From Nocardioides panzhihuensis (GTDB lineage: Bacteria > Actinomycetota > Actinomycetes > Propionibacteriales > Nocardioidaceae), in assembly GCF_013408335.1 (NCBI RefSeq), contig NZ_JACBZR010000001.1, positions 2,666,001-2,730,000 of the forward strand: a DNA stretch of 64,000 bases, in the 5' to 3' direction. Each line of letters opens with the position of its first letter. Position 1 is the first letter of the stretch. The notes under the pieces were generated by a model. It saw only the letters and a list, made by a program, of their open reading frames with translations, was not told where the DNA came from and made no database searches. Of this stretch, positions 1 through 64,000 are shown piece by piece. The translations under genes and the position numbers were made by a program.

Positions 1-98
1 GGCAGGCCGCGCTCGAGAACCGTCCGGTCGGCACGCAGGTTGCGCATGATCCCGCCGCCGCCCATCGCTCCACCGGACGCACCGAAACCTGGACCCAT
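1..98 (-). CDS. N-terminus of a probable ABC exporter half-transporter (partial)
   Basis: Only the first 32 codons lie in the window. From an ATG at 98 the protein begins with a Gly/Met-rich stretch followed by RNLRADRTVLERGL. Many actinobacterial MsbA-like fused permease-ATPase exporters open with a Gly-rich tail and a similar LRxD element just before the first transmembrane helix, which is the basis of this call. No transmembrane or ATPase segment is visible here, so the assignment is tentative. The gene runs divergently from the conservon operon, and its translation start is overlapped upstream by a short palindrome at 101-115. Confidence 0.45.
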   Translation of the reverse strand, partial: MGPGFGASGGAMGGGGIMRNLRADRTVLERGL

Positions 99-100
99 TT

Positions 101-115
101 GTGACACCCCGTCAC
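101..115. promoter_or_regulatory. Palindrome GTGAC-N5-GTCAC at the start of the partial ABC gene
   Basis: GTGACACCCCGTCAC ends (on the minus strand) two bases before the ATG at 98 and covers the position expected for its ribosome binding site. It could be a repressor operator or a small hairpin controlling translation. Only the symmetry is seen; no regulator is known. Confidence 0.3.
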
Positions 116-174
116 CTTAGTCGCCCGCGGCCGTCCGGCCGCGCCGAGGAGGCATCGGCGAATTATGGTCAAAA

Positions 175-191
175 TCACCTCAGATAGGTGA
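175..191. promoter_or_regulatory. Palindrome TCACCT-N5-AGGTGA between divergent genes
   Basis: A perfect 6-bp inverted repeat with a 5-bp spacer lies about 130 bp upstream of cvnA in an AT-richer patch of the divergent intergenic region (99-324). It is placed where an operator for either gene could be. No further promoter element could be read with confidence in this stretch. Confidence 0.3.
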
Positions 192-324
192 CCAAGCGCT
201 CAGTTGGTGGTAAGAAGTGGTGCGCGTGTGTGCGCCGGCTCCGGGGGTTGGTTCAGGACATCCAGACAGCCCCGAACCCGCGGTCTCATGCCCTGACTGC
301 TCACCCCCACACCAGGTGCCTGAC

Positions 325-1707
325 ATGACCCGACCGACACTGGACCGACTCCGCCGAGCCGGTCCATGGTTCTGCAGTACCGCGATCCTCCTCTTCGTCG
401 CGCTCTCCCCCGTCATCTTCGTCACCGCCAGCGATGACGAGTGGCTCTGGCGCTGGATCCTCGCCGGCGTACCCGTCGTCGCCCTCACCCTGTGGCTGAC
501 CGCGATGGCGTACGACTCCGAGCCCAAGCGGACTCCCGCCGAAGCGTCACCCGCGTCGACCGAAGCGTCAGCCCCGCCGGCCGAAGCGTCACTTACGTCG
601 GCCGAGTCGGCATCGGATGACATCTCGGCCGACGTAAGTGACGTCTCGGCCGACCTGCCTGACGTCTCGGCCGACCTGCCTGACGTCTCGGCCGACCTGC
701 CTGACGTCTCGGCCGACGTACCTGACGTCTCGGCAGGGCGGGGTGGGGAGGCTGGGATGCGGGTGGCGGTGCTGTCGCTGTCCCGCAAGGTGCAGGCCTC
801 CGCGCACCGGATCCAGGAGGAGTCGACGCGGATGGTGGCGAGGTTCCCTGCGGAGCCGGACGTGCTCGAGGCCGGGATGCGGGTCGACCACGCGGCGGCG
901 CAGCAGGCGCGGCTGGCGCAGAGCATCGCCACGCTGTGCGGCGAGCAGCCCGGGCAGCACTGGCGTGACCCGCTCCCCATCGCGGATGTCGTTCGCGGGG
1001 CAGCCGGCCGGATCACCGCCTATCGACGGGTCCGCGTCGAGGGCGACCCGCCGGTCGCGGTCCAAGGCGCCTACGTCGAGCCGCTGATCCACCTGGTCGC
1101 CGAGCTGCTGGCCAACGCGACCCAGTCCTCGCCACCGGCGACCGAGGTGCTGGTCACGATCCGTTCCGTACGCCGCGGCGCGGCCCTCGAGATCGACGAC
1201 GCGGGCGTCGGGATGGACGAGACCAACCTGGCCTGGATGCGGGAGATCGCCTCCGGCACCCGGCAGGTACGCCTGCACAATCTCGGCGAGATCCCGCAGA
1301 CCGGCCTCGCGGTGGTCGGCACCTACGTACGCCGTCACGGGTTTCGGGTCGACCTGACCGAGTCCGTCCACGGCGGCCTGCGGGTAGCCGTTCTCGTCCC
1401 CGAGGCGATGATCGCCCCGATGAGCGCGGACATCCCCGAGCAGGTCGCGCCACCTACCCCGGCCCCGACCGCCCTCCCCCCGCAAGAGCAGCACCAGCCG
1501 TCGTCGTTCACGTCCGACGGCCTGCCACAGCGCCGGTCGAAACGCGGCGAGCGCCCTGCGACCGGACAGCCCCGAGCGGCGGGAAGCCAGGTCGTGGCTC
1601 CTCGATCGGAGCCGACCGCGGAGCAGGCGGGCGCCTGGATGAGCAGCTTCCTCAGCACCGCCGCTGAGACCGATCCCGCACCCGAGAGCCAATGGAGGAG
1701 ACCATGA
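325..1707 (+). CDS. cvnA: Conservon protein CvnA, membrane histidine-kinase-like ATPase
   Basis: First gene of a roadblock-GTPase operon (conservon). Two transmembrane helices (about residues 15-35 and 41-62) are followed by an Ala/Ser/Asp-rich linker (about 72-140) containing a 7-residue repeat, DVSADLP. A degenerate H-box region (RVDHAAAQQARLAQ) precedes an HATPase_c domain with an N box (ELLANAT, residues 260-266) and G1 box (DDAGVGM, 291-297). A Pro-rich tail ends the protein. The ATG at 325 is preferred over the GTG at 217 because AGGTG sits at the right distance and the first helix then starts near the N-terminus. In Streptomyces CvnA is thought to act with CvnB, C and D as a membrane-associated signalling complex resembling a G-protein-coupled system. 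The stop overlaps the start of the next gene (ATGA). Confidence 0.85.
   Translation: MTRPTLDRLRRAGPWFCSTAILLFVALSPVIFVTASDDEWLWRWILAGVPVVALTLWLTAMAYDSEPKRTPAEASPASTEASAPPAEASLTSAESASDDISADVSDVSADLPDVSADLPDVSADLPDVSADVPDVSAGRGGEAGMRVAVLSLSRKVQASAHRIQEESTRMVARFPAEPDVLEAGMRVDHAAAQQARLAQSIATLCGEQPGQHWRDPLPIADVVRGAAGRITAYRRVRVEGDPPVAVQGAYVEPLIHLVAELLANATQSSPPATEVLVTIRSVRRGAALEIDDAGVGMDETNLAWMREIASGTRQVRLHNLGEIPQTGLAVVGTYVRRHGFRVDLTESVHGGLRVAVLVPEAMIAPMSADIPEQVAPPTPAPTALPPQEQHQPSSFTSDGLPQRRSKRGERPATGQPRAAGSQVVAPRSEPTAEQAGAWMSSFLSTAAETDPAPESQWRRP
589..641. repeat. 17-bp perfect inverted repeat inside cvnA
   Basis: TCACTTACGTCGGCCGA at 589-605 is exactly complementary to TCGGCCGACGTAAGTGA at 625-641, with a 19-bp spacer. 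Pairing continues imperfectly outward (6 of 8 further positions). It lies in the low-complexity linker region of cvnA and overlaps the beginning of the tandem repeat. Confidence 0.75.
619..735 (+). repeat. 21-bp in-frame tandem repeat in cvnA (about 5.6 copies)
   Basis: Units start at 619, 640, 661, 682, 703 and 724 (the last is partial). The three units at 640-702 are identical. Each unit encodes the heptad DVSADLP or a close variant, so the length can vary without breaking the frame. It forms the linker between the membrane helices and the ATPase domain. Confidence 0.9.
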
Positions 1708-2090
1708 CCGACGAGAACAGCTGGATGCTGGAGCTGGTCGCGGGAGTACGCGGCGTACGTCATGTCGTGGTCCTCTCCGCCGACGGCCTCGTCCGGGTCC
1801 GCACGAGCCACACGCCGCGCGAGGAGGCCGACAAGCTCGCCGCGGCGTGCGCCGGCCTGACCTCCCTCGGCCACGGGATCAGCCGCCAGTTCGGCGCCGA
1901 CTCCCACCCCCGCCAGGTGATGGTCGAGTTCAACGGCGGCTTCCTGTTCATCCGTGGCGCCGGTGACGGCTCCCGGCTCGCGGTGATCACCGAGATGAGC
2001 ATCGATCCGGCGCTGGTCGCCCAGCAGATGCAGGCGACCGTCCTGATGATCGGCGAGCGCGCGATGAGCACCCCGAGACGCTCGGTCTGA
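1704..2090 (+). CDS. cvnB: Conservon protein CvnB, roadblock/LC7 domain
   Basis: Short roadblock/LC7 (MglB-like) protein of 128 residues. It has the typical pattern of a helix, the strand VRHVVVLSADGLVRV, a long helix with LAAACAGLTSLGHGI, and a strand pair ending in LAVITE. The start is the ATG overlapping the cvnA stop, with a strong GGAGGAG at 1693-1699. Roadblock proteins bind small Ras-like GTPases, and here the expected partner is CvnD. The overlap with cvnA and the 13-bp gap to cvnC show co-transcription. Confidence 0.9.
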   Translation: MTDENSWMLELVAGVRGVRHVVVLSADGLVRVRTSHTPREEADKLAAACAGLTSLGHGISRQFGADSHPRQVMVEFNGGFLFIRGAGDGSRLAVITEMSIDPALVAQQMQATVLMIGERAMSTPRRSV

Positions 2091-2103
2091 GCCAACCGAG
2101 CCG

Positions 2104-2460
2104 ATGCCCGACGCCCCCGACGACGACTACGTCGACCACCCGATCCGGTCCTATGTCCGGACGGGCGGTCGGGTGCGCCCGACCCATCGGTTGACGCCGG
2201 CGACGCTCCTGATCGGCCACATCAGCCCGACGGCCACGTCGGTCGGCCGGCAGGAGCGCGAGGTCCTCTCCCAGTGCATGGGTGTGATCTCGATGGCCGA
2301 GATCGCCGTCCACCTCGGCCAGCCGGTCAGCGTCCTCGCGGTGATCGTCTCGGACATGATCGACGCCGGTCTCATCGGCATCCGGCCCGACAGCGACACC
2401 GCCGCCGGCCCCTCCCGCGAAACCCTCCAGAAGGTCCTGCATGCTCTCAACCACCTCTGA
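2104..2460 (+). CDS. cvnC: Conservon protein CvnC, DUF742
   Basis: A 118-residue DUF742 protein with the typical opening (SYVRTGGRVRPTHRL) and a winged-helix-like C-terminal half, in which SMAEIAVHLGQPVSVLAVIVSDMIDAGLI reads as a helix-turn-helix. (This segment is split for reading: SMAEIAVHLGQ then PVSVLAVIVSDM.) Its molecular role is not settled; it always sits between the roadblock and GTPase genes of conservons. The coding region overlaps cvnD by 20 bp, so translation is probably coupled. Confidence 0.88.
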   Translation: MPDAPDDDYVDHPIRSYVRTGGRVRPTHRLTPATLLIGHISPTATSVGRQEREVLSQCMGVISMAEIAVHLGQPVSVLAVIVSDMIDAGLIGIRPDSDTAAGPSRETLQKVLHALNHL

Positions 2461-3055
2461 TGGCCACGGCCGAAGCGGAGCCCGAGGCGATCAGCACTAT
2501 CTGGCACCGACGGTCGTCGAGTCGGTCAAGATCCTGGTGGTCGGCTCCTTCGGAGTCGGCAAGACCACGCTGATCGGATCGGTCAGCGAGATCGACCCAC
2601 TCCGCACCGAGGAGACGATCACGCAGGCCAGCGAGGGGATCGACGAGGTCGAGGCCACCCCGGAGAAGACGACGACCACGGTCGCGATGGACTTCGGCCG
2701 GATCACGCTGACCGACGAGATCGCGCTCTACCTGTTCGGCACTCCCGGGCAGCGGCGCTTCTGGGACCTGTGGTCCGGCCTCGCCGAGGGCGCCGCCGGC
2801 GCGCTTGTCCTGGTCGACACCCGCCGCCTGGCAGACTCCTTCGAGGTGCTGGACCAGCTCGAGACGCGTACGTCCCTGCCGTTCGTGGTCGCGATCAACC
2901 AATTCCCCGACGCGCCGAACTACGAGCCCGACCAGATCCGCAAGGCGCTCGACCTCGATGACGAGACGCCGATCGTGGTGTGCAACGCCAAGAACCGCAA
3001 CGCCTGCGCCCGAGCGCTCGCCGCGCTCGTGCGCCACGCCCTGAAGACGCGCTGA
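2441..3055 (+). CDS. cvnD: Conservon protein CvnD, MglA/Rab-like small GTPase
   Basis: A 204-residue Ras-like GTPase with P-loop GSFGVGKT (residues 35-42), a switch II region LFGTPGQRRF and a modified base-recognition motif NQFP in place of NKxD. The N-terminal extension of about 27 residues precedes the first strand (VKILVVG). It is expected to cycle between GTP and GDP under the control of CvnB and CvnA. The ATG at 2441 lies inside cvnC, preceded by a GAAGG-like sequence. The NQxP replacement of NKxD is common in this bacterial subgroup and need not mean loss of binding. Confidence 0.88.
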   Translation: MLSTTSDGHGRSGARGDQHYLAPTVVESVKILVVGSFGVGKTTLIGSVSEIDPLRTEETITQASEGIDEVEATPEKTTTTVAMDFGRITLTDEIALYLFGTPGQRRFWDLWSGLAEGAAGALVLVDTRRLADSFEVLDQLETRTSLPFVVAINQFPDAPNYEPDQIRKALDLDDETPIVVCNAKNRNACARALAALVRHALKTR

Positions 3056-3087
3056 CCCCGACCCACGACCGAACAGGCACCATCGCG

Positions 3088-4320
3088 ATGACTCCCACCC
3101 GCACCGTACGTCTCGCCGACCTCACCGACCTCACCCAGGCGCACGAGACAGTCGGCCCTCGCGCGCGAGAGGTGCACCAACGGCTCCGGGCCGAGTGGGG
3201 TCCGGTCGCCCCGGGCGAGCTCTCCCCCGACGTACGCTGCTGGTTCGCGATGGGCTATGCCGAGTTCAGCGAGGTGATCCGCAACGAGGAGGTCTTCTCC
3301 CGCAACGGCGACAACTGGAGCGCCGTGCAGGAGGGCAGGATCCAGCCGGACATGCCGATCTACCCGTTCGTGACCACCCGGCAGAACTCCTTCCACAACG
3401 ACGGCGAGCTCCGGCAGCGGCTGCGTTCACCGATCGACCGGGCCCTCTCGCGGGTCGACGAGCACGGCTACGCCGCGCAGGTACGCGGCATCTGCAACGA
3501 CCTCGTCGACGACATGCTCGAGCGTGGCGAGGCCGACCTGGTCCAGGACTACGCCGTGCTGATCCCGCTCCTCTCGGTCGCCGCGATGTTCGGCATGGGT
3601 CCCGAGGTCGGGGACTCGATGCGCAAGGCGGCCCACAAGGTCCTCGGTGGCGGCCAGCTCGCCCAGGAGGGGGTCATCGAGCTCGCCGTGGAGATCGTCG
3701 ACCACATCGCCAGGCGGCGCCGGGATCCTCGAGAAGACCTCACCTCCCACCTGATCGACGATCCCGGCCTGTGGGACGACAACGAGGTCATGGAGGCGAT
3801 GATCGTGATGATCATCGCCGGCAACGAGCTGACCATCGCGACCATCACCCAGACCCTGCTGCTGATGCTCTCCGACGATCGTTTCGCGGGCCGGCTGCGC
3901 GGTGGGCGTCTCGATGTCGACCAGGCGATCGAGGAGGTCATGTGGCGCGACCCGCCCTGCTACAACATCACCCCGCGCTTCGCGCTGCGCGACGTCGAGC
4001 TCGGCGGCCAGCTGATCCGCAAGGGTGATGCCGTGGTGCCGTGCATCGCGGCGGCCAACCTCGACCCGTTGATGACCGGCGACGACCCGTGGCTCGAGAT
4101 CGGCAACCGGGCGCACATGTCGTGGAGCGCCGGCCCGCACTCCTGTCCCGCGCAGCGACCGGGCACGATCATCGTGCAGGCAGCCGTACGCACCGTCGTG
4201 GAGCGGCTTCCCGAGGTCTCCCTCGCGGTGCCGGCCGACCGGGTCGAGCGCCACACCGACTCGCTCTCCTACCGCTACCCGACCTCGATGCCGGTGAGGT
4301 TCGTCCGCACCCTCTCCTGA
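3088..4320 (+). CDS. cvnE: Conservon-associated cytochrome P450 without ExxR (CYP157-like)
   Basis: A 410-residue P450 at the end of the conservon. The haem loop WSAGPHSCPA carries the thiolate ligand Cys353, and the I helix reads AGNELT (residues 244-249), with the usual acid-Thr pair separated by a Leu. The K helix has EEVMWRDPP at residues 282-290, so the otherwise nearly invariant ExxR becomes E283-V-M-W286, with Arg displaced by one. Conservon-linked CYP157 proteins of Streptomyces are known to lack ExxR in the same way (ExxW). The ATG at 3088 follows the cvnD stop by 32 bp and gives a normal P450 length. The substrate is unknown, and no ferredoxin gene lies nearby. Confidence 0.88.
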   Translation: MTPTRTVRLADLTDLTQAHETVGPRAREVHQRLRAEWGPVAPGELSPDVRCWFAMGYAEFSEVIRNEEVFSRNGDNWSAVQEGRIQPDMPIYPFVTTRQNSFHNDGELRQRLRSPIDRALSRVDEHGYAAQVRGICNDLVDDMLERGEADLVQDYAVLIPLLSVAAMFGMGPEVGDSMRKAAHKVLGGGQLAQEGVIELAVEIVDHIARRRRDPREDLTSHLIDDPGLWDDNEVMEAMIVMIIAGNELTIATITQTLLLMLSDDRFAGRLRGGRLDVDQAIEEVMWRDPPCYNITPRFALRDVELGGQLIRKGDAVVPCIAAANLDPLMTGDDPWLEIGNRAHMSWSAGPHSCPAQRPGTIIVQAAVRTVVERLPEVSLAVPADRVERHTDSLSYRYPTSMPVRFVRTLS

Positions 4321-4335
4321 GGGCGCGGACGAGGA

Positions 4336-5934
4336 TCAGGCGAGCGAGACCAGGTCGGCGTACTCCTCGTTCCACAGGTCCTCGACACCGTCGGGGAGGA
4401 TGAGCACCTTGTCGGGCTCCAGCGCGTGCACGGCGCCCTCGTCGTGGGTGACCAGCACGATCGCGCCCTCGTAACGGCGGATCGCGTTGAGCACCTCCTC
4501 GCGAGAGGCCGGGTCGAGGTTGTTGGTGGGCTCGTCGAGCAGGAGCACGTTGGCCGCCGAGACGACCAGGGAGGCCAGCGCCAGCCGGGTCTTCTCCCCA
4601 CCGGAGAGCACCCCGGCGGGCTTGTGCACGTCATCACCGCTGAAGAGGAACGCGCCCAGCACGGTGCGGGCCTCGGTGTCGGTCAGCTGCGGCGCGGCGG
4701 ACTGCATGTTCTGCAGCACCGACCGTTTGGTGTCGAGCGTCTCGTGCTCCTGGGCGTAGTAGCCGACCTTGAGCCCGTGTCCCGGCACGACCTCGCCGGT
4801 GTCGGGCTTGTCGACCCCGGCCAGGATGCGCAGCATGGTGGTCTTGCCGGCACCGTTGAGCCCGAGGATGACCACGCGGGTCCCGCGGTCGATGGCCAGG
4901 TCGACAGCGGTGAAGACCTCCAGGGCGCCGTAGGACTTCGAGAGGTCGTGGGCGGTGAGCGGGGTCTTGCCGGAGGGCGCCGGTGAGGGGAACTTGATCG
5001 CGGCGACCTTCTCCTGCTGCCGCTCCCCTTCGACGCCGGCCATGATCTTCTCGGCGCGCTTGAGCATGCTCTGCGCAGCGGTCGCCTTGGTGGCCTTGGC
5101 CCGCATCTTGTTGGCCTGGTCGGTGAGCGTCTTCGCCTTGTTCTGCGCGTTCATCAGCTCGCGCTTGCGGCGGGCCTCGTCGGTCTCGCGCTGGATCAGG
5201 TACTGCTTCCACGGCATGTTGTAGATGTCGATCACCTCGCGGTTGCCGTCGAGGTGGAAGACCTTGTTGACCGTCTGGGCGAGCAGGTCGTTGTCGTGGG
5301 AGATCACGATGAAGCCGCCCTTGTAGGACTTCATCCAGTCGCGCAGCCAGATGATCGAGTCGGCGTCGAGGTGGTTGGTCGGCTCGTCGAGGATCAGGAC
5401 CTCGGCCGAGGAGAAGAGGATGCGCGCCAGCTCGACGCGTCTCCTCTGGCCGCCCGACAACGTCTTCAACGGCTGGGTCATGATCCGGTCGGGGATGCCG
5501 AGCGACTGGGCGATCTGCAGGGCCTCGGTCTCGGCCGCGTAGCCACCGCCCGCGTCGAGCTCGTCGTGGGCGCGCTGATAGCGCTTCATCGCCTTCTCGC
5601 GCAGCTTCGGGTCCTCGGACCCCATCTCCTCCTCGGCGATCCGCATGCGGCGTACGGCATCGTCGAGCCCACGCGCGGACAGGATGCGGTCCCTGGCGAT
5701 CACCTCGGGATCGCCGACCCGCGGGTCCTGGGGCAGATAGCCGATCTCACCGGTGTTGGACACCGATCCGGCTGCGGGTAGGTGGTCTCCGGCGAGCACC
5801 TTCGTCAGGGTCGTCTTACCCGCGCCGTTACGGCCTACGAGCCCGACCTTGTCGCCGGGTCCGACTCGGAAGGTGACGTTCTCCATCAAAAGTCTGGCGC
5901 CGACGCGGACTTCTAGGTCATGGGCAGTGATCAT
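4336..5934 (-). CDS. ABC-F family ATPase (soluble, ribosome-associated type)
   Basis: Two ABC ATPase domains in one soluble chain of 532 residues. The Walker A motifs are GRNGAGKTT and GLNGAGKTT, both signatures are LSGGQRRR/LSGGEKTR, and both Walker B motifs end in LDEPTN. A long charged linker (about residues 245-310, rich in Arg, Lys, Gln and Glu) separates the domains, as in ABC-F proteins. No membrane segment exists, so it is not a transporter. ABC-F proteins act on the ribosome, either as translation factors (EttA-like) or, in some members, as antibiotic-protection factors; which applies here cannot be read from the sequence. The start chosen is the ATG of MITAHDLEVR, the usual N-terminus in this family. 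It is divergent from the peptidase gene, 62 bp away. Confidence 0.88.
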   Translation of the reverse strand: MITAHDLEVRVGARLLMENVTFRVGPGDKVGLVGRNGAGKTTLTKVLAGDHLPAAGSVSNTGEIGYLPQDPRVGDPEVIARDRILSARGLDDAVRRMRIAEEEMGSEDPKLREKAMKRYQRAHDELDAGGGYAAETEALQIAQSLGIPDRIMTQPLKTLSGGQRRRVELARILFSSAEVLILDEPTNHLDADSIIWLRDWMKSYKGGFIVISHDNDLLAQTVNKVFHLDGNREVIDIYNMPWKQYLIQRETDEARRKRELMNAQNKAKTLTDQANKMRAKATKATAAQSMLKRAEKIMAGVEGERQQEKVAAIKFPSPAPSGKTPLTAHDLSKSYGALEVFTAVDLAIDRGTRVVILGLNGAGKTTMLRILAGVDKPDTGEVVPGHGLKVGYYAQEHETLDTKRSVLQNMQSAAPQLTDTEARTVLGAFLFSGDDVHKPAGVLSGGEKTRLALASLVVSAANVLLLDEPTNNLDPASREEVLNAIRRYEGAIVLVTHDEGAVHALEPDKVLILPDGVEDLWNEEYADLVSLA

Positions 5935-5996
5935 CTCCGTCACTAGTGTATGGGCGGGGCACTCGGTCCCACACATCAGCACCCCAGGGGGACAAG

Positions 5997-6953
5997 ATGC
6001 GGTTCAACCCGAAAGCCAGACTCGACACCAGCCGGACGTCCGGTGGAGGTGGCCGCGGAGGCTTCGGTGGCGGCGGCGGCGCCCGGATCCCGATTCCTGG
6101 CGGCAGGGCCGGCGGCGGGATCGGCACCGTCATCGTGCTGCTGGTCTTCTTCCTCGTCACCCAGTGCACCGGCGTCGGCCCACAGGTGCTCGGGGAGGGC
6201 AGCGGCTCGACGTCGATCGGCACCGGCACCTTCGGCGGCATGCAGGGTGCCGAGGGAGGTGACACCGGCGACTTCGGGTCGTGCCGGACCGGCGAGGACG
6301 CCAACAGCGACGAGAACTGCGCTCTGGTGGCGCTGGAGAACTCGATGACCGGCTACTGGGACTCCCACCGCGACCTCACCGGCCGGTTCCAGCCCGAGCA
6401 GGCGGTCGTGATCTTCTCCGACCAGGTCCAGACCGGCGGCTGCGGCTCCGCGTCGAGCTCCGTCGGGCCCTTCTACTGCCCGGCCGACCAGACCATCTAC
6501 CTCGACCCGACGTTCTTCGACTCGATCTTCGAGCAGCTCGGCGGGCAGGACACCACCTTCGTACGCGCCTACGTGCTCGCGCACGAGTACGGCCACCACA
6601 TCCAGAACCTGCTCGGCACCATGGGCCAGGTGCGCACCCAGCAGGGCCCCGACTCCGACGCGGTTCGCCTGGAGCTGCAGGCCGACTGCTACGCCGGTAT
6701 GTGGACCGCGGCCGCCGAGAACGACGGTTTCGTCGAGGACATCACCGACCAGGACATCGCCGAGGGCATCGACGCCGCCAAGACCGTCGGCGACGACCAC
6801 ATCCAGTCGAGGACGACCGGCCGCGTCGACACCTCCTCGTTCACCCACGGCTCCTCCGAGCAGCGGATCGCCTGGTTCCGCAAGGGCATGACCAATCCCG
6901 ACTCGATCGCCGGCTGCGACACGTTCCGGGCGCGGGATCTGGACAACCCTTAG
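5997..6953 (+). CDS. Neutral zinc metallopeptidase, YpfJ-type, membrane-anchored
   Basis: A 318-residue protein with a Gly-rich cytoplasmic N-terminus, one transmembrane helix (about residues 40-58, TVIVLLVFFLVTQCTG) and an extracytoplasmic domain. The zinc-binding HExxH is H196-E-Y-G-H200, and ELQADCYAG downstream supplies the probable third ligand. This matches the bacterial neutral zinc metallopeptidase family (YpfJ); its substrate is unknown. The start at 5997 has AGGGGGA just upstream. It ends in a multi-hairpin element that separates it from a convergent gene. Confidence 0.85.
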   Translation: MRFNPKARLDTSRTSGGGGRGGFGGGGGARIPIPGGRAGGGIGTVIVLLVFFLVTQCTGVGPQVLGEGSGSTSIGTGTFGGMQGAEGGDTGDFGSCRTGEDANSDENCALVALENSMTGYWDSHRDLTGRFQPEQAVVIFSDQVQTGGCGSASSSVGPFYCPADQTIYLDPTFFDSIFEQLGGQDTTFVRAYVLAHEYGHHIQNLLGTMGQVRTQQGPDSDAVRLELQADCYAGMWTAAAENDGFVEDITDQDIAEGIDAAKTVGDDHIQSRTTGRVDTSSFTHGSSEQRIAWFRKGMTNPDSIAGCDTFRARDLDNP

Positions 6954-6958
6954 CAGTC

Positions 6959-7076
6959 CTCGCTGGTCGAGCCGGAGTCGTGAGGAACGAGCGACTCCGT
7001 GTCGAGACCAACACATTCCCATCGCGACTGTGTTGGTCTCGACACGCTCGCTGGCGCTCGCGGCTCGACCAGCGAG
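6959..7076. repeat. Nested palindromic element (REP-like), likely bidirectional terminator
   Basis: Three nested stems lie between convergent genes. The outer stem is CTCGCTGGTCGAGCCG (6959-6974) with its perfect complement at 7061-7076. A middle hairpin pairs 6974-6980 with 6992-6998. The inner stem is GTGTCGAGACCAACACA (6999-7015) with its perfect complement at 7029-7045. Composition and layout resemble dispersed intergenic palindromes I associate with Nocardioides-like genomes; the second copy needed to prove that is not in the window. Confidence 0.8.
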
Positions 7077-7081
7077 AACCG

Positions 7082-7993
7082 TCACATCTCGAGCAGCGCC
7101 TCGACCAGCGGAGCCTGCTTCTGCAGCGTACGCAGATGCGGCGCGACCGCAGGATGGCGGAACTTCGCGAGCAGCGGGCCCTCGCCGGGAGTGATCCGGC
7201 TCAGCGCCCACTCGGCCCGGCTCATGGCGGTGTAGGCGGCACAGATCTGCGCACCGAGGGTCGCCTCCTCGCGAGTCGCGAGGCCGGCGGGCAGCCCCAG
7301 GACGTACGCCTCCAGCAGCGGCTCGAACGACTCCCTGGCGTGCAGCAGATAGAGCCCGAGGTCGCCGCCGACGGGACCACGGCCGAGGCTCGACCAGTCG
7401 ATCGCGATCAGCCGCTCGCCGTCCTCGGTGCGGCCGATGAGGTTCTGCGGCGCGGGATCGCCGTGCTGGGCGACCTGGGGAAGCCGGTCGAGGAGGTCGA
7501 TGAAGTGCCCGCGACGCTCCCAGAGGACGTGGGCGATGTCCGAGGCCGTCGTACGCATCATGGTCGGCCAGCCGCCGTTGTACTCCACCCGCGCCATCCG
7601 GTCGCGGAACTGGTCCCGCGCCAGCCAGCGGACCTCGCCGAGGTCCGCCCCGGCGAAGCGCCCCATCGAGAGCGCCGCGAAGAGCCCGGAGTTGGCGGCG
7701 TCCTCGACCCAGTCGGTGGTCAGCGTGATCCCCTCGTCGTCCTCGGCGACGCTCGTGCGGGCGCCGATCATGCCGGGGGTGTCGTCGACGAGACCCGAGG
7801 TGGCGACGTCGGCAGCCCTGCGCCAGTAGGCGAAGTGTCGACGGCGGCTCAGCTCGCCCGGATCGTACGTCCCCGGCTGCCCGAGCCGCTTGATCACGAC
7901 GGGCTCCTCGCCCACGGCGGTTCGCCAGACCCCCAACGTGGAGGGTCCGGTGCCTCCGGGAAGGACTAGCCACCCGGGATCGGGCTGCCACAT
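7082..7993 (-). CDS. Aminoglycoside phosphotransferase (APH) family protein
   Basis: A 303-residue kinase-fold protein. The catalytic loop QHGDPAPQNLIG matches the APH/choline kinase Brenner motif HGDxxxxN, and IAIDWSSLGRGPVGGD supplies the metal-binding Asp. The N-terminal lobe contains VVIKRLGQPG, a candidate ATP-binding lysine. Many actinobacterial members are small-molecule kinases of unknown substrate, so aminoglycoside resistance should not be assumed. The start is placed at MWQPDPGW (7993). The much longer open frame upstream overlaps the divergent gene and has no homologous look. Confidence 0.75.
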   Translation of the reverse strand: MWQPDPGWLVLPGGTGPSTLGVWRTAVGEEPVVIKRLGQPGTYDPGELSRRRHFAYWRRAADVATSGLVDDTPGMIGARTSVAEDDEGITLTTDWVEDAANSGLFAALSMGRFAGADLGEVRWLARDQFRDRMARVEYNGGWPTMMRTTASDIAHVLWERRGHFIDLLDRLPQVAQHGDPAPQNLIGRTEDGERLIAIDWSSLGRGPVGGDLGLYLLHARESFEPLLEAYVLGLPAGLATREEATLGAQICAAYTAMSRAEWALSRITPGEGPLLAKFRHPAVAPHLRTLQKQAPLVEALLEM

Positions 7994-8094
7994 GCTTGCC
8001 AAAGTAGCGCATCCTCGCAGGTCGAAAGGGCATTCATCGCCGGGACGCGACGACGGATGCTGAGTCCGGGGCTGGGGCCGATATGGTTGTGCCG

Positions 8095-8523
8095 ATGTCC
8101 GAGACTGACTATTGCGAGCTGTGCGACCTGCCGAGGTCACAGTGCATCCATGGGCGGCCCCCGGCCCCGCCCGCGCCCGCACCGGTGAAGAAGCCGGTGA
8201 CCAGGACGCGCAAGACCACGACGAGCTCCTCGGCCGCCGCGCCGAAGGTCGTCACCAAGTCCGCTCCGCGCAAGTGGACCCCGCCTGCCGCCTTCGCGCC
8301 GCTCATCCTCGAGATCCTCGAGACCGCCGGTGGCTCGATGTCCGCCGACGACGTTCTCGACGAGCTGGAGAGCCAGTTGGCCGACAGCCTCCTCCCGGGC
8401 GACTTCGAGACCACGCCGGAAGGCGAGCTCCGCTGGCGCTACGCGGCGCGGCGTGCCCGCCAGACGCTCCTGGCCGACGGCTCGATGGTCAAGGGTTCGC
8501 CGGGAGTCTGGCAGCTGCCCTGA
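8095..8523 (+). CDS. Hypothetical protein, Cys-rich N-terminus plus winged-helix-like C-terminus
   Basis: A 142-residue protein whose N-terminus, YCELCDLPRSQCIHG, holds three Cys and a His that could bind a metal. It is followed by a Pro/Ala/Lys/Thr linker (about 20-60) and a C-terminal helical domain ending in RRARQTLLADGSMVKGSPG. The C-terminal part resembles the winged-helix domain found at the N-terminus of Mrr-type restriction proteins, without a nuclease domain. Similar small proteins with a CDLPxSxCxHG opening are common in Actinobacteria and have no assigned function. The start at 8095 is the ATG directly before the Cys motif. Confidence 0.7.
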   Translation: MSETDYCELCDLPRSQCIHGRPPAPPAPAPVKKPVTRTRKTTTSSSAAAPKVVTKSAPRKWTPPAAFAPLILEILETAGGSMSADDVLDELESQLADSLLPGDFETTPEGELRWRYAARRARQTLLADGSMVKGSPGVWQLP

Positions 8524-8533
8524 CGTCGAGGCG

Positions 8534-9148
8534 TCAGCCGTCGGCGTTGAGAACCTCGATCCGCACCTTCTGGGCGTCCTCGATGGCCTGATCGAGCACT
8601 GCGCGGTTGGGATCCTGAACGGGCAGCCACGGTCCGGTCACCGTGAGCGCTTGAAGCCGCCGGTCCCCGAGTACGTCGTCGACACCCCCGTGGTCGCCGC
8701 CGGTGACGAGCGGGCCTCGCAGCCCGTCGAGGATCCGGGCGGCATGCTCGGCCGCCGCCTCGTACGCAGCGCTGGCCTGGTTGGCCCGGCGGCGAGCGAA
8801 GCGCTGCTGGCTCCAGCCACCGGCCTTGGTCTTCCCCTGGACATGCCGCCGCCCGATCTTGTGCTCGGCGATGCCGCCGCGGCCCATCCGGGCGATCGCG
8901 AAACCGCCCTTGCGCACCAGCAGGATGCCCCACTGGGCCGGAGGCGCCGAGGCGGCGATGAACGCCTCGACCTCGGCCGGACCGGCATACGTCTTCTCGA
9001 ACGGCAGCGCCGCGATGAACGATGACCCGTCGGCCGCGGCACCGGTCAGCGCACCGGAGTCGACCGCCAGCCGGGTCTCGCCGTGGCGCGCGGCGAAGTT
9101 GTCGACCCATCGCTGGATCCGAGCGACCGGGACGGCGACGTTGGGCAT
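8534..9148 (-). CDS. acVLRF1 family peptidyl-tRNA hydrolase (actinobacterial Vms1-like release factor)
   Basis: A 204-residue protein with the eRF1/VLRF1-like core. The diagnostic segment is QGKTKAGGWSQQRFARRRAN (within about residues 100-125), in which the GGWSQQR loop corresponds to the catalytic glutamine loop of Vms1/eRF1-type release factors. The downstream part alternates strands and helices, ending in VRIEVLNADG. The acVLRF1 family is restricted to Actinobacteria and predicted to cleave peptidyl-tRNA on stalled or split ribosomes. It is convergent with the preceding gene (10 bp apart) and 9 bp upstream of the next gene's stop, so it is probably co-transcribed with the YjbR gene. Confidence 0.8.
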   Translation of the reverse strand: MPNVAVPVARIQRWVDNFAARHGETRLAVDSGALTGAAADGSSFIAALPFEKTYAGPAEVEAFIAASAPPAQWGILLVRKGGFAIARMGRGGIAEHKIGRRHVQGKTKAGGWSQQRFARRRANQASAAYEAAAEHAARILDGLRGPLVTGGDHGGVDDVLGDRRLQALTVTGPWLPVQDPNRAVLDQAIEDAQKVRIEVLNADG

Positions 9149-9157
9149 GTCCGTACG

Positions 9158-9520
9158 CTACCGGTCCAGGTCGCGCAGCAGGCGCGGCGGCGCGATGTGC
9201 CGATAGGCGTCCTCGCAGATCTCGGCGACCTCGTCCCAGTCGACCTCGCCGTCGAGCCGCATGCCGACCCAGCCACGGCCACCGACGTAGGGAGGTACGA
9301 AGAAGCGCTCGGGGTCCGCGCCGACGACCTCGTCCTGCACCCCCGCCGCCGCGGCCGCCCACAGGTGCGGCTCGTCGCGCCCGTGATGGCCGTGCGGCCA
9401 CAGCATCACGAACTGCTTCCTCACGAAGAACCCCGGCGAACCGTGCGTGATCCGCTCGGCACCCTCCGGGAACCGGAGACAGATCTCCCGGACCCGGTCG
9501 GTCAGCTGCTGCGGTGTCAT
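9158..9520 (-). CDS. MmcQ/YjbR family protein
   Basis: A 120-residue single-domain protein of the MmcQ/YjbR fold. Family features visible are an opening helix with EICLRFPEGAERITHGSPGF, the strand FFVRKQFVMLW, and the C-terminal WVGMRLDGEVDWDEVAEIC segment. YjbR proteins have a double-wing DNA-binding-like fold, but their role is undefined. The gene reads into the acVLRF1 gene after a 9-bp gap. Confidence 0.82.
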   Translation of the reverse strand: MTPQQLTDRVREICLRFPEGAERITHGSPGFFVRKQFVMLWPHGHHGRDEPHLWAAAAAGVQDEVVGADPERFFVPPYVGGRGWVGMRLDGEVDWDEVAEICEDAYRHIAPPRLLRDLDR

Positions 9521-9583
9521 AGGCCCATCACCCGCCCTCGCGGACGAGCCTCACAGACGTGCCGCTGCTCCCCCACGCAGCGG

Positions 9584-10117
9584 TCACTCAGGCTTCGGCC
9601 AGACGAGCTCGAACTGCTCCATCACGACCGGCATGTCCTCGCTGAACTCGTGGTCGGGACCGGCGAACTCGGTGAAGAACCGCTCGTGCACCTCGCGCCA
9701 GTAGTCGAGCGACAGGTCACCCTCACCCTCCAGCCGGGCGAACTCCTCAGGGACGTCCCGGAACGGGGCGACGTCGACCTGCGTGGTGGCGATGAGCGCC
9801 CGCGGATGACCGGACCCGTCGAGGATGATGCTCATGCCGCCCACGGAGGGAAACGGCTCGTCACCGCTCTCGAAGTCCCACTCGGCAGTGGCCGTCGCCG
9901 TCTTCACTCCCGCGAGCACGAGCTCCAACAGTCCGTCGGCCTCCTCAGGCGTGCCCCCGAACGCCCATGCCGGGGGCTGCAGCGCCTCCAACGGGGACGC
10001 ACCGAAGTAGCCGGGCGCGGCGCTGAGGTGGGCATGGTGCTTGACGTCGTCCCAGAACGCGGCAATCTCTGCCTCTTGTTCAGGATCGTTGGGGACCATA
10101 ACCGCGTCGTCACTCAT
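9584..10117 (-). CDS. ASCH domain protein
   Basis: A 177-residue ASCH-superfamily protein. It shows the conserved opening helix, the motif VLAGVKTATATAEWDFE, the strand ALIATTQVDVAPFRDVPEEFA and the final basic/aromatic segment YWREVHERFF. ASCH domains adopt a PUA-like fold and are linked to RNA binding; some members are cytidine amidohydrolases. The ATG at 10117 (MSDDAV) is taken; a GTG three codons upstream at 10126 is equally open. The next gene upstream on this strand (GNAT) begins beyond 10143, leaving a 25-bp gap. Confidence 0.75.
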   Translation of the reverse strand: MSDDAVMVPNDPEQEAEIAAFWDDVKHHAHLSAAPGYFGASPLEALQPPAWAFGGTPEEADGLLELVLAGVKTATATAEWDFESGDEPFPSVGGMSIILDGSGHPRALIATTQVDVAPFRDVPEEFARLEGEGDLSLDYWREVHERFFTEFAGPDHEFSEDMPVVMEQFELVWPKPE

Positions 10118-10142
10118 GGACGACACTCAATCACAGTTCGAC

Positions 10143-10985
10143 CTAGCCGTGGCGGGACTCGACTGACGTCGGTGGCGCGGCCGATCGAGCCATCACCACA
10201 CGGGCCTCGGCGTGCCAGCCGAGGCCGGCGTAGAGGGGCTCGCCCGTCTCGCTGGCGACCAGGAGACCGCGGACTGCGCCCGCCTCTCGGGCCGCTGAGA
10301 CCAGCAGGCCCATCACCGCGCCCCCGAGCCCACGGCGACGATGTTCAGGATCGGTCTGGATCCGGTCGGCGACGGCGTCGGTGCCGATGACCGCGATCCG
10401 TCCGGTGGCCGCGGCCGTCTCCCCGGAACGCACCGTCACCACGATGATGCCGCCCTCGCGCTCCACCTCGGCACGGTAGCCGTCCGGGAGCTCCCGCGAA
10501 CCGTGGTCCGCGAGGTCGATAGACATCAGCGCCTCCTCCCCGTCGACCTGCAGCCCGCCCTCGGCGAACCACGGACGTACGCCGCCGGGCGAGTCGGTCA
10601 CCACCGACAACCAGGCCTCCGGCGTGGCCCGGGCCGTGTCGACCAGACCGGCGAGGGTGTCCGGGGCGTCGGTCGTCACCCACTCGACCCGGCGTCCCGG
10701 CTCGCTGACCTCGACGCGTACGCCTCCGGGGACCGCCTCGGGACGCGGGAAGCCCCGCGAGTAGGCCCAGCCCCGGGCCCACCGGGAGACCAGCTCGGGA
10801 AGGTCGGCGTCCTGGGCCGCGACGGCGAGGGCGGCCTGGCGACCGCGATACCACTCCCCCAGCACCGTCGCGACCAGCACGAGCGCGGCGAGCCCGATCG
10901 CCAGCAGGTCCAACGTCACCAGCCCGACCAGCGCAATCGCCACCGCGGCGATGTATCCGAACCAGATCCGACCGGGAGCCTCCAC
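10143..10985 (-). CDS. Membrane-tethered GNAT-domain protein
   Basis: A predicted 280-residue protein with two adjacent transmembrane helices at the very N-terminus (IWFGYIAAVAIALVGLVTL and LLAIGLAALVLVATVLGEW), a middle domain of unknown type (about 45-150), and a C-terminal acetyltransferase fold. The acetyl-CoA loop reads RRRGLGGAVM, followed by YAGLGWHAEARVVM. The GTG at 10985 is the only start that both includes the helices and falls after the stop of the upstream MPI-family gene; a ribosome site there is weak, so the N-terminus is uncertain. Membrane anchoring of a GNAT domain by a helical hairpin is unusual. Confidence 0.65.
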   Translation of the reverse strand: MEAPGRIWFGYIAAVAIALVGLVTLDLLAIGLAALVLVATVLGEWYRGRQAALAVAAQDADLPELVSRWARGWAYSRGFPRPEAVPGGVRVEVSEPGRRVEWVTTDAPDTLAGLVDTARATPEAWLSVVTDSPGGVRPWFAEGGLQVDGEEALMSIDLADHGSRELPDGYRAEVEREGGIIVVTVRSGETAAATGRIAVIGTDAVADRIQTDPEHRRRGLGGAVMGLLVSAAREAGAVRGLLVASETGEPLYAGLGWHAEARVVMARSAAPPTSVESRHG

Positions 10986-11016
10986 GTCCGCGGAGCCTAC
11001 CTGCCGGTCGGCCTCC

Positions 11017-11646
11017 TCAGACGAGCCGCTCTCGCAACCTCGCCACCCCTGGTCCGTCGAGGTCCGCCAACGCGGCCCGCCGACCGGCGAGGGCCATCGC
11101 CAGGGCCTCGCTGGGGCCAGCCACCTCCGCGCCGGCACCCCAGGACCAGTCCTGGTCGGTCGTACGCAGCGCGAGCCCGTCGAGCCGACCGGCAGGGACG
11201 ACCCCGAGCGAGGCCTGCTTGGTCGGCAGCCAGTCGAGCACCGCCCGCCAGTCCTCGAGCGGGACGTCCGCATCGAGACCGAGCGGCCGGGCGCAGTCAC
11301 GCAGGTGGATGCAGTGGTCGGTGAACTGCCCCATCGGGCCGACACCGGGTGCGGGCACCCGCTTCTCGGCGTACGTCCTCAGCAGCCCGGTCAGCTCGGC
11401 GACCGGCCGCCGCGCCTGCTCCTCCGCGATCGCGGCGGCGGCCCGGTCGATCGAGCCGCCGGCCAGCAACGTACGCCACAGCAGGCGCCCGATCCCGACC
11501 GAGAACGGCATCGCGCTGTGGCCCAGCACCGCCCTCACGGTCCAGGCCGAGCAGAGGCTCTGGGTCTCCAGCTGGGACTCGTCGAGGCTGTCGAAGAAGT
11601 CGGCGAGCAGACGGCGGTTGACTGCGGTGCGGGCAGCTACGTCCAT
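11017..11646 (-). CDS. Maleylpyruvate isomerase family mycothiol-dependent enzyme
   Basis: A 209-residue DinB/MPI-like four-helix protein. The N-terminal helix RRLLADFFDSLDESQLE is followed by LCSAWTVRAVLGHSAMP, where the conserved W-x-V-x-D/A-x-x-x-H arrangement supplies a metal ligand. A second His sits in FTDHCIHLRDCARPLGL. Members use mycothiol in place of glutathione, which fits an actinobacterium; the substrate is unknown. The start is the ATG at 11646. It is divergent from the WhiB7-like leader, 61 bp away. Confidence 0.75.
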   Translation of the reverse strand: MDVAARTAVNRRLLADFFDSLDESQLETQSLCSAWTVRAVLGHSAMPFSVGIGRLLWRTLLAGGSIDRAAAAIAEEQARRPVAELTGLLRTYAEKRVPAPGVGPMGQFTDHCIHLRDCARPLGLDADVPLEDWRAVLDWLPTKQASLGVVPAGRLDGLALRTTDQDWSWGAGAEVAGPSEALAMALAGRRAALADLDGPGVARLRERLV

Positions 11647-11694
11647 GGCTTCACTATGGCAAACAAACCGGTGGCCGAGCAGGGATCCGGTCAG

Positions 11695-11700
11695 TAGCGT
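11695..11700 (+). promoter_or_regulatory. Candidate -10 element for the WhiB7-like leader transcript
   Basis: TAGCGT ends seven bases before the ATG of the small upstream ORF at 11708. This is the spacing expected for a leaderless start, as is common in Actinobacteria. No good -35 hexamer was found 16-18 bp upstream. Confidence 0.35.
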
Positions 11701-11707
11701 TGAGGAC

Positions 11708-11794
11708 ATGCGCAAGTGCATCAACACCTACGACGTCCCGACCCAGCCGGTCCGGGGCGTGGAGTTTGCGCGCATGGAGCCGCGTCAGACGTAG
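11708..11794 (+). CDS. 28-codon upstream ORF in the WhiB7-like leader
   Basis: A short ORF beginning MRKCINTYDV and ending in a TAG at 11792-11794, 85 bp before the WhiB7-like start codon. It is followed at once by a small hairpin (GGTGC 11794-11798 with GCACC 11804-11808) and then a terminator-like stem. Known whiB7/wblC genes carry an upstream ORF whose translation controls a terminator, and this layout is the same. The peptide itself matches nothing I recognise, so coding is inferred from position. Confidence 0.55.
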   Translation: MRKCINTYDVPTQPVRGVEFARMEPRQT

Positions 11795-11812
11795 GTGCTC
11801 ACCGCACCCACC

Positions 11813-11845
11813 AGGGCCGCTCCGATCGACGAGGAGCGGCCCTTT
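11813..11845 (+). terminator. Attenuator-like hairpin in the WhiB7-like leader
   Basis: A perfect 11-bp stem (AGGGCCGCTCC at 11813-11823 with 11833-11843) and a 9-nt loop are followed by a short T run. It lies between the upstream ORF and the WhiB7-like ribosome site, where it would stop transcription unless prevented. A second small hairpin, TCACC-AGGA-GGTGA (11861-11874), overlaps the ribosome binding site. Confidence 0.6.
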
Positions 11846-11879
11846 CCGTGTTCAGCAGCATCACCAGGAGGTGAACGAG

Positions 11880-12221
11880 ATGGAGATCATCACGCTATTC
11901 GGAGAGGGTTTCAGCTCCAAGACCTACGAGCTGACGCTGAAGCACCCGACTCCCCGAACCGACGAGTGGGCCTGCGTGGGCGAAGACCCGGAGCTCTTTC
12001 ATCCCGACGACCTCACCCAGCTCGCCGAGGCCCAGCAGGTCTGCGCGGGCTGCCCGATGAGTCAAACCTGTCTTGATCTCGGCACCGCTCGGCGGGAGTG
12101 GGGAGTCTGGGGCGGTGTGCTCTTGGAGAGCGGAAAGCCCCGCCTCCAGCCCAGAATTCCCGGACGCAAGCCCTACAAGCGTAGCCAGGAGGCGATCGAG
12201 CGCGCCAGGAGCGTCGCCTGA
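11880..12221 (+). CDS. WhiB7/WblC-like Fe-S transcription factor
   Basis: A 113-residue Wbl protein with the four [4Fe-4S] cysteines C32, C55, C58 and C64 and a GVWGG turn (75-79) preceded by REW. The 22-residue spacing between the first and second Cys and the E-W/P-W-GVWGG context match WhiB7; most other Wbl proteins have a longer spacing. The tail (about 88-113) is basic and contains PGRKPYKR in the position of the WhiB7 AT-hook RGRPRK. WhiB7 binds the housekeeping sigma factor and activates ribosome-protective and drug-resistance genes. A strong AGGAGGTGA at 11868-11876 sets the start. The leader carries an upstream ORF and attenuator-like hairpin. Confidence 0.8.
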   Translation: MEIITLFGEGFSSKTYELTLKHPTPRTDEWACVGEDPELFHPDDLTQLAEAQQVCAGCPMSQTCLDLGTARREWGVWGGVLLESGKPRLQPRIPGRKPYKRSQEAIERARSVA

Positions 12222-12228
12222 AAACGAC

Positions 12229-12257
12229 GGCGTGGGAGTCGTCAGGACTCCCACGCC
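12229..12257. terminator. Bidirectional terminator hairpin between WhiB7-like and tetR
   Basis: A perfect 12-bp stem (GGCGTGGGAGTC with 12246-12257) with a 5-nt loop lies eight bases after the stop of the WhiB7-like gene and before the stop of the convergent TetR gene. Confidence 0.75.
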
Positions 12258-12267
12258 AGGCGCAACC

Positions 12268-12891
12268 TCAGGCGTTGAGCCCGAGGGCGCGCGTCTCTCC
12301 AGCTGCCCCGCGAAGGAACTGGGCAACCGCGGTGTCGGTGAGCTCGTCTAGCCGCTCGGCGGGCACCATCTCCGTGTTGACAAGCATGGTGATGCCGTTG
12401 ACGGTGGCGTACAGGATGAGTCCGAGTTCTTCCGGCTCGCCGGCTTCGAGGACGTTCTGGGCTTGGCCCTCACGGATCAGTTCGACGATCGGCTCAAACG
12501 CCGCCTGGCCAGCGCGTGCGGTGCTCGATGCGCCCTGGTGCTTGGCCGAGTTCATCAACTCCAGCAACGCCGAGTTCTCGGTCGCGAAATGGGCGAACGC
12601 GGACACCGCGCTCCGCGTGCGCGCAGCGAATTCTTCGCCCTCTTCCGCCAAGGAACGCCGGATACTCTCACCCAACCGGGCGAAGCCGGCCTCCGCCAAC
12701 GCGTCGAGCAGCATTTGGCGATCGGCGAAGTGCCTGCGTGGAGCCGCATGGCTGACTCCGACCTCACGAGCCAGGTCTCGCAACGACAGCTGAGCAGCAC
12801 CGTGGTCGCGCACGCTTCGCTCCGCCGCATCAAGCAGAGCGGTCCGAAGATCCCCGTGGTGATACCGCCGCTCCTCAGACTGAACGTTCAT
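12268..12891 (-). CDS. TetR family transcriptional regulator
   Basis: A 207-residue TetR protein. The N-terminal helix-turn-helix reads HHGDLRTALLDAAERSV then LSLRDLAREVGVSHAAPRRH, typical of the family, with recognition-helix residues SHAAPRRHF. The C-terminal domain matches the TetR_C_33-like (WHG) ligand-binding type. The ATG at 12891 was chosen because upstream codons run into the shared operator. It is divergent from an NTF2-like protein gene, and the palindromic site between them predicts autoregulation and control of that gene. The ligand is unknown. Confidence 0.88.
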   Translation of the reverse strand: MNVQSEERRYHHGDLRTALLDAAERSVRDHGAAQLSLRDLAREVGVSHAAPRRHFADRQMLLDALAEAGFARLGESIRRSLAEEGEEFAARTRSAVSAFAHFATENSALLELMNSAKHQGASSTARAGQAAFEPIVELIREGQAQNVLEAGEPEELGLILYATVNGITMLVNTEMVPAERLDELTDTAVAQFLRGAAGETRALGLNA

Positions 12892-12910
12892 GATGACACG
12901 ATAGCGACCG

Positions 12911-12948
12911 ATGTAGTCATTGACAACACTGTTGTCACTGACTACATT
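12911..12948. promoter_or_regulatory. TetR-type operator overlapping a divergent promoter
   Basis: Arms of 17 bp (12911-12927 and 12931-12947) pair with a single mismatch around ACT. On the plus strand TTGACA (12920-12925), a 17-bp spacer and TACATT (12943-12948) form a near-consensus promoter for the NTF2-like gene. The opposite strand reads GTGACA, 17 bp, TACATC for the regulator gene. A bound dimer would block both. Confidence 0.75.
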
Positions 12949-12986
12949 CATGACCGGCACCGACAACTGAGGAGAAGACACCGCTC

Positions 12987-13442
12987 ATGACCCTGGAATC
13001 CGACCGCAGCGAGATCGTCGAACTCTTTGGCCTCTACGCCGACATCGCAGACACGAAGAGCTTCGACGAACTACCCCGCCTCGTCCACACCGACCCGTTC
13101 ACCGTCGACTTCCAGTCCGTCGCAGGCATTCCGCCGACAGAGACAGCCCTCGACGAATACGTCCACATCCTCCGCGGATCCTTCGATCCGTTCGTCGCGA
13201 CCCACCATGCCATCACCGGACACGTCATCGATATCGACGGCGACCGCGCGCGAGCTCACGCGCACGTGCGCGCCGAACACTGGGTCCGGGACAACGTCTC
13301 CGGCGGCGGATTCAACCGCTGGCTCGTCGTCGGGTTCTACGACAATGAAGCAGTTCGCACCGAGCACGGCTGGCGATTCAGCAAGGTCAAACTCACCGCC
13401 GCCTACCAGGAGAACGCGCACTTGCTCGCACAGGCCGTTTGA
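12987..13442 (+). CDS. NTF2-like / SnoaL-like fold protein
   Basis: A 151-residue single-domain protein of the NTF2-like superfamily. The opening helix (EIVELFGLYADIADTKSFDE), the repeated HxITGHVIDIDGDRA-type strands and the C-terminal GWRFSKVKL are typical of SnoaL-like polyketide-cyclase relatives. Members include hydratases, isomerases and non-catalytic proteins, and no substrate can be assigned. The start has GGAG upstream, and its promoter is overlapped by the TetR operator. Confidence 0.78.
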   Translation: MTLESDRSEIVELFGLYADIADTKSFDELPRLVHTDPFTVDFQSVAGIPPTETALDEYVHILRGSFDPFVATHHAITGHVIDIDGDRARAHAHVRAEHWVRDNVSGGGFNRWLVVGFYDNEAVRTEHGWRFSKVKLTAAYQENAHLLAQAV

Positions 13443-13520
13443 AGGCTCCATTGGCCACTCAGGTCGCCACGAGACAACCTCAAACGCTCGGCCGAGCGCC
13501 GAGAAGTTACTGGCACCTGA

Positions 13521-13563
13521 ATCGGCGCTGACCTGCGAATTTATCCCGCAGGTCAGCGCCGAT
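13521..13563. terminator. Bidirectional terminator between the NTF2-like gene and sufT
   Basis: ATCGGCGCTGACCTGCG (13521-13537) is perfectly complementary to 13547-13563 with a 9-nt loop. It closes both the NTF2-like transcript and the SUF operon. Confidence 0.8.
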
Positions 13564-13570
13564 GAGACCT

Positions 13571-14053
13571 TCAGACGTTGAACCCGAGGGCGCGCAGCAT
13601 CTCGCGACCGTCGGGGGTGATCTTGTCGGGGCCCCAGGGCGGCATCCAGACCCAGTTGATGTGCACGTCGCTGGCCATGCCCTCCAAGGCCTGCGAGGTC
13701 TGGTCCTGGATGACGTCGGTCAGCGGGCAGGCCGCCGAGGTCAGGGTCATGTCGAGGACCACGTTGGAGTGCTCCTCCACGTGGATCCCGTAGACCAGGC
13801 CGAGGTCGACGACGTTGATGCCGAGCTCGGGGTCGACGACATCCTTCATCGCCTCTTCGACGTCCTCGATCTTCAGGCTCGCGCCCTCGACCGTGGACGA
13901 ACGCATGCCCTGCCACTCCGGGGCTCCGTGCCCGTGGCCCGAGTGGTCGTGGCCTGAGTGGTCGTGGCCCGAGTGGTCGTGCTCGGAGTGATCGTGACCG
14001 GCGTGGTCATGACCGGCGTGGTCGTGTGTGCTGTGGTCGGTCTCAGTCATCAT
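13571..14053 (-). CDS. sufT: SufT-type Fe-S assembly factor (DUF59) with a His-rich N-terminal repeat
   Basis: Last gene of the SUF operon, 160 residues. The C-terminal ~105 residues are a DUF59/MIP18 domain (VEEAMKDVVDPELGINVVD, then TSAACPLTD with the conserved Cys). The N-terminal 45 residues are unusual: seven copies of a 5-residue HDHxG repeat (residues 10-44) give about 20 His and many Asp, a likely metal-binding or metal-buffering tail. DUF59 proteins help deliver Fe-S clusters. The start overlaps the sufU stop (ATGA). The function of the tail is inferred from composition only. Confidence 0.88.
   Translation of the reverse strand: MMTETDHSTHDHAGHDHAGHDHSEHDHSGHDHSGHDHSGHGHGAPEWQGMRSSTVEGASLKIEDVEEAMKDVVDPELGINVVDLGLVYGIHVEEHSNVVLDMTLTSAACPLTDVIQDQTSQALEGMASDVHINWVWMPPWGPDKITPDGREMLRALGFNV
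13922..14026 (-). repeat. 15-bp tandem repeat encoding the His-rich tail of SufT
   Basis: Seven in-frame 15-bp units, each encoding HDHAG, HDHSG or a close variant. Third-base differences between units show that the array is not freshly expanded. Confidence 0.85.
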
Positions 14054-14514
14054 TTCTCCTCAGCGAGCGCGTGCTCGTTTGCCTGGGCGGCGGCATCTTT
14101 CCAAGCCATCCACGACAGCAGCGCGCACTTGATCCGGGCAGGGAACTTGGCGACGCCGGCGAAGGCGATGCCGTCCTCCAGAATGTCCTCGTCGGGCTCC
14201 ACCTGGCCCTTGCCCTGCATCAGCCGCAGGAACTCTTCGTGGATGATCAGCGCCTCATCGACCGTCTTGCCGACGACGAGGTCGTTGAGCACGGAGGCCG
14301 AGGCCTGCGAGATGGAGCAGCCGAGGGCGTCGTACGAGATGTCCTCGATCTTGCCGCCGTCGACGTGCACCCGCAGGGTGATCTCGTCACCGCAGGTCGG
14401 GTTGACGTGGTGAACCTCCGCCTCGAAGGGGTCGCGGAGACCCTTTCCGTGCGGGTTCTTGTAGTGGTCCAGGATGATCTCCTGGTACATGCTCTCGAGG
14501 TTCGCGGCAGTCAT
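14050..14514 (-). CDS. sufU: SufU-type Fe-S assembly / sulfurtransfer protein
   Basis: A 154-residue IscU-like protein of the SufU type. The three conserved cysteines appear in NPTCGDE, ALGCSISQAS and ARIKCALLSW, and together with Asp in CGDE they form the zinc site that accepts sulfur from SufS. The SufU-specific insertion between the second and third Cys is present, which distinguishes it from IscU. The ATG at 14514 overlaps the sufS stop by one base (TGATG); a GTG one codon earlier is also possible. Confidence 0.93.
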   Translation of the reverse strand: MTAANLESMYQEIILDHYKNPHGKGLRDPFEAEVHHVNPTCGDEITLRVHVDGGKIEDISYDALGCSISQASASVLNDLVVGKTVDEALIIHEEFLRLMQGKGQVEPDEDILEDGIAFAGVAKFPARIKCALLSWMAWKDAAAQANEHALAEEK

Positions 14515-15767
14515 CACTTGTCCAACTTGAAGAAGCTACGTACGTATTCCAACCCCTCGACCAGCGCGTCGATCTCGGCGGGCGTGGTGTAGAGGTAGGA
14601 GGACATCCGGTTGGAGGCCTGTACGCCGAACCGCTGGTGGGCCGGCTTGGCGCAGTGGTGCCCGGCGCGGATGGCGACGCCCTTGGAGTCGAGGACCTGA
14701 GCCACGTCGTGCGGGTGCACTCCGTCGAGCTCGAAGGAGATCGCGCCACCGCGCTTGGCCGCGTCGTCCGGGCCGAGCACGCTCACACCGGGCACGCTCG
14801 CCAGACGATCCAGCGCATAGGCCGTGATCGCCTGCTCGTGGGCGTGGATGTTCTCCATCCCGATGTGCATCAGGTATTCGAGCGCCGCACCGAGACCGAT
14901 AGCCTCGGCGATCGGCGGGGTGCCGGCCTCGAACTTGTGCGGGATCGGAGCGTAGGTCGCCTTCTCCATCGTCACGGTCGCGATCATCTCGCCACCGCCG
15001 AGGAACGGCGGCAGCGCCTCGAGGGCGGCACGCCGACCCCACAGGACACCGATGCCGGTCGGGCCGACGACCTTGTGGCCGGTGAAGACGAGGAAGTCAG
15101 GACGCTCCTCCTCCGCCATCGACGCCAGGTCGATCGGGAGCACCGGTGCGGCCTGGGCAGCGTCGATGACGACCAGCGCACCGACCTCGTGGGCCTTCCG
15201 GGTGATCTCGGCGACCGGGTTGATGGTGCCGAGCATGTTGGAGACCCAGGTCAGCGCCACGATCTTGGTCGCCGGGGTGATCAGCTCGTCGATGTTCGAC
15301 AGGTCGAGCTCACCGGAGTCGGTCAGCCCGAACCACTTCAACGACGCACCGGACCGCTGCGTGGCGAGCTGCCACGGAACGATGTTCGAGTGGTGCTCCA
15401 TCTCGGTGGTCACGACCACGTCACCGGGGCTCAGCGGCACCGTGTTGGCGACGAGGTTGAGGCCCTCGGAGGCGTTCTTGGTGAAGATCACCTCGTCGCG
15501 CTCGGGCGCGCCGAGGAAGCGCGCGACGGTGTCGCGCGCCCCCTCGAACGCCTCGGTCGCCTCAGCGCCCAGGTGGTGCATCGCCCGGGCGATGTTGGCG
15601 TTGTGCCGCTCCAGGTGGTCGACCATGGTGTCGATCACGATCTGCGGCTTCTGCGAGGTGTTGGCGCTGTCGAGGTAGACCAACGGGGTCTCGCCGCCGT
15701 CGAAGGTGCGCTCCAGGATCGGGAAGTCCTTGCGGACCAGATCCAGGTCGGGCAGCAGACCCTTCAT
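14514..15767 (-). CDS. sufS: Cysteine desulfurase SufS
   Basis: A 417-residue group II cysteine desulfurase. The PLP-binding lysine is K232 in FTGHKVVGPTG, and the catalytic Cys372 lies in IRAGHHCAKP. It removes sulfur from cysteine and passes the persulfide to SufU, whose gene follows. The start at 15767 (MKGLLPDLD) lies one base after the sufC stop region, without a gap, so translation is coupled. Confidence 0.95.
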   Translation of the reverse strand: MKGLLPDLDLVRKDFPILERTFDGGETPLVYLDSANTSQKPQIVIDTMVDHLERHNANIARAMHHLGAEATEAFEGARDTVARFLGAPERDEVIFTKNASEGLNLVANTVPLSPGDVVVTTEMEHHSNIVPWQLATQRSGASLKWFGLTDSGELDLSNIDELITPATKIVALTWVSNMLGTINPVAEITRKAHEVGALVVIDAAQAAPVLPIDLASMAEEERPDFLVFTGHKVVGPTGIGVLWGRRAALEALPPFLGGGEMIATVTMEKATYAPIPHKFEAGTPPIAEAIGLGAALEYLMHIGMENIHAHEQAITAYALDRLASVPGVSVLGPDDAAKRGGAISFELDGVHPHDVAQVLDSKGVAIRAGHHCAKPAHQRFGVQASNRMSSYLYTTPAEIDALVEGLEYVRSFFKLDK

Positions 15768-15768
15768 G

Positions 15769-16527
15769 TCAGACCGCCGCGCTCGTGAACCGCTCGTAGC
15801 CGCTGGCCTCGAGCTCCTCGGCGAGGTCCGGCCCACCCGACTCCGCGATCCGGCCGGCCACGAAGACGTGCACGTGGTCAGGCTTGATGTAGCGCAGGAT
15901 GCGGGTGTAGTGGGTGATCAGCAGGACCGACTTGCCGTCGCGGGCGCGGAAGTCGTTGATGCCGTCGGAGACCACCTTGAGCGCGTCGATGTCGAGACCG
16001 GAGTCGATCTCGTCGAGCAGCGCGAAGGCCGGGTCGAGGATGTCGAGCTGGGCGATCTCGTGGCGCTTCTTCTCGCCACCGGAGAAGCCCTCGTTGACGG
16101 AGCGCTGCGAGAAGGTCGGGTCCAGGTGCATCTTGTCCATCGCACCGTTGACGTCCTTGACCCACGTACGCAGCTTGGGAGCCTCGCCGTCCAGCGCCGT
16201 CTTCGCGGTGCGCAGGAAGTTGACGACGCTCACGCCGGGGACCTCGACGGGGTACTGCATCGCCAGGAAGAGACCCGCCTTGGCGCGCTCGTCGACAGAC
16301 ATCTCCAGGACGTCCTCACCGTCGAGGGTGACGGTGCCGCCGGTGACGGTGTACTTCGGGTGGCCGGCGATCGAGTAGGCAAGGGTGGACTTGCCCGAGC
16401 CGTTGGGGCCCATGATCGCGTGGGTCTCGCCGGAGTTGATGGTCAGCGTGACGCCCTTGAGGATCTCCTTCGGGCCGTCCTCGGTCTCCACCGAGACCGT
16501 GAGGTCCTTGATCTCAAGCGTGCTCAT
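15769..16527 (-). CDS. sufC: SUF complex ATPase SufC
   Basis: A 252-residue ABC ATPase with Walker A GPNGSGKST, signature FSGGEKKR and Walker B ALLDEIDSGLD. Together with SufB and SufD it forms the cytosolic scaffold on which clusters are built. It is not a transporter despite the fold. The start overlaps the sufD stop (ATGA). Confidence 0.96.
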   Translation of the reverse strand: MSTLEIKDLTVSVETEDGPKEILKGVTLTINSGETHAIMGPNGSGKSTLAYSIAGHPKYTVTGGTVTLDGEDVLEMSVDERAKAGLFLAMQYPVEVPGVSVVNFLRTAKTALDGEAPKLRTWVKDVNGAMDKMHLDPTFSQRSVNEGFSGGEKKRHEIAQLDILDPAFALLDEIDSGLDIDALKVVSDGINDFRARDGKSVLLITHYTRILRYIKPDHVHVFVAGRIAESGGPDLAEELEASGYERFTSAAV

Positions 16528-17704
16528 ACGTTGTCCTTCGTGATCAGAGTGTTGATGTTCTTGGCGAGCTCGGCCTCGACCGTGCTCGTCAGCTTCTCCT
16601 CGAGCTCGGGGACGCCGATCTGGCGGATGAGGTCGTTGAAGAAGCCGTGCACGACCAGGCGCTTGGCCTCGGTCTCGGCGATGCCGCGGCTCTGCAGGTA
16701 GAAAAGCTGCTCGTCGTCGAACCGGCCGATCGCCGACGCGTGGCCCGCGCCCTCGATCTCGCCGGTCTCGATCTCCAGGTTGGGCACGGAGTCGGCCCAG
16801 GCACCGTCGGTGAGGATGAGGTTGCGGTTCTCCTCGTACGTCTCGATGCCTTCGGCCTCCTTGCGGATCAGCACGTTGCCGATCCAGACCGCGTGGGCCT
16901 TCTCGCCCTGCAGCGCGCCCTTGTAGACCACGTTGGACTTGGTCTTCGGGGCGGTGTGGTCGACGAAGAGACGGTGCTCGATGTGCTGGCCGGCGTCGGC
17001 AAAGTAGAGGCCGAGCGCCTCCACGGAGCCGCCGGGGCCGGCGTACTCGGCGGTGAAGTCGTGGCGCACGACGTCGCCACCGAAGCTCACCGAGACGTGC
17101 TTCAGGTTGGCGTCGCGTCCGACCTTGGCGTGCTGGGTGGAGAGGTGGACGGCGTCGTCCGCCCAGTCCTGGACGGAGACGACGGTCAGGTCGGCACCGT
17201 CCTCGACGACGATCTCGATGTTGTCGGCGACGACGGCAGAGCCCTCGAAGACCAGCACGACGGTCGCCTTGGCGAACTTCTCCGCGACGATCACCGCGTG
17301 ACCGGCGCCGGCGGTCGCCGAGCCGGTGCCGTGGTGACGGATCACGGTCGCGCCCTCGATGACGGTGTCGGTCGGGATGCGCACGACGGTGGCACCGGTC
17401 GACGCCGCCCAGGCCCGCGCCGAGACGCGGTCGGTCGGGACCAGACCCGAGGAGCCGCGTACGGCGTCGTCGGCCGCCACGGTCTCGACGCTCACTCCGG
17501 CGGCAGCCTCGACGTCGACCTTCGTCGCACCGTCAGCGAAGGGCGCCGAGTCGTGGATGCCCTTGAGGCGCTTGAGCGGGGTGAACCGCCAGATCTCCTC
17601 GCGACCCTTCGGCACCTCGTGGGCGTCGACGTCGAAAGAGCCTTCGGGGTGGAGGTGGGACTCGACCTTGCCGAGCTCCAGGGCCTCCTGTACAGCTGCG
17701 GTCA

Positions 17705-17705
<1 letters not shown>
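16524..17705 (-). CDS. sufD: Fe-S assembly scaffold protein SufD
   Basis: A 393-residue SufB/SufD beta-helix protein. It ends with the family signature IGRFDDEQLFYLQSRGIAET followed by ARLVVHGFFNDL-like helices (here KRLVVHGFFNDLIRQ). It partners SufB and SufC. The ATG at 17705 overlaps the sufB stop by one base, and the long open extension upstream of it is antisense-like and rejected. Confidence 0.95.
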
Positions 17706-19119
<1,414 letters not shown>

Positions 19120-19123
<4 letters not shown>

Positions 19124-19851
19124 GTCGTGACCTGCTCCTTCTTCTTCGAAACTTCGCCGGGACCGGAGGATCCAGGAGGGATGTGCGTCGTGCAGACACC
19201 GTCGCCGTGGGCGATGGTGGCCAAGCGTTGTACGTGGGTGCCGAGCAGCTTCGCGATGGCCTCTGTCTCCGCCTCGCAGAGCTCGGGGAACTCCTGGGCG
19301 ACGTGAGCCACCGGACAGTGCTGCTGGCACAGCTGCTCACCGGCGTCGTGCCCGTTGATCAGCGGCAGCTCCCTGACGGAGGCGGCGTAGCCGTTGGCGG
19401 TGAACACGTTCGCGAGCACCTCGGCGGGGCTGAGATCCGTCTCGCTGGCGGCGATCCGATCCAGTCCCTGCTTGATGAACGCCGCGCGACGCTCCGCGAA
19501 TTCCCGCACGGCCTCCTCGCCCGCCACCTCGGAGAGGAACCGCAGCGCCTCGACCGCCAGGTCGTCGTACTTCTTCTCGAAGCCGTCCCTACCCTGGTCG
19601 GTGAGCGCGAAGAGCTTGGCCGGCCGGCCCCGCCCCCGCGTGGAAGCGATGCGCTGCTCACGCTGCTCCACCGCGTCCTCCTCGGCGAGGGCGTCCAGGT
19701 GGCGCCTGACCGCGGCCGGCGTCAGGTCGAGCCGCTTCGCCAGCGCCGCAGCGGTCTGCGGACCGTCGACGAGCAGCGAGCGAGCGACCCGCTGACGGGT
19801 GCTCTCCTCGTTGGTCTCTGCGGGCTGCAGAGTGCTCTCGTCGAATTTCAC
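19120..19851 (-). CDS. sufR: Fe-S sensing repressor SufR
   Basis: A 243-residue regulator that heads the SUF operon. The N-terminal winged helix ([19 protein letters not shown] then [15 protein letters not shown]) is ArsR/DeoR-like. The C-terminal half contains the cluster ligands in [17 protein letters not shown] and GVCTTHIP. In other Actinobacteria cluster-bound SufR represses the suf operon and apo-SufR releases it. The start is a GTG (19851). A palindrome spanning that codon and an iron-box-like sequence upstream are listed separately. Confidence 0.93.
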
Positions 19852-19864
19852 AACACCATTGTGA
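19848..19864. promoter_or_regulatory. Palindrome TCACAA-N5-TTGTGA across the sufR start codon
   Basis: Perfect 6-bp arms flank CACCA and include the GTG start codon of sufR. This is a good position for autorepression by SufR, which is known to bind inverted repeats near suf promoters; identity as the SufR site is inferred. Confidence 0.45.
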
Positions 19865-19890
19865 CGTTATTCCCCGACGTGATTCAACGA

Positions 19891-19905
19891 AGGCAACCCT
19901 TACTT
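19891..19905. promoter_or_regulatory. Iron-box-like sequence upstream of the SUF operon
   Basis: AGGCAACCCTTACTT matches a palindromic DtxR/IdeR half-site pair such as AGGTTAGCCTAACCT at 10 of 15 positions. It is centred about 47 bp upstream of the sufR GTG. The match is modest and was found by eye. Confidence 0.3.
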
Positions 19906-19937
19906 GCCGCTCGACACACGCCGGAGGTCGCGAAATG

Positions 19938-20522
19938 TCACTCGGCGACGTCCGTCTTTCGCCGCATCAGAGCCCGTACGTCGACCTCGACCGATCCGTA
20001 TTCGCCTACCGTCACGGTGCCTCCAGGGGTGTCGTCGTCGAGCATGAGCAACGACACCCACTCACCGTCGACCAGTTCGAAGACCTCCAGCCGACGCTGC
20101 CGTGGGTCGAGGATCCAGTACTGCCCGATCCCGGCGGTCGCATATTCGTGCGACTTGGTCACATAGTCGTGGCCCTGTGTGCTCGGCGAGATGACCTCGG
20201 CCACCAGCACTGGAGGATCGACGATGGTGCCACCCTCCGGCTCATGGTCGACCAGGGCCACATCAGGCAATCGGACGCGGCTTCCAGGAAGCTGCAGGAA
20301 CGACTCCGTGGCGACAAAGAGGTCGGGAAACGCGACGTCGAACAGCACCGCCAGCTTCGCCTGGCCCCGGCCGTGGTCGTACGTCGGCGGGCTCATCGGC
20401 CACACCGCCCACCCGTTGGCCCACTCGGCCCGCAACTCCTCGGGGAGCACCTGCCATTCCGCGTACGACATCCGTTCCCGGTGCATGCCGACCGTCGACG
20501 GCTCGAACTCGACCGATGACAT
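19938..20522 (-). CDS. Uma2 family endonuclease-fold protein
   Basis: A 194-residue DUF820/Uma2 protein. The PD-(D/E)xK-like core shows LPDVALVDHE, then PPVLVAEVISPSTQGHDYVTK, and IGQYWILDP, in the family order. Uma2 proteins resemble nucleases but have no proven target. The start at 20522 has GGAGGTG immediately upstream. It stands alone, 86 bp from the divergent... suf promoter side, and shows no linked partner. Confidence 0.85.
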   Translation of the reverse strand: MSSVEFEPSTVGMHRERMSYAEWQVLPEELRAEWANGWAVWPMSPPTYDHGRGQAKLAVLFDVAFPDLFVATESFLQLPGSRVRLPDVALVDHEPEGGTIVDPPVLVAEVISPSTQGHDYVTKSHEYATAGIGQYWILDPRQRRLEVFELVDGEWVSLLMLDDDTPGGTVTVGEYGSVEVDVRALMRRKTDVAE

Positions 20523-20621
20523 GACACCTCCATCGCGTGCGTACCCACTATCAACTCCACCCATGATGCCTTGTTCACCGAGCCGAAGAAATGGGCCCAC
20601 CACGGGCGCCGCCGGAGATCC

Positions 20622-21197
20622 TCACCACCCGCGCCAGCCCATGAGGTCGTCGGGGATGTCAAGCCTCGGCTGCTCGACGACCCACTCGCGGAACCTGTCG
20701 ATCTCGTTCTGGTAGGCAAGCGGCGGGTAAGTGCTCCAGCCCTTCACCCCCGGCCAGAGCATCTCTACCTCGACCTGGTTGTCGCGGACCGTGATCGCGT
20801 AGAGCTCGCGGTTGTCGCGGCGCGATCCCACGACCATGCCGTTGAGGACGTGATCGCAGGTGAAGGCCTCGAATCCCGCTCGCCCCTCCGCCTTCGCCCC
20901 TGACACGAGGAACGTCGCCATGACGTACTTCAACCACGGGATCATGTGATTGGCCTTGTCACCTCCGTCGTAGCTGAGGCAGCAGCCGGTCGGGCACGAC
21001 GTCCAGTTCGACCAGCCGTTTGGGGCCATCCCGAGAAGCTCAGCCCGAGCCGCGTCCTGGTCACCAACACTTCTCAATCCGGTGACGCTTCGATCCAGGA
21101 ATATGGAGCCGGAGATCCTGTCGACCAGCGCCCGCTCGCTCTCGTTGAGCGCAGGAAGCACCTGTAGGTATCCGATGAAGTCTGTCTGATATCCCAT
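20622..21197 (-). CDS. Hypothetical protein beginning MGYQTDFIGYL
   Basis: A 191-residue soluble protein with no signal peptide or membrane segment. It starts MGYQTDFIGYLQVLPALNES, followed by a possible Cys cluster (TSCPTGCCLSYDGGDKA) and ends in a charged helix with EIDRFREWVVEQPRLD. Similar openings (MGYxTDFxGxxxxxPxLN) recur in actinobacterial hypothetical proteins. I do not recognise a catalytic motif. It stands downstream of the 29-bp repeat at 21306 and DnaA-box-like words. Confidence 0.65.
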   Translation of the reverse strand: MGYQTDFIGYLQVLPALNESERALVDRISGSIFLDRSVTGLRSVGDQDAARAELLGMAPNGWSNWTSCPTGCCLSYDGGDKANHMIPWLKYVMATFLVSGAKAEGRAGFEAFTCDHVLNGMVVGSRRDNRELYAITVRDNQVEVEMLWPGVKGWSTYPPLAYQNEIDRFREWVVEQPRLDIPDDLMGWRGW

Positions 21198-21305
21198 GGA
21201 CGACACTCTCGGCACCGGCCAAGGGCCGGGCAACGGCGATCTTCGGACCTGTGGAAAACCGCGTCGCGAACAACGCCTGTGGATGGACAACGGCGTCTCT
21301 TGGCC

Positions 21306-21334
21306 AGCGGCGTACGTCCGGTGTCACCGGTTTA
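21306..21334. repeat. 29-bp imperfect intergenic repeat, copy 1
   Basis: Matches the copy at 24113-24141 at 26 of 29 positions. It contains the 13-bp palindrome CCGGTGTCACCGG followed (minus strand) by ACGTACGCCGCT. It lies between the lipoprotein gene and the hypothetical gene, both on the minus strand. Confidence 0.7.
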
Positions 21335-21349
21335 CGCCCACCAGTCCCC

Positions 21350-22549
21350 TCAGCTCCCCGGCGACGGCAGCACGTATGCCGTCGTCTCGCCGTCCTCGCT
21401 CGCCGCGTCGGCGCTGGCTACCAGTAGCAGGTCACCGACCCTCGTCACCGTCGCGGGACCGACCCCGATGGCGCCGAGGACGTCGTCCGAGCCATCATCG
21501 AGATCACGCCGGATCAGGCGATAGCCGTCCCCGGACCGGGTGTCACGACCGACGTAGACGCCCTTCTCGTCGGCTCCCAGGAACGTGTCGCCGGCTTCGC
21601 TCGCCCGGCTCCACTCTTCGGTCCCCGAGCTCAGGTCCCACGCTCGAACGGCGCCATCGGCGGCAGCGTCTGATCCGGACAGCTCATCGTCGTAGGCGCC
21701 GACGATCCGGTCTCCCACGACCTCGGCCAGCCCGAGGGTCGGCGTCGCGGCGGGAGCGTCCACGGACCGGCCGACGACCTTCCCCATCTGACCGGTGCGT
21801 GAGTCGACCGTGCGAATGCCTTGGGCTCCCTCGATCCAGACGTCGGCGACGATCGGATCGGCGGCATAGACCGCACCCACGTGCGGACGGTCGCCGGAGG
21901 CGGTCCACAGGCGTTTGCCGGTGTCGACGTCGAAGCCGCTGATGCCGTCCGATTCGGGAACCAGAGCGGTGGGACCGGTAGTCGCCACCCGACATCCGAA
22001 CGCGCCCAGCTCGCCTGCGCCCTGACGAGCCCGCAGCGGCTCCAGCGGGTCGCCCGTCGTCGCGTCCCAGCGTTCGACCGCGCACTCGGTCGTGGCCGAC
22101 ACGGTCTCCTCGGTCAGCCCGACCATGCCGCCACCCTCGGATCGTCCGCCGATCGACTTGAACGTCGCCGACCACAAGGCGTCTCCGTCGGCGGTGTCGA
22201 CGACCGTGACCCGGTCACAGCCGTGCATGCCCGAGGGATGGTCACGCACAGCGACGAGCCCGGCGTCGTTCACCGGCGAGATCTCGCACACGTTCTCCTC
22301 GAGGGGCAGGTGCCAGGCTTCCTTGCCGTCGGCGAGACGGACGGCTTCGATCCGGGAGGAGTCGATGTTGGCGTAGATCCACAGGTCATCGGTTGCGGTC
22401 CAGGAGCCCGCCGACGGGAACTCGCTCTCCGGACCGCCTGATCGAGACCACTTCTCAGCCACCGAACCCGACCCGTCCGTCTCGCCGCAACCGACGAGCA
22501 ACGTGCTGACCACCACGACCGTCGCCAGGAACGCCTGCTGAGATTTCAT
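21350..22549 (-). CDS. Secreted lipoprotein with PQQ-type beta-propeller
   Basis: A 399-residue protein with an N-terminal hydrophobic signal and lipobox LLVGC (Cys about residue 21). The rest is a run of beta-propeller blades with repeated VDTADGDALWSA, WDATTGDP, VDTGKRLWTASG and WDLSSGTEEWSRA motifs, the pattern of PQQ-binding-like (YVTN/WD-related) domains. It is expected on the outer face of the membrane; no redox cofactor ligand can be assigned. The ATG at 22549 gives the tighter signal peptide; 22555 is also open. Confidence 0.82.
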   Translation of the reverse strand: MKSQQAFLATVVVVSTLLVGCGETDGSGSVAEKWSRSGGPESEFPSAGSWTATDDLWIYANIDSSRIEAVRLADGKEAWHLPLEENVCEISPVNDAGLVAVRDHPSGMHGCDRVTVVDTADGDALWSATFKSIGGRSEGGGMVGLTEETVSATTECAVERWDATTGDPLEPLRARQGAGELGAFGCRVATTGPTALVPESDGISGFDVDTGKRLWTASGDRPHVGAVYAADPIVADVWIEGAQGIRTVDSRTGQMGKVVGRSVDAPAATPTLGLAEVVGDRIVGAYDDELSGSDAAADGAVRAWDLSSGTEEWSRASEAGDTFLGADEKGVYVGRDTRSGDGYRLIRRDLDDGSDDVLGAIGVGPATVTRVGDLLLVASADAASEDGETTAYVLPSPGS

Positions 22550-22610
22550 GGGCATTTACGTTAGAGCCCCTCACGACCCGGTGGTCGGGTTTCCGAAGGA
22601 GCCGTCCGAT

Positions 22611-22658
22611 GGTTGTGAAGCTGAGAGTGACCTAAAGGCCGCGCTCAGCTTCACAACC
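22611..22658 (-). terminator. rtcB terminator hairpin
   Basis: GGTTGTGAAGCTGAG (22611-22625) pairs perfectly with 22644-22658, which directly follows the rtcB stop codon. The stem is 15 bp with an 18-nt loop and no T run, as is usual in high-GC genomes. Confidence 0.7.
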
Positions 22659-23858
22659 TCAGCCCTTCACGCAGAGCAGGGTGCGGAGTCGCGCCTCGAC
22701 AGAGACCAGGTCGGTCTGCGCCTCGATGACGCTCTCCAGCGACTTGTACGCCCCGGGGATCTCGTCGACGACGCCGGCGTCCTTGCGGCACTCGACGCCC
22801 TCGGTCTGGCGAGCCAGGTCGTCGACGCTGAAGGTCTTCTTCGCCTTCGTACGCGACATCTTCCGGCCTGCTCCGTGGGACGCGGAGCAGTAGGACGCCT
22901 CGTTGCCGAGGCCGCGGACCACATACGAACCGGTGCCCATCGACCCCGGGATCAGGCCGAACTCGTCGGACTTGGCCGAGATCGCGCCCTTGCGGGTGAC
23001 CACCAGGTCGACGCCGTCGTACGTCTCCCGGGCGACGTAGTTGTGGTGGGCATTGACCTCACGGCCCCACACCACCGACGGGAAGAAACGCGCGAAGACG
23101 CCCTTGACGGTGGCCATCATGATCCGCCGGTTGAGCTTGGCGTAGTCCTGAGCCCAGTAGAGGTCGTGCAGGTAGGCGTCCATCTCCGCGGTGCCGGCCA
23201 GGAAGACCGCCAGGTCGCGGTCGGGCAGGCCGAGGTTGTGGTCGAGCCCCTTGGCCGCGTAGATGTGCCGCTCGGCGATCTCCTTGCCGATGTTGCGGGA
23301 TCCGCTGTGCAGCATCAGCCACACGATGCCGTCGTCGTCCGACGTCACCTCGATGAAATGGTTGCCGCCGCCGAGCGAGCCGCACTGCGCGATCGCACGC
23401 TTGTGCCGGTCCTCGAGCCGCGGCGCCCGCAGCTCCTCGAAGCCGCCGAAGAGCTTGTCGAAGGCGACCTTCAGCTTCAGGTCCCTGCGCACCACCCGGG
23501 CCTGGCCATCGTTGGCCTGGAACCCGACCGGGACCGCCTCCTCGATCGCCGAGCGCAGCGCGCCGAGGTCGTCGGGCAGGTCGCTCGTCATGACGGAGGT
23601 CTTGACCGCCATCATCCCGCAGCCGATGTCGACGCCGACCGCGCTCGGCGAGACTGCGTCCTTCATCGCGACGACGGACCCGACCGTGGCGCCCTTGCCG
23701 AGATGTACGTCGGGCATCACCCGGACGCCGTGCACCCACGGCAGCTTGGAGATGTTGCGCAGCTGGTCCTGAGCAGCGTGCTCGACCTCATTCGGCCGGG
23801 CCCACATCAGGGTCTCGGCCTTGGCGCCGGCCAGGGCGATCGGGAAATCGTTGGTCAT
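22659..23858 (-). CDS. rtcB: RNA ligase RtcB
   Basis: A 399-residue RtcB 3'-phosphate/5'-OH RNA ligase. Manganese and GTP-site motifs are all visible: VGVDIGCGMMAV, GGGNHFIEV, LHSGSRNIG, and SHGAGRKMSR with the guanylated His. It repairs RNAs cleaved to 2',3'-cyclic phosphate ends. No rtcA, rtcR or archease gene lies nearby. The start at 23858 has GAGGAGAG upstream. A small ORF and a strong hairpin lie in its 5' leader. Confidence 0.95.
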   Translation of the reverse strand: MTNDFPIALAGAKAETLMWARPNEVEHAAQDQLRNISKLPWVHGVRVMPDVHLGKGATVGSVVAMKDAVSPSAVGVDIGCGMMAVKTSVMTSDLPDDLGALRSAIEEAVPVGFQANDGQARVVRRDLKLKVAFDKLFGGFEELRAPRLEDRHKRAIAQCGSLGGGNHFIEVTSDDDGIVWLMLHSGSRNIGKEIAERHIYAAKGLDHNLGLPDRDLAVFLAGTAEMDAYLHDLYWAQDYAKLNRRIMMATVKGVFARFFPSVVWGREVNAHHNYVARETYDGVDLVVTRKGAISAKSDEFGLIPGSMGTGSYVVRGLGNEASYCSASHGAGRKMSRTKAKKTFSVDDLARQTEGVECRKDAGVVDEIPGAYKSLESVIEAQTDLVSVEARLRTLLCVKG

Positions 23859-23890
23859 CTTCTCTCCTCGAGTAGTGGCCGGAGATGCGG

Positions 23891-23933
23891 AAGGGCCGCT
23901 CCGGCCGGGTTCTGTTCGGCGGGAGCGGCCCTT
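23891..23933 (-). terminator. Hairpin in the rtcB leader (possible attenuator)
   Basis: A perfect 12-bp stem (23891-23902 with 23922-23933) lies 33 bp upstream of the rtcB start codon. Its core AGGGCCGCTCC is the same as the stem in the WhiB7-like leader at 11813. It could terminate the small upstream ORF's transcript. Confidence 0.5.
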
Positions 23934-23952
23934 CGACGGGGTGCGCTGTGGC

Positions 23953-24069
23953 TCAGCGCGTCGGCGGCTCCTGGCCGATGCGGTCCGAGCGGAGGTCGGA
24001 CGGCAGGCAGGCAGCGCTCGCCAGGCGGGGGTTCCCGGCGGCGGAGCGGATCTCGACCGACCTGCGCAT
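23953..24069 (-). CDS. Small ORF (38 codons) in the rtcB leader
   Basis: The ORF begins MRRSVEIRSAAGN and ends in TGA at 23955-23953. GAGGAG sits six bases before this ATG, a good ribosome site; the in-frame ATG two codons upstream is too close to it. The peptide is basic at its N-terminus and matches nothing I know. Its position just before a terminator-like stem suggests a leader peptide, but a small independent protein cannot be excluded. Confidence 0.45.
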   Translation of the reverse strand: MRRSVEIRSAAGNPRLASAACLPSDLRSDRIGQEPPTR

Positions 24070-24112
24070 GCTCATCTCCTCGTCGCGTGTTGCTGAAGCA
24101 GAAACGGTAGTC

Positions 24113-24141
24113 AGCGGCGTACGTCTGGTGCCACTGGTTTA
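24113..24141. repeat. 29-bp imperfect intergenic repeat, copy 2
   Basis: Second copy of the element at 21306. Its first three bases on the minus strand form the TAA stop of the PPOX gene, and the small rtcB leader ORF starts 38 bp further on. Confidence 0.7.
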
Positions 24142-24609
24142 TGTGAGGCGTGCGGGGAAGCCGCCGGTGGCGACCGGGCCCCAGCGCTGCGGGGTGATCC
24201 GGAGGAGCGACTTATCCTGATCGACCATCGCCTGGCGGTACTCGTCCCAGTCGGAGTGCTCGCCGGAGATGTTGCGGAAGTAGGTGACGAACGCGTCGAG
24301 CACCGCCTCCCCCGCCGTTGCGTCGAGCACCTCGGCCTCGCCGTCGACCTGGACCCAGGCGCCGTTCCACTCCTCGGAGAGGACCAGGACGCTGACCTGC
24401 GGACGACTGCGGGCGTTGCGGGTCTTGGCCCGCTCCGGGTAGGTCGCGATCACGATCCGGCCGTCGTCGTCGACGCCGCCGGTAACCGGGGAGAGCTGCG
24501 GGGATCCGTCGGACCGGCTGGTCACCAGGACCATCTGGTGCCGGGGGCGCACGAACTCCAGCAGCCCCTCGAGATCAACGGTCGTGTTCGTCGCGATCGT
24601 GCGTGCCAT
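24139..24609 (-). CDS. PPOX-fold (F420- or flavin-dependent) oxidoreductase
   Basis: A 156-residue split beta-barrel protein of the pyridoxamine-5'-phosphate oxidase-like superfamily. Typical segments are MVLVTSRSDGSPQLSPVTG, ATYPERAKTRNARSRPQVS and WVQVDGEAEVLDA. Actinobacterial members of this length often use F420 rather than FMN, but the cofactor cannot be read here. The start at 24609 overlaps the end of the VOC gene by 35 bp, so the two are co-translated. Confidence 0.82.
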   Translation of the reverse strand: MARTIATNTTVDLEGLLEFVRPRHQMVLVTSRSDGSPQLSPVTGGVDDDGRIVIATYPERAKTRNARSRPQVSVLVLSEEWNGAWVQVDGEAEVLDATAGEAVLDAFVTYFRNISGEHSDWDEYRQAMVDQDKSLLRITPQRWGPVATGGFPARLT

Positions 24610-25216
24610 GGTCCACAGCCTGCCAGGCGAACCCGTCCGGGTCGATGAAGGCCTCGCCGCCACCTCCGAGAGCGATGCCGTACGCCGCAGACGGGTCGAG
24701 CGCGACGCCGGTCTCCTTCTCCAGCGCGTGCCGGGGATAGATCGCGAGCTGGACCGCACCAGGAGCGGCCTCGAACTCGGCGTACTTGCCGCCGAAGCTC
24801 CGCTTCACCCCGAGCCCCCGCTCGGCGTAGAACCTCTTGCTCGCCTTGACGTCGGCGACACCGAGGAGCAGGACGATGTCGTCGATCTCCCGGGTGGCGG
24901 CCCCGCGGTCCTTCTTCGCCGAGGTCGCGATCTTCCAGATCGAGCCGTCGGGGGCCTGGACGATGCCGCCGTAGCCCCAGAAGGACTTCTCGACCGGCTT
25001 CAGGGAGACGGCGCCGGCCGCGAGCGCCGAGTCGACGAGGCTGTCGACCGTCGAGGGCTGGCCGACGACGAGGGAGAGCGTGAACGGCCGGCCGGTGCCG
25101 GTTCCCGGACCCTGGCGTACGGAGATCTGGTCGGTGAGGCCGAAGGCCTTGTCATAGAACGCCCGGGCGTCCGTGGGGTCTGCTGCGTCGAGGGTGATGG
25201 TCCGAAGTGTGAACAT
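24575..25216 (-). CDS. Glyoxalase/VOC superfamily protein
   Basis: A 213-residue protein made of two VOC (beta-alpha-beta-beta-beta) modules: TLDAADPTDARAFYDKAFG with VQAPDGSIWKIAT, then VADVKASKRFYAERGLG with FIDPDGFAWQAVDHG. VOC members are metalloenzymes or antibiotic-binding proteins; neither role can be chosen. It is cotranscribed with the PPOX gene and divergent from the ABC transporter. Confidence 0.83.
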   Translation of the reverse strand: MFTLRTITLDAADPTDARAFYDKAFGLTDQISVRQGPGTGTGRPFTLSLVVGQPSTVDSLVDSALAAGAVSLKPVEKSFWGYGGIVQAPDGSIWKIATSAKKDRGAATREIDDIVLLLGVADVKASKRFYAERGLGVKRSFGGKYAEFEAAPGAVQLAIYPRHALEKETGVALDPSAAYGIALGGGGEAFIDPDGFAWQAVDHGTHDRDEHDR

Positions 25217-25288
25217 GTCTCGACCTTAGGAATCCCGGGGCTTGGGGGCTTCTCGATTCCTGACCGCCTTGCTTGTTGACCTTCTGAG

Positions 25289-25303
25289 CAGAAATTGTTT
25301 CTG
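25289..25303. promoter_or_regulatory. Palindrome CAGAAA-TTG-TTTCTG between divergent genes
   Basis: A perfect 15-bp palindrome, AT-rich compared with its surroundings, with TTGACC eight bases upstream. It looks like an operator for either the VOC-PPOX pair or the ABC transporter. Confidence 0.4.
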
Positions 25304-25346
25304 AGACACCGCGTCATAGGACTAGGGGCATCGCGTCTCATCCCCG

Positions 25347-25383
25347 CGTTGGCCGTCCTTCGGTGGGAGTTGGGCGGCCAACG
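25347..25383. repeat. Hairpin in the divergent region before the ABC transporter
   Basis: CGTTGGCCGTCC (25347-25358) pairs with 25372-25383 with one mismatch. It is about 80 bp upstream of the ABC transporter start and may be in its leader. Confidence 0.4.
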
Positions 25384-25462
25384 TCCTTATAGACACCTAA
25401 GAATCCGCGAGTGCACAGGCACGCGATTGGGCTGGTGGCGTGGGCCTTCTTAGACTGCCGCC

Positions 25463-26440
25463 GTGGAATCTTCCGTCGCCAGGCCCGCTGTCGAGGTACG
25501 CGACCTGCGCATGACCTACGGCGACAAGGCAGCCGTCGACGGGCTCTCGTTGAGCGTCGCGTCCGGCTCGATCACGGCAGTCCTCGGGCCCAACGGCGCC
25601 GGGAAGACGACGACGCTGGAGACCTGCGAGGGCTATCGGCGCCCCCAGCAGGGGACGGTGCGGGTGCTCGGGCTCGACCCGATCGCCGACCGCAAGCGGC
25701 TGCTCCCCCGGATCGGGGTGATGCTGCAGGGGCAGGGCGCCTGGAGCGGCGTACGCGCCATGGAGATGCTCAAGCACATCGCACGGCTCCACGCGCACCC
25801 GCTCGACGTCGACTACCTTGCCGAGCGCCTCGGGCTGGGCGAGTGCGGCCGCACCCCCTACCGACGGCTCTCCGGTGGCCAGCAGCAGCGGCTCGGGCTC
25901 GCGATGGCCCTGGTGGGCCGCCCGGAGCTGGTCTTCGTGGACGAGCCGACGGCGGGGATGGACCCGCAGGGGCGGCGTACGACCTGGGAGCTGCTCCGCG
26001 AGCTCCGCGCCGACGGCGTCACCGTCGTGCTCACCACCCATTACCTGGAGGAGGCCGAGGAGCTGGCCGACCAGGTGCACATCATCGACCGCGGGCGGAT
26101 GATCGCCTCGGGGACTCCTCTCGAGCTCACCCGAGGCCCAGGAAATGGGATGAGTGCGACGGCGACCGTGCGGCTGGTGGTGACCAAGCCGTTCCCGCCC
26201 GGTGCCCGTGAGTCCCTGCGCAAGGCGCTCGGCGAGGACACCGAGGTCACCCTGCTCGACGAGCGTTCGATGCGGGTCACCGGTAGGGCCGACCCGACCA
26301 CGCTCGCCAAGGTGAGCCGCTGGTGCGAGGAGAACGACGTCCTCCCGGAGTCGCTGACCCTGGGACGCAGGAGCCTCGAGGACGTCTTCCTCGACCTCAC
26401 CGGCGGGATCGCTCTCACGGACGGGGTCGAGCATGTCTGA
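25463..26440 (+). CDS. ABC exporter ATP-binding protein (ABC-2 type)
   Basis: A 325-residue ATPase with Walker A GPNGAGKTT, signature LSGGQQQR, Walker B VFVDEPTAGMD and the H-loop TTHYLEE. A C-terminal extension of about 90 residues follows, as in DrrA-like exporters. Its GTG start is at 25463, and its end overlaps the permease start by 8 bp. This pair stands upstream of ctaA in many Actinobacteria, but its substrate is unknown. Confidence 0.9.
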   Translation: MESSVARPAVEVRDLRMTYGDKAAVDGLSLSVASGSITAVLGPNGAGKTTTLETCEGYRRPQQGTVRVLGLDPIADRKRLLPRIGVMLQGQGAWSGVRAMEMLKHIARLHAHPLDVDYLAERLGLGECGRTPYRRLSGGQQQRLGLAMALVGRPELVFVDEPTAGMDPQGRRTTWELLRELRADGVTVVLTTHYLEEAEELADQVHIIDRGRMIASGTPLELTRGPGNGMSATATVRLVVTKPFPPGARESLRKALGEDTEVTLLDERSMRVTGRADPTTLAKVSRWCEENDVLPESLTLGRRSLEDVFLDLTGGIALTDGVEHV

Positions 26441-27224
26441 GGTGACCACGGGGACCTTCACCCCAAAGCCCGGCACCGCCCCGATCACCCGTCAGGTGGT
26501 CGCCCAGGCGCTGATGGAGGCCAAGCTGATGCTCCGCAACGGCGAGCAGCTCCTGCTCGCTGTCGTGATCCCGGTGATGGTGCTGATCGGTGGCGTCACC
26601 GCCGGCAACGCGATCGACCTCGATCTCGGCACCGACCAGTCGCTGGTCGATCTCCTCACCCCTGGCGTCCTCGCCCTGGCGATCATGTCGACCTCCTTCA
26701 CCAGCCTCGCGATCGCGACCGGCTTCGAGCGGCGCTACGGCGTGATCAAGCGGCTCGGTGCCTCACCGCTCCCCCGGATCGGCCTGCTCGCCGGCAAGGT
26801 GCTCGCGCTCGGCTGCGTACAGCTCGTGCAGCTCTTCGTGATCGGCGCCGTCGGCCAGCTCCTCGGCTGGACTCCGGCCGCCGGGTTCGGCACGGTCCTC
26901 GCCTTCTTCCTCGCCATCGCGACGGGCACGCTGGCCTTCGCCTCGCTCGGGCTCTTCGTCGCCGGCGTGCTGCGTGCCGAGGCGACCCTGGCGGCGGCCA
27001 ACCTCATCTACCTGCTTCTCCTCGCCGGCGGTGCCGTGGTGCTGCCGCTGACCGCCTACGGCGCCTTCGGCGACGTCGCCCGCTGGCTGCCCTCGGGCGC
27101 GCTGGGTGAGGCGGTACGCACCGCCTTCCTCGACGGCGTCCCCGCCTGGCGAGACCTCGGCGTGCTCCTGATCTGGGCCCTCCTCGGTTCCACCCTCACA
27201 GCTAGGACCTTCAAGTGGGAATGA
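26433..27224 (+). CDS. ABC-2 type exporter permease
   Basis: A 263-residue integral membrane protein with six predicted helices, including LLLAVVIPVMVLIGGVTAG and LYLLLLAGGAVVLPL-like segments (here IYLLLLAGGAVVLPLTAYG). It pairs with the preceding ATPase through an 8-bp overlap. The stop overlaps the ctaA start (ATGA), so all three genes form one transcript. Confidence 0.88.
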   Translation: MSEVTTGTFTPKPGTAPITRQVVAQALMEAKLMLRNGEQLLLAVVIPVMVLIGGVTAGNAIDLDLGTDQSLVDLLTPGVLALAIMSTSFTSLAIATGFERRYGVIKRLGASPLPRIGLLAGKVLALGCVQLVQLFVIGAVGQLLGWTPAAGFGTVLAFFLAIATGTLAFASLGLFVAGVLRAEATLAAANLIYLLLLAGGAVVLPLTAYGAFGDVARWLPSGALGEAVRTAFLDGVPAWRDLGVLLIWALLGSTLTARTFKWE

Positions 27225-28120
27225 CCACCACCGAACCCTCCACAGGCCCGGCTCGCTCGGCCAAGGACAAGGTCGTCGCCTGGCTCCGTGCCCATGCGTT
27301 CGGGCTCGCGATCGCCAACCTGGTGGCCAACATCGGGATCGTGGTGACCGGTGCGGTGGTCCGGCTGACCGGGTCCGGCCTCGGCTGCCCCACCTGGCCC
27401 AAGTGCACCGAGGAGTCCTACGTGGCTCACGAGGCGCTCGGAATCAACGGCGTGATCGAGTTCGGCAACCGGATGCTGACCTACGTCCTGGCCGCGATCG
27501 CCATCACGGTCGTCCTCGCCGTCTGGAACCGCCGTGGGGTGATCCGCAACCTGGCGATCATCATCGCCTGCGGCGTACCGTTCCAGGGGGTCATCGGCGG
27601 GATCACGGTGCTCACCGATCTCAACCCGTACGTCGTCGCCCTCCACCTGCTGCTGTCGATGGCGATGGTCGGACTGTGCGTCTGGCTGCTCGACGAGCTC
27701 CGCTCCCCCGTGCGTGACGCGGCGCCGCGCGCCGTGCGCGTGGCCTCGTTGGTCACCTTCGCCCTCGGTTGGGTCACACTCTGGCTCGGCACAGTAGTGA
27801 CCGGCTCCGGCCCGCACTCCGGCGACCTCGAGTCCCGCCGCACCGGCCTCGACCCGGCGCTGATGTCCCACATCCACGCCTACGTCGTCTACGGGCTCGT
27901 CGCCGCGACCCTGGTCACCCTCTGGCTCGGCCGCAAGCACGCGTACGTCCGGCGGGTCACGATCGTGCTGCTGGTCATCGAGCTCGCCCAGGGCCTGATC
28001 GGCTGGGTGCAGTACCTCACCGACCTCCCCGTCGTCCTGGTCGGCTTCCACATGCTCGGCGCGGCCCTCATCTCCGCCGGCATCGCCCGGGTCGTGGTCT
28101 CCACCCGCGCCCACACCTGA
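27221..28120 (+). CDS. ctaA: Heme A synthase CtaA
   Basis: A 299-residue, eight-helix COX15/CtaA protein. Conserved features are GAVVRLTGSGLGCPTWPKC with the loop Cys pair, EFGNRMLTY, and the haem-ligand His residues in ALHLLLS, SHIHAYVV and GFHMLGAAL. It oxidises heme O to heme A for cytochrome aa3 oxidase. The ATG at 27221 overlaps the permease stop; a GTG at 27215 is less likely. The partner enzyme CtaB is encoded on the other strand nearby. Confidence 0.93.
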   Translation: MTTTEPSTGPARSAKDKVVAWLRAHAFGLAIANLVANIGIVVTGAVVRLTGSGLGCPTWPKCTEESYVAHEALGINGVIEFGNRMLTYVLAAIAITVVLAVWNRRGVIRNLAIIIACGVPFQGVIGGITVLTDLNPYVVALHLLLSMAMVGLCVWLLDELRSPVRDAAPRAVRVASLVTFALGWVTLWLGTVVTGSGPHSGDLESRRTGLDPALMSHIHAYVVYGLVAATLVTLWLGRKHAYVRRVTIVLLVIELAQGLIGWVQYLTDLPVVLVGFHMLGAALISAGIARVVVSTRAHT

Positions 28121-28128
28121 CGATCAGG

Positions 28129-28737
28129 TCAGCGGCGAAGCGCTTGTCGGCCGGCAGCAACCAGCGCGACGAAGACGAGCACCGCCTCGGGACCACCGTC
28201 GTCCCATGTCGACTCCTGATCCTCGTACGCCCCGATCCAGTCGCCCGACAGCAGCAACACCCAGGCGCCGACCATCAACGCGCAGCCGAACAAGAGGACC
28301 GCCAGCAGCACCGACTCCAGCCCGCGCTCCACAGCAGGTCGCTCACCGGCGGAGCGCCAGCCGACCAGCGCAAGCAGGACGAGCAGGACACCCGCTGTGA
28401 CCGGAAGCCACTGGTAATAGGGCACAGCGTGATCCGCTGCATCGGGAACCAGAGCGATCCTGAACCCCGCCGACACCACCATCACTCCGGTGAGGCCGGC
28501 ACAGACCCGTGCCACCGACGGAGTGTCCAGCAGCACCAGTGTGAGCACCCCTCCCGGCAGACAAGTCGCTGCCAGCACCGGCGCCCAGTAGCGCAGCTCG
28601 TCGGGAAACGGGCGATACCCCGCTCCGCCGGCTGCCTCGCTTCCCAGCGACAACGCCAGCAGCAACCAGATCAGGCCCACCGCGACGGCGAACCACGCCA
28701 GCGCCGCCACCGCGAGGCGGACGGCCCGCGACCACAC
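28129..28737 (-). CDS. Hypothetical membrane protein
   Basis: A 202-residue protein with about five hydrophobic helices (for example AVAALAWFAVAVGLIWLLLA and LLAVLLFGCALMVGAWVLLL). The C-terminus is short and basic. I see no family motif. The GTG at 28737 is the first start that does not run into ctaB, whose stop is 20 bp upstream; the weak AAAGAG before it makes the start uncertain. Being downstream of ctaB on the same strand, it may be co-transcribed. Confidence 0.6.
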   Translation of the reverse strand: MWSRAVRLAVAALAWFAVAVGLIWLLLALSLGSEAAGGAGYRPFPDELRYWAPVLAATCLPGGVLTLVLLDTPSVARVCAGLTGVMVVSAGFRIALVPDAADHAVPYYQWLPVTAGVLLVLLALVGWRSAGERPAVERGLESVLLAVLLFGCALMVGAWVLLLSGDWIGAYEDQESTWDDGGPEAVLVFVALVAAGRQALRR

Positions 28738-28757
28738 GGACCAGCGCTCTTTCGAGG

Positions 28758-29696
28758 TCAGCGGATGAGCGGGTCGACCGCGAGTGCGACGAAGAGCAGG
28801 CTCAGGTAGAGGTTGCTCGAGTGGAAGAGCTGCATCGGGCGGATCTTGGTGAGGTCCTCGGTGCCCTTGGCACGCGCGTGCAGCTGGTGGGCCTGGACGA
28901 GGAAGACGGCGCCGAGTGCGATGGCCGCGACCGGGTAGAGCCAGCCCGTGGAGGCCAGCGGCCACATCAGCAGCGAGGTCGCAACCATGACCCAGGAGTA
29001 CGCCACGATCTGACCGCCCACGTGGCGGGCGGACTTGACCACCGGCAGCATCGGCACGTCGACCTGCGCGTAGTCCTCGCGGTAGCGCAGCGCCAGCGCC
29101 CAGGTGTGCGGCGGGGTCCAGAAGAAGACGACCATGAACAGGATCAGCGGTTCCCAGGAGACCTGGTTGGTGACCGCGGTCCAGCCGATCAGGGTCGGGA
29201 AGCAGCCCGCGATGCCGCCCCAGACGATGTTCTGGGTGGTGCGCCGCTTGAGGAGCATCGTGTAGACGAAGACGTAGAACGCGTTCGCGGCCAGCGACAG
29301 GCCCGCGGAGAGCCAGTTGACGAAGAACCCGAGCACGACGACCGACAGGACGGCGAGCACCGACCCGAAGATCAGGGCCGCGCGCGGAGTGACCACGTGC
29401 CGCGGCAGAGCCCGGCGCCGCGTACGCCTCATCTGCTCGTCGATGTCGCGGTCGTAGACGCAGTTGAAGACCGAGGCCGAACCGGCCGAGAAGATCCCAC
29501 CGACGACCGTGGCAGCGACCAGACCGACGCCCGGGACACCCTGGGCGGCGAAGAACATCACCGGCACCGTGGTCAGCAGCAGCAGCTCGATCACGCGCGG
29601 CTTCGTCAAGGAGACGTACGCCGAGATGACATCGCGCATTGACGCGCGGTCGCTACGCTGGTCGAGGTCGGGGACCGGCTGTTCGACGTGCGTCAC
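28758..29696 (-). CDS. ctaB: Heme O synthase CtaB (protoheme IX farnesyltransferase)
   Basis: A 312-residue UbiA-family prenyltransferase with about eight helices. The prenyl-diphosphate/magnesium motif is [20 protein letters not shown], and a second Asp-rich region follows ([15 protein letters not shown]). It farnesylates heme B to heme O, the substrate of CtaA. A GTG start at 29696 is used. It is divergent from tkt, with 171 bp between. Confidence 0.94.
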
Positions 29697-29867
29697 TGAG
29701 AAGATCCTTCTCGATCGGGTTGAGGCGTCACATGCGGCTCACAGCGGCAGTTCACAGCATGCGGCTCGCAGTCTAACCCGGGTCGTGAGTAGGCTCGGAT
29801 TCGGCAGCCCCCACGGCCAGCCCAAGAACATCCCACAGTGGACTCTACGATTTTGAAAAGGCACCTC

Positions 29868-31979
29868 GTGAGCACCAAACCTGTACTCGAGTGGACCGAT
29901 CTGGACAGCAAGGCCGTGGACACCGTCCGTGTTCTGGCCATGGACTCCGTGCAGAAGGTCGGCAACGGCCACCCTGGCACCGCGATGAGCCTGGCCCCGG
30001 CGGCGTACCTGCTCTTCCAGAAGGTGATGAAGCACAACCCCGCCGACACCGACTGGCTCGGCCGTGACCGGTTCGTCCTCTCCGTCGGCCACTCCAGCAT
30101 CACCCTCTACATCCAGCTCTACCTCGGTGGCTTCGGTCTCGAGCTCGGCGACCTGGAGAGCCTGCGCACGTTCGGCTCGCTCACCCCGGGCCACCCCGAG
30201 CGCGGCCACACCCGCGGCGTCGAGGTGACCACCGGCCCGTTGGGCCAGGGCGTCGCCAACGCCGTCGGCATCGCGATGGCCCAGCGCCGGCTGCGCGGCC
30301 TGCTCGACCCGGACACCCCGGCCGACCAGCCGAGCCCGTTCGACCACAAGACCTACGTCCTGGCCAGCGACGGCGACCTGCAGGAGGGCGTCAGCAGCGA
30401 GGCGAGCTCGATCGCCGGCACCCAGAAGCTCGGCAACCTCACGATGATCTACGACGCCAACCGGATCTCGATCGAGGGCGACACCAACGTCGCGTTCACC
30501 GAGGACGTCGCCGCTCGCTACGAGGCGTACGGCTGGCACGTGCAGGTCGTCGACTGGACCAACGACGGAACCGACTACAAGGAGGACGTGCCGGAGCTGT
30601 TCTCCGCGATCAACGCGGCCTCCGAGGTCACCGACAAGCCGTCGCTGATCGTGCTGCGCACCGTCATCGCCTGGCCCGCGCCCAACGCCCAGAACACCGG
30701 AGCCTCCCACGGCTCGGCTCTCGGCGAGGAAGAGGTCGCCGCGACCAAGAAGCTCATGGGCTTCGACCCGGCCAAGACCTTCGACGTCGACCCCGACGTG
30801 CTCGCCCACACCCGCAAGCTCATCGAGCGCGGAGAAGAGGCCGAGGAGGCCTGGCGCGCCGAGGAGGCTGCCTGGGCCAAGGCCAACCCGGAGGGCGCGA
30901 AGCTGCTGGCGCGTCTCCAGGCAGGCGAGCTCCCCGAGGGCATCGAGGACGCTCTCCCGGTCTTCGAGGCCGACGCCAAGGGCATCGCCACCCGGGCCGC
31001 CTCCGGCAAGGTGATCAACGCCCTCGCGCCGGTGCTGCCCGAGCTGTGGGGCGGCTCGGCCGACCTCGCCGGCTCCAACAACACCACCATCTCGGACGCG
31101 CCCAGCTTCGTCCCGGAGGACCGCTCCACCGGTGAGTGGAAGGCCGACCCGTACGCCGGCCGCGTGCTCCACTTCGGCATCCGCGAGCACGGCATGGGCG
31201 CGATCCTCAACGGCATCGTGGCCCACTCCCCGACCAGGGTCTTCGGCGGCACGTTCTTCCAGTTCTCCGACTACATGCGCGGCGCCGTGCGCGTCGGGGC
31301 ACTGTCCGAGCTGCCCGTGATCCACGTCTGGACCCATGACTCCATCGGCCTGGGCGAGGACGGCCCGACCCACCAACCGGTCGAGCACCTCGCCGCGGTC
31401 CGGGCCATGCCGGGCCTCGACGTCATCCGTCCCGCCGACGCCAACGAGACCGCTGCCGCATGGCTCGAGGTGCTCAAGCACAACGACCGCCCTTCGGCGC
31501 TCGTTCTGACTCGCCAGGCGCTGCCGACCTTCCCGCGAGGGAAGGAGGGCTACGCGACCACCGAGGGCGTGGCGAACGGTGGCTACGTGCTCCTCGACTC
31601 CCCCACCGACAACGTCGACGTCGTGCTGCTCGGCACCGGCTCCGAGGTGCAGTACGCGGTCGCTGCCCGCGAGGAGCTCGCGAAGGAGGGCATCGGCGCC
31701 CGCGTCGTCTCGCTGCCCTGCCTGGAGTGGTTCGAGGCCCAGGACCAGAACTACCGCGACTCGGTGATCCCGCCCAGCGTCAAGGCCCGAGTCAGCGTCG
31801 AGGCCGGCGTGAAGCAGGGCTGGCGGGAGTACGTCGGCGACGCCGGCCGGATCGTATCGCTCGAGCACTTCGGCGCCTCGGCGTCCGGAGCGCTGCTGTT
31901 CAAGGAGTACGGCTTCACTCCTGAGGCGGTCGTCACCGCCGCCAAGGAGAGCCTTGCCGCCATCAACAAGGGAGCATGA
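29868..31979 (+). CDS. tkt: Transketolase
   Basis: A 703-residue transketolase of the non-oxidative pentose phosphate pathway. Thiamine diphosphate binding is seen in [17 protein letters not shown] with the following Asn, the N-terminal [11 protein letters not shown] and the central [17 protein letters not shown] at 29868 is preferred over GTG 29838 because AAAGG lies six to eight bases upstream and the encoded MSTKPVLEW matches the usual N-terminus. It heads a four-gene operon. Confidence 0.95.
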
Positions 31980-31981
31980 AC

Positions 31982-33088
31982 ATGTCTGATCGTCTCAAGG
32001 CGCTGGCCGACGCCGGCGTGTCCATCTGGCTCGACGACCTCTCCCGGGAGCGGATCGAGACCGGCAACCTCTCCGATCTCGTCAAGGAGAAGTCCGTCGT
32101 CGGGGTGACCACCAACCCGACCATCTTCGCCGCTGCGATCGCCGACGGCGAACGCTACGACGCGCAGCTGCGCTCGCTGGTCGCCGAGGACAAGTCCGTC
32201 GACGAGATCATCTTCGCCCTCACCACCGAGGACGTACGCAACGCCTGCGACATCCTCGCTCCCGTCGCCGAGGCCACCAAGGACGACGGCCGCGTCTCGA
32301 TCGAGGTCGAGCCCACCCTGGCCAACGACACCGACGCGACCATCGCCTCGGCGAAGGCCCTCTGGGCCACGGTCGACCGTCCCAACGTGCTGATCAAGAT
32401 CCCGGCGACCCTGGAGGGTCTGCCCGCGATCACCGCCGCGATCGCGGAGGGCATCTCGGTCAACGTGACGCTGATCTTCTCGGTCGAGCGCTACCGCGAG
32501 GTGATGGACGCCTACCTGACCGGCCTGGAGCAGGCCAAGGCGGCCGGCAAGGACCTCTCCACCATCCGCAGCGTCGCCTCGTTCTTCGTCTCCCGGGTCG
32601 ACTCCGAGATCGACAAGCGGCTCGAGGTGATCGGCAGCCCCGAGGCCAACGCGCTGCTCGGGAAGGCCGCGGTCGCCAACGCCATCGCTGCCTACGCCGC
32701 GTTCGAGGAGGTCCACAAGAGCGAGCGCTGGACCGCGCTGGCCAGCGAGGGCGCCAACGCCCAGCGGCCGCTGTGGGCCTCGACCGGGGTCAAGAACACC
32801 GCCTACCCCGACACCCTCTACGTCACCGACCTGGTCGTCGCCGACACGGTCAACACGATGCCGGAGAAGACGATGGACGCCTTCGCCGACCACGGTGAGG
32901 TCAAGGGCGACGTCGTCAGCGGCAAGGGCGCCGAGGCCGCGACGGTCTTCGAGTCGCTGCGCTCGGTCGGGATCGACGTCGACGACGTCTTCCTGACGCT
33001 GGAGACCGAGGGCGTGGACAAGTTCAAGGGCTCCTGGACCGAGCTCGTCGACACCGTGGTCGCCCAGATCGAGGCGGTCAAGAAGTGA
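31982..33088 (+). CDS. tal: Transaldolase
   Basis: A 368-residue actinobacterial-type transaldolase. It has the opening [18 protein letters not shown], the Schiff-base lysine in NVLIKIPAT, and the phosphate-binding [13 protein letters not shown]. It exchanges C3 units between sedoheptulose-7-P and glyceraldehyde-3-P. The second ATG (31982) is chosen because GGGAG sits eight bases before it; the first (31976) overlaps tkt by four. Confidence 0.95.
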
Positions 33089-34758
33089 CTCGAGGCCCGG
33101 TCGACGCGACGACGACGGACGCATGGAAGGCACTCACCGAGCTGCGGGCCGGCTTCGAGCCCGACCTGCGCTCGTGGTTCGCCGACGATCCCGGCCGGGC
33201 CTCACGCTTCACCTTCGAGGCGGCCGACCTCCACGTCGACCTCTCCAAGGACCTCATCACCGACGACCTCCTGGCCGGACTGCTGGCGCTCGCCGAGCAG
33301 GTCGGCCTGGAGGCTCGACGCGACGCGATGCTCGCCGGTGAGCGCATCAACGTGACCGAGGACCGCGCGGTGCTCCACACCGCGCTGCGTCTGCCGGCCG
33401 ACGCGTCCCTCGTCGTCGACGGCACCGACGTCGTGCCCGCCGTCCACGAGACCCTGGCGAAGATGTACGCCTTCGCCGACCGGGTCCGCTCAGGTGAGTG
33501 GACGGGCGTCACCGGCGAGCGGATCCGGACGGTCGTCAACATCGGCATCGGCGGCTCCGACCTCGGTCCGGTGATGGCCTACGAAGCGCTGGAGCCGTTC
33601 CGCCACCCGGAGATCGAGTGCCGGTTCATCTCCAACATCGACCCGACCGACGCCGGCCAGAAGCTGAAGGGCCTCGACCCTGCTACGACCCTGTTCGTCG
33701 TCTCCTCGAAGACCTTCTCGACGCTGGAGACGCTGACCAACGCCCGCCTCGCGCGGGCCTGGCTGCTCGACGCGCTCGCCGAGAACGGCGACGTGGACCG
33801 GGCCGACGCGGTGCGAAAGCACTTCGTCGCGGTCTCCACCGCGCTGGACAAGGTCGCGGACTTCGGGATCGACCCGGAGAACGCGTTCGGGTTCTGGGAC
33901 TGGGTCGGTGGTCGCTACTCGGTCGACTCCGCGATCGGCACCAGCCTGGCGATCGCCATCGGGCCGGAGCGGTTCGGTGAGTTCCTCGGCGGGTTCCACG
34001 CCATCGACAAGCACTTCGCCGAGACTCCGCTGGCCCAGAACGTGCCGGCCCTGATGGGTCTCCTGAACGTCTGGTACGTCAACTTCCTCGACGCTCAGAC
34101 CCACGCCGTGCTGCCCTACTCCCAGCTGCTGCACCGGTTCCCGGCGTACCTTCAGCAGCTGACGATGGAGTCCAACGGCAAGTCGGTGCGCTGGGACGGC
34201 ACCGCGGTCACAACCGACACCGGCGAGGTGTTCTGGGGCGAGCCCGGCACCAACGGGCAGCACGCGTTCTACCAGCTGATCCACCAAGGCACCCGGGTGA
34301 TCCCGGCCGACTTCATCGCCTTTGCCAACCCCGCCTACCCGCTCGCGGACAACCACGACGGGCAGGACGTCGACGTCCACGAGCTGTTCCTGGCCAACTT
34401 CTTCGCCCAGACCCAGGCGCTGGCCTTCGGCAAGACCGACGAGCAGGTGCGTGCCGAGGACACCCCGGAGCACATCGTCAACGCGCGGGTCTTCTCCGGA
34501 AACCGGCCGACCACCTCCATCATGGCGCCGGCCCTGACACCCGGCGTCCTGGGCCAGCTCGTCGCGCTCTACGAGCACATCACCTTCACCCAGGGCGTGG
34601 TGTGGGGCATCGACTCCTTCGACCAGTGGGGCGTCGAGCTCGGCAAGCAGCTAGCTCAGCAGATCAGCCCCGCCGTCTCCGGCGACGCGAGCACCGCCCG
34701 CCAGCAGGACACCTCCACCCAGTCCCTCATCGCCTACTACAGAGAGAAGCGTCAGTGA
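33085..34758 (+). CDS. pgi: Glucose-6-phosphate isomerase
   Basis: A 557-residue phosphoglucose isomerase. Signature segments are [28 protein letters not shown] and [13 protein letters not shown]. It links fructose-6-P to glucose-6-P. The GTG start overlaps the tal stop (GTGA) and its own stop overlaps the pgl start (GTGA), so tal, pgi and pgl are translationally coupled. In other Actinobacteria zwf and opcA usually occupy this part of the operon. Confidence 0.95.
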
Positions 34759-35498
34759 CGACCAGCGACGGTCACCCCGAGTCACTCATCGAGGTCCACG
34801 ACACCGCGGAAGCGCTCGCCTCCGCGGTCGCCGGAGAGTTCCTCAGCCGCGTCGCCGACCTGCAGGCCGCCGGCGACGTACCCACCATCGGCCTCACCGG
34901 CGGCACCATCGCCGAGGCCATCCACCGCGAGATCGCGCGGCTCTCGCCCGAGTCGGGCGTCGACTGGGGTGCGGTCGACTTCTACTTCGGCGACGAACGC
35001 TACGTCGCCGCCGACTCCCCCGACCGCAACGCCGGCCAGGCCCGCGCGGCGTTCCTCAGCTCCGTCGGCGTGCCGGACCACCGCATCCACGAGATGCCCG
35101 CCACCGACTCCGGCCTGAGCGTCGACGAGGCCGCGGCACAGTTCTCCGATGACGTACGCAGTCATGGCGGCGGCGGCTTCGACATCCTCATGCTCGGCGT
35201 CGGCCCCGACGGCCACATCGCCTCCCTCTTCCCCGGCTTCCCGCAGCTCGAGGCGAAGGACGCGATCGCCGTCGGCGTCACCGGCTCCCCCAAGCCACCG
35301 CCCGAGCGCATCACCTTCACCTTCGAGGCCCTGCGCCGGTCCACGACCGTCTGGTTCCTGGTCAGCGGCGAAGGCAAGGCCGACGCCGTGGCGAAGGCCC
35401 ACGCCGGGGCCCCGATCTCCGAGATCCCGGCCGCCGGCGTCATCGGCACCCACGAGACCACCTGGTTCCTCGACCGGGCCGCCGCCTCGGGACTCTGA
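34755..35498 (+). CDS. pgl: 6-phosphogluconolactonase
   Basis: A 247-residue lactonase (DevB-type). It shows [15 protein letters not shown], the sugar-binding [19 protein letters not shown] and [17 protein letters not shown]. It hydrolyses 6-phosphogluconolactone, the product of glucose-6-P dehydrogenase, although no zwf gene is in this window. It starts with GTG inside the pgi stop. Confidence 0.93.
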
Positions 35499-35614
35499 CC
35501 CACGCCGACTCGGCGCAAACGCCCAGGGAACTCAGTTACCCAGGGGGATAACGCCAGGTAAATCTTTCCCACATCGGGTGTCCCGCACCCTGTTCGACAT
35601 GCCACCATCCGAGC

Positions 35615-36796
35615 ATGCCCATCAGCGCCTCTCGGCGGCTGCGCCTCACCCTGGCCAGCCTCGTTGCCCTCGCCCTGGCGAGCTTCATGGCGGTCGTGAT
35701 CACGACCGCCCCGGCCCAGGCGGCCACGATCAACGTCACCACGGCGATCGCCTCCCAGAACGGCTCGACGGCCACCGTACGTGGCTACGTCGTCGGCCAA
35801 CCCACGGCGACCAACACCGTCGTCACCAGCAGCTACCCCAACGACTACGCCCTCGCGATCGCGGACTCGGCGACGGAGACCAACACCTCGCGGATGCTCT
35901 ACGTGCAGATTCCGCCCGCGTTCCGGTCCGCCTGGGGCTTGCGGTCCAACCCGAGCCTCAAGGGCCGCCAGATCGACGCCACCGGCACCCTGGCGGCGTA
36001 CTTCTCTCATCCTGGCCACAAGAACGCGACCGCCTTCGCGTTCGCCGGCTCCACTCCCCCGCCCACCGACCCGACCGATCCGCCCACGACTGCGCCCGGC
36101 GTTCCGTCGGGCTACTACGACTCGGCGTCCGGGCTCTCGGGCGCGCAGCTGAAGTCGGCGCTGCACAACATCATCGACGGCCACACCACGCTGTCCTACA
36201 GCGCGGTGTGGGAGACGCTGAAAGTGCTCGACCAGGACCCGAACAACTCCGCGAACGTGATCGAGTTCTACTCCGGCGTCTCCACACCGAAGACCAACAA
36301 CGGTGGCGGCGCCGACAACTGGAACCGTGAGCACACCTGGCCGCAGAGCCACGGCGACTTCGGCACGAGCAACGGACCGGGAACCGACGTGCACCACCTG
36401 CGGCCCGAGGACGTCACCGTCAACTCCACCCGCGGCAGCAAGGACTTCGACCTCGGCGGGTCGGCCGTCTCCGAGTGCGGCGACTGCTGGACCGACTCCG
36501 ACTCGTTCGAGCCCCGTGACAGCGTGAAGGGCGACCTCGCCCGCGGCATCCTCTACATGGCCGTTCGCTACAACGGCGACGACGGGTTCGCCGACCTGGA
36601 GGTCAACAACGCCATCAACGGCTCGACCAACTACCTCGGCAAGGTCTGCGTCCTGCTCGGCTGGCACAGCGCCGACCCCGTCACCGCAGCCGAACGCTCG
36701 CGAAACGACCGGATCTACTCGACCTACCAGCGCAACCGCAACCCGTTCGTCGACCACCCGGAGTACGCCGACGCCGTCTTCGGCGCGGCCTGCTGA
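35615..36796 (+). CDS. Secreted endonuclease I with N-terminal OB-type domain
   Basis: A 393-residue exported protein. A signal peptide (about residues 1-35, ending APAQA) is followed by a DUF6359/OB-like domain (about 38-145), a Pro/Thr linker and a C-terminal endonuclease I domain. The nuclease core is NREHTWPQSHG with a second part GTDVHHLRPED, giving the beta-beta-alpha metal His and Asn residues. It is a non-specific extracellular DNase, probably for nutrient scavenging. The start at 35615 was set by the signal peptide; no strong ribosome site is seen. It ends in a long hairpin shared with rbpA. Confidence 0.9.
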   Translation: MPISASRRLRLTLASLVALALASFMAVVITTAPAQAATINVTTAIASQNGSTATVRGYVVGQPTATNTVVTSSYPNDYALAIADSATETNTSRMLYVQIPPAFRSAWGLRSNPSLKGRQIDATGTLAAYFSHPGHKNATAFAFAGSTPPPTDPTDPPTTAPGVPSGYYDSASGLSGAQLKSALHNIIDGHTTLSYSAVWETLKVLDQDPNNSANVIEFYSGVSTPKTNNGGGADNWNREHTWPQSHGDFGTSNGPGTDVHHLRPEDVTVNSTRGSKDFDLGGSAVSECGDCWTDSDSFEPRDSVKGDLARGILYMAVRYNGDDGFADLEVNNAINGSTNYLGKVCVLLGWHSADPVTAAERSRNDRIYSTYQRNRNPFVDHPEYADAVFGAAC

Positions 36797-36820
36797 CCGC
36801 TGCGGACGAACGCAAATGCA

Positions 36821-36861
36821 CCGAGTCGGCGCCTCTGTCCAGGACAGATGCGCCGACTCGG
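36821..36861. terminator. Long two-part terminator hairpin between endonuclease I and rbpA
   Basis: An outer 12-bp stem (CCGAGTCGGCGC at 36821-36832 with 36850-36861) encloses an inner 6-bp stem (36835-36840 with 36842-36847). It lies between convergent genes. The outer arm sequence also occurs as CGCCGACTCGGCG at 35503-35515 upstream of the endonuclease gene. Confidence 0.85.
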
Positions 36862-36870
36862 CTGATGAGC

Positions 36871-37230
36871 TCAGAAGATGATCTCGCCGGACTTCCGGCG
36901 GGATCGGAGCAGAGCGATTGCCTCCTCCAGGATGTCCTCGGCCTCGGCGTCGGAGCGGCGCTCCTTCACGTAGGCGAGGTGGGTCTTGTAAGGCTCGGTC
37001 TTCGGCGCCGGGGGCGCGTTCTCCTCGTCCAGTCCAGCTGGGAGCCCACACTTGGGGCAGTCCCACGAGTCTGGTGGCGTCGCCTCGACGGCGAAGGTGA
37101 TGACCGAATGATGTGCGTTGGCGCAGAAGTAGGTGACGGCCTTTCGCGGCGCAGCTTCGCCGCGCTCCGCCTCACCCATCGGCCCAGCACCGACTCGGGA
37201 GCCCCGAATCGCGTTCCCTCCACCTGCCAT
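36871..37230 (-). CDS. rbpA: RNA polymerase-binding protein RbpA
   Basis: A 119-residue RbpA. It has the conserved opening GGGNAIRGSRVGAGPMGEAE, a zinc-binding core with Cys/His residues (YFCANAHH and WDCPKCGLPAG), and the sigma-interacting C-terminus EPYKTHLAYVKERRSDAEAE. RbpA stabilises the open complex of RNA polymerase with group I/II sigma factors and is essential or important in Actinobacteria. The ATG at 37230 gives the family N-terminus. Confidence 0.95.
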   Translation of the reverse strand: MAGGGNAIRGSRVGAGPMGEAERGEAAPRKAVTYFCANAHHSVITFAVEATPPDSWDCPKCGLPAGLDEENAPPAPKTEPYKTHLAYVKERRSDAEAEDILEEAIALLRSRRKSGEIIF

Positions 37231-37291
37231 GGTGCTGCGGTGTCCTCTCTCAACTTAAGTTCGCAGCCCCGAGAGGCCACTTTGGGGGAAT

Positions 37292-37313
37292 TGGACGGCA
37301 AAATCTCCGTCCA
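37292..37313. repeat. Hairpin between secG and rbpA
   Basis: TGGACGG (37292-37298) pairs with CCGTCCA (37307-37313). It may end the secG transcript or sit in the rbpA promoter region; the short T/A-rich loop gives no further clue. Confidence 0.4.
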
Positions 37314-37362
37314 GCGTCGAATGAGTTTAGACGCTATCGCGCATGCTCCGAAGGGAAATGGA

Positions 37363-37593
37363 TCAGTAGGCCATCAGCAGGCCGAGCGCGATCACACAGG
37401 CGAACCAGATCACGCCGATGCCGACGGTGAGCCGGTCGAGGTTGCGCTCGACGACCGAGGATCCACCCAGGGAGCTCGATACGCCGCCGCCGAACATGTC
37501 GGAGAGTCCGCCACCGCGGCCCTTGTGAAGCAGCACGAGCACGATCATCAGCGCGCTCGCGATGACCAGGATGATGGTGAAGAGAAGTTCCAC
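37363..37593 (-). CDS. secG: Preprotein translocase subunit SecG
   Basis: A 76-residue two-helix protein (LLFTIILVIASALMIVLVLL-type first helix and LTVGIGVIWFACVIALGLL second). The intervening GKGGGLSDMFGG-like loop reads HKGRGGGLSDMFGGG, the usual SecG signature. It assists SecYEG translocation. It follows tpiA after 42 bp in the conserved gap-pgk-tpiA-secG order. Confidence 0.94.
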   Translation of the reverse strand: MELLFTIILVIASALMIVLVLLHKGRGGGLSDMFGGGVSSSLGGSSVVERNLDRLTVGIGVIWFACVIALGLLMAY

Positions 37594-37635
37594 GTTTGAA
37601 TCCTATCTGGAGAGCGCCAAGAGTAGAGCACTGCC

Positions 37636-38445
37636 CTACAGCACTGGTAGGTCGTAGTAGCGCGAGATCGCCGCGAAGTCGTCGGCCGAGAGGCTCGCAC
37701 CACCCACCAGCGCACCGTCGACGTCGGCCTCCTGCATCAGCGCGGCCACGTTGTTGGGCTTCACAGAGCCGCCGTAGAGGATGCGTACGCCGCCGGCCAC
37801 CTCGGCCCCGTAGACCTTCTCCAGCCGCTCCCGGATGCCGGCGCAGACCTCCTGAGCGTCCTGCGCCGTGGCGGTCTCCCCCGTGCCGATCGCCCAGACG
37901 GGCTCGTAGGCGATCACGACCTTGCCGACCTCGGCATCGGTGAGCCCGGCGAGCGACGCCTCGGCCTGACCGGTGCAGTGGTCGACGTGGTTGCCGGCCT
38001 GGCGGATCTCGAGGCCCTCGCCGACGCAGACGATCGGGGTGATGTCGTGCTTGAGAGCGATCTTGGCCTTCTGCGCGACGATCTGGTCGGTCTCGCCGTA
38101 GTGCTCGCGACGCTCGGAGTGGCCCACGATCACGTAGGAGCAGCCGAGCTTGGCCAGCATGGAGGCCGAGACCTCGCCGGTGTAGGCGCCGGACTCCTCG
38201 GTCGAGACGTTCTGAGCACCGTAGGTGATCCGCATCTTGTCGCCGTCGACCAGCGTCTGCACCGAACGGATGTCGGTGAACGGAGGGAAGATCGCCACCT
38301 CGACGGCGGCGAAGTCGTGGCGCTTGTCGGAGAGCGTCCAGGCGAGCTTCTGGACCAGGACCACCGCTTCTTGGTGGTTGAGGTTCATCTTCCAGTTGCC
38401 GGCGATGAGCGGGGTGCGCCCACCGGTCTGCTTCTTCGCTGCCAT
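37636..38445 (-). CDS. tpiA: Triosephosphate isomerase
   Basis: A 269-residue TIM-barrel enzyme. Catalytic residues are visible in AGNWKMN (Lys), VIVGHSERR (His) and [11 protein letters not shown] (Glu), with the phosphate loop [11 protein letters not shown]. Its ATG overlaps the pgk stop by one base (TGATG), showing coupled translation. Confidence 0.97.
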
Positions 38446-39668
38446 CAGCCCAGGCCTCCCACGATGTTCGACTCCTCGAGCACGGCCACACCCGGGAGGG
38501 TCTTGCCCTCCAGGTATTCGAGCGAGGCGCCGCCACCGGTGGAGATGTGGCCGAACTGGTCATCGGTGAAACCGAGCTGACGGATCGCCGCGGCGGAGTC
38601 ACCACCGCCGACGACCGAGAGGCCGTCGATCGTGGTGAGCGCCTGGGCGACCGCGCGAGTGCCCTCGGCGAACGCAGGCTGCTCGAAGACCCCCATCGGC
38701 CCGTTCCAGAAGACGGTCTTGGCGCCCTCAAGGGCCGCGGCGTAGGTCTGCGCCGCCTCGGGGCCGATGTCGAGACCGAGCGACTCGGCTGGGATCGAGT
38801 TGGCCGCGACCACACGGGCGGAGGCCTCGTCACCGAAGGAGTCGGCGACCACGACGTCGGTCGGCAGCAGGATCTCGACGCCGATCTCCTCGGCTCGCTC
38901 GAGATAGCCGAGGACGGTCAGGATCTGGTCCTCCTCGAGCAGCGACTCGCCGACCTCGAGACCCTGGGCCTTGAGGAAGGTGAAGACCATGCCGCCACCG
39001 ATCAGCAGCTTGTCGGCCTTGCCGAGCAGGTTGTCGATCACGCCGAGCTTGTCGGAGACCTTCGAGCCGCCGAGGACGACCACGTAGGGACGCTCGGGGG
39101 TCTCGGTGAGCCGCTTGAGCACGTCGATCTCGGTCGAGACCAGGTCGCCCTGCGCACTCGGGAGCAGCTTGGCGACGTCGTAGACCGAGGCCTGCTTGCG
39201 GTGGACCACGCCGAAGCCGTCGGAGACGAACGCGTCAGCCAGGGCCGCGAGCTGGGTGGCGAAGGTCGCCCGCTCGATGTCGTCCTCGCTGGTCTCACCG
39301 GCGTTGAAACGTACGTTCTCCAGGAGAGCGACCTGACCGTCGCCGAGGCCCCCGACGACCGAGCCGGCGGAGTCGCCGACGGTGTCGGTCGCGAAGGCGA
39401 CCTCGGCACCGAGCAGCTCACCGAGGCGGGTCGCCACCGGCGCCAGCGAGTACGCCGGGTCCGGCTCCCCCTTCGGGCGACCGAGGTGGGCGACCACCAC
39501 GACCTTGGCACCGGCGTCGGCCAGGGCCTTGATCGTAGGCACCGAGGCACGGATCCGACCGTCGTCGGTGATCGTGGTGCCTTCCAACGGGACGTTGAGG
39601 TCGGAGCGCACGAGAACTCGCTTGCCCTCGACACCCTGCTCGATGAGCTGCGTGAGATTCAGAGACAT
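38445..39668 (-). CDS. pgk: Phosphoglycerate kinase
   Basis: A 407-residue phosphoglycerate kinase. Signatures are [45 protein letters not shown] and the C-terminal [15 protein letters not shown]. It makes ATP from 1,3-bisphosphoglycerate, the product of the GapDH encoded just upstream (gap ends 38 bp before). Confidence 0.97.
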
Positions 39669-39706
39669 AACGGGCTAGAGACTAACCTGTGACCAGCGTC
39701 GCTGGG

Positions 39707-40762
<1,056 letters not shown>

Positions 40763-40829
40763 CTACCCAGCCACTCTGAACTGCGGGAGGGTGGGTTGGA
40801 TCGTTCCAATAGACGGACGAGTAGCAAAC

Positions 40830-40865
40830 GGCCCGAGGCCCTCGATCACTCGAGGGCCTCGGGCC
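40830..40865 (-). terminator. Strong terminator after whiA
   Basis: A perfect 16-bp stem (GGCCCGAGGCCCTCGA with 40850-40865) and a 4-nt loop begin 15 bp after the whiA stop, followed on the minus strand by GTTTGC. It ends the uvrC-rapZ-yvcK-whiA transcript, so gap needs its own promoter. Confidence 0.9.
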
Positions 40866-40879
40866 GGTCTTCGAATGTT

Positions 40880-41866
40880 CTACGCGTCTTCGGCGAGCAT
40901 CTCCGCGGTCAGCGAAGCCTCGGTGTCGGGGATGCCGAGGTCCTCGGCGCGCTTGTCGGCCATCGCCAGGAGACGGCGGATGCGGCCGGCGATGGCGTCC
41001 TTGGTGAGCACCGGGTCGTGGAGCTGTCCGAGCTCCTCGAGGGAGGCCTGCTTGTGCTCCAGACGGAGCTTGCCGGCCTGGCGCAGATGGTCGGGGATGT
41101 CGTCGCCGAGGATCTCCAGGGCCCGCTCGACGCGGGCTCCGGCGGCGACGGCCGCGCGGGCCGAGCGGCGCAGGTTGGCGTCGTCGAAGTTGGCCAGCCG
41201 GTTGGCGGTGGCGCGGACCTCGCGACGCATCCGGCGCTCCTCCCAGGCCATCAGCGACTCGTGAGCGCCCAGGCGGGTCAGCAGCTGACCGATCGCATCG
41301 CCGTCACGGATGACGACACGGTCCACGCCGCGTACCTCCCTCGGCTTCGCCGAGATGCCGATACGGCGAGCGACGCCGACGAGGGCCAGGGCCGACTCCG
41401 ACCCCGGGCAGGTCACCTCCATCGAGGAGGACCGGCCCGGCTCGGTGAGCGAGCCGTGGGCCAGGAAGGCTCCGCGCCAGGCGGCGACGGCGTCGCAGGC
41501 CCCACCCGAGACGACGGCGGGCGGAAGGCCGCGCACCGGTCGGCCACGCTGGTCGAGAAGGCCGGTCTGGCGCGCCAGCGCCTCACCGTCCTTGACCACG
41601 CGCACGATGTAGCGGCTGCCCTTACGAAGCCCGCTCGCCTGGATGAGAGCCACCTCTGCCTCGTGACCGAAGACGTCGGCGATATCTCGCTTCAGCCTTC
41701 TGGCAGCCAGACCGGTGTCGAGCTCAGCCTCGACCACGATCCTGCCGGCCACGATGTGGATCCCCCCAGCGAACCTCAACGTCGAGGCAACCTCTGCCTT
41801 TCGGCAGCATGTCTTGGTGATCTGAGTGGAGGCCAGCTCGGCCTTCACCTGTCCCGTCATCGCCAT
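40880..41866 (-). CDS. whiA: WhiA sporulation/division regulator
   Basis: A 328-residue WhiA. The N-terminal LAGLIDADG-like half ([51 protein letters not shown]) is followed by a C-terminal helix-turn-helix ([20 protein letters not shown]). In Streptomyces WhiA activates cell-division genes with WhiB; in non-sporulating Actinobacteria its role is less clear. It is part of the conserved uvrC-rapZ-yvcK-whiA block. Confidence 0.95.
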
Positions 41867-41959
41867 GCCGGAGAGTCTTTCATTGTTGTCAACGACCCTC
41901 GAATCGGTTCCACGTCAGAGCCACTCCGCGCAGGCCCGGCAGAGGAGGATCGGCCGTCC

Positions 41960-42940
41960 TCAGCCCGCCCCGATCACCCTCGCGTACGCAGCGGCCAACC
42001 GCTCCGGGTCGTGGCGAGGGGTACCGTCAGCGACGGCGACGTCGGCGACCTCGACCCTCGCACCGCACTTCTCGGCCACCCGCCACAGCTCGTCGAGGCC
42101 GTCGAGGGAGGAGTCGACCAGAACCGTGTCGATCCGCAGGTCGGGGGCGTGGTCGAGGAGGACCTCGAGGTGCTCGGCCGGGCCGAAGCCGGTCGTCTCC
42201 CCCGGCTGCTCCCCGAGGTTGAGCACCACGACGATCTTCGCGGAGGTGGCGACCAGAGCCTCGCGCAGCGCACGGACCATCAGGTGCGGCAGGACCGAGG
42301 TGAACCAGGAGCCGGGCCCCAGGAACACCCACTCGGCCTCACGGATCGCCTTGACGGCGTCGGGCGCGGCCGGTGGGTTGTCGGGGACGAGCTGGATCGA
42401 CTCGATCCGGCCGTCGGTGGTGGCGACCTCGACCTGGCCGCTGATCGCGACCCGGGCCTCGGGGTCGTCGGCGTCGAGCCCACTCACCTCGGCCACGATG
42501 TCCATCGGCACCAGCGCCATCGGCAGGACCCGGCCCTTGGCGCCCAGCAGGCGGCCGACCCAGTCGAGGGCCTCGACGTGGTTGCCGAGCTGCTCCCACA
42601 ACCCGACGATGAGCAGGTTGCCGAGACTGTGGCCGCGCATCTCGCCCTCGCCCGCGAAGCGGTGCTGCAGAACCTGCGCCCAGGTGTCGTCCCAGCGGTC
42701 CGCGCCGCACAGCGCGGCCAGCGCCATCCGCAGGTCGCCCGGCGGAAGCACGCCGAACTCCCGCCTGAGCCGCCCGCTCGAGCCGCCGTTGTCGGCGACC
42801 GTGACGATCGCCGTCAGCTGGTCGACGGTCAGGTCGTCGACCAGCAGCCGCAGCGCGCTCAGCGACGCATGCAGTCCGTGCCCGCCCCCCAGGGCGACGA
42901 CTGCCTGGGCATCTGCCCCGGGTCGGTCGGCCCTGGCCAC
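41960..42940 (-). CDS. yvcK: YvcK-type gluconeogenesis/cell-shape factor
   Basis: A 326-residue YvcK (CofD-like) protein. Family motifs are VVALGGGHGLHASLSALR, VTVADNGGSSGRLRREF and GHSLGNLLIVGLWE, and the UDP-sugar-binding fold continues to the end. Homologues bind UDP-GlcNAc and are needed for growth on gluconeogenic carbon. The rapZ stop is GTGA-like here: GTG codons at 42946 and 42940 are both possible, and 42940 has better spacing from GGGAG. Confidence 0.92.
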   Translation of the reverse strand: MARADRPGADAQAVVALGGGHGLHASLSALRLLVDDLTVDQLTAIVTVADNGGSSGRLRREFGVLPPGDLRMALAALCGADRWDDTWAQVLQHRFAGEGEMRGHSLGNLLIVGLWEQLGNHVEALDWVGRLLGAKGRVLPMALVPMDIVAEVSGLDADDPEARVAISGQVEVATTDGRIESIQLVPDNPPAAPDAVKAIREAEWVFLGPGSWFTSVLPHLMVRALREALVATSAKIVVVLNLGEQPGETTGFGPAEHLEVLLDHAPDLRIDTVLVDSSLDGLDELWRVAEKCGARVEVADVAVADGTPRHDPERLAAAYARVIGAG

Positions 42941-42942
42941 TC

Positions 42943-43809
42943 TCACTCCCGCCCGAGGTCTCGGTGGATCGCCTTCGCGTCCAGCCCGGCATCTCGCAGC
43001 CGTCTGGAGATCTCCTCCGCCATCGCCACGCTGCGGTGCTTGCCACCCGTGCACCCGATTGCCACGCGCATGAACCTCTTCCCTTCGTGAAGATAGCCCT
43101 TGGTCACTCCGACGAGCACCGGAACATACCCGCTCAAGAACTCCTCCGCGCCAGGACGGGTGTAGACGTAGTCGGCGACGTCGGGATTGTCGCGTCCGTT
43201 GCCACCCTTCAGCTCGGGAACCCAGTGGGGGTTGGGCAGGAAGCGCATGTCGGCCATGAAGTCGGCGTCGACCGGGATCCCGTACTTGAACCCGAAGCTC
43301 ACCACGGAGACCTTCAGGGTCGTCCGCTCCGGGGTGCCGAAGGCCTCGGCGATCCTGGCGGTGAGCTGGTGCACGTTGAGCTGGGTCGTGTCGATGACCA
43401 GATCGGCGGCGCCGCGCAGACTGGCCAGCACCACCCGCTCACGCTCGAGCGCGTCCAGCAGCCGCTCGTTGCCCCGCTGCATCGGGTGGGGCCGCCGCGC
43501 GGCCTCCTGACGGCGGACGAGCGTGTCGTCGGCGGCGTCGAGGAACACCAGGGTCGTACGCCGCCCGGTGGCCTTCTTCGCCAGGATCTCCTCGAGCTCG
43601 GCGAAGAAGGACCCTGAACGTACGTCGGTCACGACCGCCACCGGCTGCTCCGGGCCCCGGGCCGCGTCGACCCGCTCGACGACCTGCGAGAGCAGGCTCG
43701 GCGGCAGGTTGTCGACGACGTAGTAGCCGAGATCCTCCAGCTCCTTGGCCGCAGTGCTTCGCCCGGCACCGGTCATGCCGGTGATGACGACGACCTCCCC
43801 CTTGTGCAT
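42943..43809 (-). CDS. rapZ: RNase adapter/nucleotide-binding protein RapZ
   Basis: A 288-residue RapZ (YvcJ) protein. The P-loop is GMTGAGRST, and the C-terminal half holds FGFKYGIPVDADFMADMRFL, FLSGYVPVLVGVTKGYL and IGCTGGKHRSVAMAE, all family signatures. In enterobacteria RapZ delivers a small RNA to RNase E; in Actinobacteria the role is not established. It follows uvrC by 3 bp. Confidence 0.95.
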   Translation of the reverse strand: MHKGEVVVITGMTGAGRSTAAKELEDLGYYVVDNLPPSLLSQVVERVDAARGPEQPVAVVTDVRSGSFFAELEEILAKKATGRRTTLVFLDAADDTLVRRQEAARRPHPMQRGNERLLDALERERVVLASLRGAADLVIDTTQLNVHQLTARIAEAFGTPERTTLKVSVVSFGFKYGIPVDADFMADMRFLPNPHWVPELKGGNGRDNPDVADYVYTRPGAEEFLSGYVPVLVGVTKGYLHEGKRFMRVAIGCTGGKHRSVAMAEEISRRLRDAGLDAKAIHRDLGRE

Positions 43810-43812
43810 GAC

Positions 43813-45789
43813 CTACTCCTCGATGATCTCGCCGGTGGTGACGTTGATGGCGCCAACCTTGCCATTCTTCGACGACTGATCCACAGCGGTCTTGATCGCG
43901 GTCGCGGTGCCGGGACCGATGCCGGGCACCTGGGCGATCTCCTCGACGGTCGCCGTCCGGAGCTTCTTCAACGAGCCGAAGTGCTTCATCAGCGTCTTTC
44001 GGCGCACCTCGCCGAGGCCGGGAACGTCGTCGAGCAGGCTCTCCACCATGGACTTCGAGCGCCGGCCACGGTGGTGGCCGATCGCGAACCGGTGCGCCTC
44101 GTCGCGGATCCGCTGCAGCAGGTAGAGCCCTTCGGAGCTGCGCGGAAGGATGACCGGGTCCTCCTCCTGGGGAACCCAGACCTCCTCCAGGCGCTTGGCC
44201 AGGCCGACCACCGGGATGTCGTTGACGCCGAGCTCCGCGAGGGCGCGCTGCGCAGCGGCCACCTGGGGCGCGCCGCCGTCGACGACCACCAGGCCGGGGG
44301 CGTACGCGAACTTCCTCGGCCGGCCGGTCTCCGGGTCGACCAGCATCGGGCCGCTGGGCCCCTCGACCTCAGTAGACACGACCGAGGTCGACTGCTCGTC
44401 GAGGAGCCGCTTGAACCGCCGGGTGATGACCTCGTGCATCGCCTTGACGTCGTCGGAGCCGTCCTGGCCCTTGATGATGAACCGGCGGTATTCGGACTTG
44501 CGGGCCAGCCCGTCCTCGAAGACCACCATGCTGGCGACGATCTCGGTGCCCTGCAGGTGGGAGATGTCGTAGCACTCGATCCGCAGCGGCACCTCGTCGA
44601 GCTCGAGCGCCTCCTGGATCTCCTCCAGCGCCCGGTTGCGGGTGGTCAGGTCGCTCGCGCGCCTGGTCTTGTGGAGCGCGAGGGCCTGCTTGGCGTTCTT
44701 GGCGACCGTCTCCTGGAGCGTCTTCTTGTCCCCACGCTGGGGGACCCGGATCCTGACCTTCGCCTTGCGCACGTCCGAGAGCAGCTCCTCGAGCGTGTCG
44801 TGGTCGGGCGGCAGCGCCGGGACGAGGATCTCGCGCGGGATCGCCTCCGCATCTTCGCCGACGTAGAGCTGGAGCAGGAAGTGCTCGACCAGACCGGCCG
44901 TGTCGGCGTCGTCCATCCGGTCCGCGACCCAGCCGCGCTGACCCTTGATGCGGCCACCGCGTACGTAGAAGATCTGCACGCCGACCTCGAGCGGGTCCTC
45001 CGCCAGGGCGATGACGTCGGCGTCGGCACCGTCGCCGAGCACCACGGCCTGCTTCTCCAGGGCGCGCTGCATCGCCGCCAGGTCGTCGCGCAACCGCGCG
45101 GCCTTCTCGAAGTCGAGGGCTTCGGACGCGGCGTACATCTCCTTCTCGATCCGCTTCGTGAAGCTCGTGGTGTGGCCCGCCATGAAGTCGCAGAAGTCAT
45201 CGACGATCTCGCGGTGCTCCTCGGCGGAGACGTTGCCGACGCAGGGGGCGGTGCACTTGTCGATGTAGCCGAGCAGGCACGGCCGGCCGATCTGCTGGGA
45301 GCGCTTGAAGACGCCGTTGCTGCACGAGCGCATCGGGAAGACCCGCAGCAGGATGTCGACGGTCTCCCGGATCGCCCAGGCATGACCGTACGGGCCGAAG
45401 TATCGGGTGCCCTTGCGCTTGGCACCGCGGCCGACCATGACCCTTGGGAAGTCCTCGGAGACGGTCACCGCGAGCCACGGGTAGGACTTGTCGTCGCGGT
45501 ACTTGACGTTGAACCGCGGGTCGAACTCCTTGATCCAGGTGTATTCGAGCTGGAGCGCCTCGATGTCGTTGTTGACCGTCGTCCACTCGACGCTGGCCGC
45601 GGTGGTGACCATCGTCGCCGTGCGTGGGTGGAGGCTGGGGATCGGCTGGAAGTAGTTCGCGAGCCGCTGGCGCAGGTTGATCGCCTTGCCGACGTAGATC
45701 ACCCGCCCCTTGGGGTCGCGGAACCGGTAGACCCCTGGCTGGGTGGGGATGTCTCCAGCTTTGGGGCGATAGCTCTGCGGATCGGGCAC
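43813..45789 (-). CDS. uvrC: Excinuclease ABC subunit C (UvrC)
   Basis: A 658-residue UvrC. The N-terminal GIY-YIG nuclease reads [19 protein letters not shown], the UVR motif is [19 protein letters not shown], the RNase H-like C-terminal nuclease contains [10 protein letters not shown] and [10 protein letters not shown], and paired HhH motifs ([24 protein letters not shown]) close the protein. It makes both incisions in nucleotide excision repair with UvrA (encoded at 52990) and UvrB. It heads the conserved cluster; no SOS box was found before it. Confidence 0.97.
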
Positions 45790-45843
45790 GCTCCAACCCT
45801 AGTGGCGACCACGGACAGTCTCGGCGCTCCCGGGAACGGACGG

Positions 45844-45867
45844 TGCCCGGCCGAGGCCGGCCGGGCA
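45844..45867 (-). terminator. Terminator hairpin after the GH92 gene
   Basis: GCCCGGCC (45845-45852) pairs with 45859-45866, extended by one A-T pair, 19 bp after the GH92 stop codon and upstream of uvrC. Confidence 0.6.
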
Positions 45868-45885
45868 TCGTCGTCTCCATCAGGC

Positions 45886-48800
45886 TCAGCCGAGCAGCTC
45901 CACCTCCGAGAGCGTGATCTGCTCCGCGGCCGGGCCGGTGAACTCGATCCGGATCCGGTTGAACCTCGACTCCGACTCGAGCTTGAACGGACGGGTGGCC
46001 TGCTGCCACGCGAACTTCTCACCCGAGCGCCGGTCGAGGACCTTCCAGTCGATGCCGTCGTTGGATCCCTTGACGACCCAGCCGCTGGGCGAGCGGCCGT
46101 CGGCGCCGTTGGTGAGGGTGTAGAAGGAGACCGGCACCTTGGTCCCGGAGAACCGGTACTCCACCCAGCCGTCACCGGCGACGGTCGTCTGTGTCCCGGA
46201 GTCGTTGTCGACCAGCGTCTCGCCGCCGTTCCCGCTGGCCGAGACCGCGCCCTTGCCCGCGCCCGACTTGTCGGCGATCGGTGTGGCCGGCGCCGAGCCG
46301 GTGGTCAGCGACGGCGGCGCCGAGCTCGGCGAGGTGCCCCATCGCGACGGGGTCGACCCCATGTCGAACTCGATGGTGCCGCCGTCGGCGAGCTCCTGGT
46401 GGGAGACGTACGTCTTGTCCCACTTCTTGCCGTCGATGGTGACGCCCTGGACGTAGATGTTCTCGGTGCTGTTCTCGGGCGCCTCGATCACCAGGTCCTT
46501 GCCGCCCTCGAGGTGCAGCGTGGCCTTGGTGAACAGCGGCGAGCCGAGCACGAGGTTCTCGCTGCCCATCTGGAGCGGGTAGAGGCCGAGCGAGGCGAAG
46601 AGATGCCAGGCCGAGGTCTCGCCGTTGTCCTCGTCGCCGGCATAGCCCTGCCCGATCTCGGAGCCGGTGTACATGCGGCGCAGGGTCTCGCGGACGATCT
46701 CCTGCGTCTTCCAGGGCTGGCCCGCGTAGCTGTACATCCACGGGATGTGGTGGCTGACCTGGTTGGAGAAGCCCCACTGCCCCATGCGTACGTCGCGGGC
46801 CTCACGGATCTCGTGGATGATCCCGCCGTAGGAGCCCGGGTACTCCCCCGTCTCCGGCGTCGAGAAGAAGGTGTCCAGCTTCTTCGCGAGCCCACCGCGG
46901 CCGCCGTAGAGGTTGGCCAGGCCCTGGCCGTCCTGCGGGGTATGGAACGCGAAGTTCCACCCGTTGGTCTCGGTGTAGTCGTGGTCGCTGCCCCACACCA
47001 GCGGGTTGAAGTCCGCCGGCGACTTCTTGAAGGTGCCGTCGGCGTTGCGGCCCTGGAAGAAGCCCACCTTGGTGTCGAAGGTGTTGACGTAGTTGCGAGC
47101 CCGGCCGAGGAAGTACTCCGACTCCTCACGCAGCCGCTTCCGCTCGGCCGAGGTGATGCCGTCACGTTCGGCCAGCTTCGCGGCCATGTTCCCAATGCCG
47201 TAGTCGTTGATGTAGCCCTCGAGGCCCCAGGAGACGCCCTCGCTCACGGCCGCGGGCGTGTAGCCGAGGAACACCGAGGTCTGCATGCCCTTGCGACCGA
47301 CGTTGGAGTTGGTCGCGCTGCCCGGCGGACGGACGGTGGCATTCTTGACGGCGGCCGCGTAGGCGGCCTCCGCGTCGATGCCCTCGACACCCTTGACGTA
47401 CGCGTCGGCGAAGGAGACGTCCGAGCTGGTCCCGGTCATCAGGTTGGCGTAGCCCGGCGAGGACCAGCGCGAGATCCAGCCGTTGTCCTTGTACTGCTGC
47501 ACGAAGCCGTTGACCATCTCGGCCGCCTGGCTCGGCTCCAAGAGCGAGTAGGCCGCCCAGGTGGTGCGGTAGGTGTCCCAGAAGCCGTTGTTCACGTAGA
47601 CCTTGCCGTCCTTGACCTCGGCCCCGGTGTGGGTGGGGGTGGTGCCCGGCGGGTTGGTGTCACCGGAGGTGGACTGCACGGCGTGCTTCCAGGCCGGCTC
47701 GTCCGCGGTGCCGACGTTCTCGTGGCCCGAGTTGGGGTAGAGGAACAGACGCGCGAGGTTGGAGTAGACGGTGGTCTTCTGATCCTTGGTCGCGCCCTGG
47801 ATGTCGAGGACGTCGAGCTTGTCCTGCCACAGCGCCTTCGCCCTCTCCTTGACCGTGTCGAAGGAGGCGTCGGCGACCTCGAGCTCGAGGTTGCGCTTGG
47901 CCTGGTCGATGCCGATGAGGCTGGTCGCGATGCGCATCGTGACGGTCCTGTCCGCACCGGCGTCGAACTCGAGATGGCCCTGTACGTTCGGACGCTCCCC
48001 GGAGGCGTACTTGCCTCCGCCGGTGACCGGCTGGTCGAACGTCGCGTAGACGTACATCCGAGTGGCGCCGTTGGACAGGCCGCTGCGGGTGTCGGTGAAG
48101 CCCGACAGCGTCCCGGTGGCCGGGTCGAGGGTCAGTCCGCCGTTGTTGTTGACGTTGTCGAACACCAGCCGCGCGGAGTCACCGGGGTAGGTGAACCGGA
48201 ACACGGCGGCATGGTCGGTCGGCGCGATCTCGGCGCTCTGGCCGTTGTCGAAGTCGACCTTGTAGTGGTGGGGCCGGGCGATCTCGTTGTCGTGCTCGAA
48301 GGTGAGCGCGCGTGCCTTGCGCCCCGGGTCGGGGACGCCCTCGGCGGACGACGGCATCACCTGGAAGGTCTGCCGGTCCCCCATCCACGGGCTGGTCTCG
48401 TGGCTCAGCGTCAGCGCCTGCAGGCTGGTCCGGTTCTGCGCGTCGTTGTCCTGGTGGTAGCGGTAGAACCACGACAGCGAGCCGGCGTTGGTCATCGGCG
48501 CCCAGAAGTTGAAGCCGTGCGGGACCGCGGTCGCCGGGATGTTGTTGCCTCGCGAGAAGCTGCCGCTGGACTGGGTGCCACGGGTCGTGACCGCGTAGTC
48601 GACACGGCTGGTGATCTGTGGTTCGTCCGGGGAGGCCGTGATCGCGATGTCGTCGTACCAGCCGCGGAACTTCGTCGGGCCGCTCGGAGCGTCGACGGCG
48701 ACCAGGATGCGGTCGATCGTCCTGCCTGCCGCGACCTCGCCGATGACGGAGGTCTTCTTGTTCCACTGGTTGGTGTAGAGCGACTTCGACTCGCCTTGGC

Positions 48801-49872
48801 CCTCCGGGGACAGTACGTAGCCCTGCGCGTCGAGCGCGCCCAGCTCGGAGAGGAGGGTGCCGTCGGTGAAGGCCAGGTCGACCGCCGTGTAGGCGCTCGG
48901 GTAGCTCAGGTCGCCTTCGATGAACTCCGGGAAGACCAGGTAGGACAGCTCGGTCTCCTTGCCGACCGGGATGTCGACGTCGAAGACGCGGTTGTAGGAG
49001 TGGCCCTTGTCGCCGGTGATCTTGCCTGCGTACTCGAAGGCGTGCACTCCGGTGAAGCCGACCTTCGACTTCGCCGCGTACGCCGAGGCGGGGCCGTCAT
49101 CGGGATGGCTGGTCATGTTCTTCAGCGGCGGCGGAGGCTCGGAGCCGTCGGAGAGCTGCCACTCGGCGAGCTGGATGATGCCGCCGCTCTGGTTCGCGGA
49201 GATGTCGATGCGGTAGTGGGAGTACGCCTGCGGAGAGGCGATCTCGAACTCTCTCGTCTGAAAGCGCTCCTCCCAGGACTGGCCGGTGCGCCGATCGACG
49301 GTCGTCCAGGTCTGGCCGTCGGCGGAGCCTTGGATCACCCAGTCCTTGGGGTCGCGCTCGGCCGCGTCGTTGGCCGAGGTGAGGGCGTACCTGACGACGC
49401 TGACGGGCTGGTCGAGCTGGATCTGCACCCAGCCGGTGGTCGCGAAGGTGAGCCATTTGGTGTTGATGTCACCGTCGACGAGCTCGGCAGCGCCCTCACC
49501 GGAGCCGCTGTTCTCTCCGCTGGCGGTGGCGCCGGTGATGTGCTCGGCGATGTCGCCGGGGATGCCGAAGGGGTCCGGCCCGGCGACGCCTGCGGTGCGG
49601 GGCTTGCCGTCATCGTCGGTGTCGACGAGGTCGGCCCAGCTGGGCTGGGGGTCCTCGTCCTCGAAGGAGGTCGACCAGTCACCGCCTTCGGCGGCGCGCT
49701 GGGGGTCGGCGGTGTTGCTCTTCGGGGCCGACGGCTCGGGCGCTTCCGGCGTCGCGAGCGCGGGCGCGGTGCCGCTCATCCCGACCATCAGCGCCGCCGT
49801 CGCGGCGATCGTCGCGGCCAGGCGGCGGGCAGACCGGCCTCGGGTTCTGGGGAGTGCGTCCCAACGGTGCAT
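45886..49872 (-). CDS. Secreted GH92 alpha-mannosidase with two discoidin domains
   Basis: A 1,328-residue exported glycoside hydrolase. A signal peptide ends near residue 40 (APALA). A discoidin (F5/8 type C, carbohydrate-binding) domain follows at about 105-235, then a second beta domain, the GH92 (alpha/alpha)6 catalytic domain, and a second discoidin domain at about 1,190-1,328. Catalytic GH92 motifs are GFWDTYRTTW, IPWMYSYAGQPWKTQ and GYAGDEDNGETSAW (about 1,078). GH92 enzymes remove alpha-1,2/1,3-mannose from glycans. The ATG at 49872 is chosen for its GGAG and signal peptide. It is divergent from a LacI regulator with matching operators. Confidence 0.92.
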   Translation of the reverse strand: MHRWDALPRTRGRSARRLAATIAATAALMVGMSGTAPALATPEAPEPSAPKSNTADPQRAAEGGDWSTSFEDEDPQPSWADLVDTDDDGKPRTAGVAGPDPFGIPGDIAEHITGATASGENSGSGEGAAELVDGDINTKWLTFATTGWVQIQLDQPVSVVRYALTSANDAAERDPKDWVIQGSADGQTWTTVDRRTGQSWEERFQTREFEIASPQAYSHYRIDISANQSGGIIQLAEWQLSDGSEPPPPLKNMTSHPDDGPASAYAAKSKVGFTGVHAFEYAGKITGDKGHSYNRVFDVDIPVGKETELSYLVFPEFIEGDLSYPSAYTAVDLAFTDGTLLSELGALDAQGYVLSPEGQGESKSLYTNQWNKKTSVIGEVAAGRTIDRILVAVDAPSGPTKFRGWYDDIAITASPDEPQITSRVDYAVTTRGTQSSGSFSRGNNIPATAVPHGFNFWAPMTNAGSLSWFYRYHQDNDAQNRTSLQALTLSHETSPWMGDRQTFQVMPSSAEGVPDPGRKARALTFEHDNEIARPHHYKVDFDNGQSAEIAPTDHAAVFRFTYPGDSARLVFDNVNNNGGLTLDPATGTLSGFTDTRSGLSNGATRMYVYATFDQPVTGGGKYASGERPNVQGHLEFDAGADRTVTMRIATSLIGIDQAKRNLELEVADASFDTVKERAKALWQDKLDVLDIQGATKDQKTTVYSNLARLFLYPNSGHENVGTADEPAWKHAVQSTSGDTNPPGTTPTHTGAEVKDGKVYVNNGFWDTYRTTWAAYSLLEPSQAAEMVNGFVQQYKDNGWISRWSSPGYANLMTGTSSDVSFADAYVKGVEGIDAEAAYAAAVKNATVRPPGSATNSNVGRKGMQTSVFLGYTPAAVSEGVSWGLEGYINDYGIGNMAAKLAERDGITSAERKRLREESEYFLGRARNYVNTFDTKVGFFQGRNADGTFKKSPADFNPLVWGSDHDYTETNGWNFAFHTPQDGQGLANLYGGRGGLAKKLDTFFSTPETGEYPGSYGGIIHEIREARDVRMGQWGFSNQVSHHIPWMYSYAGQPWKTQEIVRETLRRMYTGSEIGQGYAGDEDNGETSAWHLFASLGLYPLQMGSENLVLGSPLFTKATLHLEGGKDLVIEAPENSTENIYVQGVTIDGKKWDKTYVSHQELADGGTIEFDMGSTPSRWGTSPSSAPPSLTTGSAPATPIADKSGAGKGAVSASGNGGETLVDNDSGTQTTVAGDGWVEYRFSGTKVPVSFYTLTNGADGRSPSGWVVKGSNDGIDWKVLDRRSGEKFAWQQATRPFKLESESRFNRIRIEFTGPAAEQITLSEVELLG

Positions 49873-49920
49873 CGGTGTGATCTCCTTCACATGGGGGCCA
49901 CCCCAGATGGAACCGTGCGA

Positions 49921-49934
49921 TGACAACGTTGTCA
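49921..49934. promoter_or_regulatory. LacI-type operator O1 upstream of the GH92 gene
   Basis: TGACAACGTTGTCA is a perfect 14-bp palindrome with the central CG typical of LacI/GalR operators. It overlaps a minus-strand TTGACA (49935-49930) that fits a -35 box for the GH92 gene, 49 bp before its start. Confidence 0.75.
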
Positions 49935-50008
49935 ACGAGTTTGCGCAGGCTTTACCCGATCGCTCGGAGGGGTACGGGAAATTTTGGCGGGCTCACACAG
50001 AAGAACGG

Positions 50009-50022
50009 GGACATCGTTGTCA
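50009..50022. promoter_or_regulatory. LacI-type operator O2 upstream of the regulator gene
   Basis: GGACATCGTTGTCA matches O1 at 12 of 14 positions and lies 29 bp before the LacI start codon, suggesting autoregulation and looping between O1 and O2 (88 bp apart). Confidence 0.6.
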
Positions 50023-50050
50023 CGCTCGGATCTGCGTCTACGCTGTGCAC

Positions 50051-51097
50051 GTGGCATCACCCCCGTCCGACCAGACCCGTCAGCAGCGCCGCCCGACCAT
50101 GAAGGACGTCGCGGCGGCTGCCGGGGTGAGCCTGAAGACCGTCTCGCGGGTGGTCAACGGCGAGTCGAACGTGAACGACGACCTCCGGGCAGCGGTGCTC
50201 GAGTCGATCACCCGGCTCGGGTTCCGCCGCAACGCCAGCGCCCGCGATCTTCGACAGGGACGGTCGGGCACCGTCGGCCTGTTGCTCGAAGACGTGGCCG
50301 ACCCGTTCTACTCGATCCTGTCTCGCGCAGTCGAGGATGTGGCCCGGGAGCACGGGACGATGGTCTTCGCCGGCTCCTCCGCCGAGGACGCCGACCGGGA
50401 GCGCGAGCTCGCTCTCGCGTTCTGCGAGCGGCGTGTGGACGGCCTGATCATCGTTCCGGCCGGCTCCAGCCACTCCTACCTGCTCCCGGAGATACGGGCC
50501 GGCATCCCGGCCGTGTTCGTCGACCGCCCGCCCGGCGACATCGAAGCCGACATGATCCTCACCGACAACCGTGGTGGCAGCCGGCGCGGAGTGGAGCATC
50601 TGCTCTCCCACGGCCATCGTCGCATCGGCTTCATCGGTGACGCGCCGGAGATCTACACCGCCGGCGAGCGGCTGCGTGGCTACCGAGAGGCCCTGGAGTC
50701 CGCTGGGATCCCCTTCTCCGACACGCTCGTCGCGCAGGCCACGCCAACACCCGCGTCGACCGCGGAGGCACTTGACCGACTGCTCGCCGGGCAGACACCG
50801 GCGACCGCGCTCTTCTGCGGCAACAGCCGCACCACCGTCAGCGTCCTCCGCGAGCTAGCCCGGCGCTCGACGCGACTCGCGCTCGTCGGGTTCGACGACG
50901 TCGAGCTCGGCGACCTCCTCCAGCCCGGGCTCACCGTCGTCGCACAGGATCCTGGCGCCATGGGGGCGGCCGCCGCACGGCTGCTCTTCCAGCGCATCGC
51001 GGGCGATGCAGCTGGTCCAGCCGCCGGCCCACCCCAGACCGTCACGATCGGCACCCGGCTGATCCCCCGAGGCTCCGGAGAGCTCATGGATCCCTGA
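50051..51097 (+). CDS. LacI family transcriptional regulator
   Basis: A 348-residue LacI/GalR regulator. The helix-turn-helix is TMKDVAAAAGVSLKTVSRVV with the hinge LGFRRNASARDLR, and the effector domain follows (TVGLLLEDVADPFYSIL, GIPAVFVDRPP, HRRIGFIGD). It is divergent from the GH92 gene and flanked by two operators, so it likely represses mannan/mannoside utilisation until an inducer binds. The GTG at 50051 is used; the ATG at 50099 would remove only a short N-terminal tail. Confidence 0.9.
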   Translation: MASPPSDQTRQQRRPTMKDVAAAAGVSLKTVSRVVNGESNVNDDLRAAVLESITRLGFRRNASARDLRQGRSGTVGLLLEDVADPFYSILSRAVEDVAREHGTMVFAGSSAEDADRERELALAFCERRVDGLIIVPAGSSHSYLLPEIRAGIPAVFVDRPPGDIEADMILTDNRGGSRRGVEHLLSHGHRRIGFIGDAPEIYTAGERLRGYREALESAGIPFSDTLVAQATPTPASTAEALDRLLAGQTPATALFCGNSRTTVSVLRELARRSTRLALVGFDDVELGDLLQPGLTVVAQDPGAMGAAAARLLFQRIAGDAAGPAAGPPQTVTIGTRLIPRGSGELMDP

Positions 51098-51158
51098 GTC
51101 TGGGGAAATCCGCCACCGCTGCACTGACTTTTTAAGTCTAGCGGTCTAGTATGATTAT

Positions 51159-52442
51159 GTGCCTTGTCGTGATCGCTATGGATACGCGCTGACCACCAGC
51201 GACGAAGCCGCCCGGAGCTACCGCCAGGGGCTCCTGGACGTGCTTCGTCTGCGAGACGGCGCCCTCTCCTCGTTCGCGACCGCGATCGTGCTCGACCCGA
51301 CCTTTGCGCTCGGGCACGCCGCGCTGGCGCTGCTCGGCCATGAGATGTGCGCCCCCGTCGATGTCGCAGCACGGCTGCGGCAGGCCCGGCTGCACGCCCG
51401 GCGGGCGACCGAGCGGGAGCGTAGCCATGTCCACGCGGTCGAGGCTCACATCAGCGGCGATCCCCGACCGCTGATCGACCACCTGGCGGCCTTCCCGCGC
51501 GACGCGCTGCTGCTCTCGGTCGCCGTGCCGACCATCGCCTTCGCCGGGGCCACCGAGGTGCCCGAGGAGGCGTGGGCGATCGTGGAGCGTGCCGCGCCCG
51601 CGTACGGTGACGACTGGTGGTTCACGGGCCTGCTCGCGTTCGTACGCCAGGAGCAGCGCCGCTTCGACGACGCGATGTCGCTCTCCTGCGCCTCGCTGGC
51701 GGTGGAGCCCGGCGCCGGCCACTCCGCCCACGCCCGGGCGCACGCGCACTACGAGACCGGCGACCATGAGGCCGGCCTCGCCTGGATGTCCTCGTGGGTG
51801 CTCGGCGACGGTGCCGAGATCGACTCGCTCTCCCACTTCTCCTGGCACGCCGCGCTGCACGAGCTCTCCCTGGGCGACCTCGATGCCGTACGCCGCCGCT
51901 ACCAGAACCAGCTCCAGCCCGGACATGCCCTCGGCTGCCGGGCACTGGTCGACTCCGGCTCGCTGCTGTTCCGCTGGGCGCTCACACCGGGCGCGCGCGA
52001 CGTACCCGACATCGCCGAGGTCGTACGCGTCACCGGCCGCGAGACCATGGTCCGGCCTGCCACGCCGTTCCTGGCCATGCACACCGCGGTGACCCACCTC
52101 GCCGCCGGCGACGCCGGCGCGCTCGACGAGCTGCGGTCATGGGCGGCCGGGCACGCACACCCGACCATGGCCACCGTCGTCTCTCCGCTCGCCGAGGCGC
52201 TGGGGATGATGGCCCGCGACGCGAACTCCGCTGCCGCCGACCGCCTCGCCTTCCTCGCACCGTCGATCCGTCGCCTCGGCGGATCCGACGCTCAGCGAGA
52301 GATCATCGAGGAGGCTCGCATCGCCGCGCTGCTCCGCGCCGACCGCTGGGACGAGGCCCGGGTGCTGCTCGATGCCCGCCTCGACCGCCGCCGCTCCCCG
52401 CGCGACGAGCTGTGGCGGGAACGGGCTCTCGCGCACACCTGA
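51159..52442 (+). CDS. Tetratricopeptide-repeat protein (TTC38-like)
   Basis: A 427-residue soluble helical protein with TPR-like repeats, resembling bacterial relatives of TTC38. Segments such as GLLDVLRLRDGALSSFATAI, DPTFALGHAALALLGHE and YGDDWWFTGLLAFVRQEQRR appear in the family. No enzymatic motif is visible. A TATGAT at 51150-51155 lies right before the GTG start with CTAGCGGTCTAG upstream, so the true start may be slightly downstream. It is convergent with the Rieske gene. Confidence 0.72.
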   Translation: MPCRDRYGYALTTSDEAARSYRQGLLDVLRLRDGALSSFATAIVLDPTFALGHAALALLGHEMCAPVDVAARLRQARLHARRATERERSHVHAVEAHISGDPRPLIDHLAAFPRDALLLSVAVPTIAFAGATEVPEEAWAIVERAAPAYGDDWWFTGLLAFVRQEQRRFDDAMSLSCASLAVEPGAGHSAHARAHAHYETGDHEAGLAWMSSWVLGDGAEIDSLSHFSWHAALHELSLGDLDAVRRRYQNQLQPGHALGCRALVDSGSLLFRWALTPGARDVPDIAEVVRVTGRETMVRPATPFLAMHTAVTHLAAGDAGALDELRSWAAGHAHPTMATVVSPLAEALGMMARDANSAAADRLAFLAPSIRRLGGSDAQREIIEEARIAALLRADRWDEARVLLDARLDRRRSPRDELWRERALAHT

Positions 52443-52483
52443 CCCCGCTCCCGCCGCCATCGGTCAGGACTCGGCGGGGAGGG

Positions 52484-52912
52484 TCAGCTGGGGACGATCT
52501 CGCCGTCGGTGACCTCGAAGGAGACCTCTTCCAGCGGACTCGTCGCCGGGCCCTGCATCACCGAGCCGTCCTCGATCGAGAAGCGGCTGCCGTGGCACGG
52601 GCAGTCGATGCTGCCCCCGGCGACCTTCGTGACCGGGCAGCTGCGATGCGGACAGATGGCGGAGAAGACCTTGAACGTGCCCTCGGTGGGCTGGGTGGCC
52701 ACCAGGTTGCGGTCGGCGACGACCACTCCCCCGCCGACCGGGACCTCGCTGACCGCGACCAGGGGGCCGCTGCCAGCCGGCTCGGTGTCACCCGAGGAGT
52801 CGGCACCTGAGCCGCCGTCACCGCTACCGCACGCGACCAGAAGAGGCACGCCGACTGCGCCCACCGCGGTGCCGGTGACGACCCTGCGCCGGGTGATTCC
52901 AGATTCGCTCAT
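52484..52912 (-). CDS. Rieske [2Fe-2S] domain lipoprotein
   Basis: A 142-residue exported protein. The N-terminus combines a Tat-like TRRRVV with a lipobox LLVAC (Cys about residue 27) and then a Ser/Gly-rich spacer. The Rieske cluster ligands appear in AICPHRSCPV and IDCPCHGSRF (C-x-H and C-x-x-H). It probably binds a [2Fe-2S] cluster at the outer membrane surface; a partner oxidase is not evident. It ends 78 bp downstream of uvrA on the same strand. Confidence 0.88.
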   Translation of the reverse strand: MSESGITRRRVVTGTAVGAVGVPLLVACGSGDGGSGADSSGDTEPAGSGPLVAVSEVPVGGGVVVADRNLVATQPTEGTFKVFSAICPHRSCPVTKVAGGSIDCPCHGSRFSIEDGSVMQGPATSPLEEVSFEVTDGEIVPS

Positions 52913-52989
52913 GCCGCCAAGGATAGGCGCGCTCGGCGAGCCGCGTCGCTCGCCGAGCGCAACCCTCAGGCAATTCTCGGTCTCTCGGA

Positions 52990-55974
52990 TCAGCTCGCGC
53001 TGACCTTCTTGCGCGCCGCCGGCTTCTTCTTGGCTGCCGGCTTCTTGGCCGCTGTCTTCGCGGCCGGCTCCGCCTTCGCCTTCACCGGCTTGTCCGGCGG
53101 CTGCTCGGCGGCCTTGCCGTCGAGCAGCGGGGCGAGGAAGCCACCGGTGTGGCTGCCAGGTGTCGCGGCGACGGTCTCGGGCGTGCCCTCGGCGATCACG
53201 GTGCCACCGCGGTTGCCGCCCTCCGGGCCCATGTCGATGATCCAGTCTGCGGTCTTGACGACGTCGAGGTTGTGCTCGATGACCAGCACCGTGTTGCCCT
53301 TGTCGACCAGCGAGGAGAGCACGCCGATGAGCTTGCGGATGTCTTCGAAGTGGAGGCCTGTGGTGGGCTCGTCGAGGACATAGAGCGTCTTGCCGGTCGA
53401 GCGCTTCTGCAGCTCGGCGGAGAGCTTGACGCGCTGCGCCTCGCCGCCGGACAGGGTGGTCGCGGGCTGCCCGAGACGCACGTATCCCAGACCGACCTCC
53501 ATCAGGGTCTTCATGTGGCGCGCGATCGCGGGCACGGCCGCGAAGAACTCGACCGCCTCCTCGATCGGCATGTCGAGCACCTCGGCGATCGACTTGCCCT
53601 TGTAGTGCACCTCGAGCGTCTCGCGGTTGTAGCGCGCACCGTGGCAGACCTCGCACGGCACATAGACGTCGGGCAGGAAGTTCATCTCGATCTTGATCGT
53701 GCCGTCGCCCGAGCAGGCCTCGCAGCGTCCGCCCTTGACGTTGAACGAGAACCGACCCTGCAGATAGCCCCGCATCTTGGCCTCCGGCGTGGAGGCGAAG
53801 AGCTTGCGGACGTGGTCGAAGACGCCGGTGTAGGTGGCCGGGTTGGACCGCGGCGTACGCCCGATCGGGGACTGGTCGACGTGGATCACCTTGTCGACGT
53901 TGTCCAGGCCGGAGATCTTGGTGTGCCGGCCCGGGACCGTGCGGGCACGGTAGAACTCCTTGGCCAGCGCGGTGTAGAGGATGTCGTTGACGAGCGTCGA
54001 CTTGCCCGAGCCCGAGACGCCGGTGACGGCGAGGAAGAGCCCCAGCGGGAAGGTGACGTCGACGTCCTTGAGGTTGTTCTCCTTGGCGCCGTGGACGGTC
54101 AGCTCGCGCCCGGCGGTGCGCGGGCGGCGTACGGCCGGGACGGCGATCTCGCGGCGGCCGGCCAGATACTGGCCAGTCAGGGACTGTTCGTTGGCGAGCA
54201 GGTCCTCGACCGTGCCGGAGTGGATCACCTGGCCGCCATGCTCGCCCGCGCCGGGCCCGATGTCGACGACCCAGTCGGCGACCTTGATGGTGTCCTCGTC
54301 GTGCTCGACCACGATCAGGGTGTTGCCGAGACGCTTGAGCCGTTCGAGGGTCTCGATCAGGCGATGGTTGTCGCGCTGGTGGAGGCCGATGGAAGGCTCG
54401 TCCAGCACATAGAGGACGCCCACCAGGCCGGAGCCGATCTGGGTCGCCAGCCGGATCCGCTGGGCTTCTCCGCCGGAGAGCGAGCCCGAGGGCCGCTCCA
54501 GGGAGAGGTAGTCCAGGCCGACATCGAGGAGGAAGCGCAGCCGCGCCTGGATCTCCTTGAGGACCTGCTCGGCGATCTGCCGCTCCCGCCCGGACAGCTC
54601 GACCTGGTCGAGCCAGTCGGCGGCCTCGTTGATCGGCAGCGCGCACAGCTCGGCGATGTTGAGTCCACCCTCGCTCCGCTCTCCCAGCGTCACCGAGGTG
54701 GAGACGGGCTTGAGCCGGGTGCCCTTGCAGGTCGGGCACGGCACCTGGCGCATGTAGCCCTCGAAGCGCTCACGGGTGGTGTCGGACTCCGCCTCCTTGT
54801 GACGGCGCTCGACCCACCGGCGCACGCCCTCGAACTCCGCGTCGTAGGAGCGGCGGCGGCCGTAGCGGTTGACCGAGACCACGTGCACCTTGCGTGCGTG
54901 ACCGTCGAGGATCGCCTTCTGACCGGTGGCCGGGATCTCGTCCCACGGGGTGTCGAGATCGAAGCCCAGCTCACCGCCGAGAGCCTCCAGGAGACGCAGG
55001 AAGTAGTCGGCGACGTGGGCTTGAGACCAGGGCTGCAGGGCGCCCTCGGCGAGGGTGGCGGCCGGGTTGGGGACGACCAGCTCCGGGTCCACCTCCATCC
55101 GGGTGCCGAGCCCCGTGCAGGCCGGGCACGCGCCGAAGGGCGAGTTGAACGAGAACGAGCGCGGCTCGAGCTCGTCGGTGTCGAGCAGGTGGTCGTTGGG
55201 GCACGACATCCGCTCGGAGAACTTCATCTGCTCGCCACCCTCGCCATCGGGCCCAGTGACGAAGTCGAAGACGACCAGGCCGCCGGCCAGCTCCAGCGCG
55301 GTCTCGACCGAGTCGGTCAGCCGCCGCTTGGAGGACTCCTTGACCGCGAGCCGGTCGATGACCACCTCGATGGTGTGCTTCTTCTGCTTCTCCAGCTTGG
55401 GCGGCGCGTCGAGCTGATGGGTCTCGCCGTCCACCCGCACGCGGGAGTAGCCCTGCTGCTGCAGCTGGCTGAAGAGCTCGACGTACTCCCCCTTGCGCGC
55501 CCGGATCACCGGGCTGAGCACCTGGAAGCGGCGCCCCTCCTCCAGAGTGAGCACGTGGTCGACGATCTGCTGCGGTGTCTGCCGCTCGATCGGCGCCCCG
55601 CAGGTCGGGCAGTGCGGACGGCCGGCCCGTGCGTAGAGCAATCGCAGGTAGTCGTAGACCTCGGTGATCGTGCCGACCGTCGAGCGCGGGTTCTTCGAGG
55701 TCGACTTCTGGTCGATCGAGACCGCCGGGGAGAGCCCCTCGATGAAGTCGACGTCGGGCTTGTCCATCTGGCCGAGGAACTGTCGAGCGTACGCAGACAG
55801 CGACTCGACGTAGCGACGCTGGCCCTCCGCGAAGATGGTGTCGAACGCCAGGCTCGACTTGCCACTCCCGGACAGGCCGGTGAACACGATCATCGAGTCC
55901 CTGGGCAGGTCAAGGGAGACGTCCTTGAGGTTGTGCTCCCGGGCTCCCCGGATGATCAGTTGCTGCTCCGCCAC
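52990..55974 (-). CDS. uvrA: Excinuclease ABC subunit A (UvrA)
   Basis: A 994-residue UvrA with two ABC ATPase domains. The Walker A motifs are GLSGSGKSS and GVSGSGKST, the signatures LSGGEAQR, and the zinc modules include [17 protein letters not shown] and CEACSGDG with VPCEVCHG. It recognises DNA lesions and loads UvrB. The last ~32 residues form a Lys/Ala-rich tail ([15 protein letters not shown]) not part of the catalytic core, perhaps a DNA-binding extension. A perfect SOS box lies 42 bp upstream of its start. Confidence 0.97.
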
Positions 55975-56015
55975 GTTCTTTCCTCGTTCAGTGCTATCGC
56001 ATCGCGCTACCGCGT

Positions 56016-56029
56016 CGAACTGATGTTCG
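56016..56029. promoter_or_regulatory. SOS (LexA) box upstream of uvrA
   Basis: CGAACTGATGTTCG matches the Gram-positive LexA consensus CGAAC-N4-GTTCG exactly, 42 bp before the uvrA start codon. It places uvrA under DNA-damage control. Confidence 0.85.
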
Positions 56030-56123
56030 CATCATACGACGCCAAGAAGGCTTCAGATTGCACCCTCTCACGGAGCACCGACAATTTTGCTTGCGCCGGC
56101 TTCAGACGTGCTTGCATGGGGGC

Positions 56124-56804
56124 ATGAGCGATGTCCCCTCCACTTATACAGGCGCCGTGAAACCGGGCGGCCCGGCCGACGTGCGTGAGCTCGGCGGCCT
56201 GACCGTCACCAAGGTGGCCGTCGACGCGCAGATGTCCAACAACTGCTATCTGCTGCGCTGCCGGTCCACCGGCGAGCAGCTCCTGATCGACGCCGCGGCC
56301 GAGCCCGAGACCCTGCTCCCCCTCATCGGAGAGGAGCTGGCCACCGTCGTCACCACCCACCAGCACTGGGACCACCATCGAGCCCTGGCGGAGGTCGTCG
56401 CCGCGACCGGCGCCGTGGTCCTGGCCGGAGAGCCCGATGCCGCCGCGATCACGGAGGCCACCGGCGTACCTGTCTCTCGCCCTCTCTCCCACGGCGACAC
56501 CGTCACCGTCGGCCGCTGCGACCTCGAGGTGATCGCGCTGCGCGGTCACACGCCCGGGTCGGTCGCGCTCGTCTACCACGACCCCGAGGGCACGCCTCAC
56601 CTGTGGACGGGCGACAGCCTCTTCCCAGGGGGTCCTGGGCGGACAACAACTCCCGAGGACTTCGGATCGCTGATGGACGACCTGGAGACGAGGATCTTCG
56701 GTCGCCTGCCGGACGAGACGTGGTTCTACCCTGGTCACGGCGACGACTCCACGCTCGGCGCGGAGCGGCCCCATCTCGCGGAGTGGCGCTCGCGGGGGTG
56801 GTGA
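56124..56804 (+). CDS. Metallo-beta-lactamase-fold hydrolase (glyoxalase II-like)
   Basis: A 226-residue MBL-fold protein. The HxHxDH motif is THQHWDHH, with further ligands in RGHTPGS, WTGDSLFPGG and YPGHGDDS. It resembles hydroxyacylglutathione hydrolase-type enzymes, which in Actinobacteria may act on mycothiol thioesters. The start at 56124 has GGGGG upstream; it is divergent from uvrA. Confidence 0.87.
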   Translation: MSDVPSTYTGAVKPGGPADVRELGGLTVTKVAVDAQMSNNCYLLRCRSTGEQLLIDAAAEPETLLPLIGEELATVVTTHQHWDHHRALAEVVAATGAVVLAGEPDAAAITEATGVPVSRPLSHGDTVTVGRCDLEVIALRGHTPGSVALVYHDPEGTPHLWTGDSLFPGGPGRTTTPEDFGSLMDDLETRIFGRLPDETWFYPGHGDDSTLGAERPHLAEWRSRGW

Positions 56805-56829
56805 CGCCGACCCGAACAGCCCCGAACGG

Positions 56830-57339
56830 CTAGCCCCCGGTCCGACCGAGCGACTGCGACTGCGGCTCCTCGCTGGGACTCGCTGTCTCGGTCGGCGTCG
56901 GCTCCGCGGTCGGCTCGGCGGGATCGGTGGGCTCGGCCGTCGGCTCCGGCTCTGAGGTGCGCGTGGGGTCCGAGGTGGGCGTCGAGCCGGCGGTCCGACC
57001 GGGCTCGGCCAGTTCGCGCGGAGGCTTCGGACGGTTCGGGTCCGCACCCATGGTCGGGCTGGGCTCGCCAGGATCGTCGATCGTGCCGTGGTGATCCTCG
57101 GCGGCACCACCCGGACGCGCGGGCGCGCCGGTGGACGGCTCCTCGGACAGCTTCGCGGCGGGGATCGGCGGCAGCGGATCCACATCGGGGTACGTGTCCT
57201 CGACACCCTCGTACCCGGTGAGCGGGTCACGATCAGGGCGCTCGCCCCCGGCCAGACCAGCGACAAGGACGATCGCCCCGAGACCGGTCATGACCGCGCC
57301 GGCCAGGATGCCCGCAATGGCGACCTGCTTGATGTGCAA
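56830..57339 (-). CDS. Membrane-anchored Pro/Thr-rich protein, paralogue 1
   Basis: A 169-residue protein starting LHIKQVAIAGILAG at a TTG codon, set by AGGAG five bases upstream; no ATG or GTG fits. One N-terminal hydrophobic helix (about residues 4-28) is followed by a long extracytoplasmic tail very rich in Pro, Thr, Glu and Ser (EPTAEPTDPAEPTAEPTPTE). Its start is nearly identical in pattern to the next gene (LHxKQxAxAG). It looks like a wall-spanning spacer or a short anchored protein; its function is unknown. Confidence 0.65.
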   Translation of the reverse strand: MHIKQVAIAGILAGAVMTGLGAIVLVAGLAGGERPDRDPLTGYEGVEDTYPDVDPLPPIPAAKLSEEPSTGAPARPGGAAEDHHGTIDDPGEPSPTMGADPNRPKPPRELAEPGRTAGSTPTSDPTRTSEPEPTAEPTDPAEPTAEPTPTETASPSEEPQSQSLGRTGG

Positions 57340-57447
57340 CTCGACTCCTGTACCCGCCCCGCGCGTGGTGTGGCGCACAGCCTAGGGCAGCGAGGCCTCG
57401 AGCGTTACCCTCCCCGGGGCATCGCGACCGGCACTCAGGAGCCGAGA

Positions 57448-57990
57448 TCAGTCAGTGGGCGGGTCCGAGGGGTCGGGCTCGCCGGTGTCCGACTCGCTCG
57501 GCGACTCGGTCGGCTCGCTCGGCGACTCGGTCGGCTGGCTCGGCGACTCGGTCGGCTGGCTCGGCGACTCGGTCGGCTGGCTCGGCGACTCACCGGGCTC
57601 GCTGGGCGACCCGCCGGGTCCGCCCGGCCTGCCCGTCGGCCTGGGCTCCGACGGAATCTGAGTGGGGCGTGCCGGGACCGGGGACATCGAGCCCGGCGCC
57701 GACTCCTCGACCGCACGCGGGCTCGCCGGGACCGACTCGCCGGCCTCCGGCGCCTCGCTCCCTGGAGCCCGACTGAACGGACCGCTCTGCGTCGGCGTCG
57801 AGGAAGACTTCTCCAGCGGTGCCACCGGCGAGACCGGTGAGATCAGGCTGACCCCGGACTCGTCTGTGGCGTAGCTGTGGCCTGGCTCCTCGGCTCCGGC
57901 GTTTCCGACGATCAACCCACCGATCCCGATGCTCGTCATGGCCAGCCCTGTAGCCATACCGGCCAAGGCGATCTGCTTGCGGTGCAACAC
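57448..57990 (-). CDS. Membrane-anchored Pro/Ser-rich protein, paralogue 2
   Basis: A 180-residue protein beginning (GTG at 57990 or TTG at 57987) LHRKQIALAGMATGLAMTSI, an N-terminal hydrophobic helix, followed by an extracytoplasmic low-complexity domain. The C-terminal part is a 7-residue repeat (PTESPSQ) ending in PDPSDPPTD. Shared start pattern and architecture identify it as a paralogue of the neighbouring gene, with 108 bp between. The GGGGGA at 57995 fits either start. I do not recognise a family; related roles in the cell envelope are likely. Confidence 0.62.
   Translation of the reverse strand: MLHRKQIALAGMATGLAMTSIGIGGLIVGNAGAEEPGHSYATDESGVSLISPVSPVAPLEKSSSTPTQSGPFSRAPGSEAPEAGESVPASPRAVEESAPGSMSPVPARPTQIPSEPRPTGRPGGPGGSPSEPGESPSQPTESPSQPTESPSQPTESPSEPTESPSESDTGEPDPSDPPTD
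57499..57592 (-). repeat. 21-bp tandem repeat in paralogue 2 (about 4.5 copies)
   Basis: Units at 57499, 57520, 57541, 57562 and a partial copy at 57583 encode PTESPSQ/E heptads. Units two to four are identical. Copy number can change without frameshift. Confidence 0.9.
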
Positions 57991-58146
57991 GATTCCCCCG
58001 TGATACCAACGACTCGACAAGTTCTCTGGTCGTGCACAGTAGACCCACAAAGATCGAAACTGTGCGACCACTATCGGAGTGTCGAGCCTCGCTGGCAAGT
58101 CCTCGGCATCTATCGTTCGACCGATATAACTCCTGGTAGGACCTCT

Positions 58147-58163
58147 GTTCGCCCCGGGCGAAC
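58147..58163. promoter_or_regulatory. ClgR-type operator upstream of the PopR/ClgR-like gene
   Basis: GTTCGCCCCGGGCGAAC is a perfect 17-bp palindrome that matches the ClgR site GTTCGC-N5-GCG. It lies 40 bp before the start of the regulator gene, just upstream of a -10-like TAAGGT (58191-58196). Confidence 0.75.
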
Positions 58164-58202
58164 GGCCCGCTCGGCCCATCCGCGCAGCGCTAAGGTGGGG
58201 TC

Positions 58203-58523
58203 ATGGGCGAATTGATCAGGTTTCCCGGCCACCCGCTGCCGGACGAGGACAAGCCGGCGCCGCTGTGGCGTGAGGCAGCCGGCCAGGTGATCCGCGAGGA
58301 GCGGTCCCGCCAGGAGCGTACGCTCGCCGACGTCGCCGGCGATGCCGGCGTCTCGACGCAATACCTCTCCGAGATCGAGCGCGGCCGCAAGGAGCCCAGC
58401 TCCGAGATGCTCGAGGCCGTGGGCGGTGCCCTCGGTCTGGGTCTCGTCGACCTCACCGAGCGGGTCACCCGCACGCTGCGCGCGGGCGCCCGCCTCTCCG
58501 GCCCCCTGGCTCTCGCCGCCTGA
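58203..58523 (+). CDS. PopR/ClgR-like XRE regulator of clp genes with a degron-like tail
   Basis: A 106-residue protein with one XRE helix-turn-helix (about residues 29-75: TLADVAGDAGVSTQYLSEIE then RGRKEPSSEMLEAVGGAL). The YLSEIERGRKEPSSE segment is typical of ClgR and PopR, activators of clp genes in Actinobacteria. The C-terminus reads GPLALAA, resembling the ssrA tail and the C-terminal Ala pair reported to target PopR and ClgR for Clp degradation. It converges on a clpP pair (15 bp apart). A ClgR-type box lies upstream of it, and a PopR-type box precedes the clpP pair, so it likely regulates both. Confidence 0.78.
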   Translation: MGELIRFPGHPLPDEDKPAPLWREAAGQVIREERSRQERTLADVAGDAGVSTQYLSEIERGRKEPSSEMLEAVGGALGLGLVDLTERVTRTLRAGARLSGPLALAA

Positions 58524-58538
58524 CCCGGTCGGCTCGGC

Positions 58539-59144
58539 TCAGAGCGCCGCGAGCTTGCGGCTCTCCAGCACCCCGTCCGCCAGCCCGTACGCCACAGACT
58601 CCTCGGCGCCCAGGACGAGGTCGCGCTCGGTGTCGGTGTGGACCTTGTCCAGGCTGTGGCCGGTGTGGCGCGCGAGCAGCGCGTCCATCTCGGCGCGCAC
58701 CCGGCTGATCTCCTTCGCCGCGACCTGCAGGTCGGTGACGTCGCCCCGCTGACCGCCCTGTCCCGGCTGCTGCAGCACCACCCGCGCATGCGGGAGCACC
58801 GTACGCCGCCCCGGCTCCCCCGCGGCCAGGAGCACCGCCGCCGAGCCGGCCGCCTGGCCCACGCACGTGGTCGCGACCGTGGCCCGGATGAACTGCATCG
58901 TGTCGTAGATGCCGAACATCGCGGTCGGGTCCCCGCCGGGCGAGCTGAGATAGAGGTTGATCTCGGAGTCCGGGGACTCCGACTCCAAGTGCAGCAGCTG
59001 CGCGATGACGACGTTGGCGACGCCGTCGTCGATCGGAGTGCCGATGTAGATGATCCGGTCCGAGAGCAGCCGGCTGTAGATGTCGACCGCACGCTCGCCG
59101 TTGCGGGTCTTCTCGACGACCGAGGGGATCGTGTACGAGCTCAT
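58539..59144 (-). CDS. clpP: ATP-dependent Clp protease proteolytic subunit (second of pair)
   Basis: A 201-residue ClpP-fold serine protease with triad Ser101 ([11 protein letters not shown]), His119 (PHARVV) and Asp171 (TDTERDLVL). It follows the other clpP gene after 79 bp and starts at an ATG with GGAGGTGG upstream. In Actinobacteria paired ClpP proteins form mixed 14-mers with ClpC/ClpX. The surrounding regulator and PopR-like box suggest equivalence to clpP3/clpP4 of Streptomyces. Confidence 0.93.
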
Positions 59145-59223
59145 CGGGCCACCTCCGTAGCGCAAGCGCCAGAATACGGACGCGGCCCGATGAACGATCC
59201 GACGTTCGCTCGCTGACGCTCGC

Positions 59224-59856
59224 TCATCGGGCACCACCGGCAGGGGACAGGCCGAAGGCGACGCCGCGCTGCTGCACCGGCGTCACCGACTGCACGTCGT
59301 TGAGCACCTCGTCCACGAACCCGTACTCGCGCGCCTCCTCCGCGGTGAACCATCGGTCCCGTAGCGAGTCCTTGTCGATCTGCTCGACGCTCTGGCCGGT
59401 GTGTGAGGCGGTGATCCGCAGCATCTGCTCGGTCATCCGCGCCAGCCGCGCCGCCTGCACCTCGATGTCGGCCGCGGACCCGCCGATCCCGGCCGACCCC
59501 TTGTGGAGCAGCACCTCGGTGTGCGGCAGGACGTAGCGCTTCCCCGGCGTGCCTGCGGTGAGCAGGAACTGCCCCATGCTCGCAGCCATCCCCATCCCGA
59601 GCGTGGAGACGTCGTTGGGGATCAGGTGCATCACGTCGTAGATCGCCATCCCGGCCGTCACCGAGCCGCCGGGCGAGTTGATGTAGAGGGAGATGTCACG
59701 GTGCGGGTCCTCGGCACTGAGCAGGAGCAGCTGCGCGCAGATCCGGTTGGCGATCGCGTCGTCCACCTCCTGGCCGAGCACGATGATCCGCTGGTTCTGG
59801 AGTCTTGCCGTCAGCTGCTCGTCGAGCGGCCCGGCACTGATGGGTGTCTGAGTCAT
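59224..59856 (-). CDS. clpP: ATP-dependent Clp protease proteolytic subunit (first of pair)
   Basis: A 210-residue ClpP with triad Ser93 (GMAASMGQF), His112 (LPHTEVLLH) and Asp163 ([10 protein letters not shown]), and the usual [16 protein letters not shown]. It lies first in the two-gene unit. Its start is at 59856, and a palindromic box at 59892-59918 lies 36 bp upstream, in the position of an activator site. It would be expressed when the regulator escapes degradation. Confidence 0.94.
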
Positions 59857-59891
59857 GCCATCGACTCTGACCGAGCCCGAGGCCACGTACC

Positions 59892-59918
59892 AGCGGATCC
59901 GCCGCAGGCAGATCCGCT
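59892..59918. promoter_or_regulatory. PopR-box-like palindrome upstream of the clpP pair
   Basis: Two 12-bp arms (59892-59903 and 59907-59918) flank GCA with one mismatch. The core TCCGCC-GCA-GGCAGA differs by one base from TCTGCC-N3-GGCAGA, the PopR site I recall upstream of Streptomyces clpP3-clpP4. Confidence 0.7.
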
Positions 59919-59942
59919 CACAGCAGAACGCGGGGACCCCGA

Positions 59943-59948
59943 TAGATT
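59943..59948 (+). promoter_or_regulatory. -10 element giving a leaderless start for the dehydrogenase gene
   Basis: TAGATT ends seven bases before the GTG at 59956, the spacing of a leaderless transcript. No -35 match was clear. Confidence 0.4.
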
Positions 59949-59955
59949 CACGGTC

Positions 59956-60906
59956 GTGCGCTGCGTGATTATCGACGACTATCAGGACGTGGCGAGGACG
60001 TACGCCGCTTGGGACTCTCTCGACGGGGTCGAGGTCACCTCGGTGACCGAGCATCTCGACCCGGATGCCCTGGTCCGGGCGCTCGACGGTGTCGAGATCG
60101 TGGTGGCGATGCGAGAGCGGACGCCCTTCCCGGCCGCGGTCCTGGAACGGCTGACGAACCTGAAGCTGCTGGTCACGACCGGGATGCGCAACGCCTCGAT
60201 CGACCTCGCCGCGGCCGAGCGGCTCGGCGTCACGGTGTGCGGCACGCCGTCGAGCCCGCACCCGCCGGTCGAGCTGACCTGGGCGCTGATCCACGCGCTG
60301 ACCCGCCACATCGTCACCGAGGCGAGCAGCGTCACCTGGCAGCGGACCGTCGGCAGCGACCTCCACGGCCGGACCCTCGGTCTGCTCGGGCTCGGCAAGA
60401 TCGGGACCCGGGTCGCGGCGGTCGGGCAGGCGTTCGGGATGGACGTGATCGCCTGGAGTCCTCACCTCACCGCCGAGCGCGCCGAGCCGGCCGGGGTGCA
60501 CGCGGTCGACAAGGCCACCCTGTTCGAGACCAGCGACATCCTCTCGCTCCATCTCGTCCTCTCCGAGACCACCCGGCACATCGTCGGACATGCCGAGCTG
60601 GCCTCGATGAAGCCGACCGCCCACCTGGTCAACACCTCGCGTGCCGGACTGGTCGACACCGAGGCGCTGGTCGCCCACCTCGGCTCCGGCACGATCGCCG
60701 GAGCGGGCCTGGACGTCTTCGACGTCGAGCCGCTGCCCGCCGACGACGTGCTGCGCCACCTCCCGAACGTGGTCGCGACCCCGCACCTCGGCTACGTCAC
60801 CGAGGACAACTACCGCCGCTTCTACGGCGGCGCGGTCGAGGACATCGCCGCCTGGCTGGCCGGCGACCCGACCCGCACCCTCCTGCCGAAGGATCCCGAT
60901 GTCTGA
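59956..60906 (+). CDS. D-2-hydroxyacid dehydrogenase family protein
   Basis: A 316-residue NAD-dependent 2-hydroxyacid dehydrogenase. The nucleotide-binding loop is LGLLGLGKIGTRVAAVG, the catalytic Arg is in VNTSRAGLVD, Glu in DVFDVEPLP and His in ATPHLGYVTED. It reduces a 2-oxoacid or oxidises a D-2-hydroxyacid; the specific substrate is unknown (a phosphoglycerate dehydrogenase-like enzyme is possible). The GTG start is probably leaderless. Its stop overlaps the next gene's start by eight bases. Confidence 0.88.
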   Translation: MRCVIIDDYQDVARTYAAWDSLDGVEVTSVTEHLDPDALVRALDGVEIVVAMRERTPFPAAVLERLTNLKLLVTTGMRNASIDLAAAERLGVTVCGTPSSPHPPVELTWALIHALTRHIVTEASSVTWQRTVGSDLHGRTLGLLGLGKIGTRVAAVGQAFGMDVIAWSPHLTAERAEPAGVHAVDKATLFETSDILSLHLVLSETTRHIVGHAELASMKPTAHLVNTSRAGLVDTEALVAHLGSGTIAGAGLDVFDVEPLPADDVLRHLPNVVATPHLGYVTEDNYRRFYGGAVEDIAAWLAGDPTRTLLPKDPDV

Positions 60907-61609
60907 CCCGATTCACCACGCCGCCGATCTCGCTCCGACCGGAACCCTGCGCGCCTCGATCAACCTCGGCAACCCGGTCCTCGCCCAGGGCACCCCCGAG
61001 GCGCCGAGCGGGGTCACCGTGGACATCGCCCGGGAGCTGGCGAGCCGGCTCGGCGTACCGGTCTCCTTCCAATGCTTCGACGCCGCCCGCAAGTCCTTCG
61101 AGGCGCTGCGGAGCGGGGCCGCAGACGTCGCCTTCCTCGCGGTCGAGCCCGCCCGGGCCGCCGACGTCGAGTTCACTGCGCCGTACGTCCTGATCGAGGG
61201 TGTCTACGCCGTCGCGGCCGACTCCCCGATCCAGACGGCGGACGACGTCGACCGTCCCGGCGTGCGGGTGGGCGTGAAGGAGGGCTCGGCCTACGACCTC
61301 TTCCTGACCCGCACGCTGGAGAACGCCGAGGTCGTACGCGGCGCCGACGGGATCGACGCATTCCGCGACCTCGGGCTCGATGTCGCCGCCGGGATCCGGC
61401 AGCCCCTTGCCCGACACGTCGCCGCCGACCCCGGCCTGCGGCTGGTCGAGCCCCGGTTCATGCAGATCCGGCAGGCCGTGGCGGTCGCGCAGGACCACCG
61501 TCCAGCCACCGTGAGCTTCGTGCACGAGCTGGTCGAGCACCTGAAGGCGAGCGGCCGGATCGCCGAGTCGCTGGCCAGCTCGGGGCAGGACGCGACGGTC
61601 GCTCCCTGA
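60899..61609 (+). CDS. Signal-less type 2 periplasmic-binding-fold protein
   Basis: A 236-residue protein with the SBP_bac_3-like fold: LRASINLGNPVLAQ, VTVDIARELASRLGVPVSFQ, FTAPYVLIEGVYAV and VRVGVKEGSAYDLFLTR are all in order. Substrate-binding proteins of ABC importers normally carry a signal peptide and Cys, but this one begins directly with MSDPIHHAAD and no hydrophobic stretch, so it should be cytoplasmic. It overlaps the dehydrogenase gene by eight bases and probably acts with it, for example as a ligand sensor or an enzyme. Confidence 0.82.
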   Translation: MSDPIHHAADLAPTGTLRASINLGNPVLAQGTPEAPSGVTVDIARELASRLGVPVSFQCFDAARKSFEALRSGAADVAFLAVEPARAADVEFTAPYVLIEGVYAVAADSPIQTADDVDRPGVRVGVKEGSAYDLFLTRTLENAEVVRGADGIDAFRDLGLDVAAGIRQPLARHVAADPGLRLVEPRFMQIRQAVAVAQDHRPATVSFVHELVEHLKASGRIAESLASSGQDATVAP

Positions 61610-62410
61610 TCACCGAGGGCTGCGCCGTACGTAGGGCGTGGTGGTGCCGACCTTGACCAGCCCCGAGCGCTCGAGGATCGGCCGGGAGAACTCGGTCGAG
61701 TCGCTGTGGATGTAGCGCTTGCCGCGAGCGATGGCGGTGCGGGCACGAGCAGCGGTCAGGGCACGGTAGATGCCGCGGCCGCGCCACTTCTCCAGCGTCG
61801 CACCGCCCCAGATGCCGGCGAACTCCGACCCCGGCACCATGTCGATCCGGCCGGCACTGACGATCTCTCCGGCTGCCTCGGCGACCCACATCTCGGACTC
61901 CCCCGCCGCGAGCCCACGCATCAGGCTGACCACGCGAGCTTCCAGAACCGGGGAACCGAAGACACCGTCCTGCATGGTGCTGGCAGCGCGTACGTCCTCC
62001 TCGCTGGTGATGGCGCGCAGACCGACCCCGTCGGGCGGGGCCACGTCCACAGCGAGGAGTCGCGCCTCGCCGACCATGATCGACTCGGGATCCTCTGGCT
62101 CGAACCCGTGCTGCAGCAGCGTCTCGTGCAATCCGGGGGCGTGGTCGTGCCCACGCGTCTTCCACTCGATCTCCTCGATCGCGGGATCGGCACCGAAGTG
62201 CGCCACCGCAGCCGAGACCAGCGCCTCGATTCCCGCCTGGTCGGCCCCACCGAGATCCTGGTAGGAGATGAACCCTCGCCCACCGTCGAAGGTCGCCAGG
62301 CGCAGCGGCCCGTGCCGGGCCACCGACACCGCCCCGGAAGTCTCGGCGTCGGTTCGCAACTGCTCGTCATAGGCTTTCAGCACAGCGCGAAACCTACGCC
62401 GAAGTCGCAT
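61610..62410 (-). CDS. GNAT family N-acetyltransferase
   Basis: A 266-residue protein with a GNAT domain in its C-terminal half: motif A reads WGGATLEKWRGRGIYRALTA, followed by RYIHSDSTEFSRPILERSGL. The N-terminal half may be a second, degenerate GNAT-like module. Its stop abuts the stop of the binding-fold gene with no gap. The ATG at 62410 is used; a GTG at 62383 (MLKAYDEQ) is a reasonable alternative. Confidence 0.78.
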   Translation of the reverse strand: MRLRRRFRAVLKAYDEQLRTDAETSGAVSVARHGPLRLATFDGGRGFISYQDLGGADQAGIEALVSAAVAHFGADPAIEEIEWKTRGHDHAPGLHETLLQHGFEPEDPESIMVGEARLLAVDVAPPDGVGLRAITSEEDVRAASTMQDGVFGSPVLEARVVSLMRGLAAGESEMWVAEAAGEIVSAGRIDMVPGSEFAGIWGGATLEKWRGRGIYRALTAARARTAIARGKRYIHSDSTEFSRPILERSGLVKVGTTTPYVRRSPR

Positions 62411-62496
62411 GCCGAAGCATGTAGTTATCGAGCGGTCGGCTCCGTTCCCCAGTGAATGGCGCTTACAAGGAGCGCCCGAAGTGGAAGGGTGAGGAC

Positions 62497-62940
62497 ATGC
62501 CTCGCTATCTGATGATCCTCGACTACCAAGGCGGCACCGACGACACTCCGGGCGGGATGGCCGGATGGAAGCCGGAGGAGCTGCAGGGTCACATGAGCTA
62601 CTACGAAGCGCTCAACAAGGCCCTGTCCGAGTCCGGCGAGCTGGTGCACGTCGAGGCGCTGACGCCGCCCGACCAGGCGTTCGTGGTGATCTCCGACGGC
62701 ACCGACCGGACCGTCACCGACGGGCCGTTCCAGGAGTTCAAGGAGTGGGTCGCCGGCTACATGATCATCGACGCCGAGACCGAGGGGCGTGCCCTGGAGA
62801 TCGCCGGGCTCTACTCAGCCGCACCCGGTGCCGGCGGCCGGCCGATCCAGCAGCCGATCCAGGTCCGCCGGATGTACCACGGCACCGACGGCTCCTCGGT
62901 CGACGACACCATCGCGTTCGGCGAGGCGAGCATCGAGTGA
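62497..62940 (+). CDS. DGPF/YCII-domain protein linked to an ECF42 sigma factor
   Basis: A 147-residue YCII-related protein with the DGPF signature in TVTDGPFQEFKEWVAGY. The opening strand is MPRYLMILDYQGG. DGPF proteins are the conserved genomic partners of ECF42 sigma factors and have been proposed to act in sensing or response, but no mechanism is established. The start at 62497 has GAGGAC just before it. The stop overlaps the sigma factor start (GTGA). Confidence 0.85.
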   Translation: MPRYLMILDYQGGTDDTPGGMAGWKPEELQGHMSYYEALNKALSESGELVHVEALTPPDQAFVVISDGTDRTVTDGPFQEFKEWVAGYMIIDAETEGRALEIAGLYSAAPGAGGRPIQQPIQVRRMYHGTDGSSVDDTIAFGEASIE

Positions 62941-64000
62941 CCGAGGCGCTGCCCGCTGACCTGCTGCGTGACCTCACGCCGCAGGTCGTCGCCATCGTCA
63001 CCCGCCGTTCCGGTGACTTCTACGCGGCCGAGGACGCGGTGCAGGAGGCGCTGGTCGAGGCGGTGCGCACGTGGCCGGAACGTGGGTTTCCGGACCAGCC
63101 CCGGGGCTGGCTGGTCACCACCGCGATGCACCGCCTCGTCGACGCCAAGCGCAGCGAGTCGCGTCGCCGCGACCGCGAGCACGCCGACCACATCGCCGAG
63201 CCCGAGGCCAACGAGACGTACGCGGATCCGACCGCTTCGGGCCTCGCTTCAGCGACCGACGACTCCCTCGACGTACTCCTCCTCTGCTGCCACCCCAGCC
63301 TCACCCCGGCCTCCGCGGTGGCGCTGACCCTGCGGGCGGTCGGCGGGCTCACCACCCGGGAGATCGCGCGCGCCTACCTCGTCCCGGAGAAGACGATGGC
63401 GCAGCGGATCTCCCGGGCTAAGGCGACGATCCGAGGGAGGTCGCTCGGGCTCGACGGCACCGCCGACCTCGCCGCGCGGATCCCGGCGATGATGAAGGTG
63501 CTCTACCTGCTCTTCAACGAGGGGTACGTCGCGACCGAGGGTGACCAGCTCCAACGCGTCGACCTGTGCGCCGAGGCGATCCGGTTGACCCGTCTCGCCC
63601 GCACCGCGCTCGCCCGGATGACGGGAACCGCCCATGGCGAGCTCGTCGGGCTGCTGGCGCTGATGCTGCTGCTCGATGCCCGTCGTCCTGCCCGGATCGA
63701 CGCGCACGGGGCGATCGTGCCGCTGGCCGACCAGGACCGGAGCCTGTGGCGGGACGAGACCACCCGCGAGGGAATCACGCTGATCGACTCCGCCATCGGC
63801 ACCGGGCGGCCGGGGACCTACCAGATCCAGGCCGCCATCGCCGCGCTCCACAATCGCGCGCCTTCGGCGGAGGAGACCGACTGGCTGCAGATCACCGCGC
63901 TCTACGGGTTGCTGGAGAAGGTCGCGCCCGGACCGATCGTGACGCTCAACAAGGCGGTCGCGGTCGGGTACGCCGACGGCCCGGGTCCCGCGCTCGCGCT
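62937..64000 (+). CDS. ECF42-type RNA polymerase sigma factor (partial at window end)
   Basis: The frame is open from a GTG at 62937 to the window end (354 codons). The N-terminal region 2 reads DFYAAEDAVQEALVEAVRTW then PRGWLVTTAMHRLVDAKRSE, region 4 reads TLRAVGGLTTREIARAYLV then PEKTMAQRISRAKATIRG, and a long C-terminal extension (DUF6596-like) begins after KVLYLLFNEGYVA. Such an extension and a preceding DGPF gene define the ECF42 group, which has no classical anti-sigma factor; the extension is thought to control activity. It is coupled to the DGPF gene by GTGA. Confidence 0.88.
   Translation, partial: MTEALPADLLRDLTPQVVAIVTRRSGDFYAAEDAVQEALVEAVRTWPERGFPDQPRGWLVTTAMHRLVDAKRSESRRRDREHADHIAEPEANETYADPTASGLASATDDSLDVLLLCCHPSLTPASAVALTLRAVGGLTTREIARAYLVPEKTMAQRISRAKATIRGRSLGLDGTADLAARIPAMMKVLYLLFNEGYVATEGDQLQRVDLCAEAIRLTRLARTALARMTGTAHGELVGLLALMLLLDARRPARIDAHGAIVPLADQDRSLWRDETTREGITLIDSAIGTGRPGTYQIQAAIAALHNRAPSAEETDWLQITALYGLLEKVAPGPIVTLNKAVAVGYADGPGPALA

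Follow-up and report, generated by a model that had tools for sequence, protein, structure and literature searches.

The window, a 64,000-nucleotide stretch of Nocardioides panzhihuensis DNA, carries a cassette that sequence comparison identifies as a PopR/clpP3-clpP4 backup-protease cassette of the kind known from Streptomyces. Its boxes make it fairly probable that popR is wired as the middle step of a cascade, from ClgR to PopR to ClpP3P4, in place of activation of popR by PopR itself. The class of box before popR is lineage-specific while the boxes before clpP3 stay PopR-type. The cassette and the Streptomyces backup Clp circuit were already known; what is new is the putative control of popR by ClgR and the exchange between two box classes at the popR promoter. 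A full-text literature search of papers other than the original PopR and ClgR papers gave no account of popR being controlled by ClgR, as far as the text accessible to that search extends.

The cassette consists of popR on the forward strand (58203–58523, coding to 58520), convergent with clpP4 (58539–59144) and clpP3 (59224–59856) on the reverse strand. The product of popR is a 106-aa XRE-type regulator (58203–58520; HTH_3, 38.8 bits) that falls on the PopR side of the regulator tree. As a PopR should, it is an XRE-type helix-turn-helix protein that is a paralogue of ClgR yet separate from it, has clpP3-clpP4 as its neighbour and ends in Ala-Ala. Among named loci the closest PopR is that of Nocardioides sp. 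MAG-46 (99%), followed by those of Nocardioides sp. YR527 (96%) and N. luteus (94%). PopR (at least 69 bits) was present in 23 of 37 same-genus genomes, namely all 22 in which clpP matches number four or more, together with one 85% complete genome (G004) whose two clpP matches are clpP3P4; the other 14 genomes have two clpP each and PopR is absent. The popR gene likewise faces clpP4-clpP3 on plasmid p1 of S. fungicidicus, where PopR ends in GLCLAA. Gene order and tail are also the same in cassettes of Microbacterium, Agromyces, Gordonia, Nocardia and other Nocardioides, which differ from the window at the popR promoter, where they carry TTCYGC-N5-GCRGAA or near forms.

The initial annotation had likened the LALAA end of the regulator to an ssrA degron. 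The protein does end in GPLALAA, and the genome's own tmRNA tag, ADSKRSSFALAA, ends in FALAA. The last five codons (58506–58520, forward strand) encode a putative Clp degron whose tail is conserved among PopRs: of 109 distinct PopRs, 101 end in Ala, 97 have Ala and 12 Val at −2, and 91 have Leu at −3, with much lower conservation further in. The PopR of Streptomyces is reported, in the available portions of the papers, to be degraded by ClpP1P2 (PMC9765437, PMC12607617) and to activate clpP3P4 (PMC9765437, PMC12607617, PMC9775585).

A GTTCGC-N5-GCGAAC palindrome had been noted before the regulator, and it is present at 58147–58163 as GTTCGC-CCCGG-GCGAAC (GTTCGCCCCGGGCGAAC), with its first base at position −56 relative to the popR start codon. 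It fits the ClgR box definition GTTCGC-5N-GCG and is best read as a ClgR-type candidate operator, with ClgR as the presumed binder. The 6.3 Mb genome has no other exact copy. Each of 58 genomes has between 0 and 4 copies of the exact palindrome; eight have an exact copy at popR, which is the sole copy in six and one of two copies in two. Letter shuffles (200 of each of 89 popR upstream regions) never produced an exact box at −85 to −35, and among the loci the position of the box is conserved while its N5 spacer varies. Loose forms of the motifs behave differently: GTTCGC-N5-GCG with one mismatch showed no enrichment in the window (57 sites vs 60 expected), and TCTGCC-N3-GGCAGA with one mismatch was not enriched genome-wide (20 places vs 38 for a reversed control). 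Motif counts were therefore dropped as evidence, and the case for the boxes is built on exactness, position and conservation.

A TAAGGT hexamer at 58191–58196 on the forward strand is the likely −10 element of popR. In 22 of the 24 loci of the clade defined below and in 50 of 65 others, a TANNNT ends 5–10 nt upstream of the popR start codon; a consensus sigma-70 scan did not report a popR promoter, and the −10 assignment is taken from this conservation. The short distance suggests that the transcript is probably leaderless, or nearly so, and that the box lies just upstream of the −35 region, which fits an activator.

Boxes were scored with two weight matrices, a ClgR matrix built on 17 distinct boxes of clpC and clpP1, with a shuffled 99.9% level of 9.4, and a PopR matrix built on 140 distinct clpP3 boxes; neither was trained on popR upstream regions. 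The popR box of the window scored 12.7 bits with the ClgR matrix, compared with a minimum of 17.5 and a median of 21.2 in the training set, and −3.1 with the PopR matrix. At popR the ClgR matrix outscored the PopR matrix in 22 of the 24 clade loci and in 17 of the 65 non-clade loci. The 95% level was exceeded by 21 of the 24 clade upstream regions and the 9.4 level by only 14, because popR boxes keep the arms of the clpC and clpP1 boxes and not their spacer.

Before the clpP pair, the palindrome TCCGCC-GCA-GGCAGA had been proposed as a PopR-type box. It is present (TCCGCCGCAGGCAGA, 59898–59912), but the operator is larger than this. The palindrome is the core of a proximal box at 59897–59913 (ATCTGCCTGCGGCGGAT read towards clpP3; −57 of clpP3), which is abutted by a distal box at 59912–59928 (TTCTGCTGTGAGCGGAT in the same reading; −72 of clpP3), so that the full clpP3 operator comprises two boxes in a 15-bp register. 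The tandem pattern matches this one place in the genome and so points to no PopR target beyond clpP3. The PopR region of S. lividans is given, in the accessible text of PMC9775585, as TCTGCC-3N-GGCGAATCTGCC-3N-GGCAGA, a tandem in a 15-bp register, and the S. fungicidicus clpP3 operator, TCTGCC-CGT-GGCGAA-TCTGCC-ACG-GGCAGA, fits this description. The window operator has the same layout as those of S. lividans and S. fungicidicus, with different right halves.

In the clade, clpP3 boxes are PopR-type at 24 of 24 loci and ClgR-type at none, with the 15-bp tandem at 22 of 24 (shuffled upstream regions, 4% and 0%). Non-clade clpP3 boxes are PopR-type in 58 of 65 loci. At clpP3 the PopR matrix gave the higher score in 23 of the 24 clade loci; this comparison has some circularity, as clpP3 boxes formed the training set of that matrix. 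The ClgR matrix gave these clade boxes a median of 14.2, above its shuffled 99.9% level of 9.4. The clpP3 boxes, tandem and conserved, are of the TCTGCC-3N-GGCAGA type through which PopR may bind and activate the clpP3 promoter.

To compare box classes between lineages, 40 loci were first collected, from which L095–L098 (no clpP nearby, or ClgR) were removed; the remaining 36 and 80 more made 116 scored loci, of which 29 had a ClgR-type popR box, 62 a PopR-type box, four an ambiguous box and 21 none. The class 'none' means lacking an exact GC-N5-GC and includes the near misses L165, L192, L237 and L238. Loci with two clpP genes (96), together with Streptomyces, gave 97 cassettes, reduced to 90 by removal of identical PopRs: 24 ClgR-type, 46 PopR-type, four ambiguous, 15 with none, and Streptomyces unscored. 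Loci whose single clpP is divergent (L086, L088–L094) lie outside the cassette trees, both of which were quick searches. PopR start codons at the loci were chosen by a script. At L183 both 'ClpP' pieces are ClpP4 matches; its long branch was kept in the trees and the locus was excluded from triad counts.

In the tree of these 90 cassettes, the clade comprises the 24 Nocardioides cassettes around that of the window, and forms one side of a branch with an SH-aLRT support of 97, or 76 without the ClpP4 columns. Within it the popR box is ClgR-type at 20 loci; 16 of these boxes are exact at all eight scored arm positions, three match at seven, and one (L171) matches at six, lying at −75 with a hybrid box also present at −57. 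No scored box was found at the other four, which include two without any box (L066, L167), one with a one-mismatch box at −67 (L165) and one with a two-mismatch box at −106 (L176). The 65 other loci divide into 46 PopR-type, four ClgR-type (L070, L087, L181, L195), four ambiguous and 11 unscored. Their PopR-type box, TTCYGC-N5-GCRGAA, occupies the same place before popR, at −56 or −57 in most loci, and boxes of intermediate form occur in some loci, those of Nocardia among them. In S. fungicidicus, inspection by eye found a partial PopR-type box upstream of popR and no GTTCGC, whereas the window has the full ClgR-type palindrome. As a two-class label the box requires three changes on the tree, which gives no direction of exchange. 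Between the two groups, the recognition helix of PopR varies chiefly at residue 52, where the difference is partial, and mildly at residues 64 and 58. The loop sketched in the initial annotation is supported in silico as regards a ClgR-type box and a PopR-type operator; the lineage-specificity, the tandem arrangement and the losses in ClpP4 described below had gone unnoticed.

The ClgR regulon of S. lividans includes clpP1, clpC and lon, with the box GTTCGC-5N-GCG, according to the accessible part of PMC9775585. The same class of box is found in Nocardioides at clpC, and at clpP1 as one full half and one weak half. All 11 same-genus genomes examined have GTTCGC-N5-GCG at −101 to −140 of clpC, and the genome of the window also carries a ClgR-type box before clpC. 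With up to two mismatches to the full palindrome, a clpC box occurs, at a similar or greater distance, in four to five of six further same-order genomes (G037, G038, G039, G041, G042); it was not found in the sixth, G040. Upstream of clpP1, one full GGCGAAC half and a weaker second half were seen at 30 of 30 loci, and the clpP1 operator of the window genome is a hybrid, GTTCTGC-CGTCG-GCGAAC. A ClgR-type box (six of eight positions or better) was absent from the 250 bp before clgR at 20 of 20 loci, a weak result as the ORF start was wrongly taken for at least five of them (L248, L249, L252, L255, L262); two of the 20 had a weak PopR-like match.

An altered ClgR specificity was considered as the cause of the difference in popR boxes and was set aside in view of a shared recognition helix. 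From the 20 ClgRs taken, 18 were readable, and 17 of these have the helix SLGYISE[IV]ERGQKEASSE, seven being from clade hosts and ten from Nocardioides with a PopR-type box; the eighteenth, from another family, reads SLGYLSEVERGQKEASSE. One genome (G003) has a PopR-type box at popR, yet carries the same ClgR box at clpC. The common helix and clpC box suggest that the difference lies in the cassette promoter and not in ClgR.

The initial annotation had suggested that the regulator switches on a second ClpP pair and is itself under ClgR. Taking together the boxes, the separate clgR and clpP1-clpP2, the tree and the operator layout, this is the best-supported reading. ClgR is known from Streptomyces work to be degraded by ClpP1P2. 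In the cascade as we envisage it, working ClpP1P2 would keep both ClgR and PopR short-lived, the C-terminal alanines being the degron of each. A fall in ClpP1P2 capacity would stabilise ClgR, which would bind GTTCGC-N5-GCGAAC at −56 of popR and raise popR together with clpP1P2 and clpC. PopR, also spared, would then bind the tandem boxes in their 15-bp register and activate clpP3-clpP4, giving a backup core in which ClpP3 would cut and ClpP4 would mainly assemble and dock. Two proteolysis-gated steps in series would give the backup a delay and a threshold. In most non-clade loci the PopR-type box at popR would instead allow self-activation, a positive feedback. Several points count against the cascade. 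The box classes overlap, as is visible in the hybrid at clpP1, in a GGCGAA half within the S. lividans PopR region and in the median of 14.2 for clade clpP3 boxes. This overlap of half-sites makes some cross-binding likely, with direct action of ClgR at clpP3 and binding of PopR to GTTCGC both conceivable. Further points are the lower ClgR scores of popR boxes that lack the clpC and clpP1 spacer, the four clade loci with no scored box and the weak one of L171, the partial difference at PopR residue 52, the 17 non-clade loci where the ClgR matrix wins and the missing clpC box of G040.

The strongest competing explanation, which we regard as unlikely, is that PopR itself binds GTTCGC-N5-GCGAAC, so that the self-loop is kept through a diverged box of other affinity and ClgR is uninvolved. 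The box does sit at the promoter position of the PopR-type boxes of relatives, residue 52 of PopR partly differs in the clade, and one GGCGAA half occurs in the S. lividans PopR region as far as PMC9775585 is accessible. However, the clpP3 boxes of the same 24 loci are still PopR-type with none of GTTCGC type, the remainder of the recognition helix is nearly identical between the groups, and the arms of the popR box match those of ClgR boxes at clpC and clpP1 in the same genus. Somewhat less probable again is control of the whole locus by ClgR, which would bind at popR and recognise the clpP3 boxes too in a relaxed manner, with PopR largely redundant. The ClgR matrix median at clade clpP3 boxes and the hybrid half-sites at clpP1 would agree with such control, but the PopR matrix wins at clpP3 in 23 of 24 loci, though trained on these boxes among others, popR co-occurs with a second clpP pair, and PopR is reported as an activator in Streptomyces in the available portions of PMC9765437, PMC12607617 and PMC9775585.

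The initial annotation had recommended looking for clgR and clpP1-clpP2 elsewhere in the genome. Both were found. Besides the window pair, the genome has clpP1-clpP2 at C1:843031-844186, which makes four clpP genes. Its best match to ClgR, at C1:2784658-2784918, is a separate clgR (107.7 bits, vs 70.1 bits for the window regulator). PopRs and ClgRs separate in the tree with a support of 100/97 (35 PopRs, including those of Streptomyces and Embleya, and four ClgRs, the tree having taken in only four of the 15 ClgRs tried), and the window regulator falls outside the ClgR group, grouping with the Streptomyces PopR. It is thus very improbable that the window regulator is the genome's ClgR and its box an autoregulatory site, even though the box precedes its own gene and the NCBI ClgR model NF041677 matches it at 71 bits; this match is under the cut-off of 170 bits, as is that of the genome's own ClgR (107.7 bits). 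The better match elsewhere, the tree separation and a synteny with clpP4-clpP3 as in Streptomyces led us to reject this identity. That the palindromes are chance matches is scarcely credible, for although exact copies occur up to four times in a genome and loose forms lack enrichment, arms and position are conserved while spacers drift, shuffled upstream regions gave none, and in the eight genomes with an exact popR copy it is the sole copy or one of two.

The two subunits of the backup core differ in their active sites. ClpP3 of the window (CLP_protease, 238.3 bits) is ClpP1-like, 68% identical to the ClpP1 of the same genome over 106 aa, and has an intact Ser-His-Asp triad, which was read at 88 of the 90 loci, the remaining two being partly unreadable. 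ClpP4 (CLP_protease, 215.5 bits) is ClpP2-like, 51% identical to the ClpP2 of the genome, and its triad reads Gly-Gln-Asp, the catalytic Ser being replaced by Gly and the His by Gln; it lacks the full triad of an active subunit. With Asp allowed as Glu or Asn, the ClpP4 triad is broken at 62 of 89 loci and intact at 27, and its state requires six changes on the tree, four of them forced by starred branches. The ClpP4 of S. fungicidicus retains the Ser and not the His, while that of the window has neither.

Positions of the ATPase-docking pocket were taken from the accessible text of PMC9765437 and placed by alignment to the ClpP2 of the genome. In ClpP4 the first position is Tyr at 89 of 90 loci (one gap) and the second and third are Phe, His or Tyr at all 90; ClpP3 has Trp (50) or Tyr (33), then mostly Leu (68 of 90). 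In the ClpP1P2 of Streptomyces, ClpP1 cuts and ClpP2 docks the ATPases, as stated in the available parts of PMC9765437 and PMC12607617. By analogy with this pairing of one catalytic and one docking subunit, ClpP4 may be the docking subunit. The Streptomyces ClpP2 keeps a dispensable triad, according to the same portions of PMC9765437, whereas ClpP4 has lost its triad here and in most of the other loci.

From these observations we somewhat favour the view that evolution has used the popR promoter as a switch acting through a single site, where replacement of a PopR-type by a ClgR-type operator at a fixed position turns a self-activating switch into a serial two-degron cascade, with both labile activators needing to be spared and with a core that has drifted to a catalytic ClpP3 and a dead ClpP4. 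If so, one genus carries the same cassette in two wirings that are one operator apart, the effects of self-activation and of an upstream cascade could be compared by a swap of the 17-bp box, and the ClgR regulon extends to the backup core. The losses in the ClpP4 active site offer a natural series for the role of a dead ClpP subunit. ClpP is an antibiotic target, and the timing of the backup core would therefore bear on drug response in Actinobacteria.

A further set of palindromes, GTTCGCTCACCGCGAAA and close variants (13 places), was considered as ClgR sites and set aside; the four examined precede members of a repeated gene, two of which are DUF222-HNH by Pfam.

Within the backup Clp protease pair, clpP4 (58542-59144) has lost both the catalytic serine and the catalytic histidine. 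Across the 89 loci compared, the ClpP4 triad was broken in 62, and the residue found at the serine position differed among loci, being alanine, glycine or tryptophan. The ClpP3 triad was intact in 88 of 90 loci, and the remaining two were unreadable.

Upstream of clpP1 of the main pair, an operator was located at C1:842935, from -69 of the clpP1 start, with the sequence GTTCTGC-CGTCG-GCGAAC. This operator is a hybrid comprising one PopR-type half and one ClgR-type half. Among same-genus loci, AATCYGC-N5-GCGAAC preceded clpP1 in 19 of 30, and ATACGC-N5-GCGAAC was found at this place in the three closest relatives.

Other arrangements of popR and clpP were also observed. In genomes of family f3 (loci L086 and L088-L094), popR and a lone clpP gene are arranged divergently, tandem PopR boxes lie in the intergenic space, and PopR ends in FALVA or YALVA. 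At two further loci (L079 and L080), a ClgR-type box immediately adjoins a PopR-type box upstream of clpP3, and no box was scored upstream of popR; this is possibly another wiring. The popR-clpP4-clpP3 cassette is also borne by a 927-kb Streptomyces plasmid, NZ_CP023408.1 (L239).

Two adjacent short proteins were read from the minus strand (56830-57378 and 57448-58179). Their N-terminal hydrophobic segments look alike and their tails are rich in Ser, Pro, Glu and Thr, with SPSQPTE repeats in the second; a Pfam search of both returned no match.

The palindrome GTTCGCTCACCGCGAAA and its close variants occur at 13 places in the genome. A palindrome of this type lay upstream of a repeated gene in all four places inspected (L014, L015, L018 and L022, near 1501), and both members of the repeated gene behind such palindromes that were run against Pfam matched DUF222-HNH.
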